A stretch of DNA of 64,000 nt from Alphaproteobacteria bacterium. Its GTDB lineage: Bacteria > Pseudomonadota > Alphaproteobacteria > UBA9219 > RGZA01. A program made the position numbers and the translations under genes. How positions within the stretch are numbered: position 1 is the first letter of the stretch; every line of letters starts with the position of its first letter. The notes beneath the pieces are model-generated. The model worked only from the letters and a program-made list of their open reading frames with translations, was not told where the DNA came from and did not search any database. Below are positions 1 through 64,000 of the stretch, one piece after another. The stretch lies in contig JAKFVN010000003.1 in NCBI GenBank assembly GCA_021732145.1, forward strand, positions 1 to 64,000, given 5' to 3'.

Positions 1-393
1 CACGCGTTCCTTTAATGGCAGTAATACATCCGTACGCCGCGTGAGCTTTGCCAGCACGTTGCCGCCCTGGTTCAAATTTTCAACGAGCCTGCGTGAAATA
101 TCGAGCGTAACGTCTTTTTCATAGGTGCCATGTTTGCCAATTGCGCCGGGATCATGCCCGCCGTGACCGGGGTCAATCATAATAAGGCGCGGGGGCTTGG
201 GCTTGCGGCCCGGCAACTGGCCATTATTTTTATCGGTATGTTTATCGAGCGCCGCCAATGTCTGGCCAAGCGCGTTTTGCGGCAAAATAAGACAGGAACT
301 CAGCGTCATTGCGCAGCCAGCCAGTTGCATAAACTGCCTGCGGCGTAGTTTAAAATCATGCTCTTGGTCAAAAGGGTCGTTATCGTCCTGCAC
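1..393 (-). CDS. N-acetylmuramoyl-L-alanine amidase, N-terminal part (runs off the window)
   Basis: The minus strand reads into an Amidase_3 domain. It shows the zinc-binding signature DPGHGGHDPGA, the second zinc ligand in YEKDVTLDIS, and the following TRRTDVLLPLKER segment. These enzymes cleave the amide bond between MurNAc and the stem peptide in the periplasm, mainly during cell separation. In front lies a twin-arginine signal: KLRRRQFMQL, then a hydrophobic stretch with ALGQ near its end, so Tat export is likely, as for E. coli AmiA and AmiC. Only about 30 residues separate signal and catalytic domain, so no AMIN domain fits. The start is uncertain: GTG at 393 is chosen because it keeps the twin arginines, and a TTG at 414 is possible. 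The C-terminus lies beyond position 1. Confidence 0.85.
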   Translation of the reverse strand, partial: MQDDNDPFDQEHDFKLRRRQFMQLAGCAMTLSSCLILPQNALGQTLAALDKHTDKNNGQLPGRKPKPPRLIMIDPGHGGHDPGAIGKHGTYEKDVTLDISRRLVENLNQGGNVLAKLTRRTDVLLPLKERV

Positions 394-591
394 GGCCTGG
401 CCTGTCCGAATCAATATCTGAACATCATGCCAAGAACGGCATGTAAAGAACAGAGGGCAAAGAACAAGGGCAGCCTTGGAATAAATAGTATTTAGAGGTT
501 ATTAAGGTGTTTATGTAACCAATAGAGTGCACTTCACCACTTCCAAGATTCTTGAAATACACATTCTTAGAACACATATCTAAAGAACACT

Positions 592-1359
592 ATGCAAAAC
601 CTTCTTCTGCTTGCTGCCCTATTTTTTTCCGTTGCACTTCAGGCACCAGGCGCATTTGCTGCATCCGATACGGAAGGATGCAATAATTATGTCCCGACCG
701 AAGTTGATGTAAAAGTCCAATACGATGATGTGGATTATGATTACACAACGCCGATGCTGAAAATCCGTGACTTATCGGAAGGCGGAAAAGGCAAGGACAC
801 TCTTCACAGCGAAGCATGGCCGGTTGGCCTTTCAACCGGCGAAATGTATTTCCGCGTCAACAGCGACATGATGAAAATGCGCGCGGGCTACAGCCAAACC
901 ACCTGCGGCCAGATTAAAGCCATCCGTGTGGAGTTTGGTTTTAAGGACAACAAGATTTATGTAGCCAAGGAATTCCCGAAACGCTCCTGCCCGTTCAAAA
1001 TCGTGCTCGCGCATGAAGAAAAGCATAAAGCAGTCGACCGCGCCATTCTGGAAGATTATGGCGATAAAATCCGCGTTGCGATGCGCGACATCGCAACGCG
1101 AATCGGCGTGGCGCAATCCGCATCCGCCATTGTGGTGGATGACCAGATTAATTCAGCCTTTAATCAGGCCGTTGATAAGCTGATGCGCAGCGTTGAAGAT
1201 GATTTGAAAGACCGCCAGAAGGGAGTGGACACGAAGGCAGAATACCAGCGTGTCACGGATAGCTGTGAAGGCCGCACTATGGAAATCGTGCAGCAGCGCC
1301 TGGAATTGCTGGAAGAAACGCGTCCCGGCATTACCAAGGTCAGGCAAGGTAGCCGCTAA
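592..1359 (+). CDS. Secreted protein with HEXXH zinc-protease-like motif
   Basis: 255 residues with a Sec signal peptide (hydrophobic residues 3-22, cleavage probably after AFA at about 23). HEEKH at residues 141-145 follows a hydrophobic strand (FKIVLA) and matches the HEXXH zinc site of metallopeptidases. Nearby cysteines (about 105 and 133) could form a disulfide. The C-terminal third is charged and helical. I do not recognise the family with certainty. The layout resembles small periplasmic Zn-dependent proteases of the DUF922 kind, but this is inference from the motif. It stands alone, is preceded by about 170 bases of AT-rich DNA and is followed by a strong terminator shared with aqpZ. 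Confidence 0.7.
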   Translation: MQNLLLLAALFFSVALQAPGAFAASDTEGCNNYVPTEVDVKVQYDDVDYDYTTPMLKIRDLSEGGKGKDTLHSEAWPVGLSTGEMYFRVNSDMMKMRAGYSQTTCGQIKAIRVEFGFKDNKIYVAKEFPKRSCPFKIVLAHEEKHKAVDRAILEDYGDKIRVAMRDIATRIGVAQSASAIVVDDQINSAFNQAVDKLMRSVEDDLKDRQKGVDTKAEYQRVTDSCEGRTMEIVQQRLELLEETRPGITKVRQGSR

Positions 1360-1391
1360 TGCGCCGCCGCTAAACAAATTACGTAAGACAC

Positions 1392-1430
1392 AAAAAAGCC
1401 TGAAGGATTTCTCCTTCAGGCTTTTTGTTT
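1392..1430. terminator. Bidirectional Rho-independent terminator
   Basis: An inverted repeat, AAAGCCTGAAGG / CCTTCAGGCTTT, has a short loop and is flanked by A-runs on the left and T-runs on the right. It lies between the convergent HEXXH gene and aqpZ and can serve both. Confidence 0.9.
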
Positions 1431-1439
1431 TATGGAGAT

Positions 1440-2138
1440 TTATTTTTGCGCAAAGAATGACTTGTGCAACAAACCACCGACCAAACCGCCAACCAATGGC
1501 GCGGCCCAAAATACCCAAAGCTGTTCAATCGCCCAGCCGCCAACAAACAACGCTTGTCCTGTTGAACGTGCAGGGTTGACCGATGTGTTGGTCACGGGAA
1601 TGGAGATTAAGTGGATAAGGGTCAGCGCAAGGCCAATCGCGATTGGCGCAAAACCCGCAGGCACGCGGCTTTCGGTTGCACCCAGAATGACCAGCAGGAA
1701 TAAGGCGGTCAGCACGGTTTCAATCAGCACGCCTGCTTCCATTGAATATTTTCCTGGTGAATGCTCGCCATACCCATTGGCTGCAAAGCCGCCGATTGAT
1801 GCATCAGCCTTGCCCGTTGCAACAAGATAAATAACACCCGCTGCTGCGCATGCGCCCAGCACCTGCGAAATCACGTAAGGCAGAAAATCCTTCCATGAGA
1901 AACGTCCGGCAACCGCCAAACCAAATGAAACCGCAGGATTAAAATGGCCACCGGAAATCGGGCCAAATGCATATGCACCGCACAGCACGGTCAAGCCGAA
2001 TGCGAGTGATACGCCGGTAAATCCGATGCCAAGCGTTGGAACGCCTGCTGCCAAAACGGCGCTACCGCAACCGCCAAGCACAAGCAGGAAGGTTCCAAAA
2101 AATTCAGCCATAAGTTTGTTAGGCATTGAGTAGGTCAT
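1440..2138 (-). CDS. aqpZ: Aquaporin Z
   Basis: 232-residue MIP-family water channel of the inner membrane. Both half-helix NPA motifs are present: GGHFNPAVS in the first half and SVNPARSTG in the second, the arginine being the selectivity-filter Arg. Six transmembrane segments are visible, starting with [16 protein letters not shown]. The Cys/Ala-rich filter context and length fit AqpZ better than the glycerol facilitator GlpF, whose second motif is NPARD and which is longer. The start ATG at 2138 is preferred over the longer frame to 2237 because CGGAG lies just upstream and homology starts there. Monocistronic, ending at the shared terminator. Confidence 0.93.
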
Positions 2139-2354
2139 AAGGTCACTCCGTTTATGTTGGTGGGGAGTTAGAGGGAGGAATTTCAGCGTGACCCAGTTCG
2201 CAGCAATCGACAAGAATTCAGCTTCGCATTGCAGCAAAAAGCACCTTTAATACCTAAGGCAATCAAGCGATTACTCCCAATTAAGCGATTAGCAATGCGG
2301 ATAATTATAATCAGCAGTTCGATTCACCCGCTAAAACAAACTATAGTGAAAAAC

Positions 2355-2430
2355 TGGTGGACCCTAGCGGGATCGAACCGCTGACCTCTACAATGCCATC
2401 GTAGCGCTCTCCCAGCTGAGCTAAGGGCCC
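2355..2430 (-). tRNA. tRNA-Ala (anticodon GGC)
   Basis: 76 nt on the minus strand with a complete cloverleaf. The acceptor stem GGGCCCT pairs with AGGGTCC, with one G-T wobble. The anticodon loop is ATGGCAT (anticodon GGC), the T-arm contains GGTTCGATCCC, and CCA is encoded at the 3' end. Confidence 0.96.
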
Positions 2431-2499
2431 TGTTGTGCAAGATCTGCAACAATAAGTAGCGGCAATATGCTGATTTCCTATCGCCTTTGCAAGTGGGTT

Positions 2500-3336
2500 T
2501 TAATTAACCGCCATATTATCAATAAGGCGCGTAGCGCCAAGCTTGGCAGCCACAAAAAGCCGCACGGGTTTATCAAGATTGCGCGCGGGAACCAACGTGT
2601 TGGCATCTGCAAGTTCCAGATAATCCACATTAAATCCGTTTTCAAATAAGCCTATACGCGCGGCCTTCAACGCATCATCAATATTATCACCCGCCATGAT
2701 TTCATCGGCAAGGCTGCGCAGCGTAATATAAAGTAAAGATGCCTTTGCCCTGTCGCCCGGTTCGAGATAGCGGTTGCGCGACGAAAGCGCGAGGCCATCT
2801 TCCTCGCGCACAATCGGCACACCAGTGATGCGCGTTGGAATATCCAAATCACGTGCAAGGCGTTTGATGACCTGCAATTGCTGCCAATCCTTGTCGCCAA
2901 AAAATGCTTCGTTCGCTTGCACCTGATTAAGCAGCTTGGTGACCACTGTGGCCACGCCTTCAAAATGCCCGGGACGGAATGGCCCACATAAATATTCGGT
3001 CAAGCCATTGACGCTCACCTTGGTTGCAAACCCGTCCGGATACATTTCGGTTGCCATCGGCGCAAATAACATGTCGGCACCTGCGTCCTTCAATAACTGC
3101 GCATCCATATCCAGAACGCGCGGGTATTTTGCAAAATCCTCATTCGGGCCGAACTGCTTGGGGTTTACAAAAACGCTCACTATTGTTTTATGCCCCGCCT
3201 GCAAACTTTTCTTAACAAGGCTTAAATGCCCTTGATGCAATGCGCCCATGGTTGGCACAAAACCGATGGTTGCGCGTTCCGAGCGCCACTGCGCCACAAT
3301 CTCCCGGCACTGCTTTATCTGTTCTACACTGCGCAT
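2500..3336 (-). CDS. panC: Pantothenate synthetase
   Basis: 278 residues, the usual length. The cytoplasmic enzyme joins pantoate and beta-alanine with ATP, the last step of pantothenate (vitamin B5) synthesis. The nucleotidyltransferase signature FVPTMGALHQGHLSLV is at residues 26-41. NPKQFGPNEDF, the FFGDKDWQQLQVIKRL segment and the ALSSRNRYL motif follow, all characteristic of PanC. panB and panD are not in the window, so the pathway genes are split. It sits between tRNA-Ala (same strand) and tRNA-Leu (opposite strand). Confidence 0.95.
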   Translation of the reverse strand: MRSVEQIKQCREIVAQWRSERATIGFVPTMGALHQGHLSLVKKSLQAGHKTIVSVFVNPKQFGPNEDFAKYPRVLDMDAQLLKDAGADMLFAPMATEMYPDGFATKVSVNGLTEYLCGPFRPGHFEGVATVVTKLLNQVQANEAFFGDKDWQQLQVIKRLARDLDIPTRITGVPIVREEDGLALSSRNRYLEPGDRAKASLLYITLRSLADEIMAGDNIDDALKAARIGLFENGFNVDYLELADANTLVPARNLDKPVRLFVAAKLGATRLIDNMAVN

Positions 3337-3414
3337 TCGCTACTCACTTGCTTTTTAAACAGGCTAGCGATAGGTTGCCGCCCCATACAACTAAAAATAG
3401 CCACTTAATATAAT

Positions 3415-3501
3415 GCCCAGATGGCGGAATTGGTAGACGCGCTAGTTTCAGGTACTAGTGATTGAAAGGTCATGGAGGTTCGAGTCCTCTTCTGGGCACC
3501 A
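3415..3501 (+). tRNA. tRNA-Leu (anticodon CAG)
   Basis: 87 nt class II tRNA with a variable arm. The acceptor GCCCAGA pairs with TCTGGGC, the anticodon stem-loop is CTAGT-TTCAGGT-ACTAG (anticodon CAG), the T-arm reads GGTTCGAGTCC, and CCA is encoded. The SCO1-like gene starts 27 bases downstream and may share its transcript. Confidence 0.96.
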
Positions 3502-3528
3502 CTTACAACTCACCACATATGTACTCCA

Positions 3529-4155
3529 ATGAACCAGCTTAAAACAATACGCATCATTGCATGGCTCGCAATCGCCGCCTTAGGCATTTGGCTTTTTGTG
3601 AAACCACCCATCAGCCCTAACGGTGCACAAGAAGCCCCCGTTCCTATCATGGATGTGAAGGAACCCTTCCTAATGGTGAACCAGAAAGGCAAGCCGGTAA
3701 CTGAAGCCTTTGTCACGGGCAAACCCAGCATGATATTCTTTGGCTTTACCCATTGCCCTGCGATCTGCCCGGGCGCGATGGCCGATATGGGCATATGGCT
3801 TGAAAAACTGGGCAAGGATGCATCGCGCATCAATCCCGTTTTTGTTTCGGTTGATCCGGAACGTGATGACGTAAAGCGCCTTTCAAGCTTTTTGAAATCA
3901 TATGATAAACGCATTACTGGTTTAACCGGAACGCCGGAACAAGTTGCGGCGATTACCAAAGCATACGGCATCTATTACAAGAAAATGCCGCCCATGAATT
4001 CTGAAAATGGGGAAGGCAGCGATTACATGGTGGATCACAGCGCCAGCATCTATCTGTATGACAAGAATCGCCGCTTGATCAGCACCATCGACACGTTGGA
4101 AAACCGCGATATCGCCTTTGCCAAAATAAAAAAGCTGATTGGCGAAAACCAATAG
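3529..4155 (+). CDS. SCO1/SenC family copper chaperone
   Basis: 208 residues with an N-terminal membrane anchor (residues 7-23) and a periplasmic thioredoxin-fold domain. The copper-binding CPAIC motif is at C76/C80 in FTHCPAICPG, and the distal ligand histidine is H170 in MVDHSASIYL. SCO proteins deliver copper to, or reduce, the CuA site of cytochrome c oxidase. This suggests an aerobic respiratory chain, though no oxidase genes are here. ATG 3529 is chosen because the longer frame would begin inside tRNA-Leu. Confidence 0.9.
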   Translation: MNQLKTIRIIAWLAIAALGIWLFVKPPISPNGAQEAPVPIMDVKEPFLMVNQKGKPVTEAFVTGKPSMIFFGFTHCPAICPGAMADMGIWLEKLGKDASRINPVFVSVDPERDDVKRLSSFLKSYDKRITGLTGTPEQVAAITKAYGIYYKKMPPMNSENGEGSDYMVDHSASIYLYDKNRRLISTIDTLENRDIAFAKIKKLIGENQ

Positions 4156-4255
4156 AAATGCCCAGAAAAATCCGGCGCTTCCGGTTTGTGCTGGACAATA
4201 CGCTCCCGCTTGTCTTTATTACATTTTAATCATTATAGCTTAGATAAGTGCTACC

Positions 4256-4864
4256 ATGCTCCATCTGCACAAAAACGACCTTCCGGCACATGTTGATTTC
4301 GGTTCCATCGTTGCGATGGATACGGAAACGATGGGCCTGAACCCGCAGCGTGACCGTTTATGCCTTGTGCAGCTTTCCGATGGCAAGGGCGATGCGCATC
4401 TCGTGCAATTTACCAAGGGTGATTACTCAGCGCCAAATCTGAAAAAGCTTCTGACCAATCCGGAAGTGACCAAGCTGTTCCACTTTGCGCGCTTTGATAT
4501 TGCATCCATGCAGGCTTATCTCGGGGTGATGACTGGCCCCATCTATTGCACCAAGATTGCATCACGCCTTGCACGCACCTTTACCGACCGCCATGGCCTG
4601 AAAGACTTAACGAAAGATTTGCTGGGCGTTGAAATTTCCAAGCAACAGCAAAGCTCCGATTGGGGCGCTGCCGAACTTTCCAGGGAGCAACTGGAATATG
4701 CGGCATCCGATGTGATGCATTTGCATGCCCTGAAAGCCAAGCTGGATGTGATGCTGGAACGCGAAGGCCGCAAGGACGTTGCGGAAGCCTGTTTTGCCTT
4801 CCTTCCCGTTCGCGCGGCACTGGACCTTGCAGGCTGGCCGGAAACCGATATTTTTGCGCATTAA
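4256..4864 (+). CDS. rnd: Ribonuclease D-like 3'-5' exonuclease (short form)
   Basis: 202 residues carrying only the DEDDy exonuclease domain. Metal ligands are D22 and E24 (AMDTETMGL), D81 (FHFARFD) and D152 with Y148 (YAASD). E. coli RNase D is about 375 residues with C-terminal HRDC domains, which are missing here. The short form is common in alphaproteobacteria. It trims the 3' ends of tRNA and other structured RNA in the cytoplasm. It lies just upstream of kdsD on the same strand, with about 160 bases between. Confidence 0.88.
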   Translation: MLHLHKNDLPAHVDFGSIVAMDTETMGLNPQRDRLCLVQLSDGKGDAHLVQFTKGDYSAPNLKKLLTNPEVTKLFHFARFDIASMQAYLGVMTGPIYCTKIASRLARTFTDRHGLKDLTKDLLGVEISKQQQSSDWGAAELSREQLEYAASDVMHLHALKAKLDVMLEREGRKDVAEACFAFLPVRAALDLAGWPETDIFAH

Positions 4865-5026
4865 ACCAGCGGCTTTATTCTCATTTGCCGTTGGTTCCGC
4901 ATCGACCAGTGCGGCAGTGGCTTATGCCGCCGAATAACATATAAAGTCCTGTTTTGCCTCAATTCTTTCAAGTTGCCTTATTATGGGCATTAGCCCATTT
5001 TATGCTTCACTTGATAAGGAACATAT

Positions 5027-6004
5027 ATGGCGCATGCAGCAGCAAAACCGACCAATCCCGTAGCGAATGCCAAGGACGTATTGGCAACCGAAATCCGTGC
5101 GCTTCAAGAACTCAGCGCCAGCCTTGATGAACGCTTCAGCAAAGCGGTTGAAATCATTGCCGGATTAAAAGGCCGGGTTGCCGTAACCGGCATCGGCAAA
5201 AGCGGCCATGTGGCGCGCAAGATTTCTGCGACGTTGGCATCCACCGGCACGCCTGCTTTTTTTGTGCACCCCGCCGAAGCAAGCCACGGCGATCTGGGCA
5301 TGATTACGCGCGATGATTGCGTGCTTGCGCTTTCCAATTCCGGCGAAGCCAGCGAATTATCGGACATCATTGCCTATACGCGCCGTTTCAGCATTCCGCT
5401 TATCGCGATGACCAGCGGCAAAGATTCCAATCTTGGCGGTCAATCCGATGTGGTATTGGAAGTTCCAAAAGCCGCCGAAGCCTGCCCGATGGGTCTTGCG
5501 CCAACATCTTCTACAACCATGATGATGGCGCTGGGCGATGCGCTGGCGGTTACCCTGCTTCACCGCAATGGCTTTACCAGCAGTGATTACAAGGTGTTTC
5601 ATCCAGGCGGCAAGCTTGGCCGTAAATTATTGTTGGTGCGGGATGTGATGCACACCGGCGATGCGGTTCCTGTGGCGGCGCCCGCAACCAAGGTCAGCGA
5701 TATTATCCTGATTATGACCAACAAGACATTCGGCTGCTGCGGCATTGTGGATAACAACAATATCCTGCAAGGCATCATCACCGATGGCGATTTACGCCGC
5801 CATATGAAGGATAATTTATTGGCGCTTACGGCGCAGGACATCATGACGCGTTCGCCTAAAACCATTGGCCCGCAAGCACTGGCCGTGGAAGCTTTGGGCA
5901 AGATGAATGAAAAGAAAGTCACCAGCTTTTTCGTGCTGGATGAACAAAACGCGGTGCAGGGCATTATCCGCATGCATGACTTATTAAAGGCAGGCGTAGG
6001 TTAG
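5027..6004 (+). CDS. kdsD: Arabinose-5-phosphate isomerase (KdsD/KpsF family)
   Basis: 325 residues. A SIS sugar-isomerase domain (about 35-170, with TGIGKSGHVARK near 54-65 and the conserved HPAEASHGDLG) is followed by two CBS domains (about 205-325). It converts ribulose-5-phosphate to arabinose-5-phosphate, the precursor of Kdo in the LPS inner core. ATAAGGAA lies 8-15 bases before the ATG. First gene of an LPS-biogenesis operon; lptC starts 7 bases after its stop. Confidence 0.94.
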   Translation: MAHAAAKPTNPVANAKDVLATEIRALQELSASLDERFSKAVEIIAGLKGRVAVTGIGKSGHVARKISATLASTGTPAFFVHPAEASHGDLGMITRDDCVLALSNSGEASELSDIIAYTRRFSIPLIAMTSGKDSNLGGQSDVVLEVPKAAEACPMGLAPTSSTTMMMALGDALAVTLLHRNGFTSSDYKVFHPGGKLGRKLLLVRDVMHTGDAVPVAAPATKVSDIILIMTNKTFGCCGIVDNNNILQGIITDGDLRRHMKDNLLALTAQDIMTRSPKTIGPQALAVEALGKMNEKKVTSFFVLDEQNAVQGIIRMHDLLKAGVG

Positions 6005-6011
6005 GGTTAGT

Positions 6012-6731
6012 ATGACCGAAGACAACCACAAAACAGATTGGCTGATGCCGGAGAACCGCATCGTGAGCGCGGGTTCCATTACGCGTTACAGCCGCATTGT
6101 GGGCACCCTTAAGCTTATCCTGCCCATTTCTGCTGCATGCATTTTATTGGTGCTGGTCGTATTGCCCAATGTGAATGGCAGCAATGTGGAGCCAAAAAAA
6201 CTCACCGCCGTTGATGCCGCAATGGTTGCGCCTGTGTATCAAAGCCATGATGCACAGAACCGCCCATACGAAGTAAAGGCCGATACCGCGCGCCAGCAAC
6301 CCAATGCGGCAGGCATCACCGATTTATCAAACCCCAAAGCGACGCTTGATTTGGATAACGGCAAAACGCTGGATGCCGAGGGCAAGGGCGCGCAATACAA
6401 TGAGAAAAACGGCACGCTGAATGTTCAAAAAGGCATCGTCATTCGCCACAGCGATGGCACGACCTTCACGACCGAAGAAGCACAGATCGATATGAACAGT
6501 AAAAATGCCGAAGGCGACAAGCCTGTTACGCTTCAGGGCAATTTCGGTGAAGTCAAAGGCGAAGGCTTCAAAGCGATTGATGGCGGCAAAACCATTATAT
6601 TCACAGGCCAAACATCAGCAAAACTCAAGATGGGTGGTGGTGGCTTGCCATCCATGACCAATCAAGGGCAAAATGCTCCTGCACAACCAACGCCATCAAC
6701 TCAACCAACGCAGCCAGCATTCAAGCCGTAA
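6012..6731 (+). CDS. lptC: LPS export protein LptC
   Basis: 239 residues: a cytoplasmic N-terminus, one transmembrane helix (about residues 34-52, LKLILPISAACILLVLVV), then a periplasmic LptC/OstA-like beta-jellyroll domain. The last ~35 residues are rich in P, Q and T. LptC bridges the LptB2FG transporter to LptA and passes LPS across the periplasm. Identity rests on topology and on its place between kdsD and lptA. Three bases separate it from lptA. Confidence 0.88.
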   Translation: MTEDNHKTDWLMPENRIVSAGSITRYSRIVGTLKLILPISAACILLVLVVLPNVNGSNVEPKKLTAVDAAMVAPVYQSHDAQNRPYEVKADTARQQPNAAGITDLSNPKATLDLDNGKTLDAEGKGAQYNEKNGTLNVQKGIVIRHSDGTTFTTEEAQIDMNSKNAEGDKPVTLQGNFGEVKGEGFKAIDGGKTIIFTGQTSAKLKMGGGGLPSMTNQGQNAPAQPTPSTQPTQPAFKP

Positions 6732-6734
6732 ATT

Positions 6735-7685
6735 ATGAATTATTTTTTATTCCCATTGGCACTTAGTGCTTTGATGCTTACCGCGCTTCCGCTTCATGCG
6801 GAAACCGCGCCGCCAGTTCAAGGTACAACCAGCCAGCCCGATGCTGCTTTTATTCCTGCCCATGACGATGCGCCAGCCCCTGCACAATCCACCGCAGAGA
6901 AGAAAGACCCTGCGCCAAACCTGTTTGGCGGTAAGGGTGGCGATGACGCAATTGATATCACCGCGGATAAAAGCCTTGAATGGCATGAGCAAGAACGCGT
7001 TTATATCGCATCCGGTCACGCCAAAGCCAAAAAGGGCGATGTAATGATTGAAGCGGATGTGCTGAAAGCCTATGACCGCAAGAAGCCCGATGGCACCAGC
7101 GAGGTTTGGCGCTTAACAGCCGAAGGCGGCGTAAAGGTAACCGGCAAAACGCAGACAGCCATTGGCCAGACAGCGGAATACGATATCGACACGCGCAAGG
7201 CCATTTTGCGCGGCGATAATCTGAAATTCCAAACTGCGACAGACACCGTGACAGCGCGCGACACGCTTGAATACTGGGAAATTGAAAACAAGGCGATTGC
7301 TAAGGGCAGTGCATTGGCCGTGCGCGAAGGCCGCCAGGTGAAAGCGGATGAACTCGTTGCGCAATTCAAGAAAAGCGCGAAGGGCGATTTGGTGGCAGAT
7401 ACCATGACCGCAAATGGCCATGTACGCATTACCTCTGCGAAGGATACAGTGATGTGCGATCAGGCGATTTATTATGTCACGCCCAATACCGCGACGTTAA
7501 ATGGCAATGTGTTTATCACCCAAGGCGTGAACCAGCTGAAGGGCGACAAGGTTGAAGCGAACTTCAAGACCGGAACCAGCAAGATTATGAATGCTGGCAA
7601 GGGCCGCGTCCACGCGCTCATTCTTTCCGCCAAGGGAAAACCAATGCCCAAGAATGAAACAAGCAAAGAGACGGAAAAAGAATAA
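6735..7685 (+). CDS. lptA: LPS transport periplasmic protein LptA
   Basis: 316 residues with a signal peptide (residues 1-22, ending LPLHA) and a low-complexity P/A/Q-rich linker to about 65. An OstA-type beta-jellyroll with repeating strands (DITADKSLEWHEQE..., RQVKADELVAQF..., GNVFITQGVNQLKGDKVEA) completes it. LptA forms the periplasmic bridge carrying LPS to LptD. At about 316 residues it is far longer than E. coli LptA (185). The extra length lies in the linker and additional strands, as often in alphaproteobacteria. Confidence 0.9.
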   Translation: MNYFLFPLALSALMLTALPLHAETAPPVQGTTSQPDAAFIPAHDDAPAPAQSTAEKKDPAPNLFGGKGGDDAIDITADKSLEWHEQERVYIASGHAKAKKGDVMIEADVLKAYDRKKPDGTSEVWRLTAEGGVKVTGKTQTAIGQTAEYDIDTRKAILRGDNLKFQTATDTVTARDTLEYWEIENKAIAKGSALAVREGRQVKADELVAQFKKSAKGDLVADTMTANGHVRITSAKDTVMCDQAIYYVTPNTATLNGNVFITQGVNQLKGDKVEANFKTGTSKIMNAGKGRVHALILSAKGKPMPKNETSKETEKE

Positions 7686-7691
7686 CCCGCC

Positions 7692-8474
7692 ATGAAAATC
7701 AAACCCATTCACGGCGAGATTACCACCGATGCGCTGCCCATTATCAGCGATACGCCGGGCCTGGCTGCGTTTAATATCGCAAAACACTATAAAAACCGCC
7801 CTGTATTACGCGATGTCAGCCTGGATGTGCAGCGCGGTGAAATCGTCGGCCTGCTTGGCCCCAACGGCGCGGGTAAGACGACTTTCTTTTATATTTTAAC
7901 AGGACTTATCAATGCCGATGCAGGCATTATGACTTTGGATGGTCATGATATCACCAGTCTTCCCATGTACCGCCGTGCGCGTTTGGGCATCAGCTATCTG
8001 CCGCAGGAAGCATCCATTTTCCGCGGCATGAATGTTGAAAACAACCTGCGCTCCGTTCTTGAAATTCACGAGAAAGACCAGCACCGCCGCGAAGCGATGC
8101 TGGATAGTTTGCTGGCTGAATTCTCCATCACGCATTTACGTCGCGCGCCTGCATTAGCATTATCGGGCGGTGAACGCCGCCGCGTTGAAATTGCGCGCGC
8201 GCTGGCCACGCGCCCCAGCTTTATCCTGCTCGATGAACCGCTGGCGGGAATCGACCCTATCGCGATTTCTGATATTCGTGAGCTTATTTTGCATTTAAAG
8301 GCCCGGGGCATCGGCGTTCTCATCACCGACCATAATGTGCGGGAAACCCTTGATTTAGTTGATCGCGCGACGATTATTCACGATGGAAAAGTGCTGATGG
8401 AAGGCGCGCCATCGGCAATTATTGCCCATGACGATGTACGCCGTGTTTACCTTGGCGAAAGGTTTCGTCTGTAA
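7692..8474 (+). CDS. lptB: LPS export ABC transporter ATPase LptB
   Basis: 260 residues. Walker A GPNGAGKT is at 57-64, the Q-loop is in YLPQEASIF, the ABC signature is [15 protein letters not shown], Walker B is [13 protein letters not shown], and the switch histidine is in [11 protein letters not shown]. The YLPQEASIF and DHNVRETL segments are typical of LptB. It powers LPS extraction from the inner membrane with LptFG, which are not in the window. About 25 residues precede the usual family start, so a later initiation is possible. The next gene is rpoN, as in many proteobacteria. Confidence 0.95.
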
Positions 8475-8486
8475 GGTTGTCCCTAG

Positions 8487-8503
8487 TTGGAACAATTCTT
8501 GCA
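8487..8503 (+). promoter_or_regulatory. Sigma-54 (-24/-12) promoter in front of rpoN
   Basis: TTGGAACAATTCTTGCA matches the sigma-54 consensus TGGCAC-N5-TTGCW at nearly all conserved positions. The invariant GG and GC are separated by exactly 10 bases. It lies between the lptB stop (8474) and the rpoN ATG (8529). The predicted transcript start at about 8514 leaves a short leader containing AGGA before the ATG. Confidence 0.75.
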
Positions 8504-8528
8504 TACAAACTTTTTTAGGATCACGGTC

Positions 8529-10028
8529 ATGGCTACAGGTAATCCCCAAGCATCGAATCCCCGCATGGAAATGCGCGGTTCCCAGGCTCTCCAGCAAAAT
8601 CTGGTAATGACCCCGCAGTTGCAACAGGCGATTAAGTTGCTGCAAATGTCCAACATCGAATTATCCAGCTACCTTGAAACCGAAATGGAAAAAAACCCAT
8701 TATTGGAAAAAGCTGATGAAAACGCGTTTGAAATGGATAGCCGCGATAGCGACGCAGGCAACAACATGCAAGACGATGGCAAAATCGTTGCCGCCGATAA
8801 AGCCAGCGACCAAGGCAATTACGAAAGCGCAGGCGACGATAGCAGCGATGAAGGTTCATGGAATTTATCTTCCCAAACACGCGGCGCAGGACATGATGGC
8901 CGCAATGAAGATGCAGGCGAACAGGAAAGCTCCCTCTCCCACGGCGTTAGCCTTCGCGACCATTTGATGGGCCAAATGCAATTGGATGTCGTTGACCAGC
9001 GCGAACGCATGATTGCGCTGATGTTGATGGATAGCCTTGATGAAGCCGGTTATATGACCGCCGACATTAATGTCATGGCTGAAAAGCTGGGCTGCGATGT
9101 GCAAAAAATTGAGGATGTATTGTGTCGCCTGCAAAAATTCGAGCCCGTTGGCATCTTTGCCCGCAATTTAAAAGAATGCCTTACCCTTCAATTGAAGGAA
9201 AAAGGCCGCTTCGACCCCGCGATGCAGGGGATGGTTGAACACCTCGATTTATTGGCCGCACGCGAAAAAGATAAATTAATGAAGCTGTGCGGTGTCGATG
9301 CCGAAGATTTTGCGGAAATGGTCAGCGAAATCCGCTGCCTGAACCCAAAACCAGCATTGGCGTTTGATCACGATACCGCGCCAACGATTATTCCTGATGT
9401 ATTGATGCGTGGTTCCGCCGCCAAGGGCTGGGTGATTGAGCTCAACCAGGAAACTTTGCCGCGCGTGCTGATTAACGAAAGCTATCTGTCAAAGGTGCAA
9501 GGCCAGGTCGTCAAGAAACAGGAAAAAGATTATTTATCCGAACGCGTGCAATCCGCCAATTGGCTGGTGCGCGCATTGCACCAACGCGCAACCACCATTT
9601 TGAAAGTCGCCAGCGAAATCGTGCGCCAGCAAGATATGTTCTTCCAGCACGGCGTTGAATTTTTAAAACCAATGACATTGCGTGACATTGCCAACATCAT
9701 CGGCATGCATGAATCCACCGTGAGCCGCGTGACATCGAATAAATACATCGCAACCCCGCGCGGCATGTTTGAGTTGAAGTATTTCTTCTCCGTTTCCATC
9801 AATGGATGCTCGGGTTTAAGCGCCCATTCAGCCGAATCCGTGCGTCACCGCATCAAGGCATTGATTGAAGGCGAAACGCCAAACGCCGTTTTATCGGATG
9901 AGGATTTGGTAAAAATTCTGAAACGCGAAGGCGTTGAAATTGCGCGCCGCACAGTTGCAAAATACCGCGAAGCAATGCACATCGCCACCTCCGCACAACG
10001 CCGCCGTGAAAAACGCATTAAAATCTAA
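8529..10028 (+). CDS. rpoN: RNA polymerase sigma-54 factor RpoN
   Basis: 499 residues. The N-terminal glutamine-rich activator-interacting region (QNLVMTPQLQQAIKLLQMSN) is followed by an acidic linker (about 55-130), the core-binding domain, and a helix-turn-helix (MHESTVSRVTSNKYIATPRG). The C-terminal RpoN box ARRTVAKYRE recognises the -24 element. ATG 8529 is preferred to 8487 because AGGATC precedes it and because the putative sigma-54 promoter overlaps the longer start. It needs AAA+ activators for open-complex formation; none is encoded here. The neighbours hpf and ptsN keep the classic order. Confidence 0.96.
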   Translation: MATGNPQASNPRMEMRGSQALQQNLVMTPQLQQAIKLLQMSNIELSSYLETEMEKNPLLEKADENAFEMDSRDSDAGNNMQDDGKIVAADKASDQGNYESAGDDSSDEGSWNLSSQTRGAGHDGRNEDAGEQESSLSHGVSLRDHLMGQMQLDVVDQRERMIALMLMDSLDEAGYMTADINVMAEKLGCDVQKIEDVLCRLQKFEPVGIFARNLKECLTLQLKEKGRFDPAMQGMVEHLDLLAAREKDKLMKLCGVDAEDFAEMVSEIRCLNPKPALAFDHDTAPTIIPDVLMRGSAAKGWVIELNQETLPRVLINESYLSKVQGQVVKKQEKDYLSERVQSANWLVRALHQRATTILKVASEIVRQQDMFFQHGVEFLKPMTLRDIANIIGMHESTVSRVTSNKYIATPRGMFELKYFFSVSINGCSGLSAHSAESVRHRIKALIEGETPNAVLSDEDLVKILKREGVEIARRTVAKYREAMHIATSAQRRREKRIKI

Positions 10029-10129
10029 TAATTTATTTTATGCACAGCTTTTATCAGGCGAATTATCTGCTTTTGTTCTAATGATTAAGCAGAAATAACG
10101 CAAAAATAACCATGAAAAAGATAGTTTTC

Positions 10130-10158
10130 TTGACAGCTTTTCGCATTCGCAGCATCAT
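10130..10158 (+). promoter_or_regulatory. Possible sigma-70 promoter of hpf
   Basis: A perfect -35 hexamer TTGACA (10130-10135), a 17-base spacer and CATCAT (10153-10158, 4 of 6 to TATAAT) lie in the 274-base gap between rpoN and hpf. This would allow hpf to be expressed separately from rpoN. The weak -10 keeps this tentative. Confidence 0.35.
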
Positions 10159-10302
10159 TAGCTGATGAAAACATCATTGACCAATCTCGTCTCGAACCCA
10201 GCCGCTTACCTCAACCTTTCAGGTTGCACATTTTAAAAAAAGCAGGCGGGGGTCAATCCAACATCCATCACCGATTTCAATTAAGAAGGGTCTAAAAAAC
10301 CA

Positions 10303-10944
10303 ATGACGACACATGCACAACTGCCACAAAATGACGCAGCGCCAGCAGAACTGAAGATTCAAGTCAAAGGCAAGCAAATTGATGTCGGCGACAGCCTTCG
10401 CCAGCATGTCCAGCAGCACCTTTCCGATGTGGTCAGCAAGTATTTCAATACCCCGCTTGATGCCACTGTGGTGTTCTCACGTGAAGCCCATTTATACCGC
10501 GCCGATATTTCGGTGCACGCCGCACGCGGCATCATGCTGCAAAGCAATTATGCAGCAAACGACCCCTACCCTGCGTTTGATGAAGCAGCAGGGCGAATTG
10601 CAAAACGTCTTTCACGTCATAAAAAACGCTTGCTTGATATGCATCACCAAAACAATGACAAGCATGCCGCCTTCGAAGCGATGGTTGCGCGCAAATATGT
10701 CTTAAATCCTGAAAACGAAGATGCAGGCGCAGCGAACGAAGCGCACACACCGCTCATTATTGCAGAAACCACCACCGATATTGAACATTTAACCGTAAGC
10801 GAAGCGGTGATGAAGCTTGATCTGGCCGAATTGCCGGCCTTGCTTTTCAACAACCGCGCACACGGCAAGCTCAACATGGTCTATCGCCGCGCCGATGGAA
10901 ACATTGGCTGGGTTGACCCCGCCAATGCGACACCAAAGAAATAA
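10303..10944 (+). CDS. hpf: Ribosome hibernation promoting factor, long form
   Basis: 213 residues. The N-terminal HPF/YfiA domain (about 14-110, beta-alpha-beta-beta-beta-alpha) begins at ELKIQVKGKQIDVGDSLRQH. A variable linker joins it to a C-terminal dimerisation domain (about 155-213, containing LTVSEAVMKLDLAELPALLF). The long form dimerises 70S ribosomes into 100S particles in stationary phase by itself. AAGAAGG precedes the ATG by about 13 bases. Placed between rpoN and ptsN as in most proteobacteria. Confidence 0.93.
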   Translation: MTTHAQLPQNDAAPAELKIQVKGKQIDVGDSLRQHVQQHLSDVVSKYFNTPLDATVVFSREAHLYRADISVHAARGIMLQSNYAANDPYPAFDEAAGRIAKRLSRHKKRLLDMHHQNNDKHAAFEAMVARKYVLNPENEDAGAANEAHTPLIIAETTTDIEHLTVSEAVMKLDLAELPALLFNNRAHGKLNMVYRRADGNIGWVDPANATPKK

Positions 10945-11020
10945 TTGGTGTTCCATGCTCGCACGCAAGCAACAAACACAAAAACAAGCATCCGAAAACA
11001 AAACCCCGGAAAAGAAAAAC

Positions 11021-11503
11021 ATGACCAAACGTGAACCAACCGATGGCCTTATTCGTGAAGGGCATATTCTTGCGAACCTGAATGCCCAGAATAAAAAGCA
11101 GGCGCTGCACGAACTGGCAAAACTCGCAGCACCCATCACCGGCCTTTCCGAGCATGTGGTGTTTGATGTGCTGTTTGCCCGTGAAAAACTGGGCACCACC
11201 GGCGTAGGCCACGGCATTGCCATTCCGCATGGCAAGATTGAAAACACCGATAAGGTATTTGGTTTTTTTGCCCGCCTTTCCCAGCCAATTGATTTCGAAG
11301 CGATTGATGAAAAGCCCGTTGATTTATTGTTCATGCTGCTTGCGCCCCATGATGCCGGTGCCGACCATTTAAAAGCCCTTGCCAAAATAAGCCGCATGTT
11401 CCGTGAAAAAGCGTTCTGCGATAAGCTGCGCGCAGCAAGCGATGCCAAGGCACTCTACGCCCTGCTCTCGGAAGGCGAAAAGAATGTGGAAAGCCCCAAC
11501 TAA
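11021..11503 (+). CDS. ptsN: PTS IIA-like nitrogen-regulatory protein (EIIA-Ntr)
   Basis: 160 residues from ATG 11021, which GGAAAAG precedes; an in-frame ATG at 10955 would add 22 lysine- and glutamine-rich residues. The PTS EIIA type-2 phosphoacceptor is H70 in GVGHGIAIPHGK. EIIA-Ntr ends the PTSO-EINtr-NPr phosphorelay and modulates potassium uptake and sensor kinases, including KdpD in other species. A KdpD-like kinase is encoded at 24.4 kb. The downstream gene overlaps its end by 20 bases. Confidence 0.92.
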   Translation: MTKREPTDGLIREGHILANLNAQNKKQALHELAKLAAPITGLSEHVVFDVLFAREKLGTTGVGHGIAIPHGKIENTDKVFGFFARLSQPIDFEAIDEKPVDLLFMLLAPHDAGADHLKALAKISRMFREKAFCDKLRAASDAKALYALLSEGEKNVESPN

Positions 11504-12101
11504 TCAGCCTCCCGGCGACAAAAAAACAGGCCCAAAAAAAGGCGATACCAAAAAACCTGCTGCAAAAAAAGCAGCGCCAAAGCCTGCTCCTAAAAAACCT
11601 GTCGAATTGCCAAAAATTGAACTCAATAAAGAAAAGCTGCTTGCCGATAGCAAACGCATTGGCCTGAAATACGCCAAAAACCCGTTGGTGTGGATTGGTC
11701 TGATTGCCGCGATTGCCTATCTTGCGGTTGAAATGCCCGCATGGGAACGCAAATCAAACCTATATGACATTGTCCGCTCCGGTCGGGCAGGCTATCTGTG
11801 CCTCAGCCATGAGAACACCGTGTTTGAACGCTCCGGCATGACCAAGCCGTTTAATACCACCAAAAGCTATTTGCGCTTTGACCGTGGCACCTTCATCAAA
11901 GACTTCCTGAAGCGCGATGAAAACTCCATCGCGTTCCTTGCTGTTGCTGTTGATTTAAATGGCGGTGTTTATTGGTCGGAAATGTCAGAAAAAGAAAACA
12001 TGAAGCTTTCCAAGCAATTCAGAATTGATTTGGGAACATGTTTGGCAGCGCCCAACACGCACTTCACGATACCTGGCGTCTATTACGTAACCAATCAATG
12101 A
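11484..12101 (+). CDS. Unknown membrane-anchored protein with Lys/Pro/Ala-rich N-terminus
   Basis: 205 residues. Residues 10-40 are a basic, low-complexity KKPAAKKAAPKP-type tract, likely cytoplasmic. One transmembrane helix follows (about 67-83), then a ~120-residue extracytoplasmic domain with two cysteines (in AGYLCLSHE and LGTCLAAPN) that could pair. I do not recognise the family. ATG 11484 is chosen because GGAAGGCGAAAAG lies just upstream inside ptsN. The 20-base overlap implies translational coupling with ptsN. Confidence 0.7.
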   Translation: MWKAPTNQPPGDKKTGPKKGDTKKPAAKKAAPKPAPKKPVELPKIELNKEKLLADSKRIGLKYAKNPLVWIGLIAAIAYLAVEMPAWERKSNLYDIVRSGRAGYLCLSHENTVFERSGMTKPFNTTKSYLRFDRGTFIKDFLKRDENSIAFLAVAVDLNGGVYWSEMSEKENMKLSKQFRIDLGTCLAAPNTHFTIPGVYYVTNQ

Positions 12102-12328
12102 ACCGATAATGGTTCCATCTCGTGCTGGCGCACGGTTGCGAAAGCTAAATCGCGTGTATTGATAACAGTGAGCGGCGTGCCGTCAGCGGCATGTACGGCG
12201 TGTAACTTCTGTCCTTCAACATCAACGGTCTTGACGTAGGCCATGTCTTCAAGACCAAAACTGTTGAAGTCTTGTCTTGAAATGCTTTTTTTCAAGTCGT
12301 TGTTCTTGCTTGGCAGATCGCGGCTCAT
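12095..12328 (-). CDS. DUF1150 family small protein
   Basis: 77 residues with the alphaproteobacterial DUF1150 pattern: LEDMAYVKTVDVEGQKLHAVHAADGTPL, then NTRDLAFATVRQHE. Function is unknown. The family is typically next to an Hsp20 gene, as here, 123 bases downstream of it on the same strand. ATG 12328 is preferred over GTG 12334 because GAGGG sits five bases before it. Its 3' end overlaps the stop of the convergent membrane protein gene. Confidence 0.82.
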   Translation of the reverse strand: MSRDLPSKNNDLKKSISRQDFNSFGLEDMAYVKTVDVEGQKLHAVHAADGTPLTVINTRDLAFATVRQHEMEPLSVH

Positions 12329-12451
12329 GAACACCCTCTTTGTTGGAAGCTGTATTCTAAGCCCACAGAAGATAATGAATGATTAAAGCGCTTTTCAGTA
12401 TTCTTAACAGAAGATTAACTGGCGCTGCATGCCGCGGAAATGCTGAACTAA

Positions 12452-12928
12452 TCAGCGTTCGCCATTATTGTCGGCCTTGATGGAAACCCTGTTATTCGAA
12501 GGTGTATTGCCCTTGGTAATGGGAATCGACTGGATTTTTGGTTCAATCACCGGACGGCGCAATTCGATGTTGAGCAAACCGTTATCCAGGTGTGCAGAAG
12601 CGATTTCAATGCCTTCCGCCAGAACAAAGATTCGCTGGAACTGGCGGGCTGCGATTCCCTTGTGCAAAAACACACGCTGCTGGTCTTGCGCAGATTCGTC
12701 ACGCGCACGGCCGCGAATAACCAATTGGCTGTCTTCGGTATGCACCGATAAATCATCCATGCAGAACCCGGCAACCGCCAAGGTGATGCGCAAGGTATTC
12801 TCGCCCGTCTGTTCGATGTTGTAAGGCGGATAGCTATCGCTGCCCTTGGTGCATCGCTCAAGGGTACGTTCAAACTGGTCAAAGCCCAGCAATAACGGGC
12901 TGCTGAAGATGGATAGGCGTGTGGTCAT
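12452..12928 (-). CDS. Small heat shock protein, Hsp20/IbpA type
   Basis: 158 residues with an alpha-crystallin domain (about 32-135). It begins YPPYNIEQTGENTLRITLAVAGF, carries the VIRGRARDE and FQRIFVLAEGIEIASAHLDNGLLNIEL strands, and has a C-terminal I-x-I-like anchor (IQSIPI). It is an ATP-independent holdase that keeps unfolding proteins soluble for DnaK and ClpB. Upstream DNA shows no CIRCE element and no convincing heat-shock promoter. Confidence 0.92.
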   Translation of the reverse strand: MTTRLSIFSSPLLLGFDQFERTLERCTKGSDSYPPYNIEQTGENTLRITLAVAGFCMDDLSVHTEDSQLVIRGRARDESAQDQQRVFLHKGIAARQFQRIFVLAEGIEIASAHLDNGLLNIELRRPVIEPKIQSIPITKGNTPSNNRVSIKADNNGER

Positions 12929-13056
12929 GGGTTATATGTGGCAATCAAACCGTTAATTGGCAAGGGCTTATCGATTAAAAAGGCGGGGAAGCATTAATCA
13001 TTGCATTTAAAAGCCAATTGGCCTTAATTCACCGCATCATTTGACGAGGTTTTCGC

Positions 13057-13920
13057 ATGTCCCATGCCGCGTTATCCGCACCCGAAATTCCAACATTGTC
13101 GCCTTTGAAAATTGGCTCACCTGAACATAAGCAGGCGTTTTGCCGTATGCTGCTGGATACGTTTGATGCATATAAGCCAGCGATTATCGAATGGCCAAAA
13201 CTGGAGCCTGATGCATTGCAGCGCATTACCTCACTGCCCTTTTGGGATGTGGCCGTGCAAACCGAAGGTTATGCATCCATTCGCGTGCAACGCCTTGCCG
13301 ATACATTAAATGACACGCTGCTGAAAGAAGCAGTTGCGCTAAACGCATTTGAAGAAGCGCGTCATAAACATGTGCTGGAGCACATGATTAAAGCATACGG
13401 CATCACGCTGAAGCCTGAACCCGAATATAAAGCCGACCAGGACGCGGAATGGTCGTTCCTGCGCACCGGTTACGGTGAATGCCTTGATAGTTTTTTTGCA
13501 TTCGGTTTGTTTGAACTTGCTAAACGCTCTGGCTTTTTCCCGCCTGCCTTGGTGGATACGTTCGAACCCGTTATCCGCGAGGAAGGTCGCCATATCCTGT
13601 TCTTTGTGAACTGGGTTGCATGGCAATCGGCCAATAAATCCCTATTCGATAAAATCATCTTCCGCGGGCGTTGCATGGCTGCCCTATTGGTCAATGCGAT
13701 TGGCCGTATGGATATTGCAGGTGATGCGGCATCTGGCGGTGATAATTTCGTTGCCGCAGGTGGCCAGAATTTTACAGCGGACTTCAATGTGCGTGAATTC
13801 CTTGAACTATGCCTATCCGAAGATGCGCGCCGCATGGCCCCTTATGATGCGCGTTTGCTTCGTCCCCGCTTAATTCCCACCATGATTAAATTTGCTTTGA
13901 ACTTTATCCCTAAAAAATAG
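13057..13920 (+). CDS. Ferritin-like di-iron superfamily protein
   Basis: 287 residues, mostly helical. Two E-x-x-H motifs typical of four-helix di-metal carboxylate proteins are visible: E100-A-R-H103 (NAFEEARHKHV) and E176-G-R-H179 (REEGRHILFF). Acidic residues lie on the intervening helix (GECLDSFFAFGLFELAKR). Substrate and reaction are unknown. It starts 128 bases from the divergent hsp20 and ends 12 bases before alanine dehydrogenase, so the two are probably co-transcribed. A second ferritin-like protein is encoded with the biotin genes at 58.7 kb. Confidence 0.75.
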   Translation: MSHAALSAPEIPTLSPLKIGSPEHKQAFCRMLLDTFDAYKPAIIEWPKLEPDALQRITSLPFWDVAVQTEGYASIRVQRLADTLNDTLLKEAVALNAFEEARHKHVLEHMIKAYGITLKPEPEYKADQDAEWSFLRTGYGECLDSFFAFGLFELAKRSGFFPPALVDTFEPVIREEGRHILFFVNWVAWQSANKSLFDKIIFRGRCMAALLVNAIGRMDIAGDAASGGDNFVAAGGQNFTADFNVREFLELCLSEDARRMAPYDARLLRPRLIPTMIKFALNFIPKK

Positions 13921-13932
13921 GAGACATAACCC

Positions 13933-15051
13933 ATGCTTATTGGCGTTCCAAAAGAAATTAAAAACCACGAATACCGCGTTGGCCTTACCCCTGCCGCCGT
14001 GCGCGAATGCATCAAGCATGGCCATAAGGTCATTGTGCAAAAAGATGCCGGTACATCCATCGGCCTTGATGATGCCGATTATCAAAAGGCAGGCGCAGAA
14101 ATGGTTGGAAGCGCCGCTGAAATCTTCAAACGCGCCGATATGATTGTAAAGGTGAAGGAACCACAGCCAGCAGAATGCAAAATGCTGCGCGAAGGGCAAA
14201 TCCTGTTCACCTATTTGCATCTGGCGCCAGACCCGGAACAGGCCCGCTTGCTGATGGAATCAGGCTGCGTTGCAATTGCCTATGAAACGGTGACCGATGA
14301 ACGTGGCCGCTTGCCATTGCTGGCACCAATGTCCGAAGTTGCTGGCCGCATGAGCATTCAGGCCGGCGCGCATTACCTTGAAAAAACCTATGGCGGCCGC
14401 GGCGTATTGCTGTCGGGCGTGCCGGGCGTGAATGCAGGTAACGTGGTTGTACTGGGCGGCGGCGTCGTTGGAACCAATGCAGCCAAGGTTGCGATTGGCA
14501 TGGGCGCACACGTAACCGTGATTGAAAAATCCAATGAACGCATGAAAGAACTGGATATGTTCTTTGGCGCATCCATCAGCACCGTTTATGCAACTGACCA
14601 CGCGATTGAACGTTATGCATTGGAAGCTGACCTTGTGATTGGCGCGGTATTGGTACCGGGCGCAGCTGCGCCGCGTCTCATCACGCGCGATATGATTAGC
14701 CAGATGAAGAAGGGCTCCGTGCTGGTTGACGTTTCAATTGACCAAGGCGGTTGCTTTGAAACATCCAAAGCCACCACGCATGCCGACCCCATTTATACGA
14801 TTGATGGCGTCATTCATTACTGCGTTGCCAATATGCCGGGTGCGGTTGCGCGCACATCCACCTTTGCGCTGAACAACGCAACGCTGCCTTATGTTCTGGC
14901 ATTGGCGGATAAGGGTTATAAGCTCGCGCTTCTTGAAAATGCAGGTTTCCGCAAGGGCCTGAACATTTCCAAAGGCAAAGTAACCCATAAGGAAGTCGCT
15001 GAAGCCTTGAATAAGAATTACCAAACGGCGGAAGACGCACTGGCTGCTTAA
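13933..15051 (+). CDS. ald: Alanine dehydrogenase
   Basis: 372 residues, full length. The N-terminal catalytic domain ([20 protein letters not shown], with [10 protein letters not shown]) precedes a Rossmann NAD domain ([20 protein letters not shown]) and the [14 protein letters not shown] and [16 protein letters not shown] segments, all diagnostic. It interconverts L-alanine and pyruvate plus ammonia with NAD. AGGAGA lies upstream of the ATG. It is convergent with rsmB, leaving only 13 bases with no obvious terminator. Confidence 0.96.
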
Positions 15052-15064
15052 TAAGTCTGCTTAA

Positions 15065-16378
15065 TTAAGCTGCACGTTCCAATACGGCTGCAAAAAACCC
15101 ATCGGTCTTATGCTGTGCAGGGGTAAGAACCAGCATCTCCCCTTTCGCCAGCTTCTTGAGCTGCGCGGGCATGGCTGTATCCAGCGGCACCAGTTTAAAC
15201 GATGGGTTCTTTTCCAAAAATGCAGAAACCTGCTTCTGGTTTTCTTCCTGCAACATGGAGCAGGTTGCATAAACCAAGCGCCCGCCTGTTTTAACAAGGC
15301 GTGCGGCGGAATTCAGAATACGCCCCTGCATCGAGAGTAAGTCATCCAGCGATGGGCCAAGCTGTTTCCAGCGCGCATCGGGGTTACGCCGCCATGTGCC
15401 CGTGCCGCTGCACGGCACATCAATCAGCACGCGGTCATATTTCCCTGCGTTATGCTTTACCCATTGGTCGTTTTCATTCTTCAATTCATGGGTTTCAATG
15501 TTGTGCAGCCCAGCGCGGCGGAAACGTAATTTTGCTTTTTCCAAACGGTTGCCAACGACATCACAGGCTACCACGCGGCCTTTGTTATTCATGACCGCCG
15601 CTATCGCCAAGGTCTTGCCGCCCGCGCCCGCGCAAAAATCCACCACGCTCATGCCTGATTTAGCATCGAGCATGAGGGATAAAATTTGCGAACCTTCATC
15701 CTGCACTTCCACAAGGCCATCCTTGAACATCGCCATTTGCGATAATGGCGGGCGGCCTTCGACCCGGATGCCATAAGGCGAGAACGGTGTTGCCTTTGCC
15801 TTTATCTCCGCTGCTGCCAATTCCTTTAATACATCATCGCGGTTGGTCTTGATGGGGTTGATGCGGATATCAAGGCTGGCGGCTTCCTGCATCGCCTGCA
15901 TTTCGTCATCTAGTTTATCGCCGTAAGCAGATTTTAAAAGCCCGTATGCCCAAGGCGGGCATTCCAAACGCACGCTATCACTCATCTTCGGGTGAATAAG
16001 CGTGCGACCTTCCAGTTTTTTTAGAAACGCTGCTTCATCATCTTCCAATGCGGCGGGGGCATATTTACCGCCGGAAAATACCGCCGTAATGGCACCAGCC
16101 GGATACTTCTTGAGCAAGGACAAAAACGCAATCATCACGGCGCGGATGCGTTCCTCGGCAGACAGCTTTCCATCCGTCAATTCATCCACCCACCAATTCA
16201 GCCGATACATGTGACGCAGGATTTCATAAAGCGCGGATGAAATTTTGGCACGGTCTTTGGAACCGATATAACGGTGCCCGCGGAAATACTTGGTAATCGT
16301 GGCATCGGCTGGTTGGTCAGCCTCGTTGATTTCCAGCAGCACATCCATGATGGCTTGGAGTTGCGCGCCGTCTTTCAT
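15065..16378 (-). CDS. rsmB: 16S rRNA (cytosine-5) methyltransferase, RsmB/NOP family
   Basis: 437 residues. A NusB-like N-terminal RNA-binding region (about 1-140) precedes the Rossmann methyltransferase domain with the SAM motif VDFCAGAGGKTLAIA. Both catalytic cysteines are present: VPCSGTGTWRRNPDARW and YATCSMLQEEN. It probably methylates C967 of 16S rRNA; assignment to RsmB rather than another RsmB/NOP paralogue is from architecture. guaB lies only 5 bases upstream on the same strand. Confidence 0.88.
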   Translation of the reverse strand: MKDGAQLQAIMDVLLEINEADQPADATITKYFRGHRYIGSKDRAKISSALYEILRHMYRLNWWVDELTDGKLSAEERIRAVMIAFLSLLKKYPAGAITAVFSGGKYAPAALEDDEAAFLKKLEGRTLIHPKMSDSVRLECPPWAYGLLKSAYGDKLDDEMQAMQEAASLDIRINPIKTNRDDVLKELAAAEIKAKATPFSPYGIRVEGRPPLSQMAMFKDGLVEVQDEGSQILSLMLDAKSGMSVVDFCAGAGGKTLAIAAVMNNKGRVVACDVVGNRLEKAKLRFRRAGLHNIETHELKNENDQWVKHNAGKYDRVLIDVPCSGTGTWRRNPDARWKQLGPSLDDLLSMQGRILNSAARLVKTGGRLVYATCSMLQEENQKQVSAFLEKNPSFKLVPLDTAMPAQLKKLAKGEMLVLTPAQHKTDGFFAAVLERAA

Positions 16379-16383
16379 GAGGC

Positions 16384-17988
<1,605 letters not shown>

Positions 17989-18061
17989 CTAACTATTTGA
18001 AACTTAGCATAAACCCGCGGTGACTAAGGATTTTTGATGCTTTTCGAGAACCGGAACGCAA

Positions 18062-18128
18062 GCGTACGTTTAAGTACGCGCGTACCGCCCAGCTTTGCTG
18101 GTTTTTATGTTGTTCCCCGAAGGGGAAC
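18062..18128. repeat. Cluster of short palindromes between guaB and rlmE
   Basis: The 300-base gap upstream of guaB contains no credible gene. It does hold four dyads packed into about 67 bases: GCGTAC-N6-GTACGC (18062-18079), the overlapping perfect palindrome GTACGCGCGTAC (18074-18085), CCAGC-TTT-GCTGG followed by TTTTT (18089-18106), and GTTCCCC-GAA-GGGGAAC (18112-18128). Read on the minus strand, the last could end the rlmE transcript. Their density suggests a REP-like or transcript-end element. Confidence 0.6.
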
Positions 18129-18165
18129 AGGCAGAAAAGCGCAAAAGCCAACGCCGCAGACGGGT

Positions 18166-18894
18166 TTACCCCCCTCTAAAGCCTTGGGCTACCACGTATG
18201 TTTCAGCACTATCGCTGCGCGACGCAGCAGGTTTTGCATGTTTCACCGATGCAAAATCTTTTTTCAATGTTGCCAATAAATCCTTATCGGCGCCACCTTG
18301 AAACAGCTTGCATACAAACGCGCCCTTGGGTGCCAACACCGAACGCGCAAAATCATACGCCAATTCTGCAAGACCGATAATGCGCAAATGGTCGGTTGCG
18401 TTGTGCCCTGTTGTTGGCGCGGCCATATCGCTTAACACCAAATCGGCCTTGCCATTTAATGCACCGCGGATTTTTTCCGGCGCATCATCGGCTGTGAAGT
18501 CGGCATGGAATACGATTACGTGGGTAAGCGGTTCCATCGGCAGAATATCCAGCGCGATGATCTGGCTTATCTTGTCGTTCCTGTTTTGCTTGAAAACAAT
18601 TTCGGATAACACCTGGCTCCACCCGCCGGGGGCCGCGCCCAAATCGATAATGCGCATACCAGGTTTAATGAGGGAGAATTTTTCATCCAGTTGCAGCAGT
18701 TTATAGGCCGCGCGTGAACGATACCCATCGCGCTTCGCCGCATGCACATAGGGGTCATTCAATTGGCGTGATAACCAGCGCGCGGATGAATTGCTCAGTT
18801 TCTTGGCTTTTTTCACGCGCACATTCAAATGGCGGCCGGAACTGGTGCCCGGTTTTCCTTTTGAACCTGTTTTCCTTGGTGGCTTGCCTGCCAT
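18166..18894 (-). CDS. rlmE: 23S rRNA (uridine-2'-O)-methyltransferase RlmE (FtsJ)
   Basis: 242 residues from ATG 18894 (18906 is also possible). The basic N-terminal tail precedes an FtsJ-type fold: RDGYRSRAAYKLLQLDEKF, then the SAM motif IIDLGAAPGGWSQVL. The catalytic K-D-K-E tetrad residues appear in SRAAYKL, VLSDMAAPTTG, FVCKLFQG and SAETYVV. It methylates U2552 of 23S rRNA on the assembled 50S subunit. Monocistronic, with palindromes beyond its stop. Confidence 0.93.
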   Translation of the reverse strand: MAGKPPRKTGSKGKPGTSSGRHLNVRVKKAKKLSNSSARWLSRQLNDPYVHAAKRDGYRSRAAYKLLQLDEKFSLIKPGMRIIDLGAAPGGWSQVLSEIVFKQNRNDKISQIIALDILPMEPLTHVIVFHADFTADDAPEKIRGALNGKADLVLSDMAAPTTGHNATDHLRIIGLAELAYDFARSVLAPKGAFVCKLFQGGADKDLLATLKKDFASVKHAKPAASRSDSAETYVVAQGFRGG

Positions 18895-19013
18895 GAAATT
18901 CCACACTTTATAAATAAGTGCAGCAAGTCATAGCGTAACTTCTGTTGAAATTACAGGGACAAAGTTCAAACCGATTGATTTTAAGTGCTTTATCGCAGAT
19001 AACAGGAGCCTAT

Positions 19014-19087
19014 TGGGGGATCGTCTAGCGGTAGGACAACAGACTCTGACTCTGTTTACCGTGGTTCGAATCCACGTCCCCCAACCA
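19014..19087 (+). tRNA. tRNA-Gln (anticodon CTG)
   Basis: 74 nt. The acceptor TGGGGGA pairs with TCCCCCA, the anticodon stem-loop is ACAGA-CTCTGAC-TCTGT (anticodon CTG), the T-arm reads GGTTCGAATCC, and CCA is encoded. The cfa gene ends four bases away on the opposite strand. Confidence 0.95.
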
Positions 19088-19091
19088 TCGC

Positions 19092-20426
19092 TTATATCAT
19101 GACATCAAATAGCCCATCGTCCTGCTTGATAAGCTCAGCCTGCATCACCGTTGAACGGCCACTGTCGAACGATGCGATGCATGCCGTTAAATACATGCGC
19201 CACAACCGGATGAAATAGCTGTCATAGCCCAGCGCGATAATCTGCTGCTTGTTGCTTTCAAAGCGCTTATGCCATTCACGCAAAGTGCGCACATAATCCT
19301 GCCCGAAGGTGAACATTTCCTTTACCTTCATGCCTGCACCTTCGGCTGCTTTTTTAAAGCGCTTGCGCGATGGGACAGCGCAACCGGGGAAAATCATTTC
19401 CTCCACAAAGCCGCGCTTGCCCTTGGTTTTTTCAAACACATCATCATCGAGCGCGATAGTTTGTATCATCGCCTTGCCGCCAGGCTTCAGGCATGACGCA
19501 ACTTTTTTAAAATACGTGCTCCAGTATGCTTCGCCCACATGCTCAAACATGCCGATGGAAACCACCGCATCGTAAACGCCGGTGACCAAGCGGTAATCCA
19601 TTAATTTCACATCGGCGCGGTCGGTCAACAATCCACGCTGCAAACGGTTCATTGCAAAATGCCCCTGCGCTTCAGAAATGGTGATGGCGGTTACATGATA
19701 GCCGCGCAATGCGGCTGCTTCCGCAAATGCGCCCCATCCGCACCCAATATCCAGAATGTGCGAGCCAAGCGGCAAATCCAGCTTGTTAAAAATGCGGTTA
19801 TATTTGGCTACCTGCGCTTCCTCAAGCGTGCGCTTTTCATTGCCTTCAAACAACGCGCAGGAATACGTCATGCCTTTATCAAGCCATAAGGCATAAAACG
19901 GGTTACCCACGTCATAATGCCGCAATACATTGCGGCGCGCACGGCTGATATTGTTTCCTGAAAGCAGGCTGCGCATCATCGTGCCAAGCATGAATAGCGG
20001 CTTGCCATAGAAATAACGCTCCAGCTGTTCAACATTCTTAAGCCCATATGCAAAAAAGCCTGGCATATCATCGCTATCCCACATGCCTTCGGCATAAGCA
20101 TTTGCAAAGCCAACCTGCCCTTGCGTCAATAACGCATCAAATGCGCGCCAGTCATGAATATGTAAATCGGCAGTAGGGCCTTCTTCAATGCCTTCACAAT
20201 TCATGAATGCACCATCAGGAAGCGTGAGCAACAAGCGTCCATAGCGTGCATGCTCAAACGCGTCAAGCAAATGGCGGTATCCGTTGCGGATATCAAGCGC
20301 TTGCGCCTGTGTTGCCTTGAACTGATTATCATTGCGCGGAGCCACTGACGGTCTTGGCATATCCGCCAGGCTCTGGCCGTTATAGCTGGAATGATTGCCG
20401 GGGTGGTTTTTTAATACATGCGTCAT
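19092..20426 (-). CDS. cfa: Cyclopropane-fatty-acyl-phospholipid synthase
   Basis: 444 residues. An N-terminal lipid-binding domain precedes the SAM methyltransferase domain with HILDIGCGWGAFAEAA. The family segments RRNVLRHYDVGNPFYALWLD, MTYSCALFEG, GMFEHVGEAYW and GFVEEMIFPGCAVPS are present. It adds a methylene bridge to unsaturated acyl chains of membrane phospholipids, typically on entry to stationary phase or under acid stress. The N-terminal ~60 residues are longer than usual and rich in N, S and R. sodB lies upstream on the same strand, separated by a probable terminator. Confidence 0.93.
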   Translation of the reverse strand: MTHVLKNHPGNHSSYNGQSLADMPRPSVAPRNDNQFKATQAQALDIRNGYRHLLDAFEHARYGRLLLTLPDGAFMNCEGIEEGPTADLHIHDWRAFDALLTQGQVGFANAYAEGMWDSDDMPGFFAYGLKNVEQLERYFYGKPLFMLGTMMRSLLSGNNISRARRNVLRHYDVGNPFYALWLDKGMTYSCALFEGNEKRTLEEAQVAKYNRIFNKLDLPLGSHILDIGCGWGAFAEAAALRGYHVTAITISEAQGHFAMNRLQRGLLTDRADVKLMDYRLVTGVYDAVVSIGMFEHVGEAYWSTYFKKVASCLKPGGKAMIQTIALDDDVFEKTKGKRGFVEEMIFPGCAVPSRKRFKKAAEGAGMKVKEMFTFGQDYVRTLREWHKRFESNKQQIIALGYDSYFIRLWRMYLTACIASFDSGRSTVMQAELIKQDDGLFDVMI

Positions 20427-20486
20427 GACACGCGCTCCACAAAAACAGATTGGTAAAAACAGGGAGTCATGTTTGCCAAATCTAAA

Positions 20487-20553
20487 TAAAAAAACGACGC
20501 AGCCTTTTGTTAGAATCCATAAAAACGTCGTAAAATGCCTGTTTTATCAGGCA
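20487..20553 (-). terminator. Terminator of sodB (two stacked hairpins)
   Basis: On the minus strand the sodB stop codon lies inside TGCCTG-N6-CAGGCA, which is followed by TTTTA. A second dyad, ACGACG ... CGTCGT, then leads into seven T residues. Together they look like a Rho-independent terminator before cfa. Confidence 0.55.
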
Positions 20554-21200
20554 GCGCTGCGCGAATGGCTGTCTGCAAACCGCTTCGCCACGTAATCCCA
20601 ATTCACAATATCCCAGAATTTTTTGAGCCAGTCAGGGCGGCGGTTATTGTATTTGAGGTAATAGGCATGCTCCCACACATCGCATAGCATCAACCCGTAA
20701 AGGCCATGCTCAACCGGGGTTTCCTGATTAGGCAGAGGAACAATTTCCAGCCGGTTTTGGTCTTTTGGATTGGTAACAAGAAAAACCCAGCCGGAGCCAA
20801 ACTGCTTTGTTCCCGCTTCCTCAAACTTCTTTTTGAAATCATCAAAGGAACCGAAATCGCGGATGATGGCTTTGGCAAGTTCGCCATCCGGCTTGCCCGC
20901 GCTCTTTGGCATGAGCACATTCCAGAAAAGCGCATGATTGGCATGACCGCCGCCCTGGTCATGCACCGCCTGGCGAATGTCTTCGGGCAATTCGTGCAAA
21001 CGGCGCAGCAAGTCATCAATCGGCAGCCCAAGCCATTGCGGGTATTTTTCAAGCGCGGCATTCAGCTTATCAACATAAGCCCTATGGTGCTTATCGTGAT
21101 GCAGCTTCATGGTTTCGGCATCAATCACGGGTTCCAGCGCATCATAGCCATACGGCAATGGCGGTAAGACATAATTTTCCTTGCTGGTTGAGCCATTCAT
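20547..21200 (-). CDS. sodB: Superoxide dismutase (Fe/Mn)
   Basis: 217 residues. Metal ligands are visible: the first His in MKLHHDKHHRAYVDKLN, the second in GGHANHALFWNVL, and Asp and His in LMLCDVWEHAYYLKY. The enzyme dismutates superoxide in the cytoplasm. Spacing and the ALFWNVL and GSGWVFL segments fit the Fe/Mn family, but metal choice cannot be settled by eye. ATG 21200 is chosen because AAGGGGAA lies directly upstream; the frame's first ATG (21224) would put that site inside the gene. Confidence 0.92.
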   Translation of the reverse strand: MNGSTSKENYVLPPLPYGYDALEPVIDAETMKLHHDKHHRAYVDKLNAALEKYPQWLGLPIDDLLRRLHELPEDIRQAVHDQGGGHANHALFWNVLMPKSAGKPDGELAKAIIRDFGSFDDFKKKFEEAGTKQFGSGWVFLVTNPKDQNRLEIVPLPNQETPVEHGLYGLMLCDVWEHAYYLKYNNRRPDWLKKFWDIVNWDYVAKRFADSHSRSAA

Positions 21201-21321
21201 GCGATTCCCCTTTCGATTTTTCAAAAGGTTTTTTAAGAAAAAATCGCATCATGGGGATAGACGGTTTTCTGACCGCTGGGGTAAGAAAATCATAATGCTA
21301 GCGGCACGCACTGCCCCCGTG

Positions 21322-21660
21322 TCAATGACACGTACTGCCCATAGTAAAATCCTGCACTTCTTGCGTGCATGGGTTCCATAAACGGTTTACGGAAATAACG
21401 CCCAGCTGACCATTCGGGCATGGTTTTTCTAAAGCCACGGTCACGGTTTTTTTATCACAGGATTTTTGATCCACATACTTCACGGGTTTCACGCAAGGGG
21501 AACAATAGGTGGAAGTGGTGTTATAGGTTTCGCTGATAACTTTTTCGTTATGCGGTGTTACACGATCCATGCTGCCTGCATTGGCATAAATGGTCAGGTA
21601 AAAATAGGACATGATGAACAGCAGAATCGCGCCCATATATTGATTGAATATAAGTCTCAT
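21322..21660 (-). CDS. Small cysteine-rich exported protein, unknown
   Basis: 112 residues. An N-terminal hydrophobic segment (about residues 9-27, signal peptide or anchor) is followed by a ~80-residue domain with six cysteines (YCSPCVK, KSC, KPCP, NPCT, STCH), enough for three disulfides. No family recognised. ATG 21660 has GAGG upstream; the frame extends to 21825 but that part has no signal or ribosome site. Probably periplasmic. Confidence 0.55.
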   Translation of the reverse strand: MRLIFNQYMGAILLFIMSYFYLTIYANAGSMDRVTPHNEKVISETYNTTSTYCSPCVKPVKYVDQKSCDKKTVTVALEKPCPNGQLGVISVNRLWNPCTQEVQDFTMGSTCH

Positions 21661-22094
21661 GACAGCCTCGTTTTGCAGGTGGTAAAACGGTCGTAAAGAG
21701 GTTGCGGGACTTAAGAAATGTTCAGAATCATGCCCCTTGTGAATAAACCTACGGGAAGCCCATATTTTTTTTCGATGTGGAAGGCACCAAGGCACATAAA
21801 AATTCCCTAAATGCAGATACGGCACCAGTCAATGAAGTGGCTATTTTGACCACTTAAACCGGCCTTGTTTTATCTGCGTGATAAACCGCCGCGGTTTTGA
21901 CGAAAATGTGAACAAACCCGTATGCACGCTGTGAATCATTGCTTGATGCAATATTTACGCAAACGAGCCTTTTCCGACATCGCGAATTGACCTGGCAATT
22001 CCAGACAATCCGTTCAGACATCACGCCGCGGTATGTCATGCGCGCTTCCCCAAGAAGCCATAAGTAGCAGTATCAAAACCAACCGGAGAACGAC
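21661..22094. other. 434-base non-coding gap between divergent small genes
   Basis: I see no credible gene here. The stretch is AT-richer than its flanks and must hold the promoters of the two divergent genes. One dyad, AAGTGG-N9-CCACTT (21835-21855), could be an operator. Confidence 0.4.
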
Positions 22095-22487
22095 ATGAAC
22101 CAGCATTTTCATACAGAAGAATATACGCCGCATATCCCTTTCCTGGCACAGCCCGTGCCGGATGATTTGATGAAAACACTGATCGGTGTTTACGCGCGCC
22201 TTTGGAAAATTGAACGCACCCATAGCCAGATTTTGCAAACCGAGCATCTGCTGCTGCAAACCCGTGGCCTGTTGGTATGCATTGAAAATTATTGCCTGAA
22301 TGGAATTGCACAAACAAACATTGTGCTGACCGATTTAGTCAATCGCCTGAAACGCCTGCAAGACAGCCTGTTCTTTGCATCCACCGGCAAGAACAACGAC
22401 GAGATTACGTCAATTGCCAACACGGTTGCTGAAACCGTGCGCTTTGCTGAAGCATCCATGCCATTCCAGCACGACAAGGCACACTAA
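22095..22487 (+). CDS. Unknown helical protein
   Basis: 130 residues, predicted mostly alpha-helical with leucine- and threonine-rich heptads (QTEHLLLQTRGLL, NRLKRLQDSLFF). No signal peptide or membrane segment. A good ribosome site (CCGGAGAACGAC) precedes ATG 22095. Not recognised. First of three small genes reading towards the YfdX-like gene. Confidence 0.55.
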   Translation: MNQHFHTEEYTPHIPFLAQPVPDDLMKTLIGVYARLWKIERTHSQILQTEHLLLQTRGLLVCIENYCLNGIAQTNIVLTDLVNRLKRLQDSLFFASTGKNNDEITSIANTVAETVRFAEASMPFQHDKAH

Positions 22488-22530
22488 AAAACACTCGGGC
22501 CAATAACCGCTTAAACACAGGAGACACGGA

Positions 22531-22728
22531 ATGAATGCAAAGTCAGTCAAGAAAAAGCTCAAGCTTATCGTGCACCCGCGCCGCTTTCCAAAGCAGACGC
22601 GAGAGCATTGCACGGCGCTTAATGCACGCATCAAGGATTATAATTGTGATGAAGTATTTGATGGTTCATGGCCCGAAGGCGATACGATTAATTTTGTGAA
22701 AAATGGCCTCATCGAAGCAGGCAGATAG
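22531..22728 (+). CDS. Small basic protein, unknown
   Basis: 65 residues, strongly basic at the N-terminus (KSVKKKLKLIVHPRRFPK) and acidic after residue 38. ACAGGAGACACGGA gives a strong ribosome site. No family recognised. A terminator follows 38 bases after its stop. Confidence 0.5.
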   Translation: MNAKSVKKKLKLIVHPRRFPKQTREHCTALNARIKDYNCDEVFDGSWPEGDTINFVKNGLIEAGR

Positions 22729-22766
22729 CGCGCCTGCTTATAATCCAATCACCTATTTCGTTTCCT

Positions 22767-22796
22767 TGCAGCGTTTTCTATAACGCTGCATTTTTT
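22767..22796 (+). terminator. Rho-independent terminator
   Basis: TGCAGCG and CGCTGCA flank a ten-base loop, followed by six T residues. It ends the transcript of the small gene at 22531-22728. Confidence 0.8.
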
Positions 22797-22902
22797 ATGC
22801 GCTATTTATTTCGGCGCGATGTTCACACCATTGTCTTTTAATCGCTGCTCCTGTCTCATCAATCCACGGCAAGCACTCCCATCCCATTCAACGGAGAAGA
22901 CC

Positions 22903-23148
22903 ATGCAAACGATTTTTGAAGTATACGATGATGATGGCAGCGTAAGCTATCTGCACATGGGCGATGAGCCAAAGGAACACGCTGACCATATTACCGGGTA
23001 CATCGCCCGCAATACGCACGAAACATTCAACCAGGAATACTACAAGCGAAATAAGGCAGTAAGCTGGTCACAATCTGAATTGCGGCCAATGACCCTGTTT
23101 CCTCACTTCAGCCAAGCGATTTCCCCAATGTTTAAGGGCGTGGAATGA
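22903..23148 (+). CDS. Small acidic protein, unknown
   Basis: 81 residues from ATG 22903, preceded by ACGGAGAAGA; an earlier in-frame ATG (22819) lies close to the terminator and lacks a ribosome site. It opens FEVYDDDGSVSYLHMGDE and carries aromatic residues throughout. Not recognised; no signal peptide. Confidence 0.5.
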   Translation: MQTIFEVYDDDGSVSYLHMGDEPKEHADHITGYIARNTHETFNQEYYKRNKAVSWSQSELRPMTLFPHFSQAISPMFKGVE

Positions 23149-23231
23149 TCCAGGCGATTTAATGCGTGACCCCCGCGCACAGGATTGATATTCTCTGCAC
23201 GCATCTGAAAATGACCAAAAAACAGGGCCGT

Positions 23232-24293
23232 ATGACTAAAAAACCCGAAGCGTTGCCCATTCTTATTTCCCTTATGGCTTTAGTTGCAGTTGCTCCGCAC
23301 GACTTGCTGGCAGCAACCAAGCATCATGCTTCAAAAAAGGAAGCGCCCGCACCGATCGTGATGGCGGCATCATCCGGGAAAAAATTCGGCCCGCCCGTTG
23401 CCGAGGTAGACATATCTGGCATTTTCGACAAGCAGGATAAAAAACCGGTTCGCCGCCGCCTGAACCGCGCCCCTGAAGCAATCAAGCTGGACTTAAGCGA
23501 TAAGCCGGGCGAAAAGCTGTTTGAAGACATTAACCGCGCGCGCTTGGCCCTCGCCCAAAATAATCTTATGTCGTCGTTGCAGCATCTGAAAGAAGCGCAG
23601 GATGATAATGCCGCCCTTGATTCAGATGGCGACAATATCGAGAAAACAGATATCCAGACTGGTCATTTCATTTTTTATCATGGCAAGCACATCGCCTATC
23701 ACTATTACTTCCCGCTTAATACCGAGCTTTCTGAATTGAACGGGCCGGAAGATACCCAATACTGGTCGCAAAATGGCGGCATCGGCGTGAAGGACGTAAC
23801 GCTTGTGAATATCACCGTTACGTTCAATGTTTCGGAAACCGGCAAGCAGCTGGCGGGTGCGGTGCAGGCAGTGCAGCAATTCAAGAACGATGAAGCGCAA
23901 ACCATCCTGACCAAGCTGGTTGAAAGCTCATCTACCATTACGAGCTCGCAAAAACTGCCGCTGATTAAGGCACGCGATAACATCATGCTCACGCGCTACT
24001 TCATCGATGCAAAAAGCTATGATGCCGCCCGCCTTGCCCTGCGCCACGCGCGCGACGGGTTGAATGACGCAAGCAACGACAAGCGCTATCAGAACAACAA
24101 GGACGAGATTAAGGCCATGGGACGCGATATTGTCGTCATATCCAAGGATGTAGCGTCCAAGGATCCCACCTTCATGGGGCAAACCGCCGTAACGCTGGAA
24201 AACTGGTGGAATAACCTTGGTGATTTATCGGACGAACAGGATGCAGACAAGTCCGAAACCGCGATTATTAACGCCATTCGCCAATCCGAATAG
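23232..24293 (+). CDS. Periplasmic YfdX-like protein
   Basis: 353 residues with a signal peptide (MTKK basic start, hydrophobic core about 8-24). Two helical repeats resemble the YfdX fold: EDINRARLALAQNNLMSSLQHLKEA and, later, LIKARDNIMLTRYFIDAKSYDAARLALRHA. YfdX proteins are periplasmic and acid- or EvgA-responsive in E. coli, with no settled biochemical role. The family call rests on the D-x-x-x-AR-x-AL-like pattern and is moderate. ATG 23232 is preferred because AGGG lies four bases upstream. The KdpD-like kinase follows on the same strand. Confidence 0.55.
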   Translation: MTKKPEALPILISLMALVAVAPHDLLAATKHHASKKEAPAPIVMAASSGKKFGPPVAEVDISGIFDKQDKKPVRRRLNRAPEAIKLDLSDKPGEKLFEDINRARLALAQNNLMSSLQHLKEAQDDNAALDSDGDNIEKTDIQTGHFIFYHGKHIAYHYYFPLNTELSELNGPEDTQYWSQNGGIGVKDVTLVNITVTFNVSETGKQLAGAVQAVQQFKNDEAQTILTKLVESSSTITSSQKLPLIKARDNIMLTRYFIDAKSYDAARLALRHARDGLNDASNDKRYQNNKDEIKAMGRDIVVISKDVASKDPTFMGQTAVTLENWWNNLGDLSDEQDADKSETAIINAIRQSE

Positions 24294-24361
24294 CTTCTTT
24301 ATAGTCAATTAAGGCAGATATGAGGGTTTAGTCATATCCAAAAAATGATATAAGCAAGGCC

Positions 24362-26380
24362 ATGAGCGAAGAATACAAAGAAATCATTGTCGCCTGCATC
24401 AACGACCATCCACAAACTATGGTGCTGCTGCGCCGCGCCGCCAGCCTTGCCAAGCGCAAGGGCATTGGCTGGATGGCATTGCACATCGTTGAAACAAACC
24501 TGCGCAGTTCCTCCAAAAAAGATGTTCAGGAACAGCGCGTGCGCTTGTTGCAAAACCTGCACCTTGCCGAAGAAATGGGCGCGGAGATTAAGACCATCAA
24601 TGCCCCGCATTTCAAACAGGGTGTACGCAATTTTATTGATGAACAAACCTCCAAAACGCGCATGGTCATTTTCCTTGGAACAGCGCATGACCGCGATTCA
24701 TTGCTTGGCCTGCTCATCCCGAACAAATACCGGATTGCGCAAAACATGCTGCCCCCCGGCAGCTCGGTTGAACTGGTTCGCTACCGCGTGCCGGTGCGCA
24801 CCCGCTCAGTCATGTATGAAGCCGTTGGCCGATTTATTAACCTGCGCGAGATTTTAAGCGCGTGCTTGATTGTTGCCCTTGCAACCATCGCCATTCTGTT
24901 CCTGCAGGAAGTCTTCGAAGGGTTCCGCAACAGCCCGCGCAACCGCACCATGGTCTATATTATTGCCTGCGTGTTTGTATCGCTGCGCTATGGGTTGTTA
25001 TCGGGCTTGCTCAGCAGCGTCCTCAGCTTCTTTGCGATGAACTATGCGTTCGAGACGATTATTATCCCAACCAACATTGCCAGAAACCTGCAAATTGACA
25101 GCCCTCCAATGCTGGTCAGCTTCTGGCTCTATGTCGCATGCTCGGTTGTTGTGAACGTGCTGGCAGGCCGTTCGCACAATGTGGTTTCAACCCTTAAGCA
25201 GCGCATTGAGCAACTGGTCATCCCGCAGCGCCTGTATAGCGACAGCTTGAAGGAAAATGACATTCAGGGTGCGCTGGCAACCATTCATAACGGCATCAAG
25301 AAGCATCTGAACCTTGAAACGGCGTTCTTCCTTCCTGCGCCATTTAATCCGGAGCGCGTTGAAATTGCCTATCCGGCAGGCATGGAATTTGCGCCGGAAG
25401 ACATGGACGCGCTGGCCTGTTCATGGCGCGAATTCCGCGTCACGGGCGCTGGCACGCTGCATTACACCAAGGCGCTCTATTGCTTCCGTCCGCTGTTAAC
25501 GCCGGAAGGCGCGCGCGGCGTATTGGCAACCAAGGCTGACACGCACTTCTTTGAAAGTCAGGATATTTCAGGAACATTAGCGGGTATTGCTGACGTTACA
25601 GCATTGGTGATTGAACGCTTGCAGCTCAGCCAGCAAATGCAGGATGGCCGTGTGCGCGAAGAAAAAGAACGTCTGCGTTCAACCCTTCTCTCCAGTATTT
25701 CGCACGATTTGAAAACGCCGCTTGCTTCCGTGGTGGGCTCTCTCACCGCATTGCAGGATATGAAAACCAGCTTGCAGCCCGAACAAAAAGATATTCTGCT
25801 TGAAACCGCGCTGGAAGAAGCACGCAGACTTGATGGCTTTATCACCAATATTCTGGAAATGACCCGCCTTGAATCCGGCCAAGTGGTGTTCAAGGAAAAC
25901 TGGGTTTCCGCCTTTGATATTGTTAGCAACGTTTATGGCCGTATGCGCAGCAAACTGCGTGGCCGCATTGTGCAGATTAATGATGATTGTCTGCGCACCA
26001 ATGAAATCTGCATTGATGCGTTCCTTGTCGAACAGGTTGCGCAGAACATCTTTGATAACATCCTGAAATACACCCCTGCGGGCACTGCGATTAATGTGTG
26101 GGGCGAGATGGAAGATAACCTTTTCACCATTCACATTCGTGACCATGGCAAGGGCATTCCTGAAGATCAGGTGGAAAAGATTTTTGATAAATACCACCGC
26201 CTGAATAAGCAGGATACGAACGTTGCCGGTACTGGCCTTGGCCTTGCCATTGCCCGCATCATCATGCGTGCACAGGGCGGCAATATCCGCGCCACCAATC
26301 ACCCGGATGGCGGCGCGGTATTTATTCTCAGCTTCTCGAATTGGCGCGGCATCCAGCTGGATGCAAAGGCCGCTGAATAG
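24362..26380 (+). CDS. KdpD-like sensor histidine kinase lacking the N-terminal KdpD domain
   Basis: 672 residues against about 890 in E. coli KdpD. It opens directly with a USP-like domain (about 1-135), so the conserved N-terminal Walker-containing KdpD domain is missing. Four short membrane helices of the DUF4118 type follow (about 158-265), then a GAF-like region (about 300-425). The HisKA domain has H448 in SSISHDLKTPLAS, and the ATPase domain has NIFDNILKYTP, DHGKGIP and GTGLGLAIA. It probably senses potassium or turgor signals. It ends 18 bases from the convergent KdpE-like regulator. No kdpFABC pump genes are nearby. Confidence 0.85.
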   Translation: MSEEYKEIIVACINDHPQTMVLLRRAASLAKRKGIGWMALHIVETNLRSSSKKDVQEQRVRLLQNLHLAEEMGAEIKTINAPHFKQGVRNFIDEQTSKTRMVIFLGTAHDRDSLLGLLIPNKYRIAQNMLPPGSSVELVRYRVPVRTRSVMYEAVGRFINLREILSACLIVALATIAILFLQEVFEGFRNSPRNRTMVYIIACVFVSLRYGLLSGLLSSVLSFFAMNYAFETIIIPTNIARNLQIDSPPMLVSFWLYVACSVVVNVLAGRSHNVVSTLKQRIEQLVIPQRLYSDSLKENDIQGALATIHNGIKKHLNLETAFFLPAPFNPERVEIAYPAGMEFAPEDMDALACSWREFRVTGAGTLHYTKALYCFRPLLTPEGARGVLATKADTHFFESQDISGTLAGIADVTALVIERLQLSQQMQDGRVREEKERLRSTLLSSISHDLKTPLASVVGSLTALQDMKTSLQPEQKDILLETALEEARRLDGFITNILEMTRLESGQVVFKENWVSAFDIVSNVYGRMRSKLRGRIVQINDDCLRTNEICIDAFLVEQVAQNIFDNILKYTPAGTAINVWGEMEDNLFTIHIRDHGKGIPEDQVEKIFDKYHRLNKQDTNVAGTGLGLAIARIIMRAQGGNIRATNHPDGGAVFILSFSNWRGIQLDAKAAE

Positions 26381-26398
26381 CCACGTGAATAGGCTGCC

Positions 26399-27151
26399 TT
26401 ACGAGGCAGCGGCGATTTTATTCCCGTTGCCATTGTTGCTCCCGTTGCTATCGCTGCGCACGGATTCCATGCGATAGCCAATACCAGCTTCGGTAATGAT
26501 ATATTGCGGGCAGGATGGCTCGGGTTCAATCTTGTCGCGCAACTGGCTGATATACACGCGCAGGTACTGCATATCATTGTTATGTGCAGGCCCCCATATT
26601 TCTTCCAAAAGCTGTTTGTGGGTCAGCATCTTGCCGCGGCGTGAAATGAAATAGCGCAGCAAATCATATTCCTTGGGTGTAAAGGTAGTTTTGACACCGT
26701 CCAGGAACACTTCATGGCGCACCAAATCCATCATGATGCGGCCATTTTCAATCGTCGGCGCACCGGCTTCCTGGGTCATGTATTTGCGCAAATTGGCCAC
26801 GATGCGGGCGATTAATACAGCTGTGTTAAAGGGCTTGGTGATATAATCATCCGCGCCAAGGGTAAGGGCCTGAATGATTTCAGCGTCATCATTGCGCACG
26901 GAACAGACGATGATGGGCACCTGCGACCATTCACGGACGGATTTGATGACTTCTTTGCCATCAATGTCCGGCAAGCCCAAATCAAGCAGAATCAAGTCGG
27001 GCTTTAACGATGCAGCAGCGCGAATGGCTTCGCGGCCCGTATCTACATCAGCAATGCATTTATAATCTGCGCCTTCCAATGTAATTTTCAGGAGCTTGCG
27101 CAATTGGGGTTCATCATCCACAACCAGAATTGTGCTTTTAATCGAATTCAT
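26399..27151 (-). CDS. KdpE-like response regulator (OmpR family)
   Basis: 250 residues. The receiver domain has DD at 12-13, phosphoacceptor D57 (LILLDLGLPDIDG) and K in ITKPFN. A winged-helix DNA-binding domain (about 130-230) includes FTPKEYDLLRYF and HKQLLEEIWG. The segments are typical of KdpE. A ~20-residue S/N/G-rich tail is added at the C-terminus. It is convoluted with the kinase tail-to-tail rather than forming the usual kdpDE operon, so the two must be expressed separately. A TTGACA hexamer at 27282-27287 on this strand may belong to its promoter. Confidence 0.88.
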   Translation of the reverse strand: MNSIKSTILVVDDEPQLRKLLKITLEGADYKCIADVDTGREAIRAAASLKPDLILLDLGLPDIDGKEVIKSVREWSQVPIIVCSVRNDDAEIIQALTLGADDYITKPFNTAVLIARIVANLRKYMTQEAGAPTIENGRIMMDLVRHEVFLDGVKTTFTPKEYDLLRYFISRRGKMLTHKQLLEEIWGPAHNNDMQYLRVYISQLRDKIEPEPSCPQYIITEAGIGYRMESVRSDSNGSNNGNGNKIAAAS

Positions 27152-27303
27152 TTTAGACCGCCTTTAATCATTGAAATAATACCCGCAGTGTTATCTTCTG
27201 CGTATCAATTGTATGTACGCAGCCGATTATGGCTGTATAAATTTTTCATAAAAATCGCGTAACAACATAGTTAAAAACCCCTGTCAAATAAGGATTAAAC
27301 TGC

Positions 27304-27732
27304 CTATTCACTTAACGGGAAGCGCAAGGTGATATTCGTGTGGCGGTTTTTTCTAATCATCACGCCTTGATTCTGGATTAAGCCCTGCACCTCTGCCCGC
27401 ACATTATATTTGCCGGGTTTTAGCTGCACCAGAAGGATAGGCCCTTCGGTATTGGCCACAAGGATTTCCTGTTTGGTGGCATCCGTGATGGTGACATGCA
27501 CATCATCCAAAAATACCCCACCCTCGCCGACCAGCACCAGTTTAAAGCTATAGCTTTTTTCGGTTGCCTCTAACTCAGCTCTATCTTCTTCACCTACACC
27601 GCCGGAGATAAAGGCTGGTGGCAATGGGCGCTCCTGATGCACATCAGGCGTTTGCGCAAATGCACTACCTGCTACAAGCAAGAAACCAAGAACAGCTGCA
27701 CCGATGGCGGTCTTTTTCATAAACACCGCCAT
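27304..27732 (-). CDS. Exported beta-sandwich-like protein, unknown
   Basis: 142 residues. The signal peptide begins at the internal MKK (ATG 27720) and ends AFA-Q. The mature part reads like a carboxypeptidase-regulatory or transthyretin-type beta domain (VHVTITDATKQEILVANTEGPILLVQLKPGKYNVRAEV). Its first ATG overlaps the stop of the WecE-type gene (TAATG), so it is translationally coupled to the glycan cluster although its function is unknown. Confidence 0.6.
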   Translation of the reverse strand: MAVFMKKTAIGAAVLGFLLVAGSAFAQTPDVHQERPLPPAFISGGVGEEDRAELEATEKSYSFKLVLVGEGGVFLDDVHVTITDATKQEILVANTEGPILLVQLKPGKYNVRAEVQGLIQNQGVMIRKNRHTNITLRFPLSE

Positions 27733-28865
27733 TAAAGTGCTTTCAGGATATCAATCACATTGCCTTGCTGTTCACGGCTTAAACCCACCCATAATGGCAG
27801 GCGCACCAGCCGTTCAGCCTGTTTGTTGGTAACATGCAACTCACCATGCGCACGGCCATAACGCAGGCCTGCCGGCGATGAATGCAATGGCACATAATGG
27901 AATACGCAGGAAATATCCTGCTTTTTGAATTCATTCAGCACGCGCTGGCGATCAATGCCGGGGGCCAGCAATACATAATACATATGCGCATTATGCTGGC
28001 ACGCATTGGGAATAAGCGGGCGGCGCAAAATGCCTTTACCTTCCAACTTTGATAATTGGTCATGGTAATAATTCCATGCTTCCAAGCGGTCTTTGGTAAT
28101 TGCATCGGCCTGTTCGAATTGCGCCCATAAGAATGCAGCGATCAATTCGCCCGGCAAGAATGATGAGCCTACTTCCTGCCATGTGTATTTATCAACCTCA
28201 CCGCGGAAGAAACGGCTGCGGTCTGTGCCTTTTTCGCGGATGATTTCGGCGCGCAATTGCATATCCGGCCGATTGACCAGCAATGCGCCGCCTTCGCCTG
28301 AAATCACATTCTTGGTTTCATGGAAACTGTAAGCGCCCACATCGCCAATGCTGCCCAGCGCTTTGCCCTTATAGCTTGCCATTACGCCCTGCGCGGCATC
28401 TTCCACCACAGCCAGATTATGCTTCTTGGCAATGCCCATAATCGTGTCCATCTCGCACGAAATGCCCGCGTAATGCACAGGCACAATCGCACGGGTGCGC
28501 GGCGTAATCGCCTCTTCAATCAGGTTTTCATTCAAATTCAGCGTATCTTCACGGATATCGACAAATACCGGCACACCGCCGCGCAGCACAAATGCATTGG
28601 CCGTCGATACGAAAGTATAAGACGGCATGATGATCTCATCACCGGGCCTAATGTCCAAAAGCAGCGCCGCCATTTCAAGCGCAGCAGTACAGGAATGCGT
28701 GAGCAATGCTTTGCCTGAACCCGTGCGCTGTTCCAGCCAGGCATGGCAATGCTTGGTGAACGGGCCATCACCCGCCAGCTTTCCATTGCGGTGCGATTGC
28801 GCAATGTACTCCATCTCCTTGCCTGTCATATGCGGCAGGTTAAAAGGAATGCGGGATAGCACCAT
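27732..28865 (-). CDS. wecE: dTDP-4-amino-4,6-dideoxygalactose transaminase (WecE/RffA type)
   Basis: 377 residues from ATG 28865, which CCGGAG precedes, matching WecE's usual length. The PLP lysine is in FHETKNVISGEGG. Long stretches are WecE-like rather than generic DegT: SCTAALEMAALLLDI, PGDEIIMPSYTFVSTANAF, VPVHYAGISCEMDTIM, DAAQGVMASYKGKALG and VDKYTWQEVGSS. WecE transfers an amino group from glutamate to dTDP-4-keto-6-deoxyglucose, giving dTDP-Fuc4N. rmlA and rmlB, which supply the substrate, are not in the window. Near the 3' end of the long minus-strand run. Confidence 0.88.
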   Translation of the reverse strand: MVLSRIPFNLPHMTGKEMEYIAQSHRNGKLAGDGPFTKHCHAWLEQRTGSGKALLTHSCTAALEMAALLLDIRPGDEIIMPSYTFVSTANAFVLRGGVPVFVDIREDTLNLNENLIEEAITPRTRAIVPVHYAGISCEMDTIMGIAKKHNLAVVEDAAQGVMASYKGKALGSIGDVGAYSFHETKNVISGEGGALLVNRPDMQLRAEIIREKGTDRSRFFRGEVDKYTWQEVGSSFLPGELIAAFLWAQFEQADAITKDRLEAWNYYHDQLSKLEGKGILRRPLIPNACQHNAHMYYVLLAPGIDRQRVLNEFKKQDISCVFHYVPLHSSPAGLRYGRAHGELHVTNKQAERLVRLPLWVGLSREQQGNVIDILKAL

Positions 28866-28897
28866 GCAGAACTCCGGATAATTCAAATGCGCTTATG

Positions 28898-29770
28898 TTA
28901 TATTCGTCTGGCAACCACGAGCCGTGATCCACCAACAGGCAGATTAATCCCTAATCCAATAAGGGCTAGCTCGCAACTTAAAAGCAATAAAAACAATGAA
29001 TTGAGGATGCTCGGCAATTTGAGCTCTGCCCGCGCATCATAATCCTTTACCGGCACTTTCTTGGATAACAGGCGCGATGCCATCATGGCGGGCAGCAGCA
29101 CCGTAACAAACGATGTGCTGCGCAATATCTCAAACCCTGCCTGTCTTACCTTGGTTTCAATTTCTTCGCGCGTATAGCGGCGCACATGGCATGCATACTC
29201 ATCCGCAGCACTCCACAGCCATTCATGCTGCGGCACCGATAAAAGCGCAATGCCCTGCGGCTTTAATGCCTGATGCATTTGGTCGAGCACCGTTTTATCT
29301 TCCTCAATATGCTCCAGCACATCAAATGCGCCAATCACGTCAAATTCGTTTTTAAACGGAATGTCCCGCGCATCCATTTGCATGAATGTGGCTTGCGGCA
29401 AACGCAGCGCGGCAAAACCAAGTCCTGCGGTTAAAATCTCGCTGCCGAATAATTTAACGTTTGGGAATGCCGCCGCAATGCCGGACAGGGCAAACGCCGT
29501 GCCGCACCCAATTTCAAGGAACGAGCCAAACGTCTGCGCATAGGTTTTAAGCGCCCAGATTAAAATGGCATTGCGTGATTTAAACCAGAAATTGGCGGCT
29601 TCCAGTTCGGCCAGTTCTGAAAAATACTCCGGCTTGAAGCCGCTGTTTTCATGCGCAAAGGCGGGCGCATGCGCTTCAAACCCGTCAATAAACTGCGGCT
29701 TTACCTGGCATTCCGGGCAATTGGGATAGGTGGAATTATAATATCCGCCGCATGCTAAACACCGCTTCAT
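28898..29770 (-). CDS. SAM-dependent methyltransferase with N-terminal zinc ribbon
   Basis: 290 residues. CLACGG and CPEC at the N-terminus form a likely four-cysteine zinc ribbon. A class I methyltransferase domain follows (FLEIGCGTAFALSGIAAAF, then IGAFDVLEHIEED). The last ~45 residues include a hydrophobic helix (LNSLFLLLLSCELALIGLGINL), possibly a membrane tether. Probably methylates a sugar or lipid-linked glycan intermediate. Its start overlaps the GtrA gene stop by four bases. Confidence 0.8.
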   Translation of the reverse strand: MKRCLACGGYYNSTYPNCPECQVKPQFIDGFEAHAPAFAHENSGFKPEYFSELAELEAANFWFKSRNAILIWALKTYAQTFGSFLEIGCGTAFALSGIAAAFPNVKLFGSEILTAGLGFAALRLPQATFMQMDARDIPFKNEFDVIGAFDVLEHIEEDKTVLDQMHQALKPQGIALLSVPQHEWLWSAADEYACHVRRYTREEIETKVRQAGFEILRSTSFVTVLLPAMMASRLLSKKVPVKDYDARAELKLPSILNSLFLLLLSCELALIGLGINLPVGGSRLVVARRI

Positions 29771-30177
29771 GGCGCGTCCTTTTTAAACACAACGTATTTA
29801 AGCGCGAAAAACAGAAACACCGCAACAACGCAAACGGCTATCGCCTGCACGACTTGATGCGGATAGCCCAGCGTATCGACAAACACAACCAGCAGCGAAA
29901 GATTTAAAAAATAACCGATAATATAGGCCGCGGTGAATTTAATACCCGTTGGCAACCCGCCGCCACCAGAAAACACCAGATAGCGGTTACCAAAGAAGCT
30001 GATGATAACGCCAATACCATATAAAAAAGTCATAGCGATTTTTGGCGCAACACCCAGATAAGTCACGAGCAGATAAATCAGGTACCCTGCAATGTTCGAT
30101 GCAACGCCCACCATCGCATAGCGCATGAATTGCCGAATCGTATCTTTAAACGCTGTTGCTTTAAGGTGAGTGCTCAT
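29767..30177 (-). CDS. GtrA family membrane protein
   Basis: 136 residues with four transmembrane helices, and the family features FMRYAMVGVASNIAGYLIYLL and SFFGNRYLVFSGGG. GtrA proteins are thought to flip undecaprenyl-phosphate-linked sugars for O-antigen modification. The ATG overlaps the stop of the gene upstream (ATGA). A GtrB-like transferase is encoded at 34.3-35.2 kb. Confidence 0.88.
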   Translation of the reverse strand: MSTHLKATAFKDTIRQFMRYAMVGVASNIAGYLIYLLVTYLGVAPKIAMTFLYGIGVIISFFGNRYLVFSGGGGLPTGIKFTAAYIIGYFLNLSLLVVFVDTLGYPHQVVQAIAVCVVAVFLFFALKYVVFKKDAP

Positions 30178-31085
30178 TCGTATACAGCAAGCCCAAAACC
30201 GGTTTTGCCATAGCCATTGCCGTTATACAGCATGAAGCGCTGACCCTTATGGTCAAAAACGAATGGGTATTCAATCATCTCGCTATCCCAGCCACTTGCT
30301 GAAACATCAATACCTGATTGGTTTAATGCCAATTCCCATTTCTTACCATTACTGCTTGTGGCGCAGCCAATACGGTAAGTTTCGCCCTTCCCGCTGCGGT
30401 ATGAGAACCACATTTTATAACCATCTTTATCTTGGGCAACCGTGGGCCGTGAAAACGCCTGCGCCGCATTTAATTGGTATGGAACAGCCAGCCCTTCGCG
30501 TTTCCAGTTATGGCCATCGCTGGATGATGCGCCATTAATCACATGCAGCATTTCGCCATTGCCTGCATCCCAGCTTTGGGTTGAACCATACCACATCGAA
30601 TAACTGCCATTCGCGTTTTTGATAACCCAGGGGTATGAAAGGCTGATGGGGTCGGTTGCATCAGCGCCCATGAAAGGCTGCGCGCTATCAAGGCTAAGTG
30701 TTAAATCAGGATTTACACGCAGCCGCCCCACATCGCCGCGCCAATGCCCGCCTTCCGGGTTTTGCCACCCCATGAACAGCATATAGGTATTGCCGCCAGC
30801 CTCATAACAATTGCCGATGCTAACGCCTGCTTCGAAAAAACTGCCTTTTTCGCCATATTCGAAAAACGGCGTTTTGTGCGCGTGCACAACGCTGCGATTC
30901 ATAATATCTATATCCACCGCGCCGACGGATGAGCGGTTATCCTTATCGCGGCTGCTGTAAAAAATGCGAACCACATCGCCTTCGAGCAGCACGGGAAGCG
31001 GGTTTGCAGCATGTGAAAGCAGCTTGGGGTGCAACCCGCCATCCGGCAATCCATAAAGACGGCCAAGTTTACGCCACGCGTTCAT
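30174..31085 (-). CDS. Beta-propeller protein of the GH32/GH43 type
   Basis: 303 residues without signal peptide. It has repeated blade-like strands with DxG and SxDGxxW-type motifs (NGASSSDGHNWKRE, CATSSNGKKWELA, YSMWYGSTQSWD). This resembles five-bladed furanosidase folds and the cytoplasmic propellers found in glycan clusters. Catalytic acids are not obvious by eye, so activity is open: a glycosidase or a sugar-binding or transferase domain. Ends in ATGA overlap with GtrA; the acetyltransferase lies directly upstream. Confidence 0.6.
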   Translation of the reverse strand: MNAWRKLGRLYGLPDGGLHPKLLSHAANPLPVLLEGDVVRIFYSSRDKDNRSSVGAVDIDIMNRSVVHAHKTPFFEYGEKGSFFEAGVSIGNCYEAGGNTYMLFMGWQNPEGGHWRGDVGRLRVNPDLTLSLDSAQPFMGADATDPISLSYPWVIKNANGSYSMWYGSTQSWDAGNGEMLHVINGASSSDGHNWKREGLAVPYQLNAAQAFSRPTVAQDKDGYKMWFSYRSGKGETYRIGCATSSNGKKWELALNQSGIDVSASGWDSEMIEYPFVFDHKGQRFMLYNGNGYGKTGFGLAVYE

Positions 31086-31751
31086 CTATATGGCTTTCAA
31101 TCGGGTGCTGGGCACTTTGGAACGCTCCGTCTCGTTGCCCATGTAAACGCCTTCGGCTTCGGCATTCGAAAGCAATATCGCGCCTGCGCCAATCACGCAT
31201 CTATCGCCAATCGTAATATGGTCACGCAGCGTTGAATTGACACCGATGAAGCATTGCTCGCCAATCACCACGCCGCCCGATATCACCACATGCGATGAAA
31301 TAAAACTGTGGTCTTTAATCACCGAATGATGACCGATGTGATTGCCGCTCCATAACGTCACATTATTGCCAATCTGCGCGAAAGGCTGGATGGTGTTATC
31401 TTCAAAAATAAAGCAATTATCGCCAATCTGGCCGTTATTGAGCACGCTCGCTTTGGGGCTGATATAACTTGCAAAATCATAACCCATCGCCTTCGCGGCA
31501 AGATACTTATCCTTGCGGATGACATTTAATTTGGAATAGCTAAGCGCCACAAAGAAGCTATGGGTGCTTGGCGGATAAATCTCTGCCACTTTCTCAAACG
31601 CCACAACGGGCAGGCCACAAAACACCGGTTCCTTGATAAATTCATGGTCGACCGTAAACGCTTCCACTTCATAATCGCTGTCATGCGCGAAGTAGTAATG
31701 GGCGAGTTGGGCAATATCGCCCGCGCCAAAAATGACCAGTTTCTTTTTCAT
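31086..31751 (-). CDS. PglD/NeuD-type sugar acetyltransferase
   Basis: 221 residues. An N-terminal Rossmann-like PglD_N domain (KKLVIFGAGDIAQLAHYYF) joins a left-handed beta-helix of hexapeptide repeats (IGDNCFIFEDNTI ... IGEQCFIGVNSTLRDHITIGDRCVIGAGAIL). The catalytic His is probably in GNHIGHHSVI. The family N- or O-acetylates nucleotide-linked amino sugars with acetyl-CoA. With wecE in the same run, acetylation of dTDP-Fuc4N to Fuc4NAc is a reasonable inference. Confidence 0.82.
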   Translation of the reverse strand: MKKKLVIFGAGDIAQLAHYYFAHDSDYEVEAFTVDHEFIKEPVFCGLPVVAFEKVAEIYPPSTHSFFVALSYSKLNVIRKDKYLAAKAMGYDFASYISPKASVLNNGQIGDNCFIFEDNTIQPFAQIGNNVTLWSGNHIGHHSVIKDHSFISSHVVISGGVVIGEQCFIGVNSTLRDHITIGDRCVIGAGAILLSNAEAEGVYMGNETERSKVPSTRLKAI

Positions 31752-31760
31752 GTCGATTCT

Positions 31761-33632
31761 TTAAGGCTTGTAATTTACATCAAACATTGTGGTGCATGGG
31801 GTTGTCACAGGTTCCGCCACATAGTTACCCTTATTGACTTTCACGTCATTGGGCAAAGACTGGCGGTATTGTACATATTCAAACTGGTATTCGCCAGCGG
31901 CTGCGCCAATGCTGTGCAAATAGACCCTTGATAGGTAGTCCAGCAGCGCCTTCCAATCCTTAAACGCGCAGCCTTCCATATTAATCACCGAGCGGCGGAA
32001 GATAAGCGTATGGCCAAAATAAACGCGGTCGGAGCGGTGCATGTGCAGGCGCGAGCCATCCTTCGCAATCAAAGGCAGCATGGTGTCGTTTTTAACATCG
32101 CGCAGCGTGAACCAGTTTTCGGCCATGCGTAAATCATCGCGGTTAAACACGTTAATCGGCGCAATGCCGTAAAATGCCGCAGCTTTTGCGCCCGTATTAT
32201 CATGGCCAAGCATATTCATATAAGGGAATGGGATGGCGGCTGCAAAGCACAGCGAGAGCAGCAATACATGCACCACAACCGCATTTCCAAAAATGGGCAG
32301 CTTGACTGATGCAACAGGCGTGATGCGTTCCACTTTCTTGGTTGGAATTTTGCAAACGCCAAATATCGCATGGCGCTTTCCGGCAACAAGCCTGTAAATC
32401 ACCGGGCCAATAAAAAGAATTCTTCCAAGGTACAATAACGGCAATACGGGCCATAACAAGAACAGGTTTTTTGCCAGCATGGCATAAAAATCATAACCGG
32501 ATTTTACAACTTTGCTTTCTTCCTGCACGCCATAAAGGTTCTGCATCGCAGCTTCATGGCTTACGCCGTAGGCCTTTAATTCATCGCCATGCTTTGATAA
32601 CGGGCGCAGGCTGACGCGGTTAAAAATATCCAGCACCGTGATAACCAGCACCGTGCGATCGCATAAATTGCAGGTGTCATCGAAATAAACCGACAGTTTC
32701 TTCCGGCTATCGAGGGCGGTATTGGCCCAGAAAAGCCCAGCCCAGAAAACAAATTCAAATTCGGCGAGCGAGCCCAGCTGCAATACAACCGATGACAGGA
32801 TGAAAAACAGGATGCCCCAATACACGATATACCATCTGAAAACCCCGCCCATCAGGGTGAAGGGGATAATGGTTGGGTACCACAGCATCATCACCCATAA
32901 CGACCATTTGGCGATGACGACCGCAATCGGGTATTGCACGAACAGCTGCGTAAAGAATTCATGCGGCGCGGTCATGAAATTATTGCTGAGCAGATATGGG
33001 CCGGCAACACCTGTCATCCATGCGGGTTCCTGCAAATGAACACAGATGGAAAACACGCACACCATAAAATAAGTGAACAGCGATATGAATTTGGCCAGCG
33101 CAATGCTGCGCTTGCTGGGAATGCCCTCATCATAGAGCAGCGCGTTACACAGCAGCTTGCCCTTGGTAAGCAGGCTATCGACCGATAAGAACTTGCCCGC
33201 GCTGGTCAATAGCAACAACAAGCTGAGTGATGCCGCAATGTCATTGCCCAGCGTGCTGGTCTTTAAAATGCTTTCGCCCGTTTGCCACAGGAAAAACATC
33301 GAAAACAGCAATGACCACTGCGTTAAAAACCCAACCATGATAAAGGCAGCGGAAATAACCGTCGCAATCGCCGTTATGCCAACAGCCGTTCCATATTCTT
33401 CGGGCAGCAAATAAATGAAAATCTGCACCGCGCGGTTCAGCAGCAAACAGCCGAACACGATGCGCAGGAATGCAAATTTGATATGCTCGAAATCTGACGG
33501 CGCCGGAAATGCGCGGCGCTGGAGAATATCGGCAAAGCGTACCGATAAGCCCTGAATGCTGGCGCTTTTCCAGACAACGAGATAACTAAGGCCCAAGCTA
33601 ACAATAAAAAATATGGCCGCTTCAACCGTCAT
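31761..33632 (-). CDS. HTTM-like membrane protein fused to a DCC thiol-disulfide domain
   Basis: 623 residues. The N-terminal ~300 carry about eight transmembrane helices resembling the HTTM (vitamin-K carboxylase-like) family. A DCC1-like (DUF393) domain follows with the redox motif YFDDTCNLCDRTV near residues 312-325. Another pair of membrane segments and a ~170-residue extracytoplasmic tail end the protein. DCC domains are thioredoxin-like. The role in a glycan cluster is unknown. The methyltransferase upstream overlaps its start by four bases. Confidence 0.72.
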   Translation of the reverse strand: MTVEAAIFFIVSLGLSYLVVWKSASIQGLSVRFADILQRRAFPAPSDFEHIKFAFLRIVFGCLLLNRAVQIFIYLLPEEYGTAVGITAIATVISAAFIMVGFLTQWSLLFSMFFLWQTGESILKTSTLGNDIAASLSLLLLLTSAGKFLSVDSLLTKGKLLCNALLYDEGIPSKRSIALAKFISLFTYFMVCVFSICVHLQEPAWMTGVAGPYLLSNNFMTAPHEFFTQLFVQYPIAVVIAKWSLWVMMLWYPTIIPFTLMGGVFRWYIVYWGILFFILSSVVLQLGSLAEFEFVFWAGLFWANTALDSRKKLSVYFDDTCNLCDRTVLVITVLDIFNRVSLRPLSKHGDELKAYGVSHEAAMQNLYGVQEESKVVKSGYDFYAMLAKNLFLLWPVLPLLYLGRILFIGPVIYRLVAGKRHAIFGVCKIPTKKVERITPVASVKLPIFGNAVVVHVLLLSLCFAAAIPFPYMNMLGHDNTGAKAAAFYGIAPINVFNRDDLRMAENWFTLRDVKNDTMLPLIAKDGSRLHMHRSDRVYFGHTLIFRRSVINMEGCAFKDWKALLDYLSRVYLHSIGAAAGEYQFEYVQYRQSLPNDVKVNKGNYVAEPVTTPCTTMFDVNYKP

Positions 33633-34258
33633 TGCTTCCTCACCAAGATCGTGAATTCGTATAAATCATAGTCATGCAACAGCGCCACATTACGGGAATA
33701 GCGCTTTTTGCAAATGTCAAACATTGCCGCAGGGTTGGCATAGTGAAGCGTTTCGCGCATTTTATCGGCATCGGAATAGGATGTAAGCGCATTAAACGCA
33801 AAGCCAAGGCGGCTGGTGCGGTTTAACTCATCCAATGTCGTTTCAAAATGCCGAAGCCATTCAGCATCGCCTTGCTTTAAACGCACATTAAATATGCCGC
33901 TGGCAATGCCGTAGTCGGCTGTTTTATCGGGGGTGTCGGCCATCACAAACCGCGCATTTGCCTTGCCCTTATGGCGTTCTGCCGCCGCGTCAATCATCGC
34001 TTGCGATATATCAAAGCCGTTATATGAAAACCGCTTGTGGCGCGCGACCAAAAAATCATGCAGCGCGGCATAGCCGCAGCCCAGATCGTTGATTGAAAAA
34101 TCATCAAGGGCAGGATCGATAATCTTGCTAAGCTGCATGAAACGCAAATTCTGGCTTTCTTCACCATTCCAATCAACGCCTTTGGCGGTCTGGCCATGCG
34201 CGGTCAGCTTTTCAGTATAATAACCTGCAACATCGGCAAGCTTGGAGGGGCCAGGCAT
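33629..34258 (-). CDS. SAM-dependent methyltransferase
   Basis: 209 residues. Class I Rossmann fold: FSINDLGCGYAALHDFL (motif I), then FDISQAMIDAAAERHKG and FVMADTPDKT. No membrane segment. Initiates at ATG 34258 within the stop of the GT2 gene (TGATG). Probable target is a sugar of the surface glycan. Confidence 0.8.
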   Translation of the reverse strand: MPGPSKLADVAGYYTEKLTAHGQTAKGVDWNGEESQNLRFMQLSKIIDPALDDFSINDLGCGYAALHDFLVARHKRFSYNGFDISQAMIDAAAERHKGKANARFVMADTPDKTADYGIASGIFNVRLKQGDAEWLRHFETTLDELNRTSRLGFAFNALTSYSDADKMRETLHYANPAAMFDICKKRYSRNVALLHDYDLYEFTILVRKQ

Positions 34259-35193
34259 CAACCGCCCCCGTTTTTGCGCCCATAAATGTGGCGGATAATG
34301 GTATAGGGGCGTTGCTTGACTTCCGTAAACAGTTTGGAAATATAAATCCCCTGCACGCCAAGAAAAAAGATAATCAAGCCAGAAAACAGCCAGATGGATG
34401 CAATGATGGACGTGTAGCCATCAGGCGGTGCCGCGCCAAACATGTAATGCATAACCAGATGCGCGATATAAATCAGCGCGCCGAACGAAATAAAAATCCC
34501 CGCATAAAACGTGAATACCAGCGGCATGCTGCTAAACGACGTTACCGCATTAACAACGTGGCTGACTTTATGCGCAATGGAATAGGTCGTCGGGCTGGTT
34601 TCATGTTTTTTAACAACTTGCGTGATCTGTTTAAAGCCGGTGATAATCCAAAGGCCGCCGATGTTCAGCTCGCGTTCCTTATGCAGCAGCAATGCATCCA
34701 CATAGCGGCGCGTCATCAATCGCGCGGTTACAATATTATCTGGCTGATTAATGCCGGTAAATAAGCGGAAGATGCTGTAATAAACAGGGCCCGAGCATTG
34801 CTCCAACCAATTGCCTTTGCGTTTTTCCTGAACGCCAAACACGACATCGCAGGCTTGCGCATCCATTTGCACCTGAAACATAGCCAGCCATTCGGGCTCC
34901 TCTTCCAAATCGCTGTCGATTAAGAAAATGCGCTCGCCTTTTGCCTGCGCAAGGCCCGTCATCATCGCCTTGTGGTGGCCGAAATTGCGCGACAAATCAA
35001 CCACTACCACATGTGCATCTTGCTGCGAAAGGGCAACCGCGCGCTGCAAGCTGTCATCGGGTGAGCCATCATTGACCAGCACAATTTCATAATCATCACC
35101 GGCATAGGCCGTTGCCACCGTGCTACAGCGCTGATGGAATGCATTAATATAGGCGCTTGATTTATAAAGCGTGGCGACAATAGATAGTTTCAT
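34258..35193 (-). CDS. Family 2 glycosyltransferase, GtrB/DPM1-like
   Basis: 311 residues. GT-A domain: SIVATLYKSSAYINAFHQR, IVLVNDGSPDDSLQRA and FLIDSDLEEEPEWL (metal-binding DxD-like). Two C-terminal transmembrane helices (about 235-300) are typical of enzymes that load a sugar onto undecaprenyl phosphate. Starts at ATG 35193 inside the WbqC stop (TAATG). With the GtrA protein and the GT-C-like membrane proteins it could form a Gtr module. Confidence 0.86.
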   Translation of the reverse strand: MKLSIVATLYKSSAYINAFHQRCSTVATAYAGDDYEIVLVNDGSPDDSLQRAVALSQQDAHVVVVDLSRNFGHHKAMMTGLAQAKGERIFLIDSDLEEEPEWLAMFQVQMDAQACDVVFGVQEKRKGNWLEQCSGPVYYSIFRLFTGINQPDNIVTARLMTRRYVDALLLHKERELNIGGLWIITGFKQITQVVKKHETSPTTYSIAHKVSHVVNAVTSFSSMPLVFTFYAGIFISFGALIYIAHLVMHYMFGAAPPDGYTSIIASIWLFSGLIIFFLGVQGIYISKLFTEVKQRPYTIIRHIYGRKNGGG

Positions 35194-35888
35194 TATTTGA
35201 CAAACCTCATATAGCGCGGGGCATCCTTGCCGCAATTAAACAGCAGGTCGACAATGCTCACATGATGCGCATAATCACCCCAAAGCTGAGGATATTCGCT
35301 GTACCCCTGGTAGTCAAACCACGTCAATTTAATCGCGTAATGCAAGAAAACCGCTTCATCAATATAGTCCTTTGCCGCGGGGCCAGAGATATATTCGCTG
35401 CCACCCGCCTGCTTGCATAAATCGGCAAGGCGTTCGGTTTTTCCATCAATCAATTCATAATCCCATGAATTTTTAATCACGGTATTGATGCCAAGGTACT
35501 TGCACACTGCCTCAATCAGGGTGCGGTTCAATACGGAAAGATTGGTGAAGGTTTGCTGCTGGTAAATGGGTTGCAACCATTCGGCGATTTCCTTGAAATG
35601 CGGCGCGCGTGCATAATTAAGCGACATCGATTTCCAATGCGTTGCTGCCCAATCGGTGCCATCAATTTCCGTATCTTTGATTTTCTGTTCGTACCTGCCT
35701 TTGGATTGCACAGGCACCGATAACCATGAAAGCCCCTGCGGCGTTTTAATCTGGTTGCGGTTGCGCCAGTCGCGGCGCGTGAACTGCATATCGTCGTATA
35801 GAATGAATTCATCCACGGCTGCAATCATGTCAAAAAATCCCTTCCAGGGGATGTAATTTGACTGAACAATAGCGACTTTCTTGGTCAT
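35193..35888 (-). CDS. WbqC-like family protein
   Basis: 231 residues. Family hallmarks are [41 protein letters not shown] and WLSVPVQ. A conserved C-terminal segment contains [11 protein letters not shown] and [11 protein letters not shown]. WbqC proteins occur in O-antigen clusters, often in amino-sugar acyl transfer contexts; chemistry is not firmly established. ATG 35888 replaces the longer frame to 35960, which overlaps the upstream membrane protein gene. Confidence 0.85.
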
Positions 35889-35892
35889 GGGT

Positions 35893-37506
35893 TTATTGCG
35901 GCGCGGGGCTATAGCGTTTGCAGCAAAGTTCACCTTCTTGCTTATCGGCCGGCCAGCCAAGGCCGATCGCTTCCATTTCCGTGCAGCGTGCTAATACATA
36001 ATTCGGCTTCAACAAACTTATTACTGTTTTAGGTTTGATATGCGCAAGGCTCATTTGCAGGCCAAGATAGGTAATTTGATAGACACGGCCATATTGCTTC
36101 ACCCCTTCATAGGTAAGGTCATCAATAATGCCGCCACCTTGCGTTAAATCAATACCACAGCGTTGCGCAAAACGATCCAAGTTTTGCGGCGCATGCTGCC
36201 AATCACGGCTCAGTGCAGCCGAAGGGCCTTCATAGGTTTTAATGGGCTTATAAAAATAAATGGCATTAGCGATGACCGATAACAGCACAAGGATACATAG
36301 AACGCCGCCAGCAATCGCTGTCATGTTATGTACACGCCGGCCTTTAAATTCACACAGCGCAATGATAATGGACATAACGAACAGGAAATTCAGAAAAAAT
36401 GAGCGGTAGAAATATAAATGCGCGTCATATAAAAAATAAAACAGCGTTGGGAAAAATATAAGCGCAAAGACAATCGCGGCATCAACATTAAATGGCAAAA
36501 TAACCGGGTGGCGCAACACAAACCGTGTAAAAAGCTGAGCCGCCAAATAGCAACTGATGGCGATGCCGGTCAAGATAATTGCAAAGAGGCTGATGGCAAT
36601 AATGGCGTTAAACAGCTGTGCCGCCGCAAAATCATCGCTCGTAATTCCTGGCAGGTAATTAATGGTATAGGTCTGATTATATCCAAATGAAACTGAGTAT
36701 AGCTTAAACTTCTCAATTAAAATGGTGAGTGCGTCTGCGCTGAACAAGCGCGTGATATCGAAAACCATTTCGCCCCAGAATGTCTCGATTTCCTTATACT
36801 CATCGCATGATAATTTGAAGAACAAATGCGTTGTAACGGCAATGGCACCAAACACGATTGCGCATGCGCCTATTTTAACTGGCGCAATTGCTTTGCCGCC
36901 AATCAATCGGTAGCACAAATAGGCGGTAAGCGGCACAAACAGCAGCGATTGCGGATGAACATAAGATGTCGTCAGCAAGGTAAAAACTAACCCTGCCGCC
37001 ATCATCCAATTTGAAACAGCCGCGGTATTTTTTCTGATGCAATCCAGCGCAGCCATGCATAGGCATAAATGGATAAGCAGAAATGCTTCAAACCTGAAAT
37101 AAACAAGGCTGGAACCCGCAACACCCAGCACGACTGCAGGCATCCATAGCAATGCGGCAATGTTAGAATGTTTAAGTGCATTACGCCCGACCATGAACAT
37201 AAAACCCAATAACAGCGCCGCAGCTGCAAAACGCAGCTGAACGGGGTTGGTATATAAATCACCCAAGGATAAAAGCCAGGCTGATGGAACGAACATCCAC
37301 GGCACAGGCTGCGCGCGGCTGGAACACATGGCATAAAGGCTTTGCGCAATCCCGTTATCCTGAATAAAACGCCCCGCCTGCACGCGGATTGCAATTTCAT
37401 CGGGGATCAGGGGCATGCTATGCCACATCCACAGCGCAACCAAGCACAGCAGCGCAACCAGTGCACCCACAATTCTGTTCAAAGAGCTTGCCTTTAACTC
37501 TGGCAT
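35893..37506 (-). CDS. Polytopic membrane protein, GT-C-type glycosyltransferase candidate
   Basis: 537 residues, about ten to eleven transmembrane helices. The first extracytoplasmic loop carries an acidic motif ([18 protein letters not shown]), in the position where GT-C enzymes have their catalytic Asp/Glu. A ~100-residue soluble C-terminal domain follows. Probably uses a polyprenyl-phosphate sugar to decorate glycan at the periplasmic face, comparable with GtrC-type proteins. Recognition is by topology, not by a named family. Confidence 0.6.
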
Positions 37507-37530
37507 ATCACGCTTTCTGTAATCTGCTGG

Positions 37531-39903
37531 CTAATGGGTTTTACGGTAGAACGTCAATGATCCGATTTTTTTTACTGGCACAATATCATTACCCAATTCT
37601 TTCAAAATGGTTTTGGCATTTTGCTTAAGCATTTTTTTGTATTCACAGGAATGGGCATCGTAATATTTTGCGCGCCAGCCTTCCGGGCAATCCATTGCTT
37701 CTGCATCATCATAAACAATCAGCGGTTGCGTCGCTGCGCGGGCGCAATCCACCAATGACTGCACCATTTTGGTAGTGATGGGGTTCAGTACAATCTCAAA
37801 ATGCCCGCAATAATGCTTGGGGTTTGCGTAGAATGACAAGAGATGGTCAAACGGCGACAGAAACAACACCGTATCATCTGCGCGCAATTGCGATCGCACA
37901 GCCTGCACGCGGCTTACAATCGGTTCCGCCGGAATATTGGTATTGAAATGCTCCCCAATCCCTGACCATTGATAGGTTTCAAAAGAATCCGACATGGTTT
38001 TATGGAAGCTAACCGCGCTTGAATAATAGTTGATTGAATTAATCAAGGCGAGCAAGGCAATGCTGGCTGCAAAAGATGCTTCAATCCAACGACGATTAAA
38101 GGTCGCGGATGAGCCGCCCTGGCTTGACCAATTAATAAATGTCATCGCGATTGGCATGATGAAGATCATGCTGAAGATAAGATGCACCGCAAGTGCGTAG
38201 AAAAGAAACTTAACTACCAATAATGCCAAAATTGGCAACACGCATAAACGCGCTATAGCTTCATTTGGCGTGAATTGCCGTGCCGCACGGATAAGTGCAA
38301 GAATACCCAATGCCACTAGCGCACACAGCACCAAGAAATAAGAAACCGGCAGCATCGGGAATAGCCCAAATAACCCTAATGACATTCCTTGCAAATATCC
38401 GTGGGAAAGCCAGTTATTACCGATGAAGCAGCACGCAGCAATGAGTGCTGTAAGCCCGAGCAAGCCAAATCGCCCCCATGCGGATACGCGGTATTGCGGA
38501 GATATGAATGCCATGCCCTGGCCAATGAGGCCAATGAGCGCATACTCTGCATTCCAGAAAAACGAGAATGCCAATGCCAGCATCATGCCCAGCGGGCGCA
38601 ACAATGAACTTCCACGGAATAAGCAGAAGATAGACGCAATTTGTAATGCCAAGCCTGCATAACGGAGCGGGCTGAAGCCCGGTGGCAATAAAATAAATTC
38701 AAAGCGCAATTGAAATAGGCCAATCAGCACAATGCCCAGCGCAGCAACCACCGCATAGCCGTTACGTGTCATGTATAAAATCAACAGCACGATGCACAAT
38801 ATGCCTGTCAGCTGCGCAATCGGGTATGTATCAAAATAGCTGGTCAGCGTTGGTGATGTCAGCTTCAGCAGCACCGCATGAAACAGCGTATTGCCAACCC
38901 CATAAAGATAAGGAATAGGTGCTGCCAGCCCATAGGTCAGCGCATGAATGGCAGGCACAAACACATAGGAATGATGATATAACAAGCGCCCCGCCTGTGT
39001 TTGCCATTTGCCTGACTTGGTCACGGGTTCGTATAATTTGGCAAAATCGACTGATGAAAAATCCAAGCGGCATTTTGGTGATGCTGAATTACCCGCAAGC
39101 GATTTTACAGTGGCCATATTTTTAGATGGCTGTTTTTCTTCTAACGAATCCCGTTTTGCTTTATCGCCTTCGCGTATTAACACTTCCATGCAATCAATCA
39201 CATCAGTGCGGCTAACGATTTTTGATGGCGATTTATCCTGGCTTTGCAGCACAATCGCATCAGGCAGCTCAATGTAATCATTTGGAATTTGCACCGGAAA
39301 CCATGCCTTGATGGCAAGCGTGAATGCCAACGCCAGCGGCACAAACAAAATCAATGGCAAGCCATATTTAATAAAACTACTTGAATGGTTCTTCATCATG
39401 ATAACACTGCGGCTCTTGATGAAGGATACCAAATGCGGCAAAAACACAAGAAACGTGATAACGAAGTAAACCCGCGCAAGCGCCAGTGATGTCACAAACA
39501 CTGCAGCAAACGAGCATAATAAGAGAACGGCAGAGCAACTATTGGCAAGGCGCACCAACAACCGGCGCAACACTGGTAATGATTCACAAAGCCAAAACAG
39601 CGCCACCAACCCGATAACGGACAGCACCATAATCGCATAGGCAATTAATGTGGCATTGAATATGATTTGCAATGGGCCAACACCGGAATTCCAATCGGTT
39701 GAAATATCGCTTGCCAAAAACGACATCCAACGGAAAATGGCCCAGCTGATCAGCCCCATCACTGCCGAATAAGCCCCAATGATGCTGAAATCATCGGTCG
39801 ACAATTTAACGTGTTTTTTAAGCGTAGCGCCTATCCACGAATACGCATTGCTGATTTTGGCAAAACATGCGTTCAGGAACGCTTGAAGTAATCCAGATAA
39901 CAT
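37531..39903 (-). CDS. Very large polytopic membrane protein, unknown
   Basis: 790 residues with about fourteen transmembrane helices. A large extracytoplasmic loop (about 190-310, rich in charged residues) and a C-terminal soluble domain of about 150 residues with cysteines are also present. It resembles other big GT-C or polymerase-like membrane proteins of glycan clusters, but no catalytic motif is certain. The upstream GtrA gene is 29 bases away. Confidence 0.55.
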   Translation of the reverse strand: MLSGLLQAFLNACFAKISNAYSWIGATLKKHVKLSTDDFSIIGAYSAVMGLISWAIFRWMSFLASDISTDWNSGVGPLQIIFNATLIAYAIMVLSVIGLVALFWLCESLPVLRRLLVRLANSCSAVLLLCSFAAVFVTSLALARVYFVITFLVFLPHLVSFIKSRSVIMMKNHSSSFIKYGLPLILFVPLALAFTLAIKAWFPVQIPNDYIELPDAIVLQSQDKSPSKIVSRTDVIDCMEVLIREGDKAKRDSLEEKQPSKNMATVKSLAGNSASPKCRLDFSSVDFAKLYEPVTKSGKWQTQAGRLLYHHSYVFVPAIHALTYGLAAPIPYLYGVGNTLFHAVLLKLTSPTLTSYFDTYPIAQLTGILCIVLLILYMTRNGYAVVAALGIVLIGLFQLRFEFILLPPGFSPLRYAGLALQIASIFCLFRGSSLLRPLGMMLALAFSFFWNAEYALIGLIGQGMAFISPQYRVSAWGRFGLLGLTALIAACCFIGNNWLSHGYLQGMSLGLFGLFPMLPVSYFLVLCALVALGILALIRAARQFTPNEAIARLCVLPILALLVVKFLFYALAVHLIFSMIFIMPIAMTFINWSSQGGSSATFNRRWIEASFAASIALLALINSINYYSSAVSFHKTMSDSFETYQWSGIGEHFNTNIPAEPIVSRVQAVRSQLRADDTVLFLSPFDHLLSFYANPKHYCGHFEIVLNPITTKMVQSLVDCARAATQPLIVYDDAEAMDCPEGWRAKYYDAHSCEYKKMLKQNAKTILKELGNDIVPVKKIGSLTFYRKTH

Positions 39904-39932
39904 TTAAAAATTCTCACGTTCGGGTGGAATAA

Positions 39933-40355
39933 TTAGTGCTGTTCGCGTGGCTTGCTTTTGGGTGATAAAAATACAAAGTACTTATAGGCAAAATAATTAC
40001 CAATCGTTAACAACACCGATATCAGCATTTGCAATATAAACGGGCTCCAGTTCAGCAATGCCATTGCGATGTTTAGTAGGATGATATTAATCGTCCAGGC
40101 AATAGCCTGCGTCACAATAAACTTCCCACCTTCCAAATGCACTTTTTCGCCGGAGCGAAAGGTCAGATATTTGTGCGACAGGAAGGCAAACAAGGCGCAG
40201 CAGACATGGCTTAAAGTCACTAGGATATTGATTTCCAGAACAGAATGGAACAGCCAATAGAAAAGCGGGAAAAAACTGAACCCAAACACGGTGTTAATGA
40301 CACCTATTAATGCATAGCGCACGACTACTTTTTCTTTTAGCGCGACAAGATTCAT
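39933..40355 (-). CDS. GtrA family membrane protein (second copy)
   Basis: 140 residues, four transmembrane helices; VVRYALIGVINTVFGFSFFPLFYWL and AFLSHKYLTFRSGEK are family signatures. It is clearly diverged from the first GtrA at 29.8 kb, so this is not a recent duplication. Overlaps the methyltransferase stop by four bases. Confidence 0.88.
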   Translation of the reverse strand: MNLVALKEKVVVRYALIGVINTVFGFSFFPLFYWLFHSVLEINILVTLSHVCCALFAFLSHKYLTFRSGEKVHLEGGKFIVTQAIAWTINIILLNIAMALLNWSPFILQMLISVLLTIGNYFAYKYFVFLSPKSKPREQH

Positions 40356-41074
40356 TGTGCTTTTTTTGCGATAGTTTCAACAATGTGATAACCGGGCGGG
40401 CGAACATTGAAATGCCTGCGTATCCAGTCGGCAAACGGGTATTTGATAAAGAAGCCGTGAATGTGCTCTGGCTTGAAAATCGGCACGATAATTCTGCGCA
40501 ATACGAATTCAATAATTGAAAGCTCTAAACGGCTGGTAACCGTTTCGACAATGGTGAAGCCGCCTTTTTTAATAACCGCCTCATATTGCTCGACCGATTC
40601 ATATTCACGCAAATGCGTTGGATCCAGCGCCCATTGGCCTGACGGCGTGCGGTAATACCACCAACCATGCTTTTCCTTAATCAGCGATGCAATATAGGCC
40701 ATGCCATTGGGCCTAAGCAGCTTGGAGATTTGCGCAAGCAACTTTGCTTCATCCACATGCTCAATCACCTGCGTGCACAGCACAACATCGAAGCTTTCCG
40801 CTTCCAATTCCTTTACATTTGTTGCATCACCGCAAATGACTTTAAAATTAGTATAGGCACGTAACCGTTCGCAGCGTTCTTCAGACAATTCAACAGCAAC
40901 TACTTTAGAAAATGGATCCAGCATGCCCGCTGTTTTTAGCGATATGAGTAGATTGCCATCGCCCGCCCCCAAATCCACAAGCCCAGCGCGGCCCGATAAG
41001 TATTTTTTCAAAATCGCCGGAACTTCCGTTGTATGAAAATGCAAAAACGTATGAGAGTAATCTTCAAATTTCAT
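40352..41074 (-). CDS. SAM-dependent methyltransferase
   Basis: 240 residues from ATG 41074 (41110 is possible). Motif I is GLVDLGAGDGNLLISLKTAG, followed by VVAVELSEERCERL and DVVLCTQVIEHVDEAKLLAQ, with a C-terminal basic segment. It resembles ubiE/COQ5-like small-molecule methyltransferases. A 180-base gap precedes it, one of few breaks in the run. Confidence 0.8.
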   Translation of the reverse strand: MKFEDYSHTFLHFHTTEVPAILKKYLSGRAGLVDLGAGDGNLLISLKTAGMLDPFSKVVAVELSEERCERLRAYTNFKVICGDATNVKELEAESFDVVLCTQVIEHVDEAKLLAQISKLLRPNGMAYIASLIKEKHGWWYYRTPSGQWALDPTHLREYESVEQYEAVIKKGGFTIVETVTSRLELSIIEFVLRRIIVPIFKPEHIHGFFIKYPFADWIRRHFNVRPPGYHIVETIAKKAQ

Positions 41075-41257
41075 AAAACAGCGCACATTAATTACAAGGA
41101 AGGGTGGCATCCAATAAGGTGCCGGGAAGCGGGAAAGTATATTTTTATTTCCGTGAATCGCCTAGCAAAACAACCAAAAAAGGCAGGAAAATATCCTTTT
41201 TCAAGGGGCTGGCGGTATAAAAAGCGCAGGCTTTAGGCAGTTCTAATCTTTGCCAAT

Positions 41258-42025
41258 CTAATCTTTACGAGATGGCCAGTATTTCTTGGCACATAAAATC
41301 ACGCTGTCATAAAACCAGCCCGGCATGGCGCAAAATGCACTCCAGATAAAACGTGATTGCCACGGGAACATAATACGGCTTTTCTTGCCCGTGATAGCTT
41401 TGGCAATGATGTTGGCTGCCTGAGCTGCCGATAAAATGCCCGGCATATGAAATGGTAAATCGGCTGTCATTGCTGTGCGCACAAACCCTGATGCTGCGGT
41501 TGTCACATGAACGTTATGCGGCGCAAGTTTAAGGCGAAGCGCCTCAGTCCACAAATTCACCGCTGCCTTCGATGCTGAATAAATTCCCGAATTTGGCGTT
41601 GCGCGATACGCAGCAATGCTGGAGATGGCACAGAGATGGCCTTTATTCTGCTGCATCATCGGCTCGATAAACGATGCAAAGGTATTCACAACGCCAATGT
41701 AATTTACCATCATGATTTCATGCGCTGCCGCTGAACCCACATAGCTCGCCGGGTCTTCAATACGAATGCCTGCATTGGCAATTACCACATCAGGCACGCC
41801 TGCATCCTTCAACATCGCTTCGCTGGCGCGCTGCATTGCGGCTGCATCTTTCACATCCGCTGCATATATAAATGTTTTCGCGCCTTGCGCGCGGCAAGCC
41901 TGCTCTACTTTTTCCAGTGCTGGAACATTTTGCGCAAGCAGGCAAATAGTATTCCCGCCTACTGCATAATGCATGCATAATGCTTCGCCAATTCCAGAAG
42001 ATGCACCTGTGACAACAATAATCAT
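41258..42025 (-). CDS. Short-chain dehydrogenase/reductase
   Basis: 255 residues. The cofactor motif TGASSGIGEAL is near the N-terminus, NAGI lies in the fourth strand, the catalytic Ser is in AISSIAAY, and YSASK holds the Tyr and Lys. The C-terminus has a hydrophobic, basic tail that may contact the membrane. The substrate is probably a sugar or lipid ketone. ATG 42025 begins one base after the stop of the GT2 gene. Confidence 0.85.
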   Translation of the reverse strand: MIIVVTGASSGIGEALCMHYAVGGNTICLLAQNVPALEKVEQACRAQGAKTFIYAADVKDAAAMQRASEAMLKDAGVPDVVIANAGIRIEDPASYVGSAAAHEIMMVNYIGVVNTFASFIEPMMQQNKGHLCAISSIAAYRATPNSGIYSASKAAVNLWTEALRLKLAPHNVHVTTAASGFVRTAMTADLPFHMPGILSAAQAANIIAKAITGKKSRIMFPWQSRFIWSAFCAMPGWFYDSVILCAKKYWPSRKD

Positions 42026-42026
42026 G

Positions 42027-43016
42027 TTAGCTGGCGCGTCGTTGTTTCTTTTCAGTTTGTTCGCTTTGTGGGGCTGGTTCAAAATTTATGCGTTCGCGTT
42101 CAACCACGCGTGGCGGGCGACGCACCTGCTGGTGAATGGACAGCACATATTCGCCCAATACGCCCAGGAAAAATAAAATGATGCCGTTGAATAAGAACAT
42201 GCCGGCAATCAGCGTGCGGATACCTGCGCCAACCATCGGCTCTGGCGCAAGCAAGCTGCCCACCACATTCACGACCGCATATAAAATGCTGCATGCAGAA
42301 ATAAGGAAGCCTGCCAGCAACGCAAGGCGGATGGGAACATGCGTCGTTGCAATAAAACCGTTTAAGCCCTGGTCAATCAGGTTAAACAGGCGGTTTTTTG
42401 AAACACCGGCTGCACGCGCGCGCCAGGTATAGGGCACGGCAATAGTGCGTGACGTGCATTGAAACGGCATCGCACGCACAAACGGGTACGCATCTTCAAA
42501 CTGGCGCATCGCGTCAATCACGCGCTTATCCAGCAATTGGTAATCGCTGATATTCATCGGCAGCTGAACGCTGGAAAACGCGCGCAGCACTTTGTAATAG
42601 GCTTCGCGAACACTGCGCATCAGCCGTGACTCTTCACGGATTTCGCGCGTGCCATATACAACTTCATAACCTTCACGCCATAATTTCACGAATTGCGGCA
42701 TGAGTTCCGGCGGATCCTGCAAGTCGGCCGGCATGAACATGAATACGGCATCGCCCGTTGAGCTGAGAATGCCGTTCATGGAGCTGCGAATAATCCCGAA
42801 ATTGCGCATATTCAAAATGACCTTCACGCATGGGTCTTGGGCCGCAATCTCGCGCAGGATGTCTACCGTGCCGTCATCTGAACCGTTATCTGCGAAAATA
42901 TGCTCACGCTCGACATCTGGCATGGCCTCCTCGAAAACCTTGCGTACGGTTTCATAGCAACGGCGAATGCTTTCGCGTTCATTAAAACAAGGCGTACAGA
43001 CGGAGATGCGTGTCAT
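42027..43016 (-). CDS. Family 2 glycosyltransferase, GtrB/ArnC-like
   Basis: 329 residues. RISVCTPCFNERESIRRCYE, IFADNGSDDGTVDIL and FMFMPADLQDPPELM are the GT-A signature positions. Two C-terminal transmembrane helices (about 235-300) and a basic, Arg-rich tail follow. Likely transfers a sugar to undecaprenyl phosphate. With GtrA at 39.9 kb and the 790-residue membrane protein it could form a second Gtr-like module. Confidence 0.87.
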   Translation of the reverse strand: MTRISVCTPCFNERESIRRCYETVRKVFEEAMPDVEREHIFADNGSDDGTVDILREIAAQDPCVKVILNMRNFGIIRSSMNGILSSTGDAVFMFMPADLQDPPELMPQFVKLWREGYEVVYGTREIREESRLMRSVREAYYKVLRAFSSVQLPMNISDYQLLDKRVIDAMRQFEDAYPFVRAMPFQCTSRTIAVPYTWRARAAGVSKNRLFNLIDQGLNGFIATTHVPIRLALLAGFLISACSILYAVVNVVGSLLAPEPMVGAGIRTLIAGMFLFNGIILFFLGVLGEYVLSIHQQVRRPPRVVERERINFEPAPQSEQTEKKQRRAS

Positions 43017-43219
43017 TACAAGAATCTAGCCATTCAAATGAGGAATAGCTCCTCTTTTTAAAGGATATGGCGGTAAGTGCAATCCCTATTAACAATATGG
43101 TTTTAGGGCTAATTTAGGCTTTATTTGGTTATTTTTGGCTTGTGGATAACACATCGCGGCGAACCCCGCGAACTGCTTCGTGGAGCGCGCACAATGAAGC
43201 GCTTGCCGCATTCCGCGCA

Positions 43220-44266
43220 TCATATTTTTAAAAGTTTTCGGGCATGCCGCAGTACCAGCTGGAAAAAGCGGTATGGCCCGCGGTCATTATAAGAATGACG
43301 CAGCACATCAACCATATTAGGTAGGCTTATCATGGTTGCATAAGACTTGCCTGCAACATGCGCTTTGGATTGCTTGATGAATTTATCCAAATCCTCCCAA
43401 TATGCTGTATAGCTTTTCAGGTAATTTTGCGCGCCTTGTGCCACGGTTGCCTTGGCACGCGCAATTTCTATAGGATCAGCGCCCCATGCATAGCCATCAT
43501 TGCCGATTTCCTTGAGCGCAATCATGTCCGTTAAGTGCTCGTTGGGCAAGAACACAACCGGGCAACCGCACAGTACTGCTTCAATCGCCAGTGCCGTGTT
43601 TTCATAGACATAGAATAATTCACTTTTGCGGAATAGCTCGGCGATTTGCTGCGGGGTTTGGCTATCGGGCTTATCGCGGGTGATTTCAATGCTGTCTTTC
43701 GTTATATCAAACAGCTTGCCCTTATGCGCAACCTGATATTTATCAGCATAGAAACAGGTACCGCTGCGCTTTTGTCCGCCCGAAGGCGGATAATAGTTGC
43801 GCGTATCAATTGCAGGCAAAAATAAAATGTTCGTGGGGTTACGTGTATGCGCCGCGAGCACTTCGCCATAGCTGAAGCACAATTCATCATCGGCATACAC
43901 TTTATTGCCGCCGAGCAGCCCCGGAAAATTCAGCACATAACGTACAATGCATGGACTGCCAAACGGGTTACCGGCAACGGTTTCCGGATAGACCATGATA
44001 GGCGAAAGCCCGCGCTCAAAATGGCTCTTGGCAACATCATGGGTTAAGACGGGTGTCATTAAATCCGCGCAGATTTGATGGGCACGCCACGGCATCGCAG
44101 GATACATGAGCAAATATGCCGTATGGCCCAGCCGGTTGAGGCTATGGCACAGCAAATGCAGCACGCGAACGCCCGCCGATATACGCACATAGGGCGGCGC
44201 AACAATATAAAAAGGGTTTGCAGCCGCAGGATAAATCTGTTGGTCGTCAGGAAGCTGGGGTGTCAT
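43220..44266 (-). CDS. Glycosyltransferase-like protein (GT-B candidate)
   Basis: 348 residues, no membrane segments. It begins with a GT-B-like N-terminal half (PPYVRISAGVRVLHLLCHSLNRLGH). In the C-terminal half FYVYENTALAIEAVLCGCPVVFLP matches the E-x-x-x-G-x-P donor-binding segment of GT-B enzymes. Family number not recognised. Starts inside the stop of the sugar reductase gene. A 203-base gap without gene separates it from the next gene downstream. Confidence 0.65.
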   Translation of the reverse strand: MTPQLPDDQQIYPAAANPFYIVAPPYVRISAGVRVLHLLCHSLNRLGHTAYLLMYPAMPWRAHQICADLMTPVLTHDVAKSHFERGLSPIMVYPETVAGNPFGSPCIVRYVLNFPGLLGGNKVYADDELCFSYGEVLAAHTRNPTNILFLPAIDTRNYYPPSGGQKRSGTCFYADKYQVAHKGKLFDITKDSIEITRDKPDSQTPQQIAELFRKSELFYVYENTALAIEAVLCGCPVVFLPNEHLTDMIALKEIGNDGYAWGADPIEIARAKATVAQGAQNYLKSYTAYWEDLDKFIKQSKAHVAGKSYATMISLPNMVDVLRHSYNDRGPYRFFQLVLRHARKLLKI

Positions 44267-45300
44267 TTGATAAGGTTGGCAAGATAAGCGGCGGTGTCCT
44301 GAATTTGCACATTAATGCTGCGTAATGTCAATCCGTGACGATCCATCATGGTGATGAACTGCTTGCCGTCACCCACATACACATCATCCTTATCGGTGAC
44401 GAATTCGGGGCGGTTAATCGGTGTTTTTGGCGTACCCATTACGGCGCGGATTTTTTCTGCGAGCTGCGTTAGCTCAACTGTTTCTTCGCCTGCGGTATCA
44501 AACACGGCCACATCATCCTTCTGTGAATTGAGCAGCATCGCAACCCCCAGCGACACCAGATCAGCGACATGAACATAGGAACGCACAACACGGTGCGGCG
44601 CGCGGATGATGATTTCCTTCCCGCCCATGCAGGATGCAATCATGGAAGCAAGCGCATAAAGTTCAATCTTATTGATGAATGGGCCGGATAAATTGAACAG
44701 GCGCGGAATGCATGCTGGAATGTTTTTTTGCTTGGCGATTTTTAGAAACCGTTCTTCATCCTGATGTTTCATCACACCGTATGGATTTCCTGCCATATCG
44801 TCATCCAAAACATACGCAGGGGCGGTTGCGCCATTTGGCGCAGAGCCATCACCTGAAATAATGCATGTTCCTTTTTTATATACGGCGCCAGATGATGGCA
44901 TGAAGAGGCCGCGCGCATCGCTGCGTTCAATCGCCGATGCAACCGTATCACTAATCACCTTATTGCCTGCGATAAACTCATCAATGCTTTGGCCCAGCAG
45001 GCGGTCTTTGGTCAGGAATGCGCAATGGAAGAACAGTTTTGGCCCTGCTTCCAGCGACCCAATATGTTCCAGCAATAAGCACGGAATGGTGCGGCCGGAA
45101 CGTAATGTTAAATCACGCGCAGAGGAACCGAATACCGAAACACGTTTTAATAAATCATCGCCCAGCGCGCTTTCCAGCATTTCAAGCGCCGCCTGCCCCA
45201 TCCATCCGCCGCCGCCGGTGATGATGATTTCACACGCGCTTGCACGCAAATTTTGAGCGAGCGTCTTAGGGAATTCCAATTTCCCCGCAACGCCGCTCAT
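44263..45300 (-). CDS. NAD-dependent nucleotide-sugar epimerase/reductase
   Basis: 345 residues, extended SDR. The nucleotide motif TGGGGWMG is near residue 30, the catalytic Ser is in MPSSGAVYKKG, the Tyr and Lys are in NPYGVMKHQDE, and SYVHVADLVSLGVAM is the late SDR segment. Directly after rfbH, so it probably reduces the CDP-4-keto-3,6-dideoxyhexose or the branched product of the TPP enzyme (compare YerF). It could equally yield abequose, paratose or tyvelose precursors. ATGA overlap with the upstream gene. Confidence 0.78.
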   Translation of the reverse strand: MSGVAGKLEFPKTLAQNLRASACEIIITGGGGWMGQAALEMLESALGDDLLKRVSVFGSSARDLTLRSGRTIPCLLLEHIGSLEAGPKLFFHCAFLTKDRLLGQSIDEFIAGNKVISDTVASAIERSDARGLFMPSSGAVYKKGTCIISGDGSAPNGATAPAYVLDDDMAGNPYGVMKHQDEERFLKIAKQKNIPACIPRLFNLSGPFINKIELYALASMIASCMGGKEIIIRAPHRVVRSYVHVADLVSLGVAMLLNSQKDDVAVFDTAGEETVELTQLAEKIRAVMGTPKTPINRPEFVTDKDDVYVGDGKQFITMMDRHGLTLRSINVQIQDTAAYLANLIK

Positions 45301-46688
45301 TACGCCTTACCGCCGTTTTTGATGCCGTTATTTTTAATAAATTCGCCGATGCAATCAACGATGTAATCGTTTTCTGCATTGCCGATGCCGGGATACACGC
45401 CCAGCCAGAATGTATCGCGCATTACCTTGTCGCTGTTTGGTGTCTCCCCAAATACACGGTATGGGCGGTCTTTCATGTAAGGCTGGCGCAGCAAATTACC
45501 GCCAAACAATAAACGCGTGCCGATTTTCTTTTCATTCAGGTAAACCAGCAATTCATCGCGCTTGAATTTTGCGCCATCGCGCATTGATAATGGGAAGCCA
45601 AACCATGACGGGTCGGATTTCGGCGTTGCTTCCGGCAAAATCAGAATATCTTCAAACTGCTTCAAGCCAGCTTTCAAATAGGTGAAGTTGGCGCGGCGCT
45701 TGGCCACAAAATCATCCAAACGGTCAAGCTGCGCATAACCCACGGCAGCCTGCATATCGGTAATCTTCAAATTATAGCCGATGTGGGAATAGGTGTATTT
45801 ATGGTCATAGCCAAATGGCAAATCGCCAAGCTGCCAGCCAAAGCGTTTCTTGCAGGTGTTATCCATGCCCGGCTTGCACCAGCAATCACGGCCCCAATCG
45901 CGCACGGATTCCAGAATGCGTTTCATCAGCGCGCTGTTGGTATAAACCGCGCCGCCTTCACCCATGGTGATGTGATGCGCAGGATAAAAGCTTACCGTGC
46001 CGATATCGCCGAATGTGCCAACCATCTTGCCGTTATAGGTTGCGCCCAAGGCATCGCAGCTATCTTCCACGACATATAAATTATGTTTTTTGGCAACAGC
46101 CATGACGGTGTCAAGGTCAAACGGATTACCAAGGGCGTGCGCAACCATAATTGCGCGGGTCTTTGGCGTAATCGCTGCTTCAATTTGCTCAGCGCGGATG
46201 TTGTAAGTTGGAATATCCACATCGATAAATACCGGCACCAATCCGTTTTGAATGAGCGGATTGATGGTGGTTGGAAAACCGGTTGAGCAGGTAATCACTT
46301 CATCGCCTGGCTTGAGTGCCTTTTGGCCAAGCAAATGGCTGGTGAGCGCGGTTGCAGCCAAAAGATTTGCAGAAGAACCCGAATTGCAGGTCAGCACCGC
46401 ATTCACGCCAAGGATTTTGCCAAAGCGTTCCTCGAACATGTCGTTATAACGGCCTGTGGTCAGCCAGAATTCCAATGCACTGTCGACCAGCGTGGTCATT
46501 TCATTTGCGCCATAGACGCGGCCTGAAACCGGCACGGGTGATTTGCCCGCGGTAAATGGTTTTGGTGCATGCGCGATTTCTGCATATTTCTTGGTCAGCT
46601 CCAAAATCTGCGTGCGCAGCGCTTCAGCTTCGCTGGTTTCATTCGAGAATTGCGGGGAAACATGTTTTTTAGCGGCAGCAGTACTCAT
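45300..46688 (-). CDS. rfbH: CDP-4-keto-6-deoxy-D-glucose 3-dehydratase (E1, RfbH)
   Basis: 462 residues. It has the unusual PLP enzyme hallmark: His instead of Lys at the cofactor position ([14 protein letters not shown]238 or H239). All four candidate [2Fe-2S] ligands are present (C211, C269, C271, C279), with the same relative spacing as in characterised E1 enzymes. It removes the C3 hydroxyl of CDP-4-keto-6-deoxyglucose, starting 3,6-dideoxyhexose synthesis. The reductase partner E3 (RfbI/AscD) is not in the window. Follows rfbF and rfbG. Confidence 0.95.
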
Positions 46689-46705
46689 TTATTGTTCCTA
46701 AATCA

Positions 46706-47854
46706 TTAAACAGAAGCAGTTGCTAATGGACGGGCTTGCCCAGCAGCATTAGTTGAAATCTTGTCTTGATAGGCCTGGATTTGCGCCAAGGTAGTCGCAT
46801 TCATATTCGCGCTTGCCTGCTGCGCCTTGTACCAATCCACAGTCATCGCTAATGCATCATGCAGTGTCAGGCGTGGCTTCCAGCCCAATTCCGCGCGTGC
46901 TTTGCTGCTATCTAAACGCAGCAAGGTTGCTTCATGCAAACGGCGTGCATCGGACGTAATTTCAAGGCCAGCTTTGAAACCCCATAAATCACAAACGGTA
47001 TTGGCAACATCGCCAACGCAAACTTCGCTTTCACTTTCCGGGCCAAAATTCCATGCTTGCGCAGCATCCTTGGGACGGCGTTCCCATAACACTTCCACCG
47101 CGCGTAAATAACCGGATAATGGTTCTAGTACATGCTGCCACGGGCGGATAGCACCGGGGTTTCTAATCACGGGTTTTTGGCCGCGCGCAACGGCTGCGAT
47201 AATATCGGTCATCAACCGGTCGCGGGCCCAGTCGCCGCCGCCAATCACGTTGCCGGCACGGGCGGATGCAATCACCTGCTCGCCCTTGTTGAAATAGGAA
47301 TGGCCATAGGATGATACAACCAATTCCGCGCAACCCTTGCTGCTGCTGTATGGGTCGTGGCCGCCCATCGCATCACCTTCGCGGTATGGCCAGATTTGTT
47401 CGCGGTTTTCATAGCATTTGTCGGTTGTAATAACGAGCGACACCTGCACCGAGGCGCAAGCACGTACTGCTTCCAGCATATGCACGGTGCCCATCACGTT
47501 GGTTGCATACGTATCAACGGGTTCATCATATGACAAACGCAAGATTGGCTGCGCAGCGAGATGAAGAACGATATCCGGTTTAAAATTCTTTACCGCATTC
47601 TTCAGCGTTTCGCCATCGCGGATATCGCCGATTTGATGCGCCCCATTATTACTGGTAAGTGCGCCTTCCACATTCGCGAGCGTGAACAGATTTGGCACCG
47701 TTGGCGGCTGCAAGGAGTAACCATGCACCACAGCGCCGAGTTGCTTTAGCCACAGCGCAAGCCAGCCGCCCTTAAAGCCTGTATGGCCCGTCAGGAATAC
47801 GCGCTTACCGCGCCAGAAATCTTTATTCGGATTGATGCCTGCTTGCTTGTTCAT
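46706..47854 (-). CDS. rfbG: CDP-glucose 4,6-dehydratase
   Basis: 382 residues from ATG 47854 (GTG 47860 possible). The SDR cofactor motif LTGHTGFKGGWLALWL is near residue 20. VTTDKCYEN, DPYSSSKGCAELV (Tyr and Lys) and SARAGNVIGGGDWA are diagnostic of RfbG. It converts CDP-glucose to CDP-4-keto-6-deoxyglucose, the substrate of RfbH. Seven bases separate it from rfbF. Confidence 0.95.
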   Translation of the reverse strand: MNKQAGINPNKDFWRGKRVFLTGHTGFKGGWLALWLKQLGAVVHGYSLQPPTVPNLFTLANVEGALTSNNGAHQIGDIRDGETLKNAVKNFKPDIVLHLAAQPILRLSYDEPVDTYATNVMGTVHMLEAVRACASVQVSLVITTDKCYENREQIWPYREGDAMGGHDPYSSSKGCAELVVSSYGHSYFNKGEQVIASARAGNVIGGGDWARDRLMTDIIAAVARGQKPVIRNPGAIRPWQHVLEPLSGYLRAVEVLWERRPKDAAQAWNFGPESESEVCVGDVANTVCDLWGFKAGLEITSDARRLHEATLLRLDSSKARAELGWKPRLTLHDALAMTVDWYKAQQASANMNATTLAQIQAYQDKISTNAAGQARPLATASV

Positions 47855-47860
47855 GCCCAC

Positions 47861-48703
47861 CTACGCAAAGCGTCGCTTCCCGCCATTGGCGATTTCTTTT
47901 GGCGCTTCATCATTCCAGATTTTCCAAGGTGCCTTGTTCTTTTCCCACATCGCATCCAGATAATTACGATCGCGCAGCGTATCCATCGGCTGCCAGAAGC
48001 CATGATGTTCAAACGCCATCAACTGGCCATCCTTGGCAATCTGCTCCAGCGGTTCACGTTCCCAGGGAATTTCATCGCCATCAATGTAATCAATTACCTT
48101 CGGGTTCAATACAAAGAAGCCGCCGTTGATAAGGCCGCCTTCGGTTACCGGTTTTTCAACGAATTGCTTTACCGCGCCATTTTGAATATCCAGCGAACCA
48201 AAACGTGCGAGCGGTTGCACAGCGGTTACGGTTGCCAGCTTGCCGTGCTGCTTATGGAATTCGATGCTCTTGGCAATATCAACATTCCCTACACCGTCAC
48301 CATATGTCAGGCAGAAGGGCTGGCTTTCATCCAGATAACGGCGCACGCGGCGCACGCGGCCACCGGTTTGCGTATCCTCGCCCGTTTCGGCCAGGGTGAT
48401 ATGCCAGTCTTCTTGTGCTTCTTGGTGAATTTGCACACCGCCGCCGCGTGTATCCACGCTGATGTCCACATTATGCAGACCGTAATTCAGAAAGTATTCC
48501 TTGATCTTGAAACCTTTATAACCAAGGCAAATCACGAAATCGCGCACGCCGTGCGCCGCGTAAATTTTCATAATGTGCCAAAGGATAGGACGACCACCCA
48601 CTTCCACGAGTGGCTTTGGCAATGACACGGTTTCTTCGGAAAGGCGCGTGCCTTTGCCGCCCGCCAAAATCACTGCTTTTATTCCCTTGCTCTTGCTTTC
48701 CAT
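47861..48703 (-). CDS. rfbF: Glucose-1-phosphate cytidylyltransferase
   Basis: 280 residues. The nucleotidyltransferase signature AVILAGGKGTRLSEET is near the start, followed by PKPLVEVGGRPILWHIMKIY and FCLTYGDGVGNVD. It makes CDP-glucose from CTP and glucose-1-phosphate, the first CDP-dideoxyhexose step. A 108-base gap lies between it and the TPP-enzyme gene upstream. Confidence 0.95.
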   Translation of the reverse strand: MESKSKGIKAVILAGGKGTRLSEETVSLPKPLVEVGGRPILWHIMKIYAAHGVRDFVICLGYKGFKIKEYFLNYGLHNVDISVDTRGGGVQIHQEAQEDWHITLAETGEDTQTGGRVRRVRRYLDESQPFCLTYGDGVGNVDIAKSIEFHKQHGKLATVTAVQPLARFGSLDIQNGAVKQFVEKPVTEGGLINGGFFVLNPKVIDYIDGDEIPWEREPLEQIAKDGQLMAFEHHGFWQPMDTLRDRNYLDAMWEKNKAPWKIWNDEAPKEIANGGKRRFA

Positions 48704-48811
48704 GCCTGCCCCAATTCGTCCGGTCTACCCATCATTTCAGGCGCTTTTGATAGCATTATTTAGGCTGGCTGGCAAACGCCGCTTGGGTTTTTAAACCCTT
48801 AAAAACCGGGC

Positions 48812-50584
48812 TTATACGAGGTATTTGGCAAGTTTGGCGTATTGGGCTTCGGGTAAATCCGGCGACATGCGGTGCAAGGGATTCGATGCCATGCTGCCGC
48901 TTTCGGTGACGCGGCTGGTAATCTTGGGGAAATAGGTCTGCTTGGGATCAACGGGAACAATGAATGCCCCTACTCCTTTTTCGGCAAATGCCTTCTTGAA
49001 CGCCGCATCGTTTTCAAAACCGGGTTTCAAATTCATGGTTGGCACATCCCATGCGGAGAATAATTTTGCCCAATGCGGCAAGCCCAAACCTGTTGCGCCA
49101 TCGCAGCCCACATAACGGCCGCCAAAATAATTGCTCTGCGTCATGCGAATGGACGCATAGCCATTATCATCATAGATAAATATTTTGAGGTTCAGTTTGT
49201 TGGCAGCAGCAGTGCCTATTTCCTGAATGTTCTGTGAAAAGCCGCCATCGCCTTCCACCAAAATGGTGCGCTGATGCTTTGCCGCCATCGCCGCGCCAAT
49301 CGCACCCGATAAGCCATAGCCCATCGATGCAAGCCCCTTATTCGTGACCATCAACTGGCCTTGTTTTAGCTCGAACACTTGCATCATGCTGGTAAAGGCG
49401 CTGCCGCTGCTGCATGGAATAATTACATCGCCTTTTTCGCAAAGCGCCGAAAGCTTGCTGACAAAATGATAGGGCGAAATAAATCCTTCGCCAGTTGTAT
49501 TGCCTTCTTCCACCATGGGGAGTTCTTTTTTGATAAGGCGGCAATGCTCAATCCATTCCTTATGCTCGCCTAGATTTGCGGTGCCGAGGTATTTTAAAAC
49601 TTCATTCGCATCGGCGCAAATGGGCCAATCAACTTTCGGGTGGCCTTTTTCCAATTCCGCTTTGTCGCATTCCACCTGAATGACTTTTCCGGCGGGTACA
49701 AATTCCTGCCAGTTAAATCCGGTTTGCTGCATGCCCAACCGTGTGCCAAGCGCAATCAGCACATCCGCCTGTTGCATCACCAAATTGGAATAACGCATGC
49801 CCCATGTATTCGGGCGGCCAAAATAATTCGGCATATCGGCTGCAACGCGGTCGGCGCCATTCCATGTGGTGGTCAAGGGAACGCCCAGTTTTTCAAAATT
49901 AATGGTGGCCGCCACTTCGCGGCTGATACCGCCACCCAGCAATAATACAGGGCGTTTCGCATCTTTAATGCGCGCCGCCAGTTTTTCCAAATCGCCCTTT
50001 GAAATTGCGTTGAATGATGCAGTTTGGGCTGTTATTGGCTTATTCAATTCCTTTTCATCCACATTGCGGCCTTGAATATCCAGCGGCAATTCGATGAAGA
50101 CGGGGCCCTTGCGGCCGATGCTTCCGGCCTTTGCCATCGCGGTAAATTTATCTTGGGTGACCACATCATCCATCAGTGTTGATAACACGCAAACGGGTTT
50201 GGCGAGCGCAACGCCATCAATTTCCTGAATGCCGTTTTGGCGCAATGTGCCGCGCGCCAAATCCGCCGTCTTTACTTGACCACCGATTACCAATAATTCG
50301 CGGCTTTCCAAAAACGCGCCGCCCATCGCGGTGAGAATATTGGTAAGGCCAGGGCCAGCGGTAACCAATGCAAATGCGCGCTCGCCTTTTTTGGTTTCCC
50401 CTCTTTGAGATTCGTTGAAATATTCCACGGCAATGCCTGCCGCCACTTCATGCACCACCGGCACCATTTTCATCTTGCGGCTGCATGATTCCAGAATATG
50501 CATGATGTTTCCACCCGCCAGAAAAAAGCAGGTGGTATAGCCCGCTTTAACAAGCCAATCAGCCAATAAATCACTGTATTTCAT
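48812..50584 (-). CDS. Thiamine-diphosphate enzyme of the acetolactate-synthase family (YerE-like candidate)
   Basis: 590 residues in three domains. The Pyr domain has the catalytic Glu in VVHEVAAGIAVEYF, a central nucleotide-binding-like domain spans about 205-335, and the C-terminal PP domain has the ThDP motif GDGGFSQN ... DDNGYASI. In Yersinia, YerE of this family attaches a two-carbon unit from pyruvate to CDP-4-keto-3,6-dideoxyglucose, producing yersiniose. Its place directly upstream of rfbFGH makes that role attractive here. Acetolactate synthase itself or an IolD-like hydrolase are alternatives. Confidence 0.75.
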   Translation of the reverse strand: MKYSDLLADWLVKAGYTTCFFLAGGNIMHILESCSRKMKMVPVVHEVAAGIAVEYFNESQRGETKKGERAFALVTAGPGLTNILTAMGGAFLESRELLVIGGQVKTADLARGTLRQNGIQEIDGVALAKPVCVLSTLMDDVVTQDKFTAMAKAGSIGRKGPVFIELPLDIQGRNVDEKELNKPITAQTASFNAISKGDLEKLAARIKDAKRPVLLLGGGISREVAATINFEKLGVPLTTTWNGADRVAADMPNYFGRPNTWGMRYSNLVMQQADVLIALGTRLGMQQTGFNWQEFVPAGKVIQVECDKAELEKGHPKVDWPICADANEVLKYLGTANLGEHKEWIEHCRLIKKELPMVEEGNTTGEGFISPYHFVSKLSALCEKGDVIIPCSSGSAFTSMMQVFELKQGQLMVTNKGLASMGYGLSGAIGAAMAAKHQRTILVEGDGGFSQNIQEIGTAAANKLNLKIFIYDDNGYASIRMTQSNYFGGRYVGCDGATGLGLPHWAKLFSAWDVPTMNLKPGFENDAAFKKAFAEKGVGAFIVPVDPKQTYFPKITSRVTESGSMASNPLHRMSPDLPEAQYAKLAKYLV

Positions 50585-50617
50585 GGTGGTTCCCTATACT
50601 TTTTCTTGAGGGGAGTG

Positions 50618-51724
50618 TTACGCAGCAGCACAGTTGGTTTTGGTGCGGATGGTGGTGAGCACCTGCTCCATCGCAGCCGTTAAATGTGTGCGGCTTTCGT
50701 CATTTTTTGGCAAGGCCTTTAATTGCACATTGCCATCTGCCGCAACCACGACGACGCGGTAGCCATCGGCCTTGTGCTTTTTATCGGATGAGAATCGGTC
50801 GAATAAACCGGGCGCGGTCACACCTTCCAGTGATGCTGGCAAATCGGTTACCAGCGCCAGCAATGCTTCAATATGCTTGCGCATCATGGCAACATGGGGC
50901 TTTGCATCATACTTCGTGCCCATGCGCTGTTCGAGTTCCAGCGCGCACAACATTCCTACGCCCACGGCAATACCGTGGCTGACACGGAATTGCGATGCAC
51001 CTTCAATCGCATGGCCGAATGTATGGCCAAAATTCAGCAATAATCTTTCGCCCTTATCAAACTCATCGGTTTCGATGAACCATTTCTTGGCTGCCAATGA
51101 TGTCGCAACCACGCCCGCAAAGCCCGCTTCGCTCATGGTGGCTGATGGGTTGTTTGCCATATAGGCATTCCAGCTATCCAGCCCGCGGCAATAGCAGATT
51201 TTTGCGGCTTCAATCATGCCTGCGGCGATTTGTTCGGCGTTTAATGTTTTGGTGAAAGCGGGATCAATCAACACGCGGCGCGGCGGGTTGAATGTGCCGA
51301 CAATGTTTTTGTATTCACCAACATTGATCGATGATTTGCCGCCAATGCAGCTATCGGCCATGCCCAGCAGCGTGGTTGGCATGTACATCCATTCGAGGCC
51401 GCGCATGTAAATCGCCGCGCAGAATGCGGAAACATCCTGCACAATGCCGCCGCCCACCGCCAATAATAACGTATCGCGCGTCGTGCCTAATTTGCGCAGC
51501 TGGGTAATAACCGCAGGAATGGCATCAAGGCTTTTGACGGTTTCTTCCGATTTCAGCGCAATCGCTTTCACGCCTGCTTTTTCAAAATCACCTGCAAAGC
51601 GTTCATCGCATATCGCAATCAGCTTTTGGCCCTGTGCCATGAATTGCCTGTAAAGGCCGGATGCGATTTCAACATCATAGCTGCCTGTCGATGATGAAAC
51701 AGAAAACTTAGATGATGCGGACAT
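50618..51724 (-). CDS. 3-dehydroquinate-synthase-like sugar phosphate cyclase
   Basis: 368 residues. Most DHQS active-site segments are intact: the NAD loop (LAVGGGIVQDVSAF), ADSCIGGKSSIN, GTFNPPRRVLIDP, the E-x-x-K in GMIEAAKI, and the zinc region LNFGHTFGHAIE. HGIAVG stands where HGEAVG is typical, and SSDKKHK ends the series. Bona fide AroB converts DAHP to dehydroquinate; relatives cyclise other sugar phosphates. The position in a glycan cluster suggests a dedicated cyclase, though a displaced aroB cannot be excluded. It overlaps the SDR gene by 17 bases. Confidence 0.75.
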   Translation of the reverse strand: MSASSKFSVSSSTGSYDVEIASGLYRQFMAQGQKLIAICDERFAGDFEKAGVKAIALKSEETVKSLDAIPAVITQLRKLGTTRDTLLLAVGGGIVQDVSAFCAAIYMRGLEWMYMPTTLLGMADSCIGGKSSINVGEYKNIVGTFNPPRRVLIDPAFTKTLNAEQIAAGMIEAAKICYCRGLDSWNAYMANNPSATMSEAGFAGVVATSLAAKKWFIETDEFDKGERLLLNFGHTFGHAIEGASQFRVSHGIAVGVGMLCALELEQRMGTKYDAKPHVAMMRKHIEALLALVTDLPASLEGVTAPGLFDRFSSDKKHKADGYRVVVVAADGNVQLKALPKNDESRTHLTAAMEQVLTTIRTKTNCAAA

Positions 51725-52454
51725 GGCTGTAACCTAAATCGGATGCAATGAATTGGCCGGTAATGCCGGTATTATTTGGTGAGCATAAATGGAACACAAG
51801 GTTTGATACGTCATTCAGCTTCGGCATGCGGTTGAATTTGGTCGCGGTTTCGAATTGCTTGATCTGGTCGGCGCTTAAATTGCGCTGCGTCATGGGCGTA
51901 TCCAGCGCGCCGGGCAATACCGCATTAATTAAATGACCATCACCCGCCAAATCGGCAGCAGCGGATAATACGAGACCCTGCAATGCCGCCTTGGTGATGC
52001 AATAGGAATACTTGTTCTGGCGCGCGATGTTTTGCCAGATGGAGCTGATAACGCATAACCGTGATGCTTCGCTCAGCAATTTGCGGCTCAGTAATTTTTG
52101 CAGCGTAATCACCACGAACAAACAATTCGCGCGATAGAGTTCCATGTGCTGCTCGGTATCGACATCATAGGCACTGTCATTGATGTTCGCACCTTGCGCC
52201 CAGCACACGGCAGAAAACGGGCCATACTTATCCAACACGCTGTCATCAAAATTGTCGGCGAATGGATCAAGCTCCAGCCATGTCACGCCATTCGCAACAG
52301 GTGTCTGCGGCGCATGGCGGCCGGTTGCAATAACCTGCCAGCCTTCGACCAGAAACTTTTCAAGGAGCGATGAGCCAATCGCGCCCGCACCGCCAAACAG
52401 CAGCAATCGCGGGGCCTTGGTTGCATCATTAGATGATTTGGCGCTGCCTGACAC
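51708..52454 (-). CDS. Short-chain dehydrogenase/reductase
   Basis: 248 residues. The cofactor motif LLFGGAGAIGSSLLE, the Ser in CVISSIWQ and YCITK (Tyr and Lys) mark a classical SDR. It starts at a GTG (52454), ten bases after the aldolase stop, and ends overlapping the cyclase gene by 17 bases, so the three are tightly coupled. The substrate probably belongs to the same pathway as the aldolase and cyclase. Confidence 0.82.
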   Translation of the reverse strand: MSGSAKSSNDATKAPRLLLFGGAGAIGSSLLEKFLVEGWQVIATGRHAPQTPVANGVTWLELDPFADNFDDSVLDKYGPFSAVCWAQGANINDSAYDVDTEQHMELYRANCLFVVITLQKLLSRKLLSEASRLCVISSIWQNIARQNKYSYCITKAALQGLVLSAAADLAGDGHLINAVLPGALDTPMTQRNLSADQIKQFETATKFNRMPKLNDVSNLVFHLCSPNNTGITGQFIASDLGYSHVRII

Positions 52455-52463
52455 AGCACACGC

Positions 52464-53303
52464 TTAAGATGCGAGAGCGATAGCAGGCTTGCCCTGCGCT
52501 TCCGCTTCGGCCTGCAAGATTTTCCAGCGTGCTTCCAGCATGTCGATGCGCTTGGCGTCTTCACGCTGGATAGCGCCGTAGTATTCGCGCTTGTTAAGCA
52601 GCCACAGCAATTCGAAATGAACGGCATTGAGCAAGCCGCCGTCGATTTCTTTTTGTTCAATCGCCTTGCCGTCAAAAATAACCTTGCGGGTTTCAAAACG
52701 GGTGAGGATGATTTTGTTGACCTGACGAAGCGCGGCAATCGCGTCCATCGAAACGCCGCCGCCGACAACAAGCTCAAGCCCCTTGGCCTTACACACCTTC
52801 GCGGTTTCAAGAATGTAATCGGTCACTTTTTGCTCGTTGATGTCATCGCGCGAATACCCCTTGGAAAGGGAGAAATCGACGCGGCCAAACACGATACCGT
52901 TGGAACCGTTCGGCTTGCGTGCTTCATCAGCCAAGCCCTGCAACTGGCCATAAGCCGTTTCGGTTTCAAGATTGAAGAGGAAGTCAGTGTCCTTTTGCTC
53001 GTCAGCCGAATAAACCTTGTTCTTTGAATCAATAAATTTGCTTAAGGCGTAAACGCTTTCAATCATCGGGGCGATGATGTAATCCACGCCGAGCTGCTTT
53101 GCTTCCAGCAAGTCGCGCATCGCTTCGCAGCCGCCAATTTTCAAGCCGATTTTAACATTCGCCTTGCGGGCGATTTCAATAAGACGGAGCAATTCTTCAA
53201 CGCGCGTGCCTTCTGCTTCGAACTCAGCCTTTACAGCAAGGTATCCGTAGTTATCACGGCCCTTTTTCAGGATGTCGAGCATTTGGCGTTCGAGCTTGTT
53301 CAT
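52464..53303 (-). CDS. HpcH/HpaI-like aldolase/lyase
   Basis: 279 residues from ATG 53303, which GAGGAAATCA precedes; the longer frame to 53447 has no ribosome site. TIM-barrel lyase features are [28 protein letters not shown], an acidic metal-ligand region ([11 protein letters not shown]), and [15 protein letters not shown]. The family splits or forms C-C bonds with pyruvate- or acyl-CoA-type partners. First gene of the 26-kb minus-strand run, with a strong promoter 60 bases upstream. Confidence 0.7.
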
Positions 53304-53369
53304 TGATTTCCTCACAAAGAATAAATAAATGTTAAAGGTGCTATATGCACTAATCGCAAAGTGTGGTTT

Positions 53370-53398
53370 TTTATAGGCCAGCGGGGCAAGCCAGTCAA
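53370..53398 (-). promoter_or_regulatory. Sigma-70-type promoter of the polysaccharide supercluster
   Basis: On the minus strand TTGACT (53398-53393), a 17-base spacer and TATAAA (53375-53370) each match the consensus hexamers at five of six positions. The predicted start near 53363 gives a leader of about 60 bases before the aldolase ATG at 53303. Confidence 0.7.
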
Positions 53399-53534
53399 AA
53401 CAAAAAGGCTGATATTGCAATGCATGCTGCCATGCTATACTGGCCATTCACCCCTGTTAAGTTACTGAAAATAGTGAAAACATAGCATTCATTAATGGGG
53501 GGGCGATATCGGACGCTAGGCACGAAGAATCACG

Positions 53535-53999
53535 ATGAAATTGGAATACCGCTATTTTTCTCCTGATGATGGAATGCATATTCAACCGTTCCTGGCGCAC
53601 AGTAATCCCGTAGGCGATAATCCCGTAGGCGATAATCCCGTAGGCGATAATCCCGTAGGCGATAATCCCGTAGGCGATAATCCCGTAGGCGATAATCCCG
53701 TAGGCGATAATCCCGTAGGCGATAATCCGGTTTTACAGCGCAAAATGGGGACGGGTGTCTGCCGCGCCAGCAACCTGCCGCTGAATTGCGCGGTTAATAT
53801 CGGCACGCATGCAGGGCTTGGGCATGGCCATTATCAACAAACCATCTGCGTTGAACCGCACAAGGAAAATGCGGAATGCTTATGCAAAGACCTGGAAGGC
53901 AGGAATGCAATTATTTATCCCTTCGGCTTTTCCGAAACTGCAACGCAAAAATCATTCTGTATGCCAAGCGATGCACGCAATAGCCACGCAGGAACCTAA
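53535..53999 (+). CDS. Truncated FkbM-like methyltransferase ORF with NPVGD tandem repeat
   Basis: 154 residues. Residues 24-66 are eight NPVGD units from a 15-bp tandem repeat, with a ninth beginning. The part after it resembles the core of FkbM-family methyltransferases: VNIGTHAGL (SAM motif region), ICVEPHKENAECLCKDL and IIYPFGFSE. The usual ~100 C-terminal residues are missing, because the frame stops just after a segment recalling the family's N-S-G turn. Likely a decaying gene; the frame downstream shows no clear continuation. The only plus-strand ORF beside the cluster promoter. Confidence 0.5.
   Translation: MKLEYRYFSPDDGMHIQPFLAHSNPVGDNPVGDNPVGDNPVGDNPVGDNPVGDNPVGDNPVGDNPVLQRKMGTGVCRASNLPLNCAVNIGTHAGLGHGHYQQTICVEPHKENAECLCKDLEGRNAIIYPFGFSETATQKSFCMPSDARNSHAGT
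53604..53728 (+). repeat. Tandem repeat, 15-bp unit, eight perfect copies
   Basis: AATCCCGTAGGCGAT is repeated eight times without a mismatch (53604-53723), then a ninth copy diverges after AATCC. The unit length is a multiple of three, so copy number can change without breaking the reading frame. Confidence 0.97.
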
Positions 54000-54112
54000 A
54001 GCTCATGAATTATATGGCATAATTGGGAATTGACGGCGGAGTCGTGCTTGCCGCATACTCCCAGTTCCCGCCTGTACCTTGTACCACCTCCCTCTCCAGA
54101 AGGTTTCCTTCC

Positions 54113-54700
54113 ATGACAAAAATTCTTGAAAAACTTTACCCTGCTTTGACGCTCAGCGTTGTGCTGGCACTTGCAGTTTCATTTGGCTTGCATAGCAGCC
54201 TCATGAATGATGCTGCGCAGATGGTCACGCTGCACATCAACGTTGCGGTTTGGCTGCACGTTGTAGCCGGCATTTTATGGATTGGCTTGCTGTGGTATTT
54301 CAACTTCGTGCAAATCCCGACCATGTCGAAAATTCCTGCCGAACTGAAGCCGGCTGTTGGCAAATTCATTGCGCCGGAAGCCTTGTTCTGGTTCCGCTGG
54401 TCGGCACTGGCGACCGTTATCACCGGCTTGCTGGTTGCATACATCAAGGGCTATCTGGTTGCCGCGCTAACCTTTGAAAGCAGTCGTACCATTGGTTTAG
54501 GCATGTGGCTAGCGCTGATTATGGCTGCAAATGTCTGGTTCATTATCTGGCCAAACCAGCAAAAGGCATTAGGCATTGTCACGGTTGATGACGCAACAAA
54601 AGCAAAATCGGCACGCATCGCCATGCTGGCATCACGCACCAACTTCGTCTTGTCCCTGCCAATGCTGTATTGCATGGTATCGCAAAACATCGCTGGCTAA
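54113..54700 (+). CDS. PuuD-type membrane protein (Urate_ox_N family), without cytochrome domain
   Basis: 195 residues with about five transmembrane helices. LHINVAVWLHVVAGILWIGLLWYFNFVQIP and PEALFWFRWSALATVITGLLVAY match the membrane domain of PuuD urate hydroxylases, with conserved membrane histidines. Characterised PuuD carries a C-terminal cytochrome c domain, which is missing here. No purine-catabolism genes are nearby, so urate as substrate is uncertain. ATG 54113 is preceded by AGAAGG. Confidence 0.68.
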   Translation: MTKILEKLYPALTLSVVLALAVSFGLHSSLMNDAAQMVTLHINVAVWLHVVAGILWIGLLWYFNFVQIPTMSKIPAELKPAVGKFIAPEALFWFRWSALATVITGLLVAYIKGYLVAALTFESSRTIGLGMWLALIMAANVWFIIWPNQQKALGIVTVDDATKAKSARIAMLASRTNFVLSLPMLYCMVSQNIAG

Positions 54701-54718
54701 TTCATTTAGTCATTAAAT

Positions 54719-54764
54719 AAAAAGGGCAGCCATCCGTATATTTTATGGGTGCTGCCCTTTTTTA
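54719..54764. terminator. Bidirectional Rho-independent terminator
   Basis: AAAAAGGGCAGC and GCTGCCCTTTTTT form a strong stem around a ~20-base loop between the convergent puuD-like and bioB genes. A-runs on the left and T-runs on the right serve both strands. Confidence 0.92.
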
Positions 54765-54782
54765 TGTCTTTGATTGCATGCG

Positions 54783-55769
54783 CTACGCGTTAGCGGCAAG
54801 ACCAGCGGTTTTCAACAGATCCAAATCGGCAATCGTATCGTTATTTGGCGTGGTCAGAAGTTTTTCGCCGTAAAAGAATGAATTCGCGCCAGCCAGCAGG
54901 CACAGCAATTGTGCTTCGCGGCTTAACATTGAACGCCCCGCTGATAAACGCACGCGCGCCTTTGGCATGGTAATGCGCGCAACCGCCACCATGCGCACCA
55001 GATCAATCGGATCAACGGGTTTTTGTTTTTCAAGCGGCGTTCCCTTTACAGCCACCAGCGCATTGATGGGTACGCTTTCCGGATGCGGTGTGAGATTCGA
55101 TAAGGTCTGCAACAAGCTTGCGCGGTCGCGCGTGGTTTCACCCATGCCGATAATGCCGCCGCAGCACACCGTAATGCCCGCATCGCGCACATGCGATAAG
55201 GTTTCCAAACGGTCATCGTAATCGCGCGTTGTAATCACATTGCCGTAATATTCGGGCGATGTATCAAGGTTGTGGTTGTATGCGGTAAGGCCTGCATTCT
55301 TCAATTTCTCGGCCTGGTGCTGTTTCAGCATGCCCAGTGTCACGCAGGCTTCCATGCCCAATTCGCGCACGCCTTCTACCATTTTGCATACCGCATCAAA
55401 TTCCGCGCCGTCTTTTACTTCGCGCCACGCCGCGCCCATGCAGAAACGCGCCGCGCCCGCCGCCTTGGCGGCGCGCGCTTTTTCTAAAACGGCATCCACC
55501 TGCATCAGGCGTTCTTTGGCAACGCCGGTTTCCTTGGCGTGATGCGCGCTTTGCGGGCAATAGCCGCAATCTTCCGGGCAGCCGCCCGTTTTAATCGAAA
55601 GCAGGCTGGCAAGCTGCACATCATTGGGTTGATGCGCGCGGTGAACAGCGCGCGCATGATCCAGCAATTCAAATAGCGGCAATTCAAGCAAGGCTTGAAT
55701 TTCGGCGACTGTCCAATCGTGACGCGTCGCAGAATTGGGGGAAGAATTCGAAATAGTGCAATCTGGCAT
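54783..55769 (-). CDS. bioB: Biotin synthase
   Basis: 328 residues. The radical-SAM [4Fe-4S] motif is C64-x3-C68-x2-C71 ([13 protein letters not shown]). SAHH follows, then [24 protein letters not shown] and the conserved Arg in [10 protein letters not shown]. It inserts sulfur into dethiobiotin. ATG 55769 replaces the longer frame to 55892, which would overlap bioF. Divergent from bioF with 53 bases between their starts. Confidence 0.97.
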
Positions 55770-55822
55770 GGGATTATTGAATGGTTCTGGATGGTTTCGA
55801 AATGTTTCCTTATTATAGAGAC

Positions 55823-56911
55823 ATGACCCGTTTATCTGCAACCCTGTCAAAGTTACGTGAAGAAGGCCGCTTTCGCGTCCTTTCACCGGCAATCGGCATT
55901 GACTTTACCTCCAATGACTATTTGGGGTTCAAGGCGCATCCCGCCTTGCGTGCTGCTGCGGTTGAAGCATTGGAAAACGGACTTGATATCGGTTCGGGCG
56001 GCTCGCGCCTGCTGCGCGGTAATCACCCCGCGCATGAGCAGCTGGAACATGAAGCCGCCCAGTTTTTTGGCCAGGAGCAAGCACTTTTTTTCGGCAGCGG
56101 GTTTTTAGCCAATCACGCGTTGATGACCGCGCTTCCTACCAAAGATGATATTATTTTATTCGATGCGCTTGTTCATGCCAGCCTGCGCGGTGGCATTCAA
56201 AGCAATCCCGCCAAACATATCCGCATTCCGCATAATGATGCGAATGCGCTTGAAGAAAATCTGAAAGCCAATTCCGGTAAAACCTGCTGGGTGGTTCTCG
56301 AAAGCATCTATAGCATGGATGGTGATTTCGCGCCGCTATCTGACATCATCATGCTTTGCGAAAAATACAATGCAATGCTGGTGGTGGATGAAGCGCATGC
56401 CACAGCTGTGTTCGGCGAAAAGGGCAAAGGCCTGACCTTTGGCCATCACTCACCAAATCTCATCACGCTGCACACTTGCGGTAAGGGGCTGGGCGTTGCG
56501 GGGGCGCTGGTTTGCGCATCCAGTGAAATCATGGAAACCCTTATAAACAAGGCCCGGCCATTCATTTATTCAACCGCGCCCATGCCGCTGCAAGCCGTAC
56601 TTGTCAGCAAAGCATTGCAGTTGTGCGCTGGCGCTGATGAACAACGCACCAAACTATTTGCGTTGTGTGAACTGGCAAGAAAAAACTTCCCCTGCCCGCC
56701 ATCGCCCACGCCCATCATCCCCCATATTCTGGGTGATGAACAAAAAGCACTCGCCGCTGCCACAGCAATGCAAGCCAAGGGCTTTGATATCCGCGCCATT
56801 CGCCCACCCACCGTACCCAATGGTTCATCACGCCTGCGCATCACACTGAATGCAACTTTGCGTGAACAGGACGTGATGGCACTTGCTAGCGCGCTGCAAG
56901 GCATTGCATGA
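55823..56911 (+). CDS. bioF: 8-amino-7-oxononanoate synthase
   Basis: 362 residues, PLP-dependent alpha-oxoamine synthase. [49 protein letters not shown] and the PLP lysine in [13 protein letters not shown] are visible. It condenses pimeloyl thioester with alanine to KAPA. ATG 55823 is taken because homology starts there; 55781 is possible. A TTATAGAGAC stretch directly before the ATG resembles one half of the alphaproteobacterial BioR box. Stop overlaps bioD (ATGA). Confidence 0.93.
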
Positions 56912-57543
56912 GCAAGAAATTTATTATCACAGGAACCGGAACGGGCATTGGCAAGACGCTGACCTCCGCCATGCTCATGCTTGGGCTTGATGCTGATTAT
57001 TGGAAACCCCTTCAAAGTGGATATGGGCAAAGTGGCACGGAAACCGATACCAACACATTAAAGAAACTGACCCAGCTTCCCGCCAGCCGTTTTCATAACG
57101 AAGCCTATGCGTTTGAAATGCCCGCATCCCCGCATATTGCCGCGGAAAGCGAAGGCCGCGCGGTTGATATCGCCAAGCTCAAACCACCCCATACGCCGCG
57201 CACATTATTGATTGAAGGCGCAGGCGGATTAATGGTTCCCGTCACCCGCACCGTGCTGATGATTGATGTGTTCAAGCAAATGAATGCGCCGGTTATTTTA
57301 TGCGCACGCACGGAATTAGGCACCATTAACCACACGCTTCTTTCGGTTCAGGCGTTAAAAGTGCATGGCATTCCTCTGCACGGAATTATTTTTTTGGGGC
57401 CGGAAAACAACGATACCATCAAAACCATCATTGATTTTTCGATGGGCAAATTGCTGGGACACATTCCCACGCTTCCGGAGATTTCAGCGGACACTTTATT
57501 GGATACATTCAATTCCAATTTCAATCGGGGCGATTTCGAATGA
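56908..57543 (+). CDS. bioD: Dethiobiotin synthetase
   Basis: 211 residues. The P-loop GTGTGIGKT is near residue 9, followed by YWKPLQSG, LIEGAGGLMVPVT and an RTELGTINHTLLS segment. It closes the ureido ring of DAPA with CO2 and ATP. Overlaps bioF and bioA by four bases each, so the three are translationally coupled. Confidence 0.95.
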   Translation: MSKKFIITGTGTGIGKTLTSAMLMLGLDADYWKPLQSGYGQSGTETDTNTLKKLTQLPASRFHNEAYAFEMPASPHIAAESEGRAVDIAKLKPPHTPRTLLIEGAGGLMVPVTRTVLMIDVFKQMNAPVILCARTELGTINHTLLSVQALKVHGIPLHGIIFLGPENNDTIKTIIDFSMGKLLGHIPTLPEISADTLLDTFNSNFNRGDFE

Positions 57544-58808
57544 ACACATCACCCCTCTGGCACCCCTTTACCCAGCATGCGCTGCAAGACAGCGAAGTAT
57601 TGATTGATCGCGCATCGGGCGCATCGCTGTTCACGAAAGATGGCCGGGAGATTATCGACGGCATTTCATCATGGTGGGTAAATACGCACGGCCATTGCCA
57701 TCCTAAGATTGTGAATGCGGTGCAGGAACAAGCCGCCAAGCTGGACCAGGTTATTTTTGCGGGTTTTACGCACCAACCCGCCGAAGAACTGGCAACCGAA
57801 TTGCTGAAATTCACGCGCGGCACTTTTAATCATGTGTTTTTATCGGATAGCGGTTCAACGGCGGTTGAAGCCGCGCTGAAAATGGCTATCGGCACTCACG
57901 CGCATCATGGCAAGCCGCGCCACACCATCGTGGCGCTGGAACATGGCTATCACGGCGACACCTTCGGCGCGATGGCCACTGGCGCGCCATCTGTGTTCAA
58001 TGAAATTTACGCTCCGTTTTTATTCAAGGTTGAACGCCTGCCATTCAACAATATGGTCGATGCGTTCAAGGATTTATTGAAAAAGAATGGCGCAGATATC
58101 GCCGCGCTTATTCTTGAACCGCTGGTGCTTGGCGCGGGCGGCATGAAAATCTATCCGCCGGACATTTTGAAACAGCTTACTGAGCTGTGCAAAGCAAGCG
58201 GCGTTATTTTAATTGCCGACGAAGTAATGACGGGCTTTGGCCGCACGGGCATGCGCTTTGCGTGCGAACAGGCAAACATCACGCCTGATATCATGTGCGC
58301 ATCCAAAGGCATTACGGGCGGGTTATTGCCGCTTGGCGCAACGCTGTGCAGCAAAGAAATCTATCAGGCATTCTATCAAAAAGATAAATCGAAGACGTTT
58401 TGGCATTCATCATCCTACACCGGCAATGCGCTTTCCTGCGCGGCGGCGCTTGCCAATTTAAAACTCTGGCAGGAAAATAACACGGATGAAGTGATTAAGA
58501 ATGTCAGCGCCATGCAGGCTACACAGTTAAAACGCCTTGAAAAACACCCGTTAATCGCGCATCCGCGCCAATGTGGCACTATTCTAGCGTTTGAGGTTTG
58601 CCATAACGAGCAAGGTTATCTATCTTCTGTCGCACCGCAGCTTTATCAGTTTTTCTTGGAACGCAATATTTTACTTCGCCCGCTTGGAGATACCGTTTAT
58701 GTCCTCCCTCCATACTGCATCAATGAAACGCAGCTCGCCCGTATCACTGACACATGTCTCGCGGCCGTGGATGCTATCAGGGCTGGAAACCTTAAATCAG
58801 CCGCTTGA
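57540..58808 (+). CDS. bioA: Adenosylmethionine-8-amino-7-oxononanoate aminotransferase
   Basis: 422 residues, class III PLP aminotransferase. WHPFTQH opens the protein, then DGISSWWVNTHGHCHP (SAM/KAPA pocket), LSDSGSTAVEAALKMAI, ADEVMTGFGRTG and the PLP lysine in CASKGITGG. It transaminates KAPA to DAPA with SAM as donor. The next gene begins 110 bases before its stop in another frame. Confidence 0.95.
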   Translation: MNTSPLWHPFTQHALQDSEVLIDRASGASLFTKDGREIIDGISSWWVNTHGHCHPKIVNAVQEQAAKLDQVIFAGFTHQPAEELATELLKFTRGTFNHVFLSDSGSTAVEAALKMAIGTHAHHGKPRHTIVALEHGYHGDTFGAMATGAPSVFNEIYAPFLFKVERLPFNNMVDAFKDLLKKNGADIAALILEPLVLGAGGMKIYPPDILKQLTELCKASGVILIADEVMTGFGRTGMRFACEQANITPDIMCASKGITGGLLPLGATLCSKEIYQAFYQKDKSKTFWHSSSYTGNALSCAAALANLKLWQENNTDEVIKNVSAMQATQLKRLEKHPLIAHPRQCGTILAFEVCHNEQGYLSSVAPQLYQFFLERNILLRPLGDTVYVLPPYCINETQLARITDTCLAAVDAIRAGNLKSAA

Positions 58809-59454
58809 AGCGCGTTTCCGTGCATTCCTTACCCGCATCATCCAGGATGATGAAACACATGGGCGTTTTTTAAACACGCTGTCGCTGCTGGAGCATATTG
58901 GCAGCCGCAAAATCATGCTCTCCCACATTTCCAGAAGCCCGAATGGCGAAGTGCTGAAGCACATGGCGGAAGAAGCGCGCCACGCTTATTTCTTCAGCCA
59001 CAAGGCCGAAGCGCTATTGAAAAAACCGCTGGATGATTATTCCCCCGCCACCACGCTGGCACCCGCTGCCGCCAAAATGTATTTCGGCAAGCTGGATAGT
59101 TTTATTGAGCATGCTATAACTGCCCCAAAGAACGACGACCGTCGTTCCGCGAGCTTATGCGAGCGAAGCCCTGTGGCGTCTGAACACCAATCTTCTGCGT
59201 GTTATTTATGGGTGTCGCTGATGATTGAACTGCGCGCGCATTGGGCCTATGGGCTGTACCAAACCGTGTTGCAGCAGCACCAGAAATCCTTAAGCCTGAA
59301 AAGCCTGATTGCGGAAGAAAACATGCATCTGGCAGAGATGTTTGACAACGTGATGGCGCTGGATGCCAGCGCGGAGGCCACCATTCCGCAACTGGCCGCG
59401 CATGAACATGCGTTATTCGTGTATTTCTTTGAACAGCTGGAAAACGCTGTTTAA
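58699..59454 (+). CDS. Di-iron ferritin-like protein in the biotin operon
   Basis: 251 residues. The four ligand-bearing helices of a di-metal carboxylate protein can be read: E65 (LLEHIGSRK), E92-A-R-H95 (EEARHAYFF), E177 (LMIELRAHW) and E207-N-M-H210 (AEENMHLAEM). ATG 58699, preceded by GGAGATACCG, lies inside bioA and overlaps it by 110 bases, implying coupling. Residues about 144-162 are encoded by a palindromic repeat inserted in frame between helices two and three. Reaction unknown; an oxidative step feeding or repairing biotin synthesis is inference from context. Confidence 0.72.
   Translation: MSSLHTASMKRSSPVSLTHVSRPWMLSGLETLNQPLEARFRAFLTRIIQDDETHGRFLNTLSLLEHIGSRKIMLSHISRSPNGEVLKHMAEEARHAYFFSHKAEALLKKPLDDYSPATTLAPAAAKMYFGKLDSFIEHAITAPKNDDRRSASLCERSPVASEHQSSACYLWVSLMIELRAHWAYGLYQTVLQQHQKSLSLKSLIAEENMHLAEMFDNVMALDASAEATIPQLAAHEHALFVYFFEQLENAV
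59130..59183 (+). repeat. Palindromic repeat element, copy 1 (inside coding sequence)
   Basis: A perfect stem GAACGAC-GACC-GTCGTTC is followed by a 23-base block (59148-59170) identical to copy 2 and a similar tail. It contributes residues such as DDRRSASLCERSPVAS to the ferritin-like protein without breaking the frame. Identity to copy 2 is 45 of 54 bases. Confidence 0.85.
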
Positions 59455-59508
59455 GGGCGGCGACCGCCGACCCGCGAGCTTATGCGAGCGAAGCCATGCG
59501 GCGTTTGA
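59455..59508 (+). repeat. Palindromic repeat element, copy 2 (intergenic)
   Basis: The same layout as copy 1: GGGCGGC-GACC-GCCGACC, then the identical 23-base block (59473-59495). Two stem positions differ from copy 1 by paired changes (A-T to G-C) that keep the pairing, and the GACC loop is unchanged. It begins directly after the ferritin-like gene's stop and ends six bases before the convergent epimerase gene. Confidence 0.85.
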
Positions 59509-59513
59509 GCTAT

Positions 59514-60059
59514 TTAACTTTTTCCACTGTCACGCTGTGACAAAATAGGATTTTCAATCGGCCATTTGATGTTCAGCGCCGGGTCATTCCACATCAAGGT
59601 AAACTGCCCCGCACGATTATAGGTTGTGGTTTGCTTGTAATGGAACAGTGCTACATCCGACAGCACCACAAATGAATTTCCGAATTTTGGCGGAATGTAG
59701 ATTTGCAGATTATTGGTTTCATTAATCGTGAAGCCCTGCCATTGGCGATATTGCGATGATTGCGGGTCGTTATTCACAATCACTACATAAATCTCGCCCA
59801 CCAGGCACGAAATCATCTTTACGGTAACATTGTCGCCGTGAATGCCGCGCAGCACATGCTTCTTGGTAATCGATGCGTCATCCTGAATAAAATCCTCTTT
59901 AATGCCGGCTGCGTGATACAGCTCGCGGTTATAGGTTTCCACATATTGCCCGCGGAAATCGGCAAACTGCGTTGGCGGATGAATAAGCAACACGCCATCC
60001 AGCCTGGTTTTTTCAAGCTTCAGCTTGCCGTTTTCAAGCGTTGTGCCCGGATGCGTCAT
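59514..60059 (-). CDS. RmlC-like nucleotide-sugar epimerase (altered active-site loop)
   Basis: 181 residues, cupin fold. The catalytic His lies in VLRGIHGDN, the Tyr in LFHYKQTTTY, and the C-terminal Asp in NPILSQRD. The family's GFAHGF is replaced by KFGNSF, VAVDIR by VIVNND, and a loop after the His is shorter. RmlC proper is a dTDP-4-keto-6-deoxyglucose 3,5-epimerase. The changes suggest a mono-epimerase, or an AscE-like enzyme acting on the CDP-sugars of the rfbFGH branch. It starts immediately after the stop of the upstream gene (TAAATG). Confidence 0.75.
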   Translation of the reverse strand: MTHPGTTLENGKLKLEKTRLDGVLLIHPPTQFADFRGQYVETYNRELYHAAGIKEDFIQDDASITKKHVLRGIHGDNVTVKMISCLVGEIYVVIVNNDPQSSQYRQWQGFTINETNNLQIYIPPKFGNSFVVLSDVALFHYKQTTTYNRAGQFTLMWNDPALNIKWPIENPILSQRDSGKS

Positions 60060-61187
60060 TTATTGCTCCACGATAAAATGCTTGGGCAGCGTTTGCGGCT
60101 GCGGATGGTTTTTGAAACGCAGCGCATATTGGTTCAACCCCCAATGGGCATCATTAAAGCAGTAGAATGCCTTGCCTTTCAATATTTCGTTGAATTTTTT
60201 TTCATGGTCAACATATTCGGGTTCCACAAATCCTGCGCGGCCGCCGCGGTCATGGTCGGCGTGAAAAATACGGTGCGGCTGCATGAAAATGGCCTGGTCA
60301 TATCCCGCCGCAAATAACTGGAAAATCCCATAGGCATCGGTTTGCATGTAAAAATGCGGGTCTTCGGGAAAGCCGTGGATTTTTGCCCACGCTTCCTTAC
60401 TCGCAATCACAAAATCACCTGATGCATTGGTGTGCAGGCAATGCGTTACGTAATATTGATGGTGGAAATAATATTGCTCGCGCGGTTCATTGCTGGTTGC
60501 TTGTGTTTTTTTGCTAAATGCAGTGCGGTCTTCAATGTTCCATGTGCGCGCGCCGGTGCAATAAATTACGTTATTATTAGGGTCAATCGTATCGCCAGGT
60601 TCCGGGCGCGAGCCATTGGCAGTTAATGTATCGCCCGTCACATTAAAACTGATGTCATGGTAATTGGTCGCATGGCGGCGATGCACAACAAAGGTGTTAG
60701 CAAGCGCCAGTTTTTCAAATTCAGGCGCTGGCTTTCCCTTGCATGACTCCAGATTAAAATCGCAGCGATCCGCGCGGTAAAAATGAAATGGCGATAAACG
60801 CTTTTTGGAAATTTCTTCCAATATTGAACTGCTGATAAAAATATCCTGGTTCAGCACCATGCCAAAGGGCGCCGTGCCATACCGCAGGCCAATATTACGC
60901 CCAATGTAATCCTGAATTTTGCGGATATTGGCATCCGGTATCGCGTTATGCACTTCCGGCGTTACTTCGCAATACATCACATGGCCCAGCACACTCCAAT
61001 TAAATGCATCGCGTAATTTGGGTTTATCGGCAGGCGGGTTGTAATCAATAATGACAAATTCAAACAAATCAGGCCAACGCTTGACGAAATGCGCGTAGTA
61101 ATCAATGAATTGCTGAATGCGCTCGGCCAAGAACCCGCCATAGTTATCATTGCGGTTAGCAAAGGATATGGTCACATAAGGCGTCAT
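60060..61187 (-). CDS. Glycosyltransferase-like protein (GT-A candidate)
   Basis: 375 residues, no membrane segment. It has an N-terminal nucleotide-binding-like half (YVTISFANRNDNYGGFLAERIQQF), a DxD-like LNQDIFIS, and a C-terminal acceptor part (GDFVIASKEAWAKIHGFPED ... HADHDRGGRAG). That part resembles galactosyltransferase family-7 C-terminal regions. Family number unrecognised. The upstream methyltransferase overlaps its start (ATGA). Confidence 0.6.
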   Translation of the reverse strand: MTPYVTISFANRNDNYGGFLAERIQQFIDYYAHFVKRWPDLFEFVIIDYNPPADKPKLRDAFNWSVLGHVMYCEVTPEVHNAIPDANIRKIQDYIGRNIGLRYGTAPFGMVLNQDIFISSSILEEISKKRLSPFHFYRADRCDFNLESCKGKPAPEFEKLALANTFVVHRRHATNYHDISFNVTGDTLTANGSRPEPGDTIDPNNNVIYCTGARTWNIEDRTAFSKKTQATSNEPREQYYFHHQYYVTHCLHTNASGDFVIASKEAWAKIHGFPEDPHFYMQTDAYGIFQLFAAGYDQAIFMQPHRIFHADHDRGGRAGFVEPEYVDHEKKFNEILKGKAFYCFNDAHWGLNQYALRFKNHPQPQTLPKHFIVEQ

Positions 61188-61723
61188 GCTTTAATGGCTT
61201 CCACATTCAGCATCATCAAACGGCCATTGGTTTTATCCATGTGCGGCAGATAAGCCTGGCTGTAATCATCAATGCCTGCCTTGCCGATATCGGTTTCGCG
61301 CCAATCGTAACGGCGCACATCCTTAAAACCGGCCTCCTCTAATCCGGCCTTCAGGATATCAAAATTGAAAATCATGCCGTGCCAATCGTAATCATCTTTC
61401 TGGCCGCCAATCAGCAATCCTAAAAGCTGCGGCAGATTTTTATCGATTTTATATTGCTCAACGCATGCATCGAAATCCGCTGTGGAAAGGCGCAGCATGC
61501 CACCGGATTTTAGCAAGCTTCCCCAATAGCGCAACAACGGCATCCATTCATTGCGCCCGAAATGTTCAATGGCGGCGCAGGAATAAATCATATCCACGCT
61601 CTCACGCTTGTACGGCAAATCACGCAAATCGGCATGCACATCGGCAGCGGAGTTTTCAAGAATATCCACATTCACATAGCCAGGCAGTTTCTTTTTTCCG
61701 CAACCCAAATGAAGTTTGATCAT
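61184..61723 (-). CDS. SAM-dependent methyltransferase
   Basis: 179 residues, small class I fold opening with IKLHLGCGKKKLPGYVNVDI. It contains DLPYKRESVDMIYSCAAIEHFGRNEWM and the later LKSGGMLRLSTADFDA. This type is common in polysaccharide clusters. Ten bases downstream of the next methyltransferase's stop. Confidence 0.82.
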   Translation of the reverse strand: MIKLHLGCGKKKLPGYVNVDILENSAADVHADLRDLPYKRESVDMIYSCAAIEHFGRNEWMPLLRYWGSLLKSGGMLRLSTADFDACVEQYKIDKNLPQLLGLLIGGQKDDYDWHGMIFNFDILKAGLEEAGFKDVRRYDWRETDIGKAGIDDYSQAYLPHMDKTNGRLMMLNVEAIKA

Positions 61724-61732
61724 GGCATGCCT

Positions 61733-62488
61733 TTATGATTGTGCGCGATGCGCGACAACCCACATCGTCCAGCTTTTATCATTTGCCAATTCCGGATAAT
61801 TTTTGACATCATAAAACGTTATATCCGAAAAACCTGCTTCGCGTAAGGCGCCCGCGACTTCGCCCTCTAAATGAAGGTGCATATTAATCGTTTCTGTCAC
61901 GTGGACAGGCTCCGCTCTGCCTTCCAGTTCAACAACAATATCGTAATCAAGGCGGATATCGCGCGTTTGCGTATTAAATGTCGGATAAATCGTCTGCGTT
62001 GCCTTGCCCTTACCCAGATAATTATCAAATACCTTCACCCGCGTGGTTTCATAGGGTTCATCCACCAATGCGCATTCGGCATGCCACATGTCAAAGAGGA
62101 ACGGCGCGCCGGATTTTAAACGCTTTGCGGTTTCTTTAAACAGATGCAGCATCGCAGTATGATCCGGCACGTAATTCAGCACATGGAAAAGTGCGGCCGC
62201 GCCATCAAACCCATTGGCATCCAAACCGCTAATATCGCCTTCGAATAAAGTGATGGCATTATTGCCCGCGCATTTCTTGCGCATGGCATTTGCAAAATCC
62301 TTATCCATTTCAACGGCGGCAATATTCGCCCATTCGGCAAGCAGCAGCGATTGATTACCCGTACCGCTGCCAATTTCCAAAATGGATGGACGCGCAGCTG
62401 TTTTAACAAGGCTGCGCATAATATCGGCGTCCACCTTGTAATTCTTATCGCTGTATATGGCGTCGTAATACTCAACAAAAAGGCGCAT
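61733..62488 (-). CDS. SAM-dependent methyltransferase
   Basis: 251 residues. Motif I is ILEIGSGTGNQSLLLAEW, followed by AAVEMDKDFANAM, FEGDISGLD and AALFHVLNYVPDH. The C-terminal half is beta-rich (TETINMHLHLEGEVAGALREAG), similar to sugar-modifying methyltransferases. Three bases separate it from the DegT gene upstream. Confidence 0.82.
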   Translation of the reverse strand: MRLFVEYYDAIYSDKNYKVDADIMRSLVKTAARPSILEIGSGTGNQSLLLAEWANIAAVEMDKDFANAMRKKCAGNNAITLFEGDISGLDANGFDGAAALFHVLNYVPDHTAMLHLFKETAKRLKSGAPFLFDMWHAECALVDEPYETTRVKVFDNYLGKGKATQTIYPTFNTQTRDIRLDYDIVVELEGRAEPVHVTETINMHLHLEGEVAGALREAGFSDITFYDVKNYPELANDKSWTMWVVAHRAQS

Positions 62489-62491
62489 GGC

Positions 62492-63592
62492 TTATCCCTT
62501 TTTGAAGTAATCTTTGATGGTATCGCAGATGAATTGCAAATCGCTGTCTTGTAATTGGAAATGGATGGGAAGGCACTGCCCTTCGGCATAAAGCATCTCG
62601 CAATTTTCCAGCGTTACCGCAGGTTCGCTGCGCAATTTGGGCTGCAAATGCATGGGGTAGAAAAAGCCGCGGGTTTGAATGCCCTGATCCGTCATCGCTT
62701 TCATCAGCCCGTCGCGGTGCTTTGATAAAATCGGGAAACGGAATGCAATCAGATTGCTGTCCTTATTCACTTCCATAAAACGCAAATCACCAACGCCCTT
62801 TAATGCCTTTTCATAAAAATTCCATTTATGAACCTTGGCGGCATAAATCGCATCAAACTTTTTCAGCTGTGCACGGCCAATCGCCGCTTGAATATCGGTA
62901 ATACGGAAATTCATACCCAATGACGGGTGAATAAACGTACCTGCATTCGGGCGGCCCTGGTTGCGCAGCAGGCTGATTTTGGCGTGCATTTCTTCTGACT
63001 GCGTCATCAACATGCCGCCTTCGCCAGTTGTGATGGTTTTATCGGAATAGAATGATACAACGCCAATATCGCCGAATGTGCCGGCGTGCCTGCCCTTATG
63101 CTTTGCGCCCAATGCCTGTGCAGCATCCTCCAGCACCAGCAATTGATGTTCCTTGGCAAATGCCATCAGCGCGGTCATATCACAGCATTGGCCATAAATA
63201 TGTACCGGCATCATGATGCGCGCATTGGGGGTTAGCGCTGCCTTGAAATGCTCCACATCGCTGTTGAAGGTCTTTGGGTTGCAATCAACAAAAACAGGTT
63301 TTAATCCCGCAAACACGGCCGCCGTTGCCGAGCCATAAAACGTATAACTGGGAATTAAAACTTCGCTGCCCGGCGGAACATCAAGCGCAAGAAATGCAAG
63401 ATACAATCCCAGCGTTGCATTTGGCGCGAAGGACAAAAATTTGGAACCTGTAAAGGCCTGCAAGCTTTCGGCAAAGGCTTTGGTCTGCGGCCCTTCGGAA
63501 AGCCAGCGCGCATCAATGCATTGCTGCACCAATTCGGCTTCTTCTTTTCCAATACTTAAATCGACTTGGGAAATACTCACGGGAGGGCTCAC
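62492..63592 (-). CDS. DegT/DnrJ/EryC1 family aminotransferase
   Basis: 366 residues, PLP-dependent sugar 4-aminotransferase type. The lysine is in FYSDKTITTGEGG; PPGSEVLIPSYTFYGSATA, VHIYGQCCDM and LEDAAQALGAKHKG are family landmarks. It is not of the WecE subtype, so it probably makes a second amino sugar. The start is unusual: a GTG (63592, or GTG 63580) without visible ribosome site, close behind a CACAC-N8-GTGTG dyad (63588-63605). It is the first gene of this second glycan block. Confidence 0.82.
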   Translation of the reverse strand: MSPPVSISQVDLSIGKEEAELVQQCIDARWLSEGPQTKAFAESLQAFTGSKFLSFAPNATLGLYLAFLALDVPPGSEVLIPSYTFYGSATAAVFAGLKPVFVDCNPKTFNSDVEHFKAALTPNARIMMPVHIYGQCCDMTALMAFAKEHQLLVLEDAAQALGAKHKGRHAGTFGDIGVVSFYSDKTITTGEGGMLMTQSEEMHAKISLLRNQGRPNAGTFIHPSLGMNFRITDIQAAIGRAQLKKFDAIYAAKVHKWNFYEKALKGVGDLRFMEVNKDSNLIAFRFPILSKHRDGLMKAMTDQGIQTRGFFYPMHLQPKLRSEPAVTLENCEMLYAEGQCLPIHFQLQDSDLQFICDTIKDYFKKG

Positions 63593-63668
63593 ACATATAT
63601 AGGTGTGTTTAGGGTGCAGCCTGACCCTTTAAAATTGAATTAACGCTTCATTTGCAGCGATAACACAG

Positions 63669-64000
63669 CTATTGACCATGACTGTCCATAACGGGTTGTT
63701 CTTGCTTGTCCTTGCGGCGGCCTTCCATCCACAAATACACAACCGGCGTGATGTAAAGGGTAAGCAGCTGCGATACCAACAACCCGCCCACAATCGCGAT
63801 ACCCAGTGGCTGGCGCAGTTCGGAGCCCGCGCCAATGCCCATTGCAATCGGCAAGGTGCCGAATAGCGCGGCAAAAGTCGTCATCATAATCGGACGGAAG
63901 CGCATCAGGCACGCATTGTAAATCGCATCATACGGGTTTTTGCCTGCATGGCGTTCCTGCATTGCAAAGTCAACCATCATAATCGCGTTCTTCTTTACAA
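63669..64000 (-). CDS. RND multidrug efflux transporter, C-terminal end (MdtB/MdtC-like, partial)
   Basis: The last ~110 residues of an AcrB-type inner-membrane pump. [10 protein letters not shown] (TM10 region) opens the window edge, followed by the RND motif [45 protein letters not shown] and TPVVYLW. Wording is closest to the MdtB/MdtC subgroup. It ends in a hydrophilic tail and lies outside the glycan block. The N-terminal part lies beyond 64000. Confidence 0.93.

Follow-up and report, generated by a model that had tools for sequence, protein, structure and literature searches.

Genes and features around rpoN

The rpoN gene is the last member of a string of genes in the order kdsD-lptC-lptA-lptB-rpoN, with hpf situated 3' of rpoN. 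Positions refer to the window, which is the whole 64-kb stretch of DNA that was analyzed. The features are as follows.

5027 to 6004, forward strand: kdsD/kpsF family isomerase gene, the first gene of the string considered (TIGR00393 over cut-off)
6012 to 6731, forward strand: lptC (domain search)
6735 to 7685, forward strand: lptA (LptA/LptD_N domain)
7692 to 8474, forward strand: lptB, the LPS export ATPase, upstream of rpoN and co-directional with it (TIGR04406 over cut-off)
8475 to 8528, forward strand: lptB-rpoN intergenic gap, 54 nt
8487 to 8503, forward strand: -24/-12 sigma-54-type element TTGGAACAATTCTTGCA, recognized from its sequence, its weight-matrix score and its conservation in three of three genomes of the genus
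8514, forward strand: predicted sigma-54 transcription start, 12 nt past the C of the -12 half
8517 to 8520, forward strand: AGGA, the likely ribosome-binding site of rpoN as read from the sequence
8529 to 10028, forward strand: rpoN, sigma-54, 499 amino acids, with AID, core-binding and DNA-binding domains (Pfam; TIGR02395 over cut-off)
10303 to 10944, forward strand: hpf, which encodes a ribosome hibernation factor and lies 3' of rpoN (domain and NCBIfam searches)

The element TTGGAACAATTCTTGCA has two mismatches to the consensus YTGGCACGNNNNTTGCW. Its GG (8489-8490) and GC (8501-8502) are separated by 10 bases and are embedded in TGGCACG-N4-TTGC, the context by which a sigma-54 promoter is recognized. 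A preliminary description of this DNA had given these letters, coordinates, spacing and mismatches, all of which were found to be correct upon re-reading the window. It had also placed the site in the gap before rpoN, and the site indeed lies between the lptB stop codon, which ends at 8474, and the rpoN ATG at 8529. The predicted sigma-54 site is immediately 5' of rpoN, an arrangement characteristic of an autoregulated rpoN gene.

The element was compared within a family of five genomes, three from the genus studied here (this genome, G003 and G004) and two from its sister genus (G001 and G002). From the TTG of the element to the rpoN ATG there are 42 nt in this genome, 35 nt in G004 and 45 nt in G003. 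A coding extension of rpoN from a TTG start at 8487 was considered and rejected: the reading frame is broken in G004, and the block is therefore not an extension of the gene.

With the start placed 12 nt past the -12 C, the predicted rpoN leader is 15 nt long in this genome, 18 nt in G003 and 8 nt in G004, where the start would cut into the GGAAA ribosome-binding site. The predicted first nucleotide in this genome is a T inside a T-run. The forward strand of the 54-nt gap has no terminator-like site, so that read-through from lptB into rpoN is expected and an extra promoter for rpoN is not required.

An inverted repeat around GGCAATTATTGCC is present at positions 8407-8433 of the window, in the 3' end of lptB and 54-80 nt 5' of the element. 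Similar letters are found in the sister genus, possibly through codon conservation alone.

Frequency and conservation of the element

The mismatch count by itself is not significant for the rpoN site. The window contains 79 matches with at most three mismatches to the consensus, compared to 96 expected, and nine of the 79 have at most two. Because mismatch counting gave no significance, strict patterns applied to entire genomes and conservation were used instead. In a weight matrix for -24/-12 sites, whose base frequencies are approximate, the rpoN site has a score of 18.2, the highest on either strand of the window; the remaining four scores of at least 13 are all situated within ORFs.

The strict pattern TTGGNACNNNNNTTGCA (TTGGNACN5TTGCA) was searched together with a backward version of itself as a control. 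It has five matches in the 2.09-Mb genome, with none for the control: at rpoN, at the flgB operon, at flbT behind a flagellin gene, at an unnamed gene and within an unrelated ORF. The proteins that we take to be FlgB and FlbT were named from their translations. G004, the closest relative, has two matches genome-wide, at rpoN and at the flgB operon (control 1), and G003 has four, including those at rpoN and flgB (control 1). The rpoN site shares its -24/-12 form with the flgB flagellar site of the same genome.

The sequence TGG(C/A)ACGCCGTTTTGC, with a spacing of 11, occurs twice in each form in this genome (G000:C3, C28, C34, C50; L095, L114, L118, L120). Two of the copies are at contig ends and perhaps represent a collapsed repeat.

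The block TTGG[A/T]ACAATTCTTGCATA is retained in all three genomes of the genus, which agree in 18 of its 19 columns. They diverge in the remainder of the gap, in the flanking sequence and in how far the block lies from the ATG. Fourfold sites are identical across the same three genomes at 49 of 175 positions in rpoN (28%) and at 56 of 124 in lptB (45%). At the lptB rate of 0.45, the probability of at least 18 identical columns in 19 is about 6e-6, for a block that was picked after the fact. Conservation in three of three genomes indicates that the site is more than a chance occurrence, and the comparison supports selection on the sigma-54-type element before rpoN.

The standard site is found in three of the three genomes of the genus versus neither of the two of the sister genus. 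In G001, GG and GC are separated by 12 bases (CTGGTGTGCAGAGTTTGCA), and no -24/-12 site was found upstream of rpoN in G002. The preliminary description had looked to relatives for conservation of the GG/GC pair, which thus holds within the genus but is lost beyond it, in the sister genus.

Orientation of the sites in Alphaproteobacteria

The 150 nt upstream of rpoN were scored with a threshold of 13 bits at loci taken from among the RpoN matches listed in 180 genomes, to the exclusion of G012 and of G048, whose match is at the end of a contig. Removal of L083 and L189, which have no assigned start, and of 29 redundant loci reduced the initial 256 loci to 225 regions. The 13-bit threshold was reached by 14 sense and 25 antisense sites, with no region having one of each, compared to 0.5 and 0.6 in Markov resamples. 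Two sense matches (L310 and L251) were dropped, as they are within lptB codons: the gaps before rpoN are 11 and 17 nt long, and the sites are at -122 and -128. The sense sites then number 12 in 225, and the antisense sites are about twice as common; 188 regions have no site in either orientation, all counts being uncorrected for shared ancestry. A plain pattern gave 9 sense and 22 antisense matches in the 225 regions versus 0.37 expected per strand, and the backward control had no match on either strand. Of the 33 genomes of the order, 29 allowed scoring, and a hand tally assigned a sense site to four (the three of the genus and G007), an antisense site to 16 and neither to nine. Whichever way it points, the sigma-54-type element seems to accompany rpoN.

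Twelve of the 25 antisense sites are located at -66 or -67 relative to the ATG of rpoN. The upstream neighbor in these cases may be a divergent rimP, a co-directional gene or an unrelated one; the name RimP is our assignment from the translation. Because the neighbors differ while the distance stays, the idea that the antisense sites merely serve a divergent neighbor was rejected as a general answer, although it may hold in single cases.

Several features were observed at these loci. In L168, L169, L170, L171, L174, L176, L178, L180, L187, L017, L027 and L173, which belong to relatives of the same order, the antisense site keeps a constant position of about -67 to -50, and TTAA and CTA motifs recur between the site and the ATG. 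These motifs, 3' of the antisense sites, resemble a promoter for an almost leaderless rpoN mRNA. In L187, L180, L178, L170, L172 and L168, rpoN is divergent to a rimP-like gene and not behind lptB, and in five of these six loci a nusA-like gene is behind the rimP-like gene. Very strong sigma-54-type sites, scoring 21.6 and 20.2, are found at L362:2997-4131 and L356:900-916. They precede an unnamed protein (363 amino acids in L362) that has no NCBIfam match.

In the Rhizobiales and similar loci L051, L059, L061, L079, L083 and L085, the reversed site is within the lptB-rpoN gap. By eye, it is directly behind a -10-like TATAAG, TATATC or TAATAAG in several Rhizobiales loci, examples being L051 (Cohaesibacter), L061 (Pseudolabrys), L079 (Roseibium) and L083 (Sinorhizobium medicae).

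Autorepression becomes a serious, if rather unlikely, alternative for the element studied here in view of the reversed sites in relatives. The element would then be an operator, at which a closed complex of sigma-54 RNA polymerase blocks the lpt read-through or an rpoN promoter and holds sigma-54 constant. Its orientation would matter little and an activator would not be needed. Such a role is consistent with the frequency of antisense sites, never accompanied by a sense one, with their recurrence at -66/-67 despite differing upstream neighbors, and with the reversed site right behind a -10-like sequence in some Rhizobiales loci. It also agrees with the negative autoregulation reported for R. 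leguminosarum rpoN (PMC3538637) and R. etli rpoN1 (PMC3916325), in the parts of those papers considered. In both, sigma-54 acts on its own gene, as proposed here, but with a negative sign, and the likeness is drawn from the reported regulation. However, the genus studied here has a sense site with an otherwise normal promoter form, groups differ in where their sense and antisense sites lie with respect to the ATG, and a divergent gene, for example rimP, may be the target of some antisense sites.

A wider reading, offered tentatively, would join the two orientations. In Alphaproteobacteria the rpoN leader would often have one sigma-54 site, whose orientation would flip by lineage but which would stay close to rpoN. 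The polymerase would act as an orientation-independent autorepressor, and the sense form in this genus would represent conversion to an activatable promoter.

It is improbable that the block is retained for another reason, either as a sigma-70 promoter with an extended -10 around TTGCATA or as the site of another regulator. CATAnA comes next in all three genomes of the genus, and a short GAACAATTC inverted repeat is present in this genome and in G004. However, the repeat is broken in G003 (GTACAATTC), a consensus scan of the gap gave no sigma-70-type match, and both sigma-54 halves are at the right spacing, in a form that matches the flgB site. A functionless chance match, kept by a short divergence time, would agree with a mismatch count not above expectation in the window and with the missing site in the sister genus, but is very improbable given the near-identity of a block that was, however, picked after the fact and the recurrence of the site in distant relatives versus about 0.5 expected per strand.

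Candidate activator and proposed feedback on rpoN

The PF00158 profile identifies six places in this genome (G000), four of which are weak, with 20-28 bits and no GAFTGA. The two strong matches are FlbD and NtrX. FlbD has an intact GAFTGA and scores 753.5 bits against the NCBIfam equivalog NF050807, which has a cut-off of 750. In NtrX (L002:997-2433, reverse strand) GAFTGA is replaced by GANGAS, which makes this protein an unlikely activator of sigma-54 transcription. FlbD is the only enhancer-binding protein with an intact GAFTGA found in this genome. The preliminary description had linked the promoter to an AAA+ activator without naming one; as the sole such protein found, FlbD is the simplest candidate. 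G004 has a further GAFTGA activator (L196), so that FlbD is not the sole candidate there. Flagellin genes are present in 32 of the 33 genomes of the order.

A search of flagellar promoters for 7-mers in common, for inverted repeats and for GGCAA-TTGCC pairs recognized no conserved FlbD enhancer near rpoN. The GGCAA-TTGCC pairs are common everywhere, and no specific motif stood out.

In Caulobacter, FlbD and sigma-54 activate the middle and late flagellar genes (PMC3930126). The likeness to these promoters lies in the flgB site of the genome studied here, which shares its -24/-12 form with the rpoN site. The sections of that paper considered do not describe rpoN as an FlbD target, and, in contrast to the Caulobacter FlbD promoters, no ftr-like enhancer was recognized at rpoN in this genome. 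In the prxS-rpoN2 operon of R. etli and Mesorhizobium loti, a sigma-54 promoter likewise feeds an rpoN gene (PMC3538637, in part). That gene, however, is a symbiotic copy, activated by NifA and situated outside an lpt string, unlike the rpoN gene described here.

Autoregulation of rpoN by sigma-54 is already known as a kind of regulation. In a survey by class (PMC12316311, PLoS One 2025), rpoN was enriched in the sets of genes preceded by sigma-54 promoters in alpha-, beta- and gamma-Proteobacteria; its authors inferred autoregulation, with reference to Geobacter and Dokdonia. The rpoN promoters predicted there likewise have a sense -24/-12 site upstream, and the lineage of the present genome is not treated in the sections considered. 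The MAST scan of the survey, as described in these sections, was of one strand only (-norc), and reversed sites were therefore not seen. No paper describing a reversed sigma-54 site at rpoN was found in a literature search of works other than the original rhizobial rpoN papers, seen in part. The reversed sites in relatives are the less expected part of the present results.

The presence of a conserved sigma-54-type site before rpoN suggests that sigma-54 probably regulates its own gene. The preferred reading, to which a probability of roughly 0.55 is assigned from the sequence comparisons, is that the element is an FlbD-dependent sigma-54 promoter feeding back on rpoN, in addition to the lpt read-through. 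Basal transcription of rpoN would originate from read-through of the kdsD-lptC-lptA-lptB string. Once active, FlbD, the flagellar enhancer-binding protein, would work with sigma-54 RNA polymerase at the element, and additional rpoN transcription would start near 8514. The level of sigma-54 would thereby be raised at the time of rod, hook and flagellin gene expression. The earlier proposal that sigma-54 activates its own rpoN gene is thus retained in part. The conserved element, its likeness to flagellar promoters and the candidate FlbD argue for such a promoter, whereas the two sister-genus genomes without the site, the failure to find an enhancer, the 8-nt leader in G004 and the reversed sites in relatives, which would suit repression no less than activation, argue against it.

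If the sense element is active, flagellar assembly would set its own supply of sigma-54 through FlbD. This would be a clean, minimal feedback circuit in a small genome in which one competent sigma-54 activator was found. Should the reversed sites be operators, the negative autoregulation reported for rhizobial rpoN genes would have a basis in the sequence, and what one-strand surveys cannot see would be explained. If the orientation does flip by lineage, a single element would, by inversion, change the feedback from negative to positive or back.

What the first reader, a model, noticed from the sequence alone, without database searches (positions are those of the whole stretch)
58699..59454. 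Di-iron ferritin-like protein embedded in the biotin operon
The sequence shows E65, E92/H95, E177 and E207/H210 in di-iron-carboxylate spacing, and the start overlaps bioA by 110 bases. bioC, bioH, bioZ and the P450 BioI are not in the window. Di-iron proteins of this fold can cleave or oxidise carbon chains. Inference: it may supply the pimeloyl moiety, or another oxidative step, by a route not described.
Basis: partly seen in the sequence, partly recalled or inferred. Interest (0 to 1): 0.7.

Follow-up and report, generated by a model that had tools for sequence, protein, structure and literature searches.

The report
BioE-type pimeloyl oxygenase in biotin operon
The gene most likely encodes BioE, a recently described two-iron enzyme that cuts long fatty acyl chains down to the seven-carbon precursor of the vitamin biotin; here it turns up in Alphaproteobacteria, which the published BioE survey does not list, and a relative is carried by a group of phages.

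Summary
Observation confirmed. ORF 58699-59454 carries E65, E92xxH95, E177, E207xxH210 (invariant in 30 operon homologues) and overlaps bioA by 110 nt. It is the last gene of a mobile bioBFDA cassette: it adjoins bioA in every alphaproteobacterial carrier found except one (G276), across four families and several genomic contexts. The window's genome has no BioC above cut-off, no BioZ paralogue (only FabH beside plsX), no P450 and no BioW. 'Supplies pimeloyl' is therefore well supported; 'by a route not described' is not: BioE, a ferritin-like di-iron oxygenase cleaving C14-C18 acyl-ACP/CoA to pimeloyl thioester, was published in 2025. Ligand spacing is the same (27-3-...-30-3), and 10 of 14 other published functional BioE positions match (slid controls 0-4). 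No characterised BioE sequence was reachable, so a direct alignment is missing. New here: BioE in Alphaproteobacteria; about ten gain/loss events beside otherwise intact bioBFDA, leaving lineages with no visible pimeloyl source; an in-frame genome repeat adding 19 residues; and a homologue fixed beside the capsid gene of one phage group. No activity was tested.

The parts
58699..59454 (+). BioE-type ferritin-like di-iron oxygenase gene (ligands E65, E92, H95, E177, E207, H210)
57540..58808 (+). bioA; its last 110 nt overlap the bioE-type gene
   Evidence: TIGR00508 526 bits, over cut-off; overlap
56908..57543 (+). bioD
   Evidence: TIGR00347 129 bits, over cut-off
55781..56911 (+). bioF
   Evidence: best family TIGR00858, 354 bits, below its cut-off of 426; context
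54783..55892 (-). bioB, divergent from bioFDA; the listed TTG start overlaps bioF, the true start is probably an ATG near 55769
   Evidence: TIGR00433 393 bits, over cut-off
59128..59183 (+). dispersed repeat copy lying in frame inside the gene; gives the 19-residue insert missing from orthologues
   Evidence: low pLDDT at 145-160
59453..59508 (+). second copy of the same repeat, starting at the stop codon of the gene
   Evidence: 84% identical

Best explanation
The gene encodes an alphaproteobacterial BioE. Most likely the protein binds two irons in a helical bundle through E65, E92, H95, E177, E207 and H210, takes a long-chain acyl-ACP (or acyl-CoA) into a hydrophobic channel, activates O2 with electrons from a cellular reductase and cuts the chain at C7-C8 to give pimeloyl thioester, which BioF uses; BioA, BioD and BioB finish biotin. 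Shown here: ligand set, helical fold, conserved coupling to bioBFDA, and no recognisable BioC, BioZ, BioI or BioW in the window's genome. Inferred from characterised BioE: substrate, cleavage position, product and O2 requirement.
For: Ligand spacing 27-3-...-30-3 equals that of CpBioE (E41, E68, H71, E140, E170, H173) and EmBioE (E26, E53, H56, E125, E155, H158). 10 of 14 other published BioE channel or interface positions match, against 0-4 when the map is slid by 1-6 residues, and 3 of 6 for ADO at the third ligand. Adjoins bioA, overlapping it in one relative frame, across families and different flanking genes. No BioC over cut-off, no second KAS III, no P450, no BioW in G000. Loci with a BioC-like gene beside bioF lack it. 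Profile A1 matches aldehyde deformylating oxygenase, to which BioE's di-iron centre is likened.
Against: No direct alignment to a characterised BioE. 18 loci of the same BioA clade lack the gene (10 changes on the tree), so it is not inseparable from bioBFDA. Homologues in phages and in G276 lie away from bio genes. No curated family matches the window protein.
Confidence: 0.8

Rival explanations
1. A di-iron oxygenase that feeds the biotin pathway by another reaction: cutting at another carbon, using a free acid or an aldehyde, or acting elsewhere in the pathway.
For: The fold and the distant profile match are shared with aldehyde deformylating oxygenase; residues W33, F39, L146 (CpBioE) and K46 (EmBioE) are not matched by the window protein.
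Against: Most published BioE channel residues match, and the only step missing from the genome's biotin pathway is the pimeloyl source.
Confidence: 0.1
2. An accessory protein, for instance one that stores or supplies iron for BioB or protects it from oxygen.
For: Ferritin-like fold; repeated loss beside intact bioBFDA; weak matches of some members to an encapsulin ferritin-like cargo family.
Against: The substrate-channel positions of an oxygenase are conserved; in this genome no other pimeloyl source is recognisable.
Confidence: 0.06
3. A passenger gene with no role in biotin synthesis.
For: Many losses beside intact bioBFDA; homologues in phages and in G276 lie outside bio loci.
Against: Linkage holds across families and different flanking genes, with an overlapping start.
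Confidence: 0.04

Closest known systems
BioE (Elizabethkingia meningoseptica and Chlamydia psittaci; PMC12915131)
   Same: Six ligands at the same spacing; 10 of 14 other published functional positions; place beside bio genes; no BioL-type regulator seen next to it, as in Chlamydia.
   Different: Alphaproteobacterial, last gene after bioA; the loop between the second and third ligand is about 6 residues shorter without the insert; this copy carries a 19-residue repeat insert. Sequence identity not measured.
Cyanobacterial aldehyde deformylating oxygenase (ADO; PF11266, TIGR04059)
   Same: Ferritin-like fold and di-iron ligand pattern; profile match E 2.7e-4; Foldseek probability 0.99 for 8fhc_A.
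   Different: Weak similarity, below curated cut-offs; residues after the first ligand and at -8 and -5 from the third differ; bio-operon context.
BioI (cytochrome P450, Bacillus subtilis)
   Same: Same overall conversion, oxidative cleavage of long acyl-ACP to pimeloyl-ACP.
   Different: Haem enzyme; no P450 in the window's genome.
BioZ (KAS III-type, Alphaproteobacteria)
   Same: Same role as pimeloyl source; in some Alphaproteobacteria found with bioBFDA (general knowledge).
   Different: Unrelated protein and chemistry; no second KAS III in the window's genome.

Membership tests
BioE | Six di-iron ligands E, ExxH, E, ExxH at spacing 27-3-...-30-3 | tested here: met
BioE | Published substrate-channel and carrier-interface residues | tested here: met
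   10 of 14 in the window protein, 0-4 in slid controls; partial, not complete
BioE | Whole-length similarity to EmBioE or CpBioE | not testable with these tools
   no characterised BioE sequence could be obtained
BioE | Located with biotin synthesis genes | tested here: met
BioE | Genome without other pimeloyl routes | tested here: met
   for G000; BioH not searched
BioE | O2-dependent conversion of long acyl-ACP/CoA to pimeloyl thioester; rescue of E. coli bioC/bioH mutants | not testable with these tools
   needs experiment
Aldehyde deformylating oxygenase | Match to PF11266 or TIGR04059 over the curated cut-off | tested here: not met
   no match for the window protein; best member E 0.016 and 0.022
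Haem-oxygenase-like di-iron proteins (PF14518) | Match to PF14518 | tested here: not met
   no match in the whole genome
BioZ | KAS III domain | tested here: not met
   no Pfam match for the window protein

The most novel reading that the evidence does not exclude
BioE-type chain cleavage is also used by viruses: one group of tailed phages carries a BioE-type oxygenase as a lone auxiliary gene between capsid and head protease, diverting host acyl-ACP into pimeloyl thioester (biotin) or otherwise reshaping host fatty acids during infection.
Probability: 0.35. Interest if true: 0.65.

Novelty: new member of a known kind. Interest (0 to 1): 0.45.

Why it matters
It extends the newest known pimeloyl route to Alphaproteobacteria, a class known for BioZ, and shows bioE travelling with bioBFDA as a cassette and being gained or lost many times. 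Genomes such as G006 that keep bioBFDA with no recognisable pimeloyl source pose a testable question. The phage copies suggest the reaction may be useful to viruses.

Tried and rejected
Haem-oxygenase-like fold (PF14518): no match in the genome. BioC in G000: best hit 112 bits against a cut-off of 185; by its sequence it reads as an NDUFAF5-type methyltransferase beside a comF-like gene. Second match in the genome (G000:C2:85623-85781): coincides with another copy of the dispersed repeat at 85683, not a paralogue. Plasmids and INPHARED phages: no match. BFVD fold search: nothing convincing. Second viral scan with A4: nothing. Search for a substitute gene after bioA where bioE is missing: mostly dnaN follows, no shared replacement. 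OSB synthase phmmer hits (E 0.03) dismissed as chance. PNAS 2025 BioE paper not held.

Full report
Observation. The ORF at 58699-59454 (+) is intact, 251 aa. The start lies 110 nt inside bioA, after a GGAG motif. bioF, bioD and bioA precede it on the same strand and bioB is divergent (the bioF score is below its curated cut-off although bioF is its best family).

Distribution and context. A protein search of the window's order finds homologues in 6 of 33 genomes; a class-wide sample finds 5 of 385, a phylum-wide sample 1 of 398, the window's own genome. In the order of G348, 24 of 142 genomes have it, all in one family. In every cellular case but G276 the gene adjoins bioA. In the nine overlaps measured it overlaps bioA by 32-110 nt, always in the same relative frame. 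Downstream genes differ: rfb-type genes in the window's genus, mostly dnaN in f138, others elsewhere. This is what a functionally coupled cassette, inherited or transferred together, looks like. The copy in G013 is split over two reading frames, a frameshift or an assembly error.

What else could supply pimeloyl. Among carriers other than G276, no BioC passes its curated cut-off in those tested, none of the tested has BioW or a P450. G000, G007, G008, G267 and G348 have exactly one KAS III; in G000 it is FabH beside plsX. G013, G019 and G144 have a second, weak KAS III match that was not resolved. BioH was not searched genome-wide. In the order of G348, 8 loci with bioA have a BioC-like gene near bioF, with a BioH-like gene in 7; these lack the ferritin-like gene and their BioA forms its own clade. 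In the window's order, G010 has a BioH-like gene beside bioF and a BioC-like gene at 162 bits, and G009 a BioC-like gene at 131 bits, both below cut-off; both lack the ferritin-like gene.

An awkward fact. Eighteen BioA of the cassette clade come from loci without the gene, and the tree needs 10 changes of presence/absence. In most of these loci dnaN follows bioA and no shared substitute gene is seen. G006, in the window's family, is one of them and also lacks recognisable BioC, BioZ, BioI and BioW. So the gene is not inseparable from bioBFDA.

Identity. BioE is a ferritin-like di-iron oxygenase, likened to cADO, that converts C14-C18 acyl-ACP (EmBioE also acyl-CoA) to pimeloyl thioester, needs O2 and bypasses BioC-BioH in E. 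coli (PMC12915131). Its ligands have the spacing 27-3-...-30-3 in both characterised proteins; ours is the same. From the published text I took 14 further functional positions anchored on the ligands: the window protein matches 10, its operon homologues 9-11 except L026 with 6, the phage-type proteins 7-8; sliding the map by 1-6 residues gives 0-4. On the ADO stretch available, 3 of 6 positions at the third ligand match. [quoted passage not shown] I could not obtain a characterised BioE sequence, so membership rests on these positions, the fold and the context rather than on a direct alignment.

Fold. AlphaFold2 with 16 sequences gives mean pLDDT 81.5 and seven helices, with very low confidence only at 1-21 and in the repeat-derived insert, 145-160. 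Foldseek finds no PDB hit at E 0.001 or better; the highest probability in the list shown is an ADO-active protein, 8fhc_A (0.99; TM 0.50/0.58), among ferritins, Dps and TenA. Profile A1 hits ADO at E 2.7e-4, profile A4 only at 0.06.

Insert. A 56-nt repeat lies in frame inside the gene (59128-59183), with an 84% identical copy at the stop codon. It accounts for the 19-residue insertion absent from orthologues. The core occurs 16 times in the genome with up to two mismatches, control 0. In behaviour it resembles Rickettsia palindromic elements (general knowledge; membership not tested).

Phages. Sixteen IMG/VR contigs carry a homologue (33-41% identity), with no bio genes in the stretches held. 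In all 16 it lies next to the capsid gene on the opposite strand, and where the contig reaches far enough head protease and portal genes follow; head genes are 76-100% identical, so this is one phage group. G276's cellular copy, away from bio genes on a 9-kb contig, groups with the phage proteins. Whether these make pimeloyl is unknown: ligands are kept, but R70 is H and V172 is M.

Verdict. This is most likely a new, alphaproteobacterial member of the BioE family.

Noticed in passing
L068-L083 (e.g. L069:6007-6672, L073:6001-6714): One group of tailed phages carries a lone BioE-type gene on the strand opposite the capsid gene, between capsid and head protease.
   Followed up: partly
window 59128-59183 and 59453-59508; also G000:C2:83082, 85683, 119599 and other contigs: Dispersed 56-nt repeat, core found 16 times in the genome (control 0), here inserted in frame into a conserved enzyme; it resembles Rickettsia palindromic elements.
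   Followed up: partly
L084 (G006), L199-L217: Loci with cassette-type bioA (most with bioBFD) but no bioE-type gene; G006 also lacks recognisable BioC, BioZ, BioI and BioW, so its pimeloyl source is unknown.
   Followed up: partly
L020:9836-10509 (G013): The bioE-type gene is split over two reading frames; frameshift or assembly error.
   Followed up: no
window 53535-53999: ORF with about nine tandem NPVGD repeats, near a Urate_ox_N-like membrane protein at 54023-54700.
   Followed up: no
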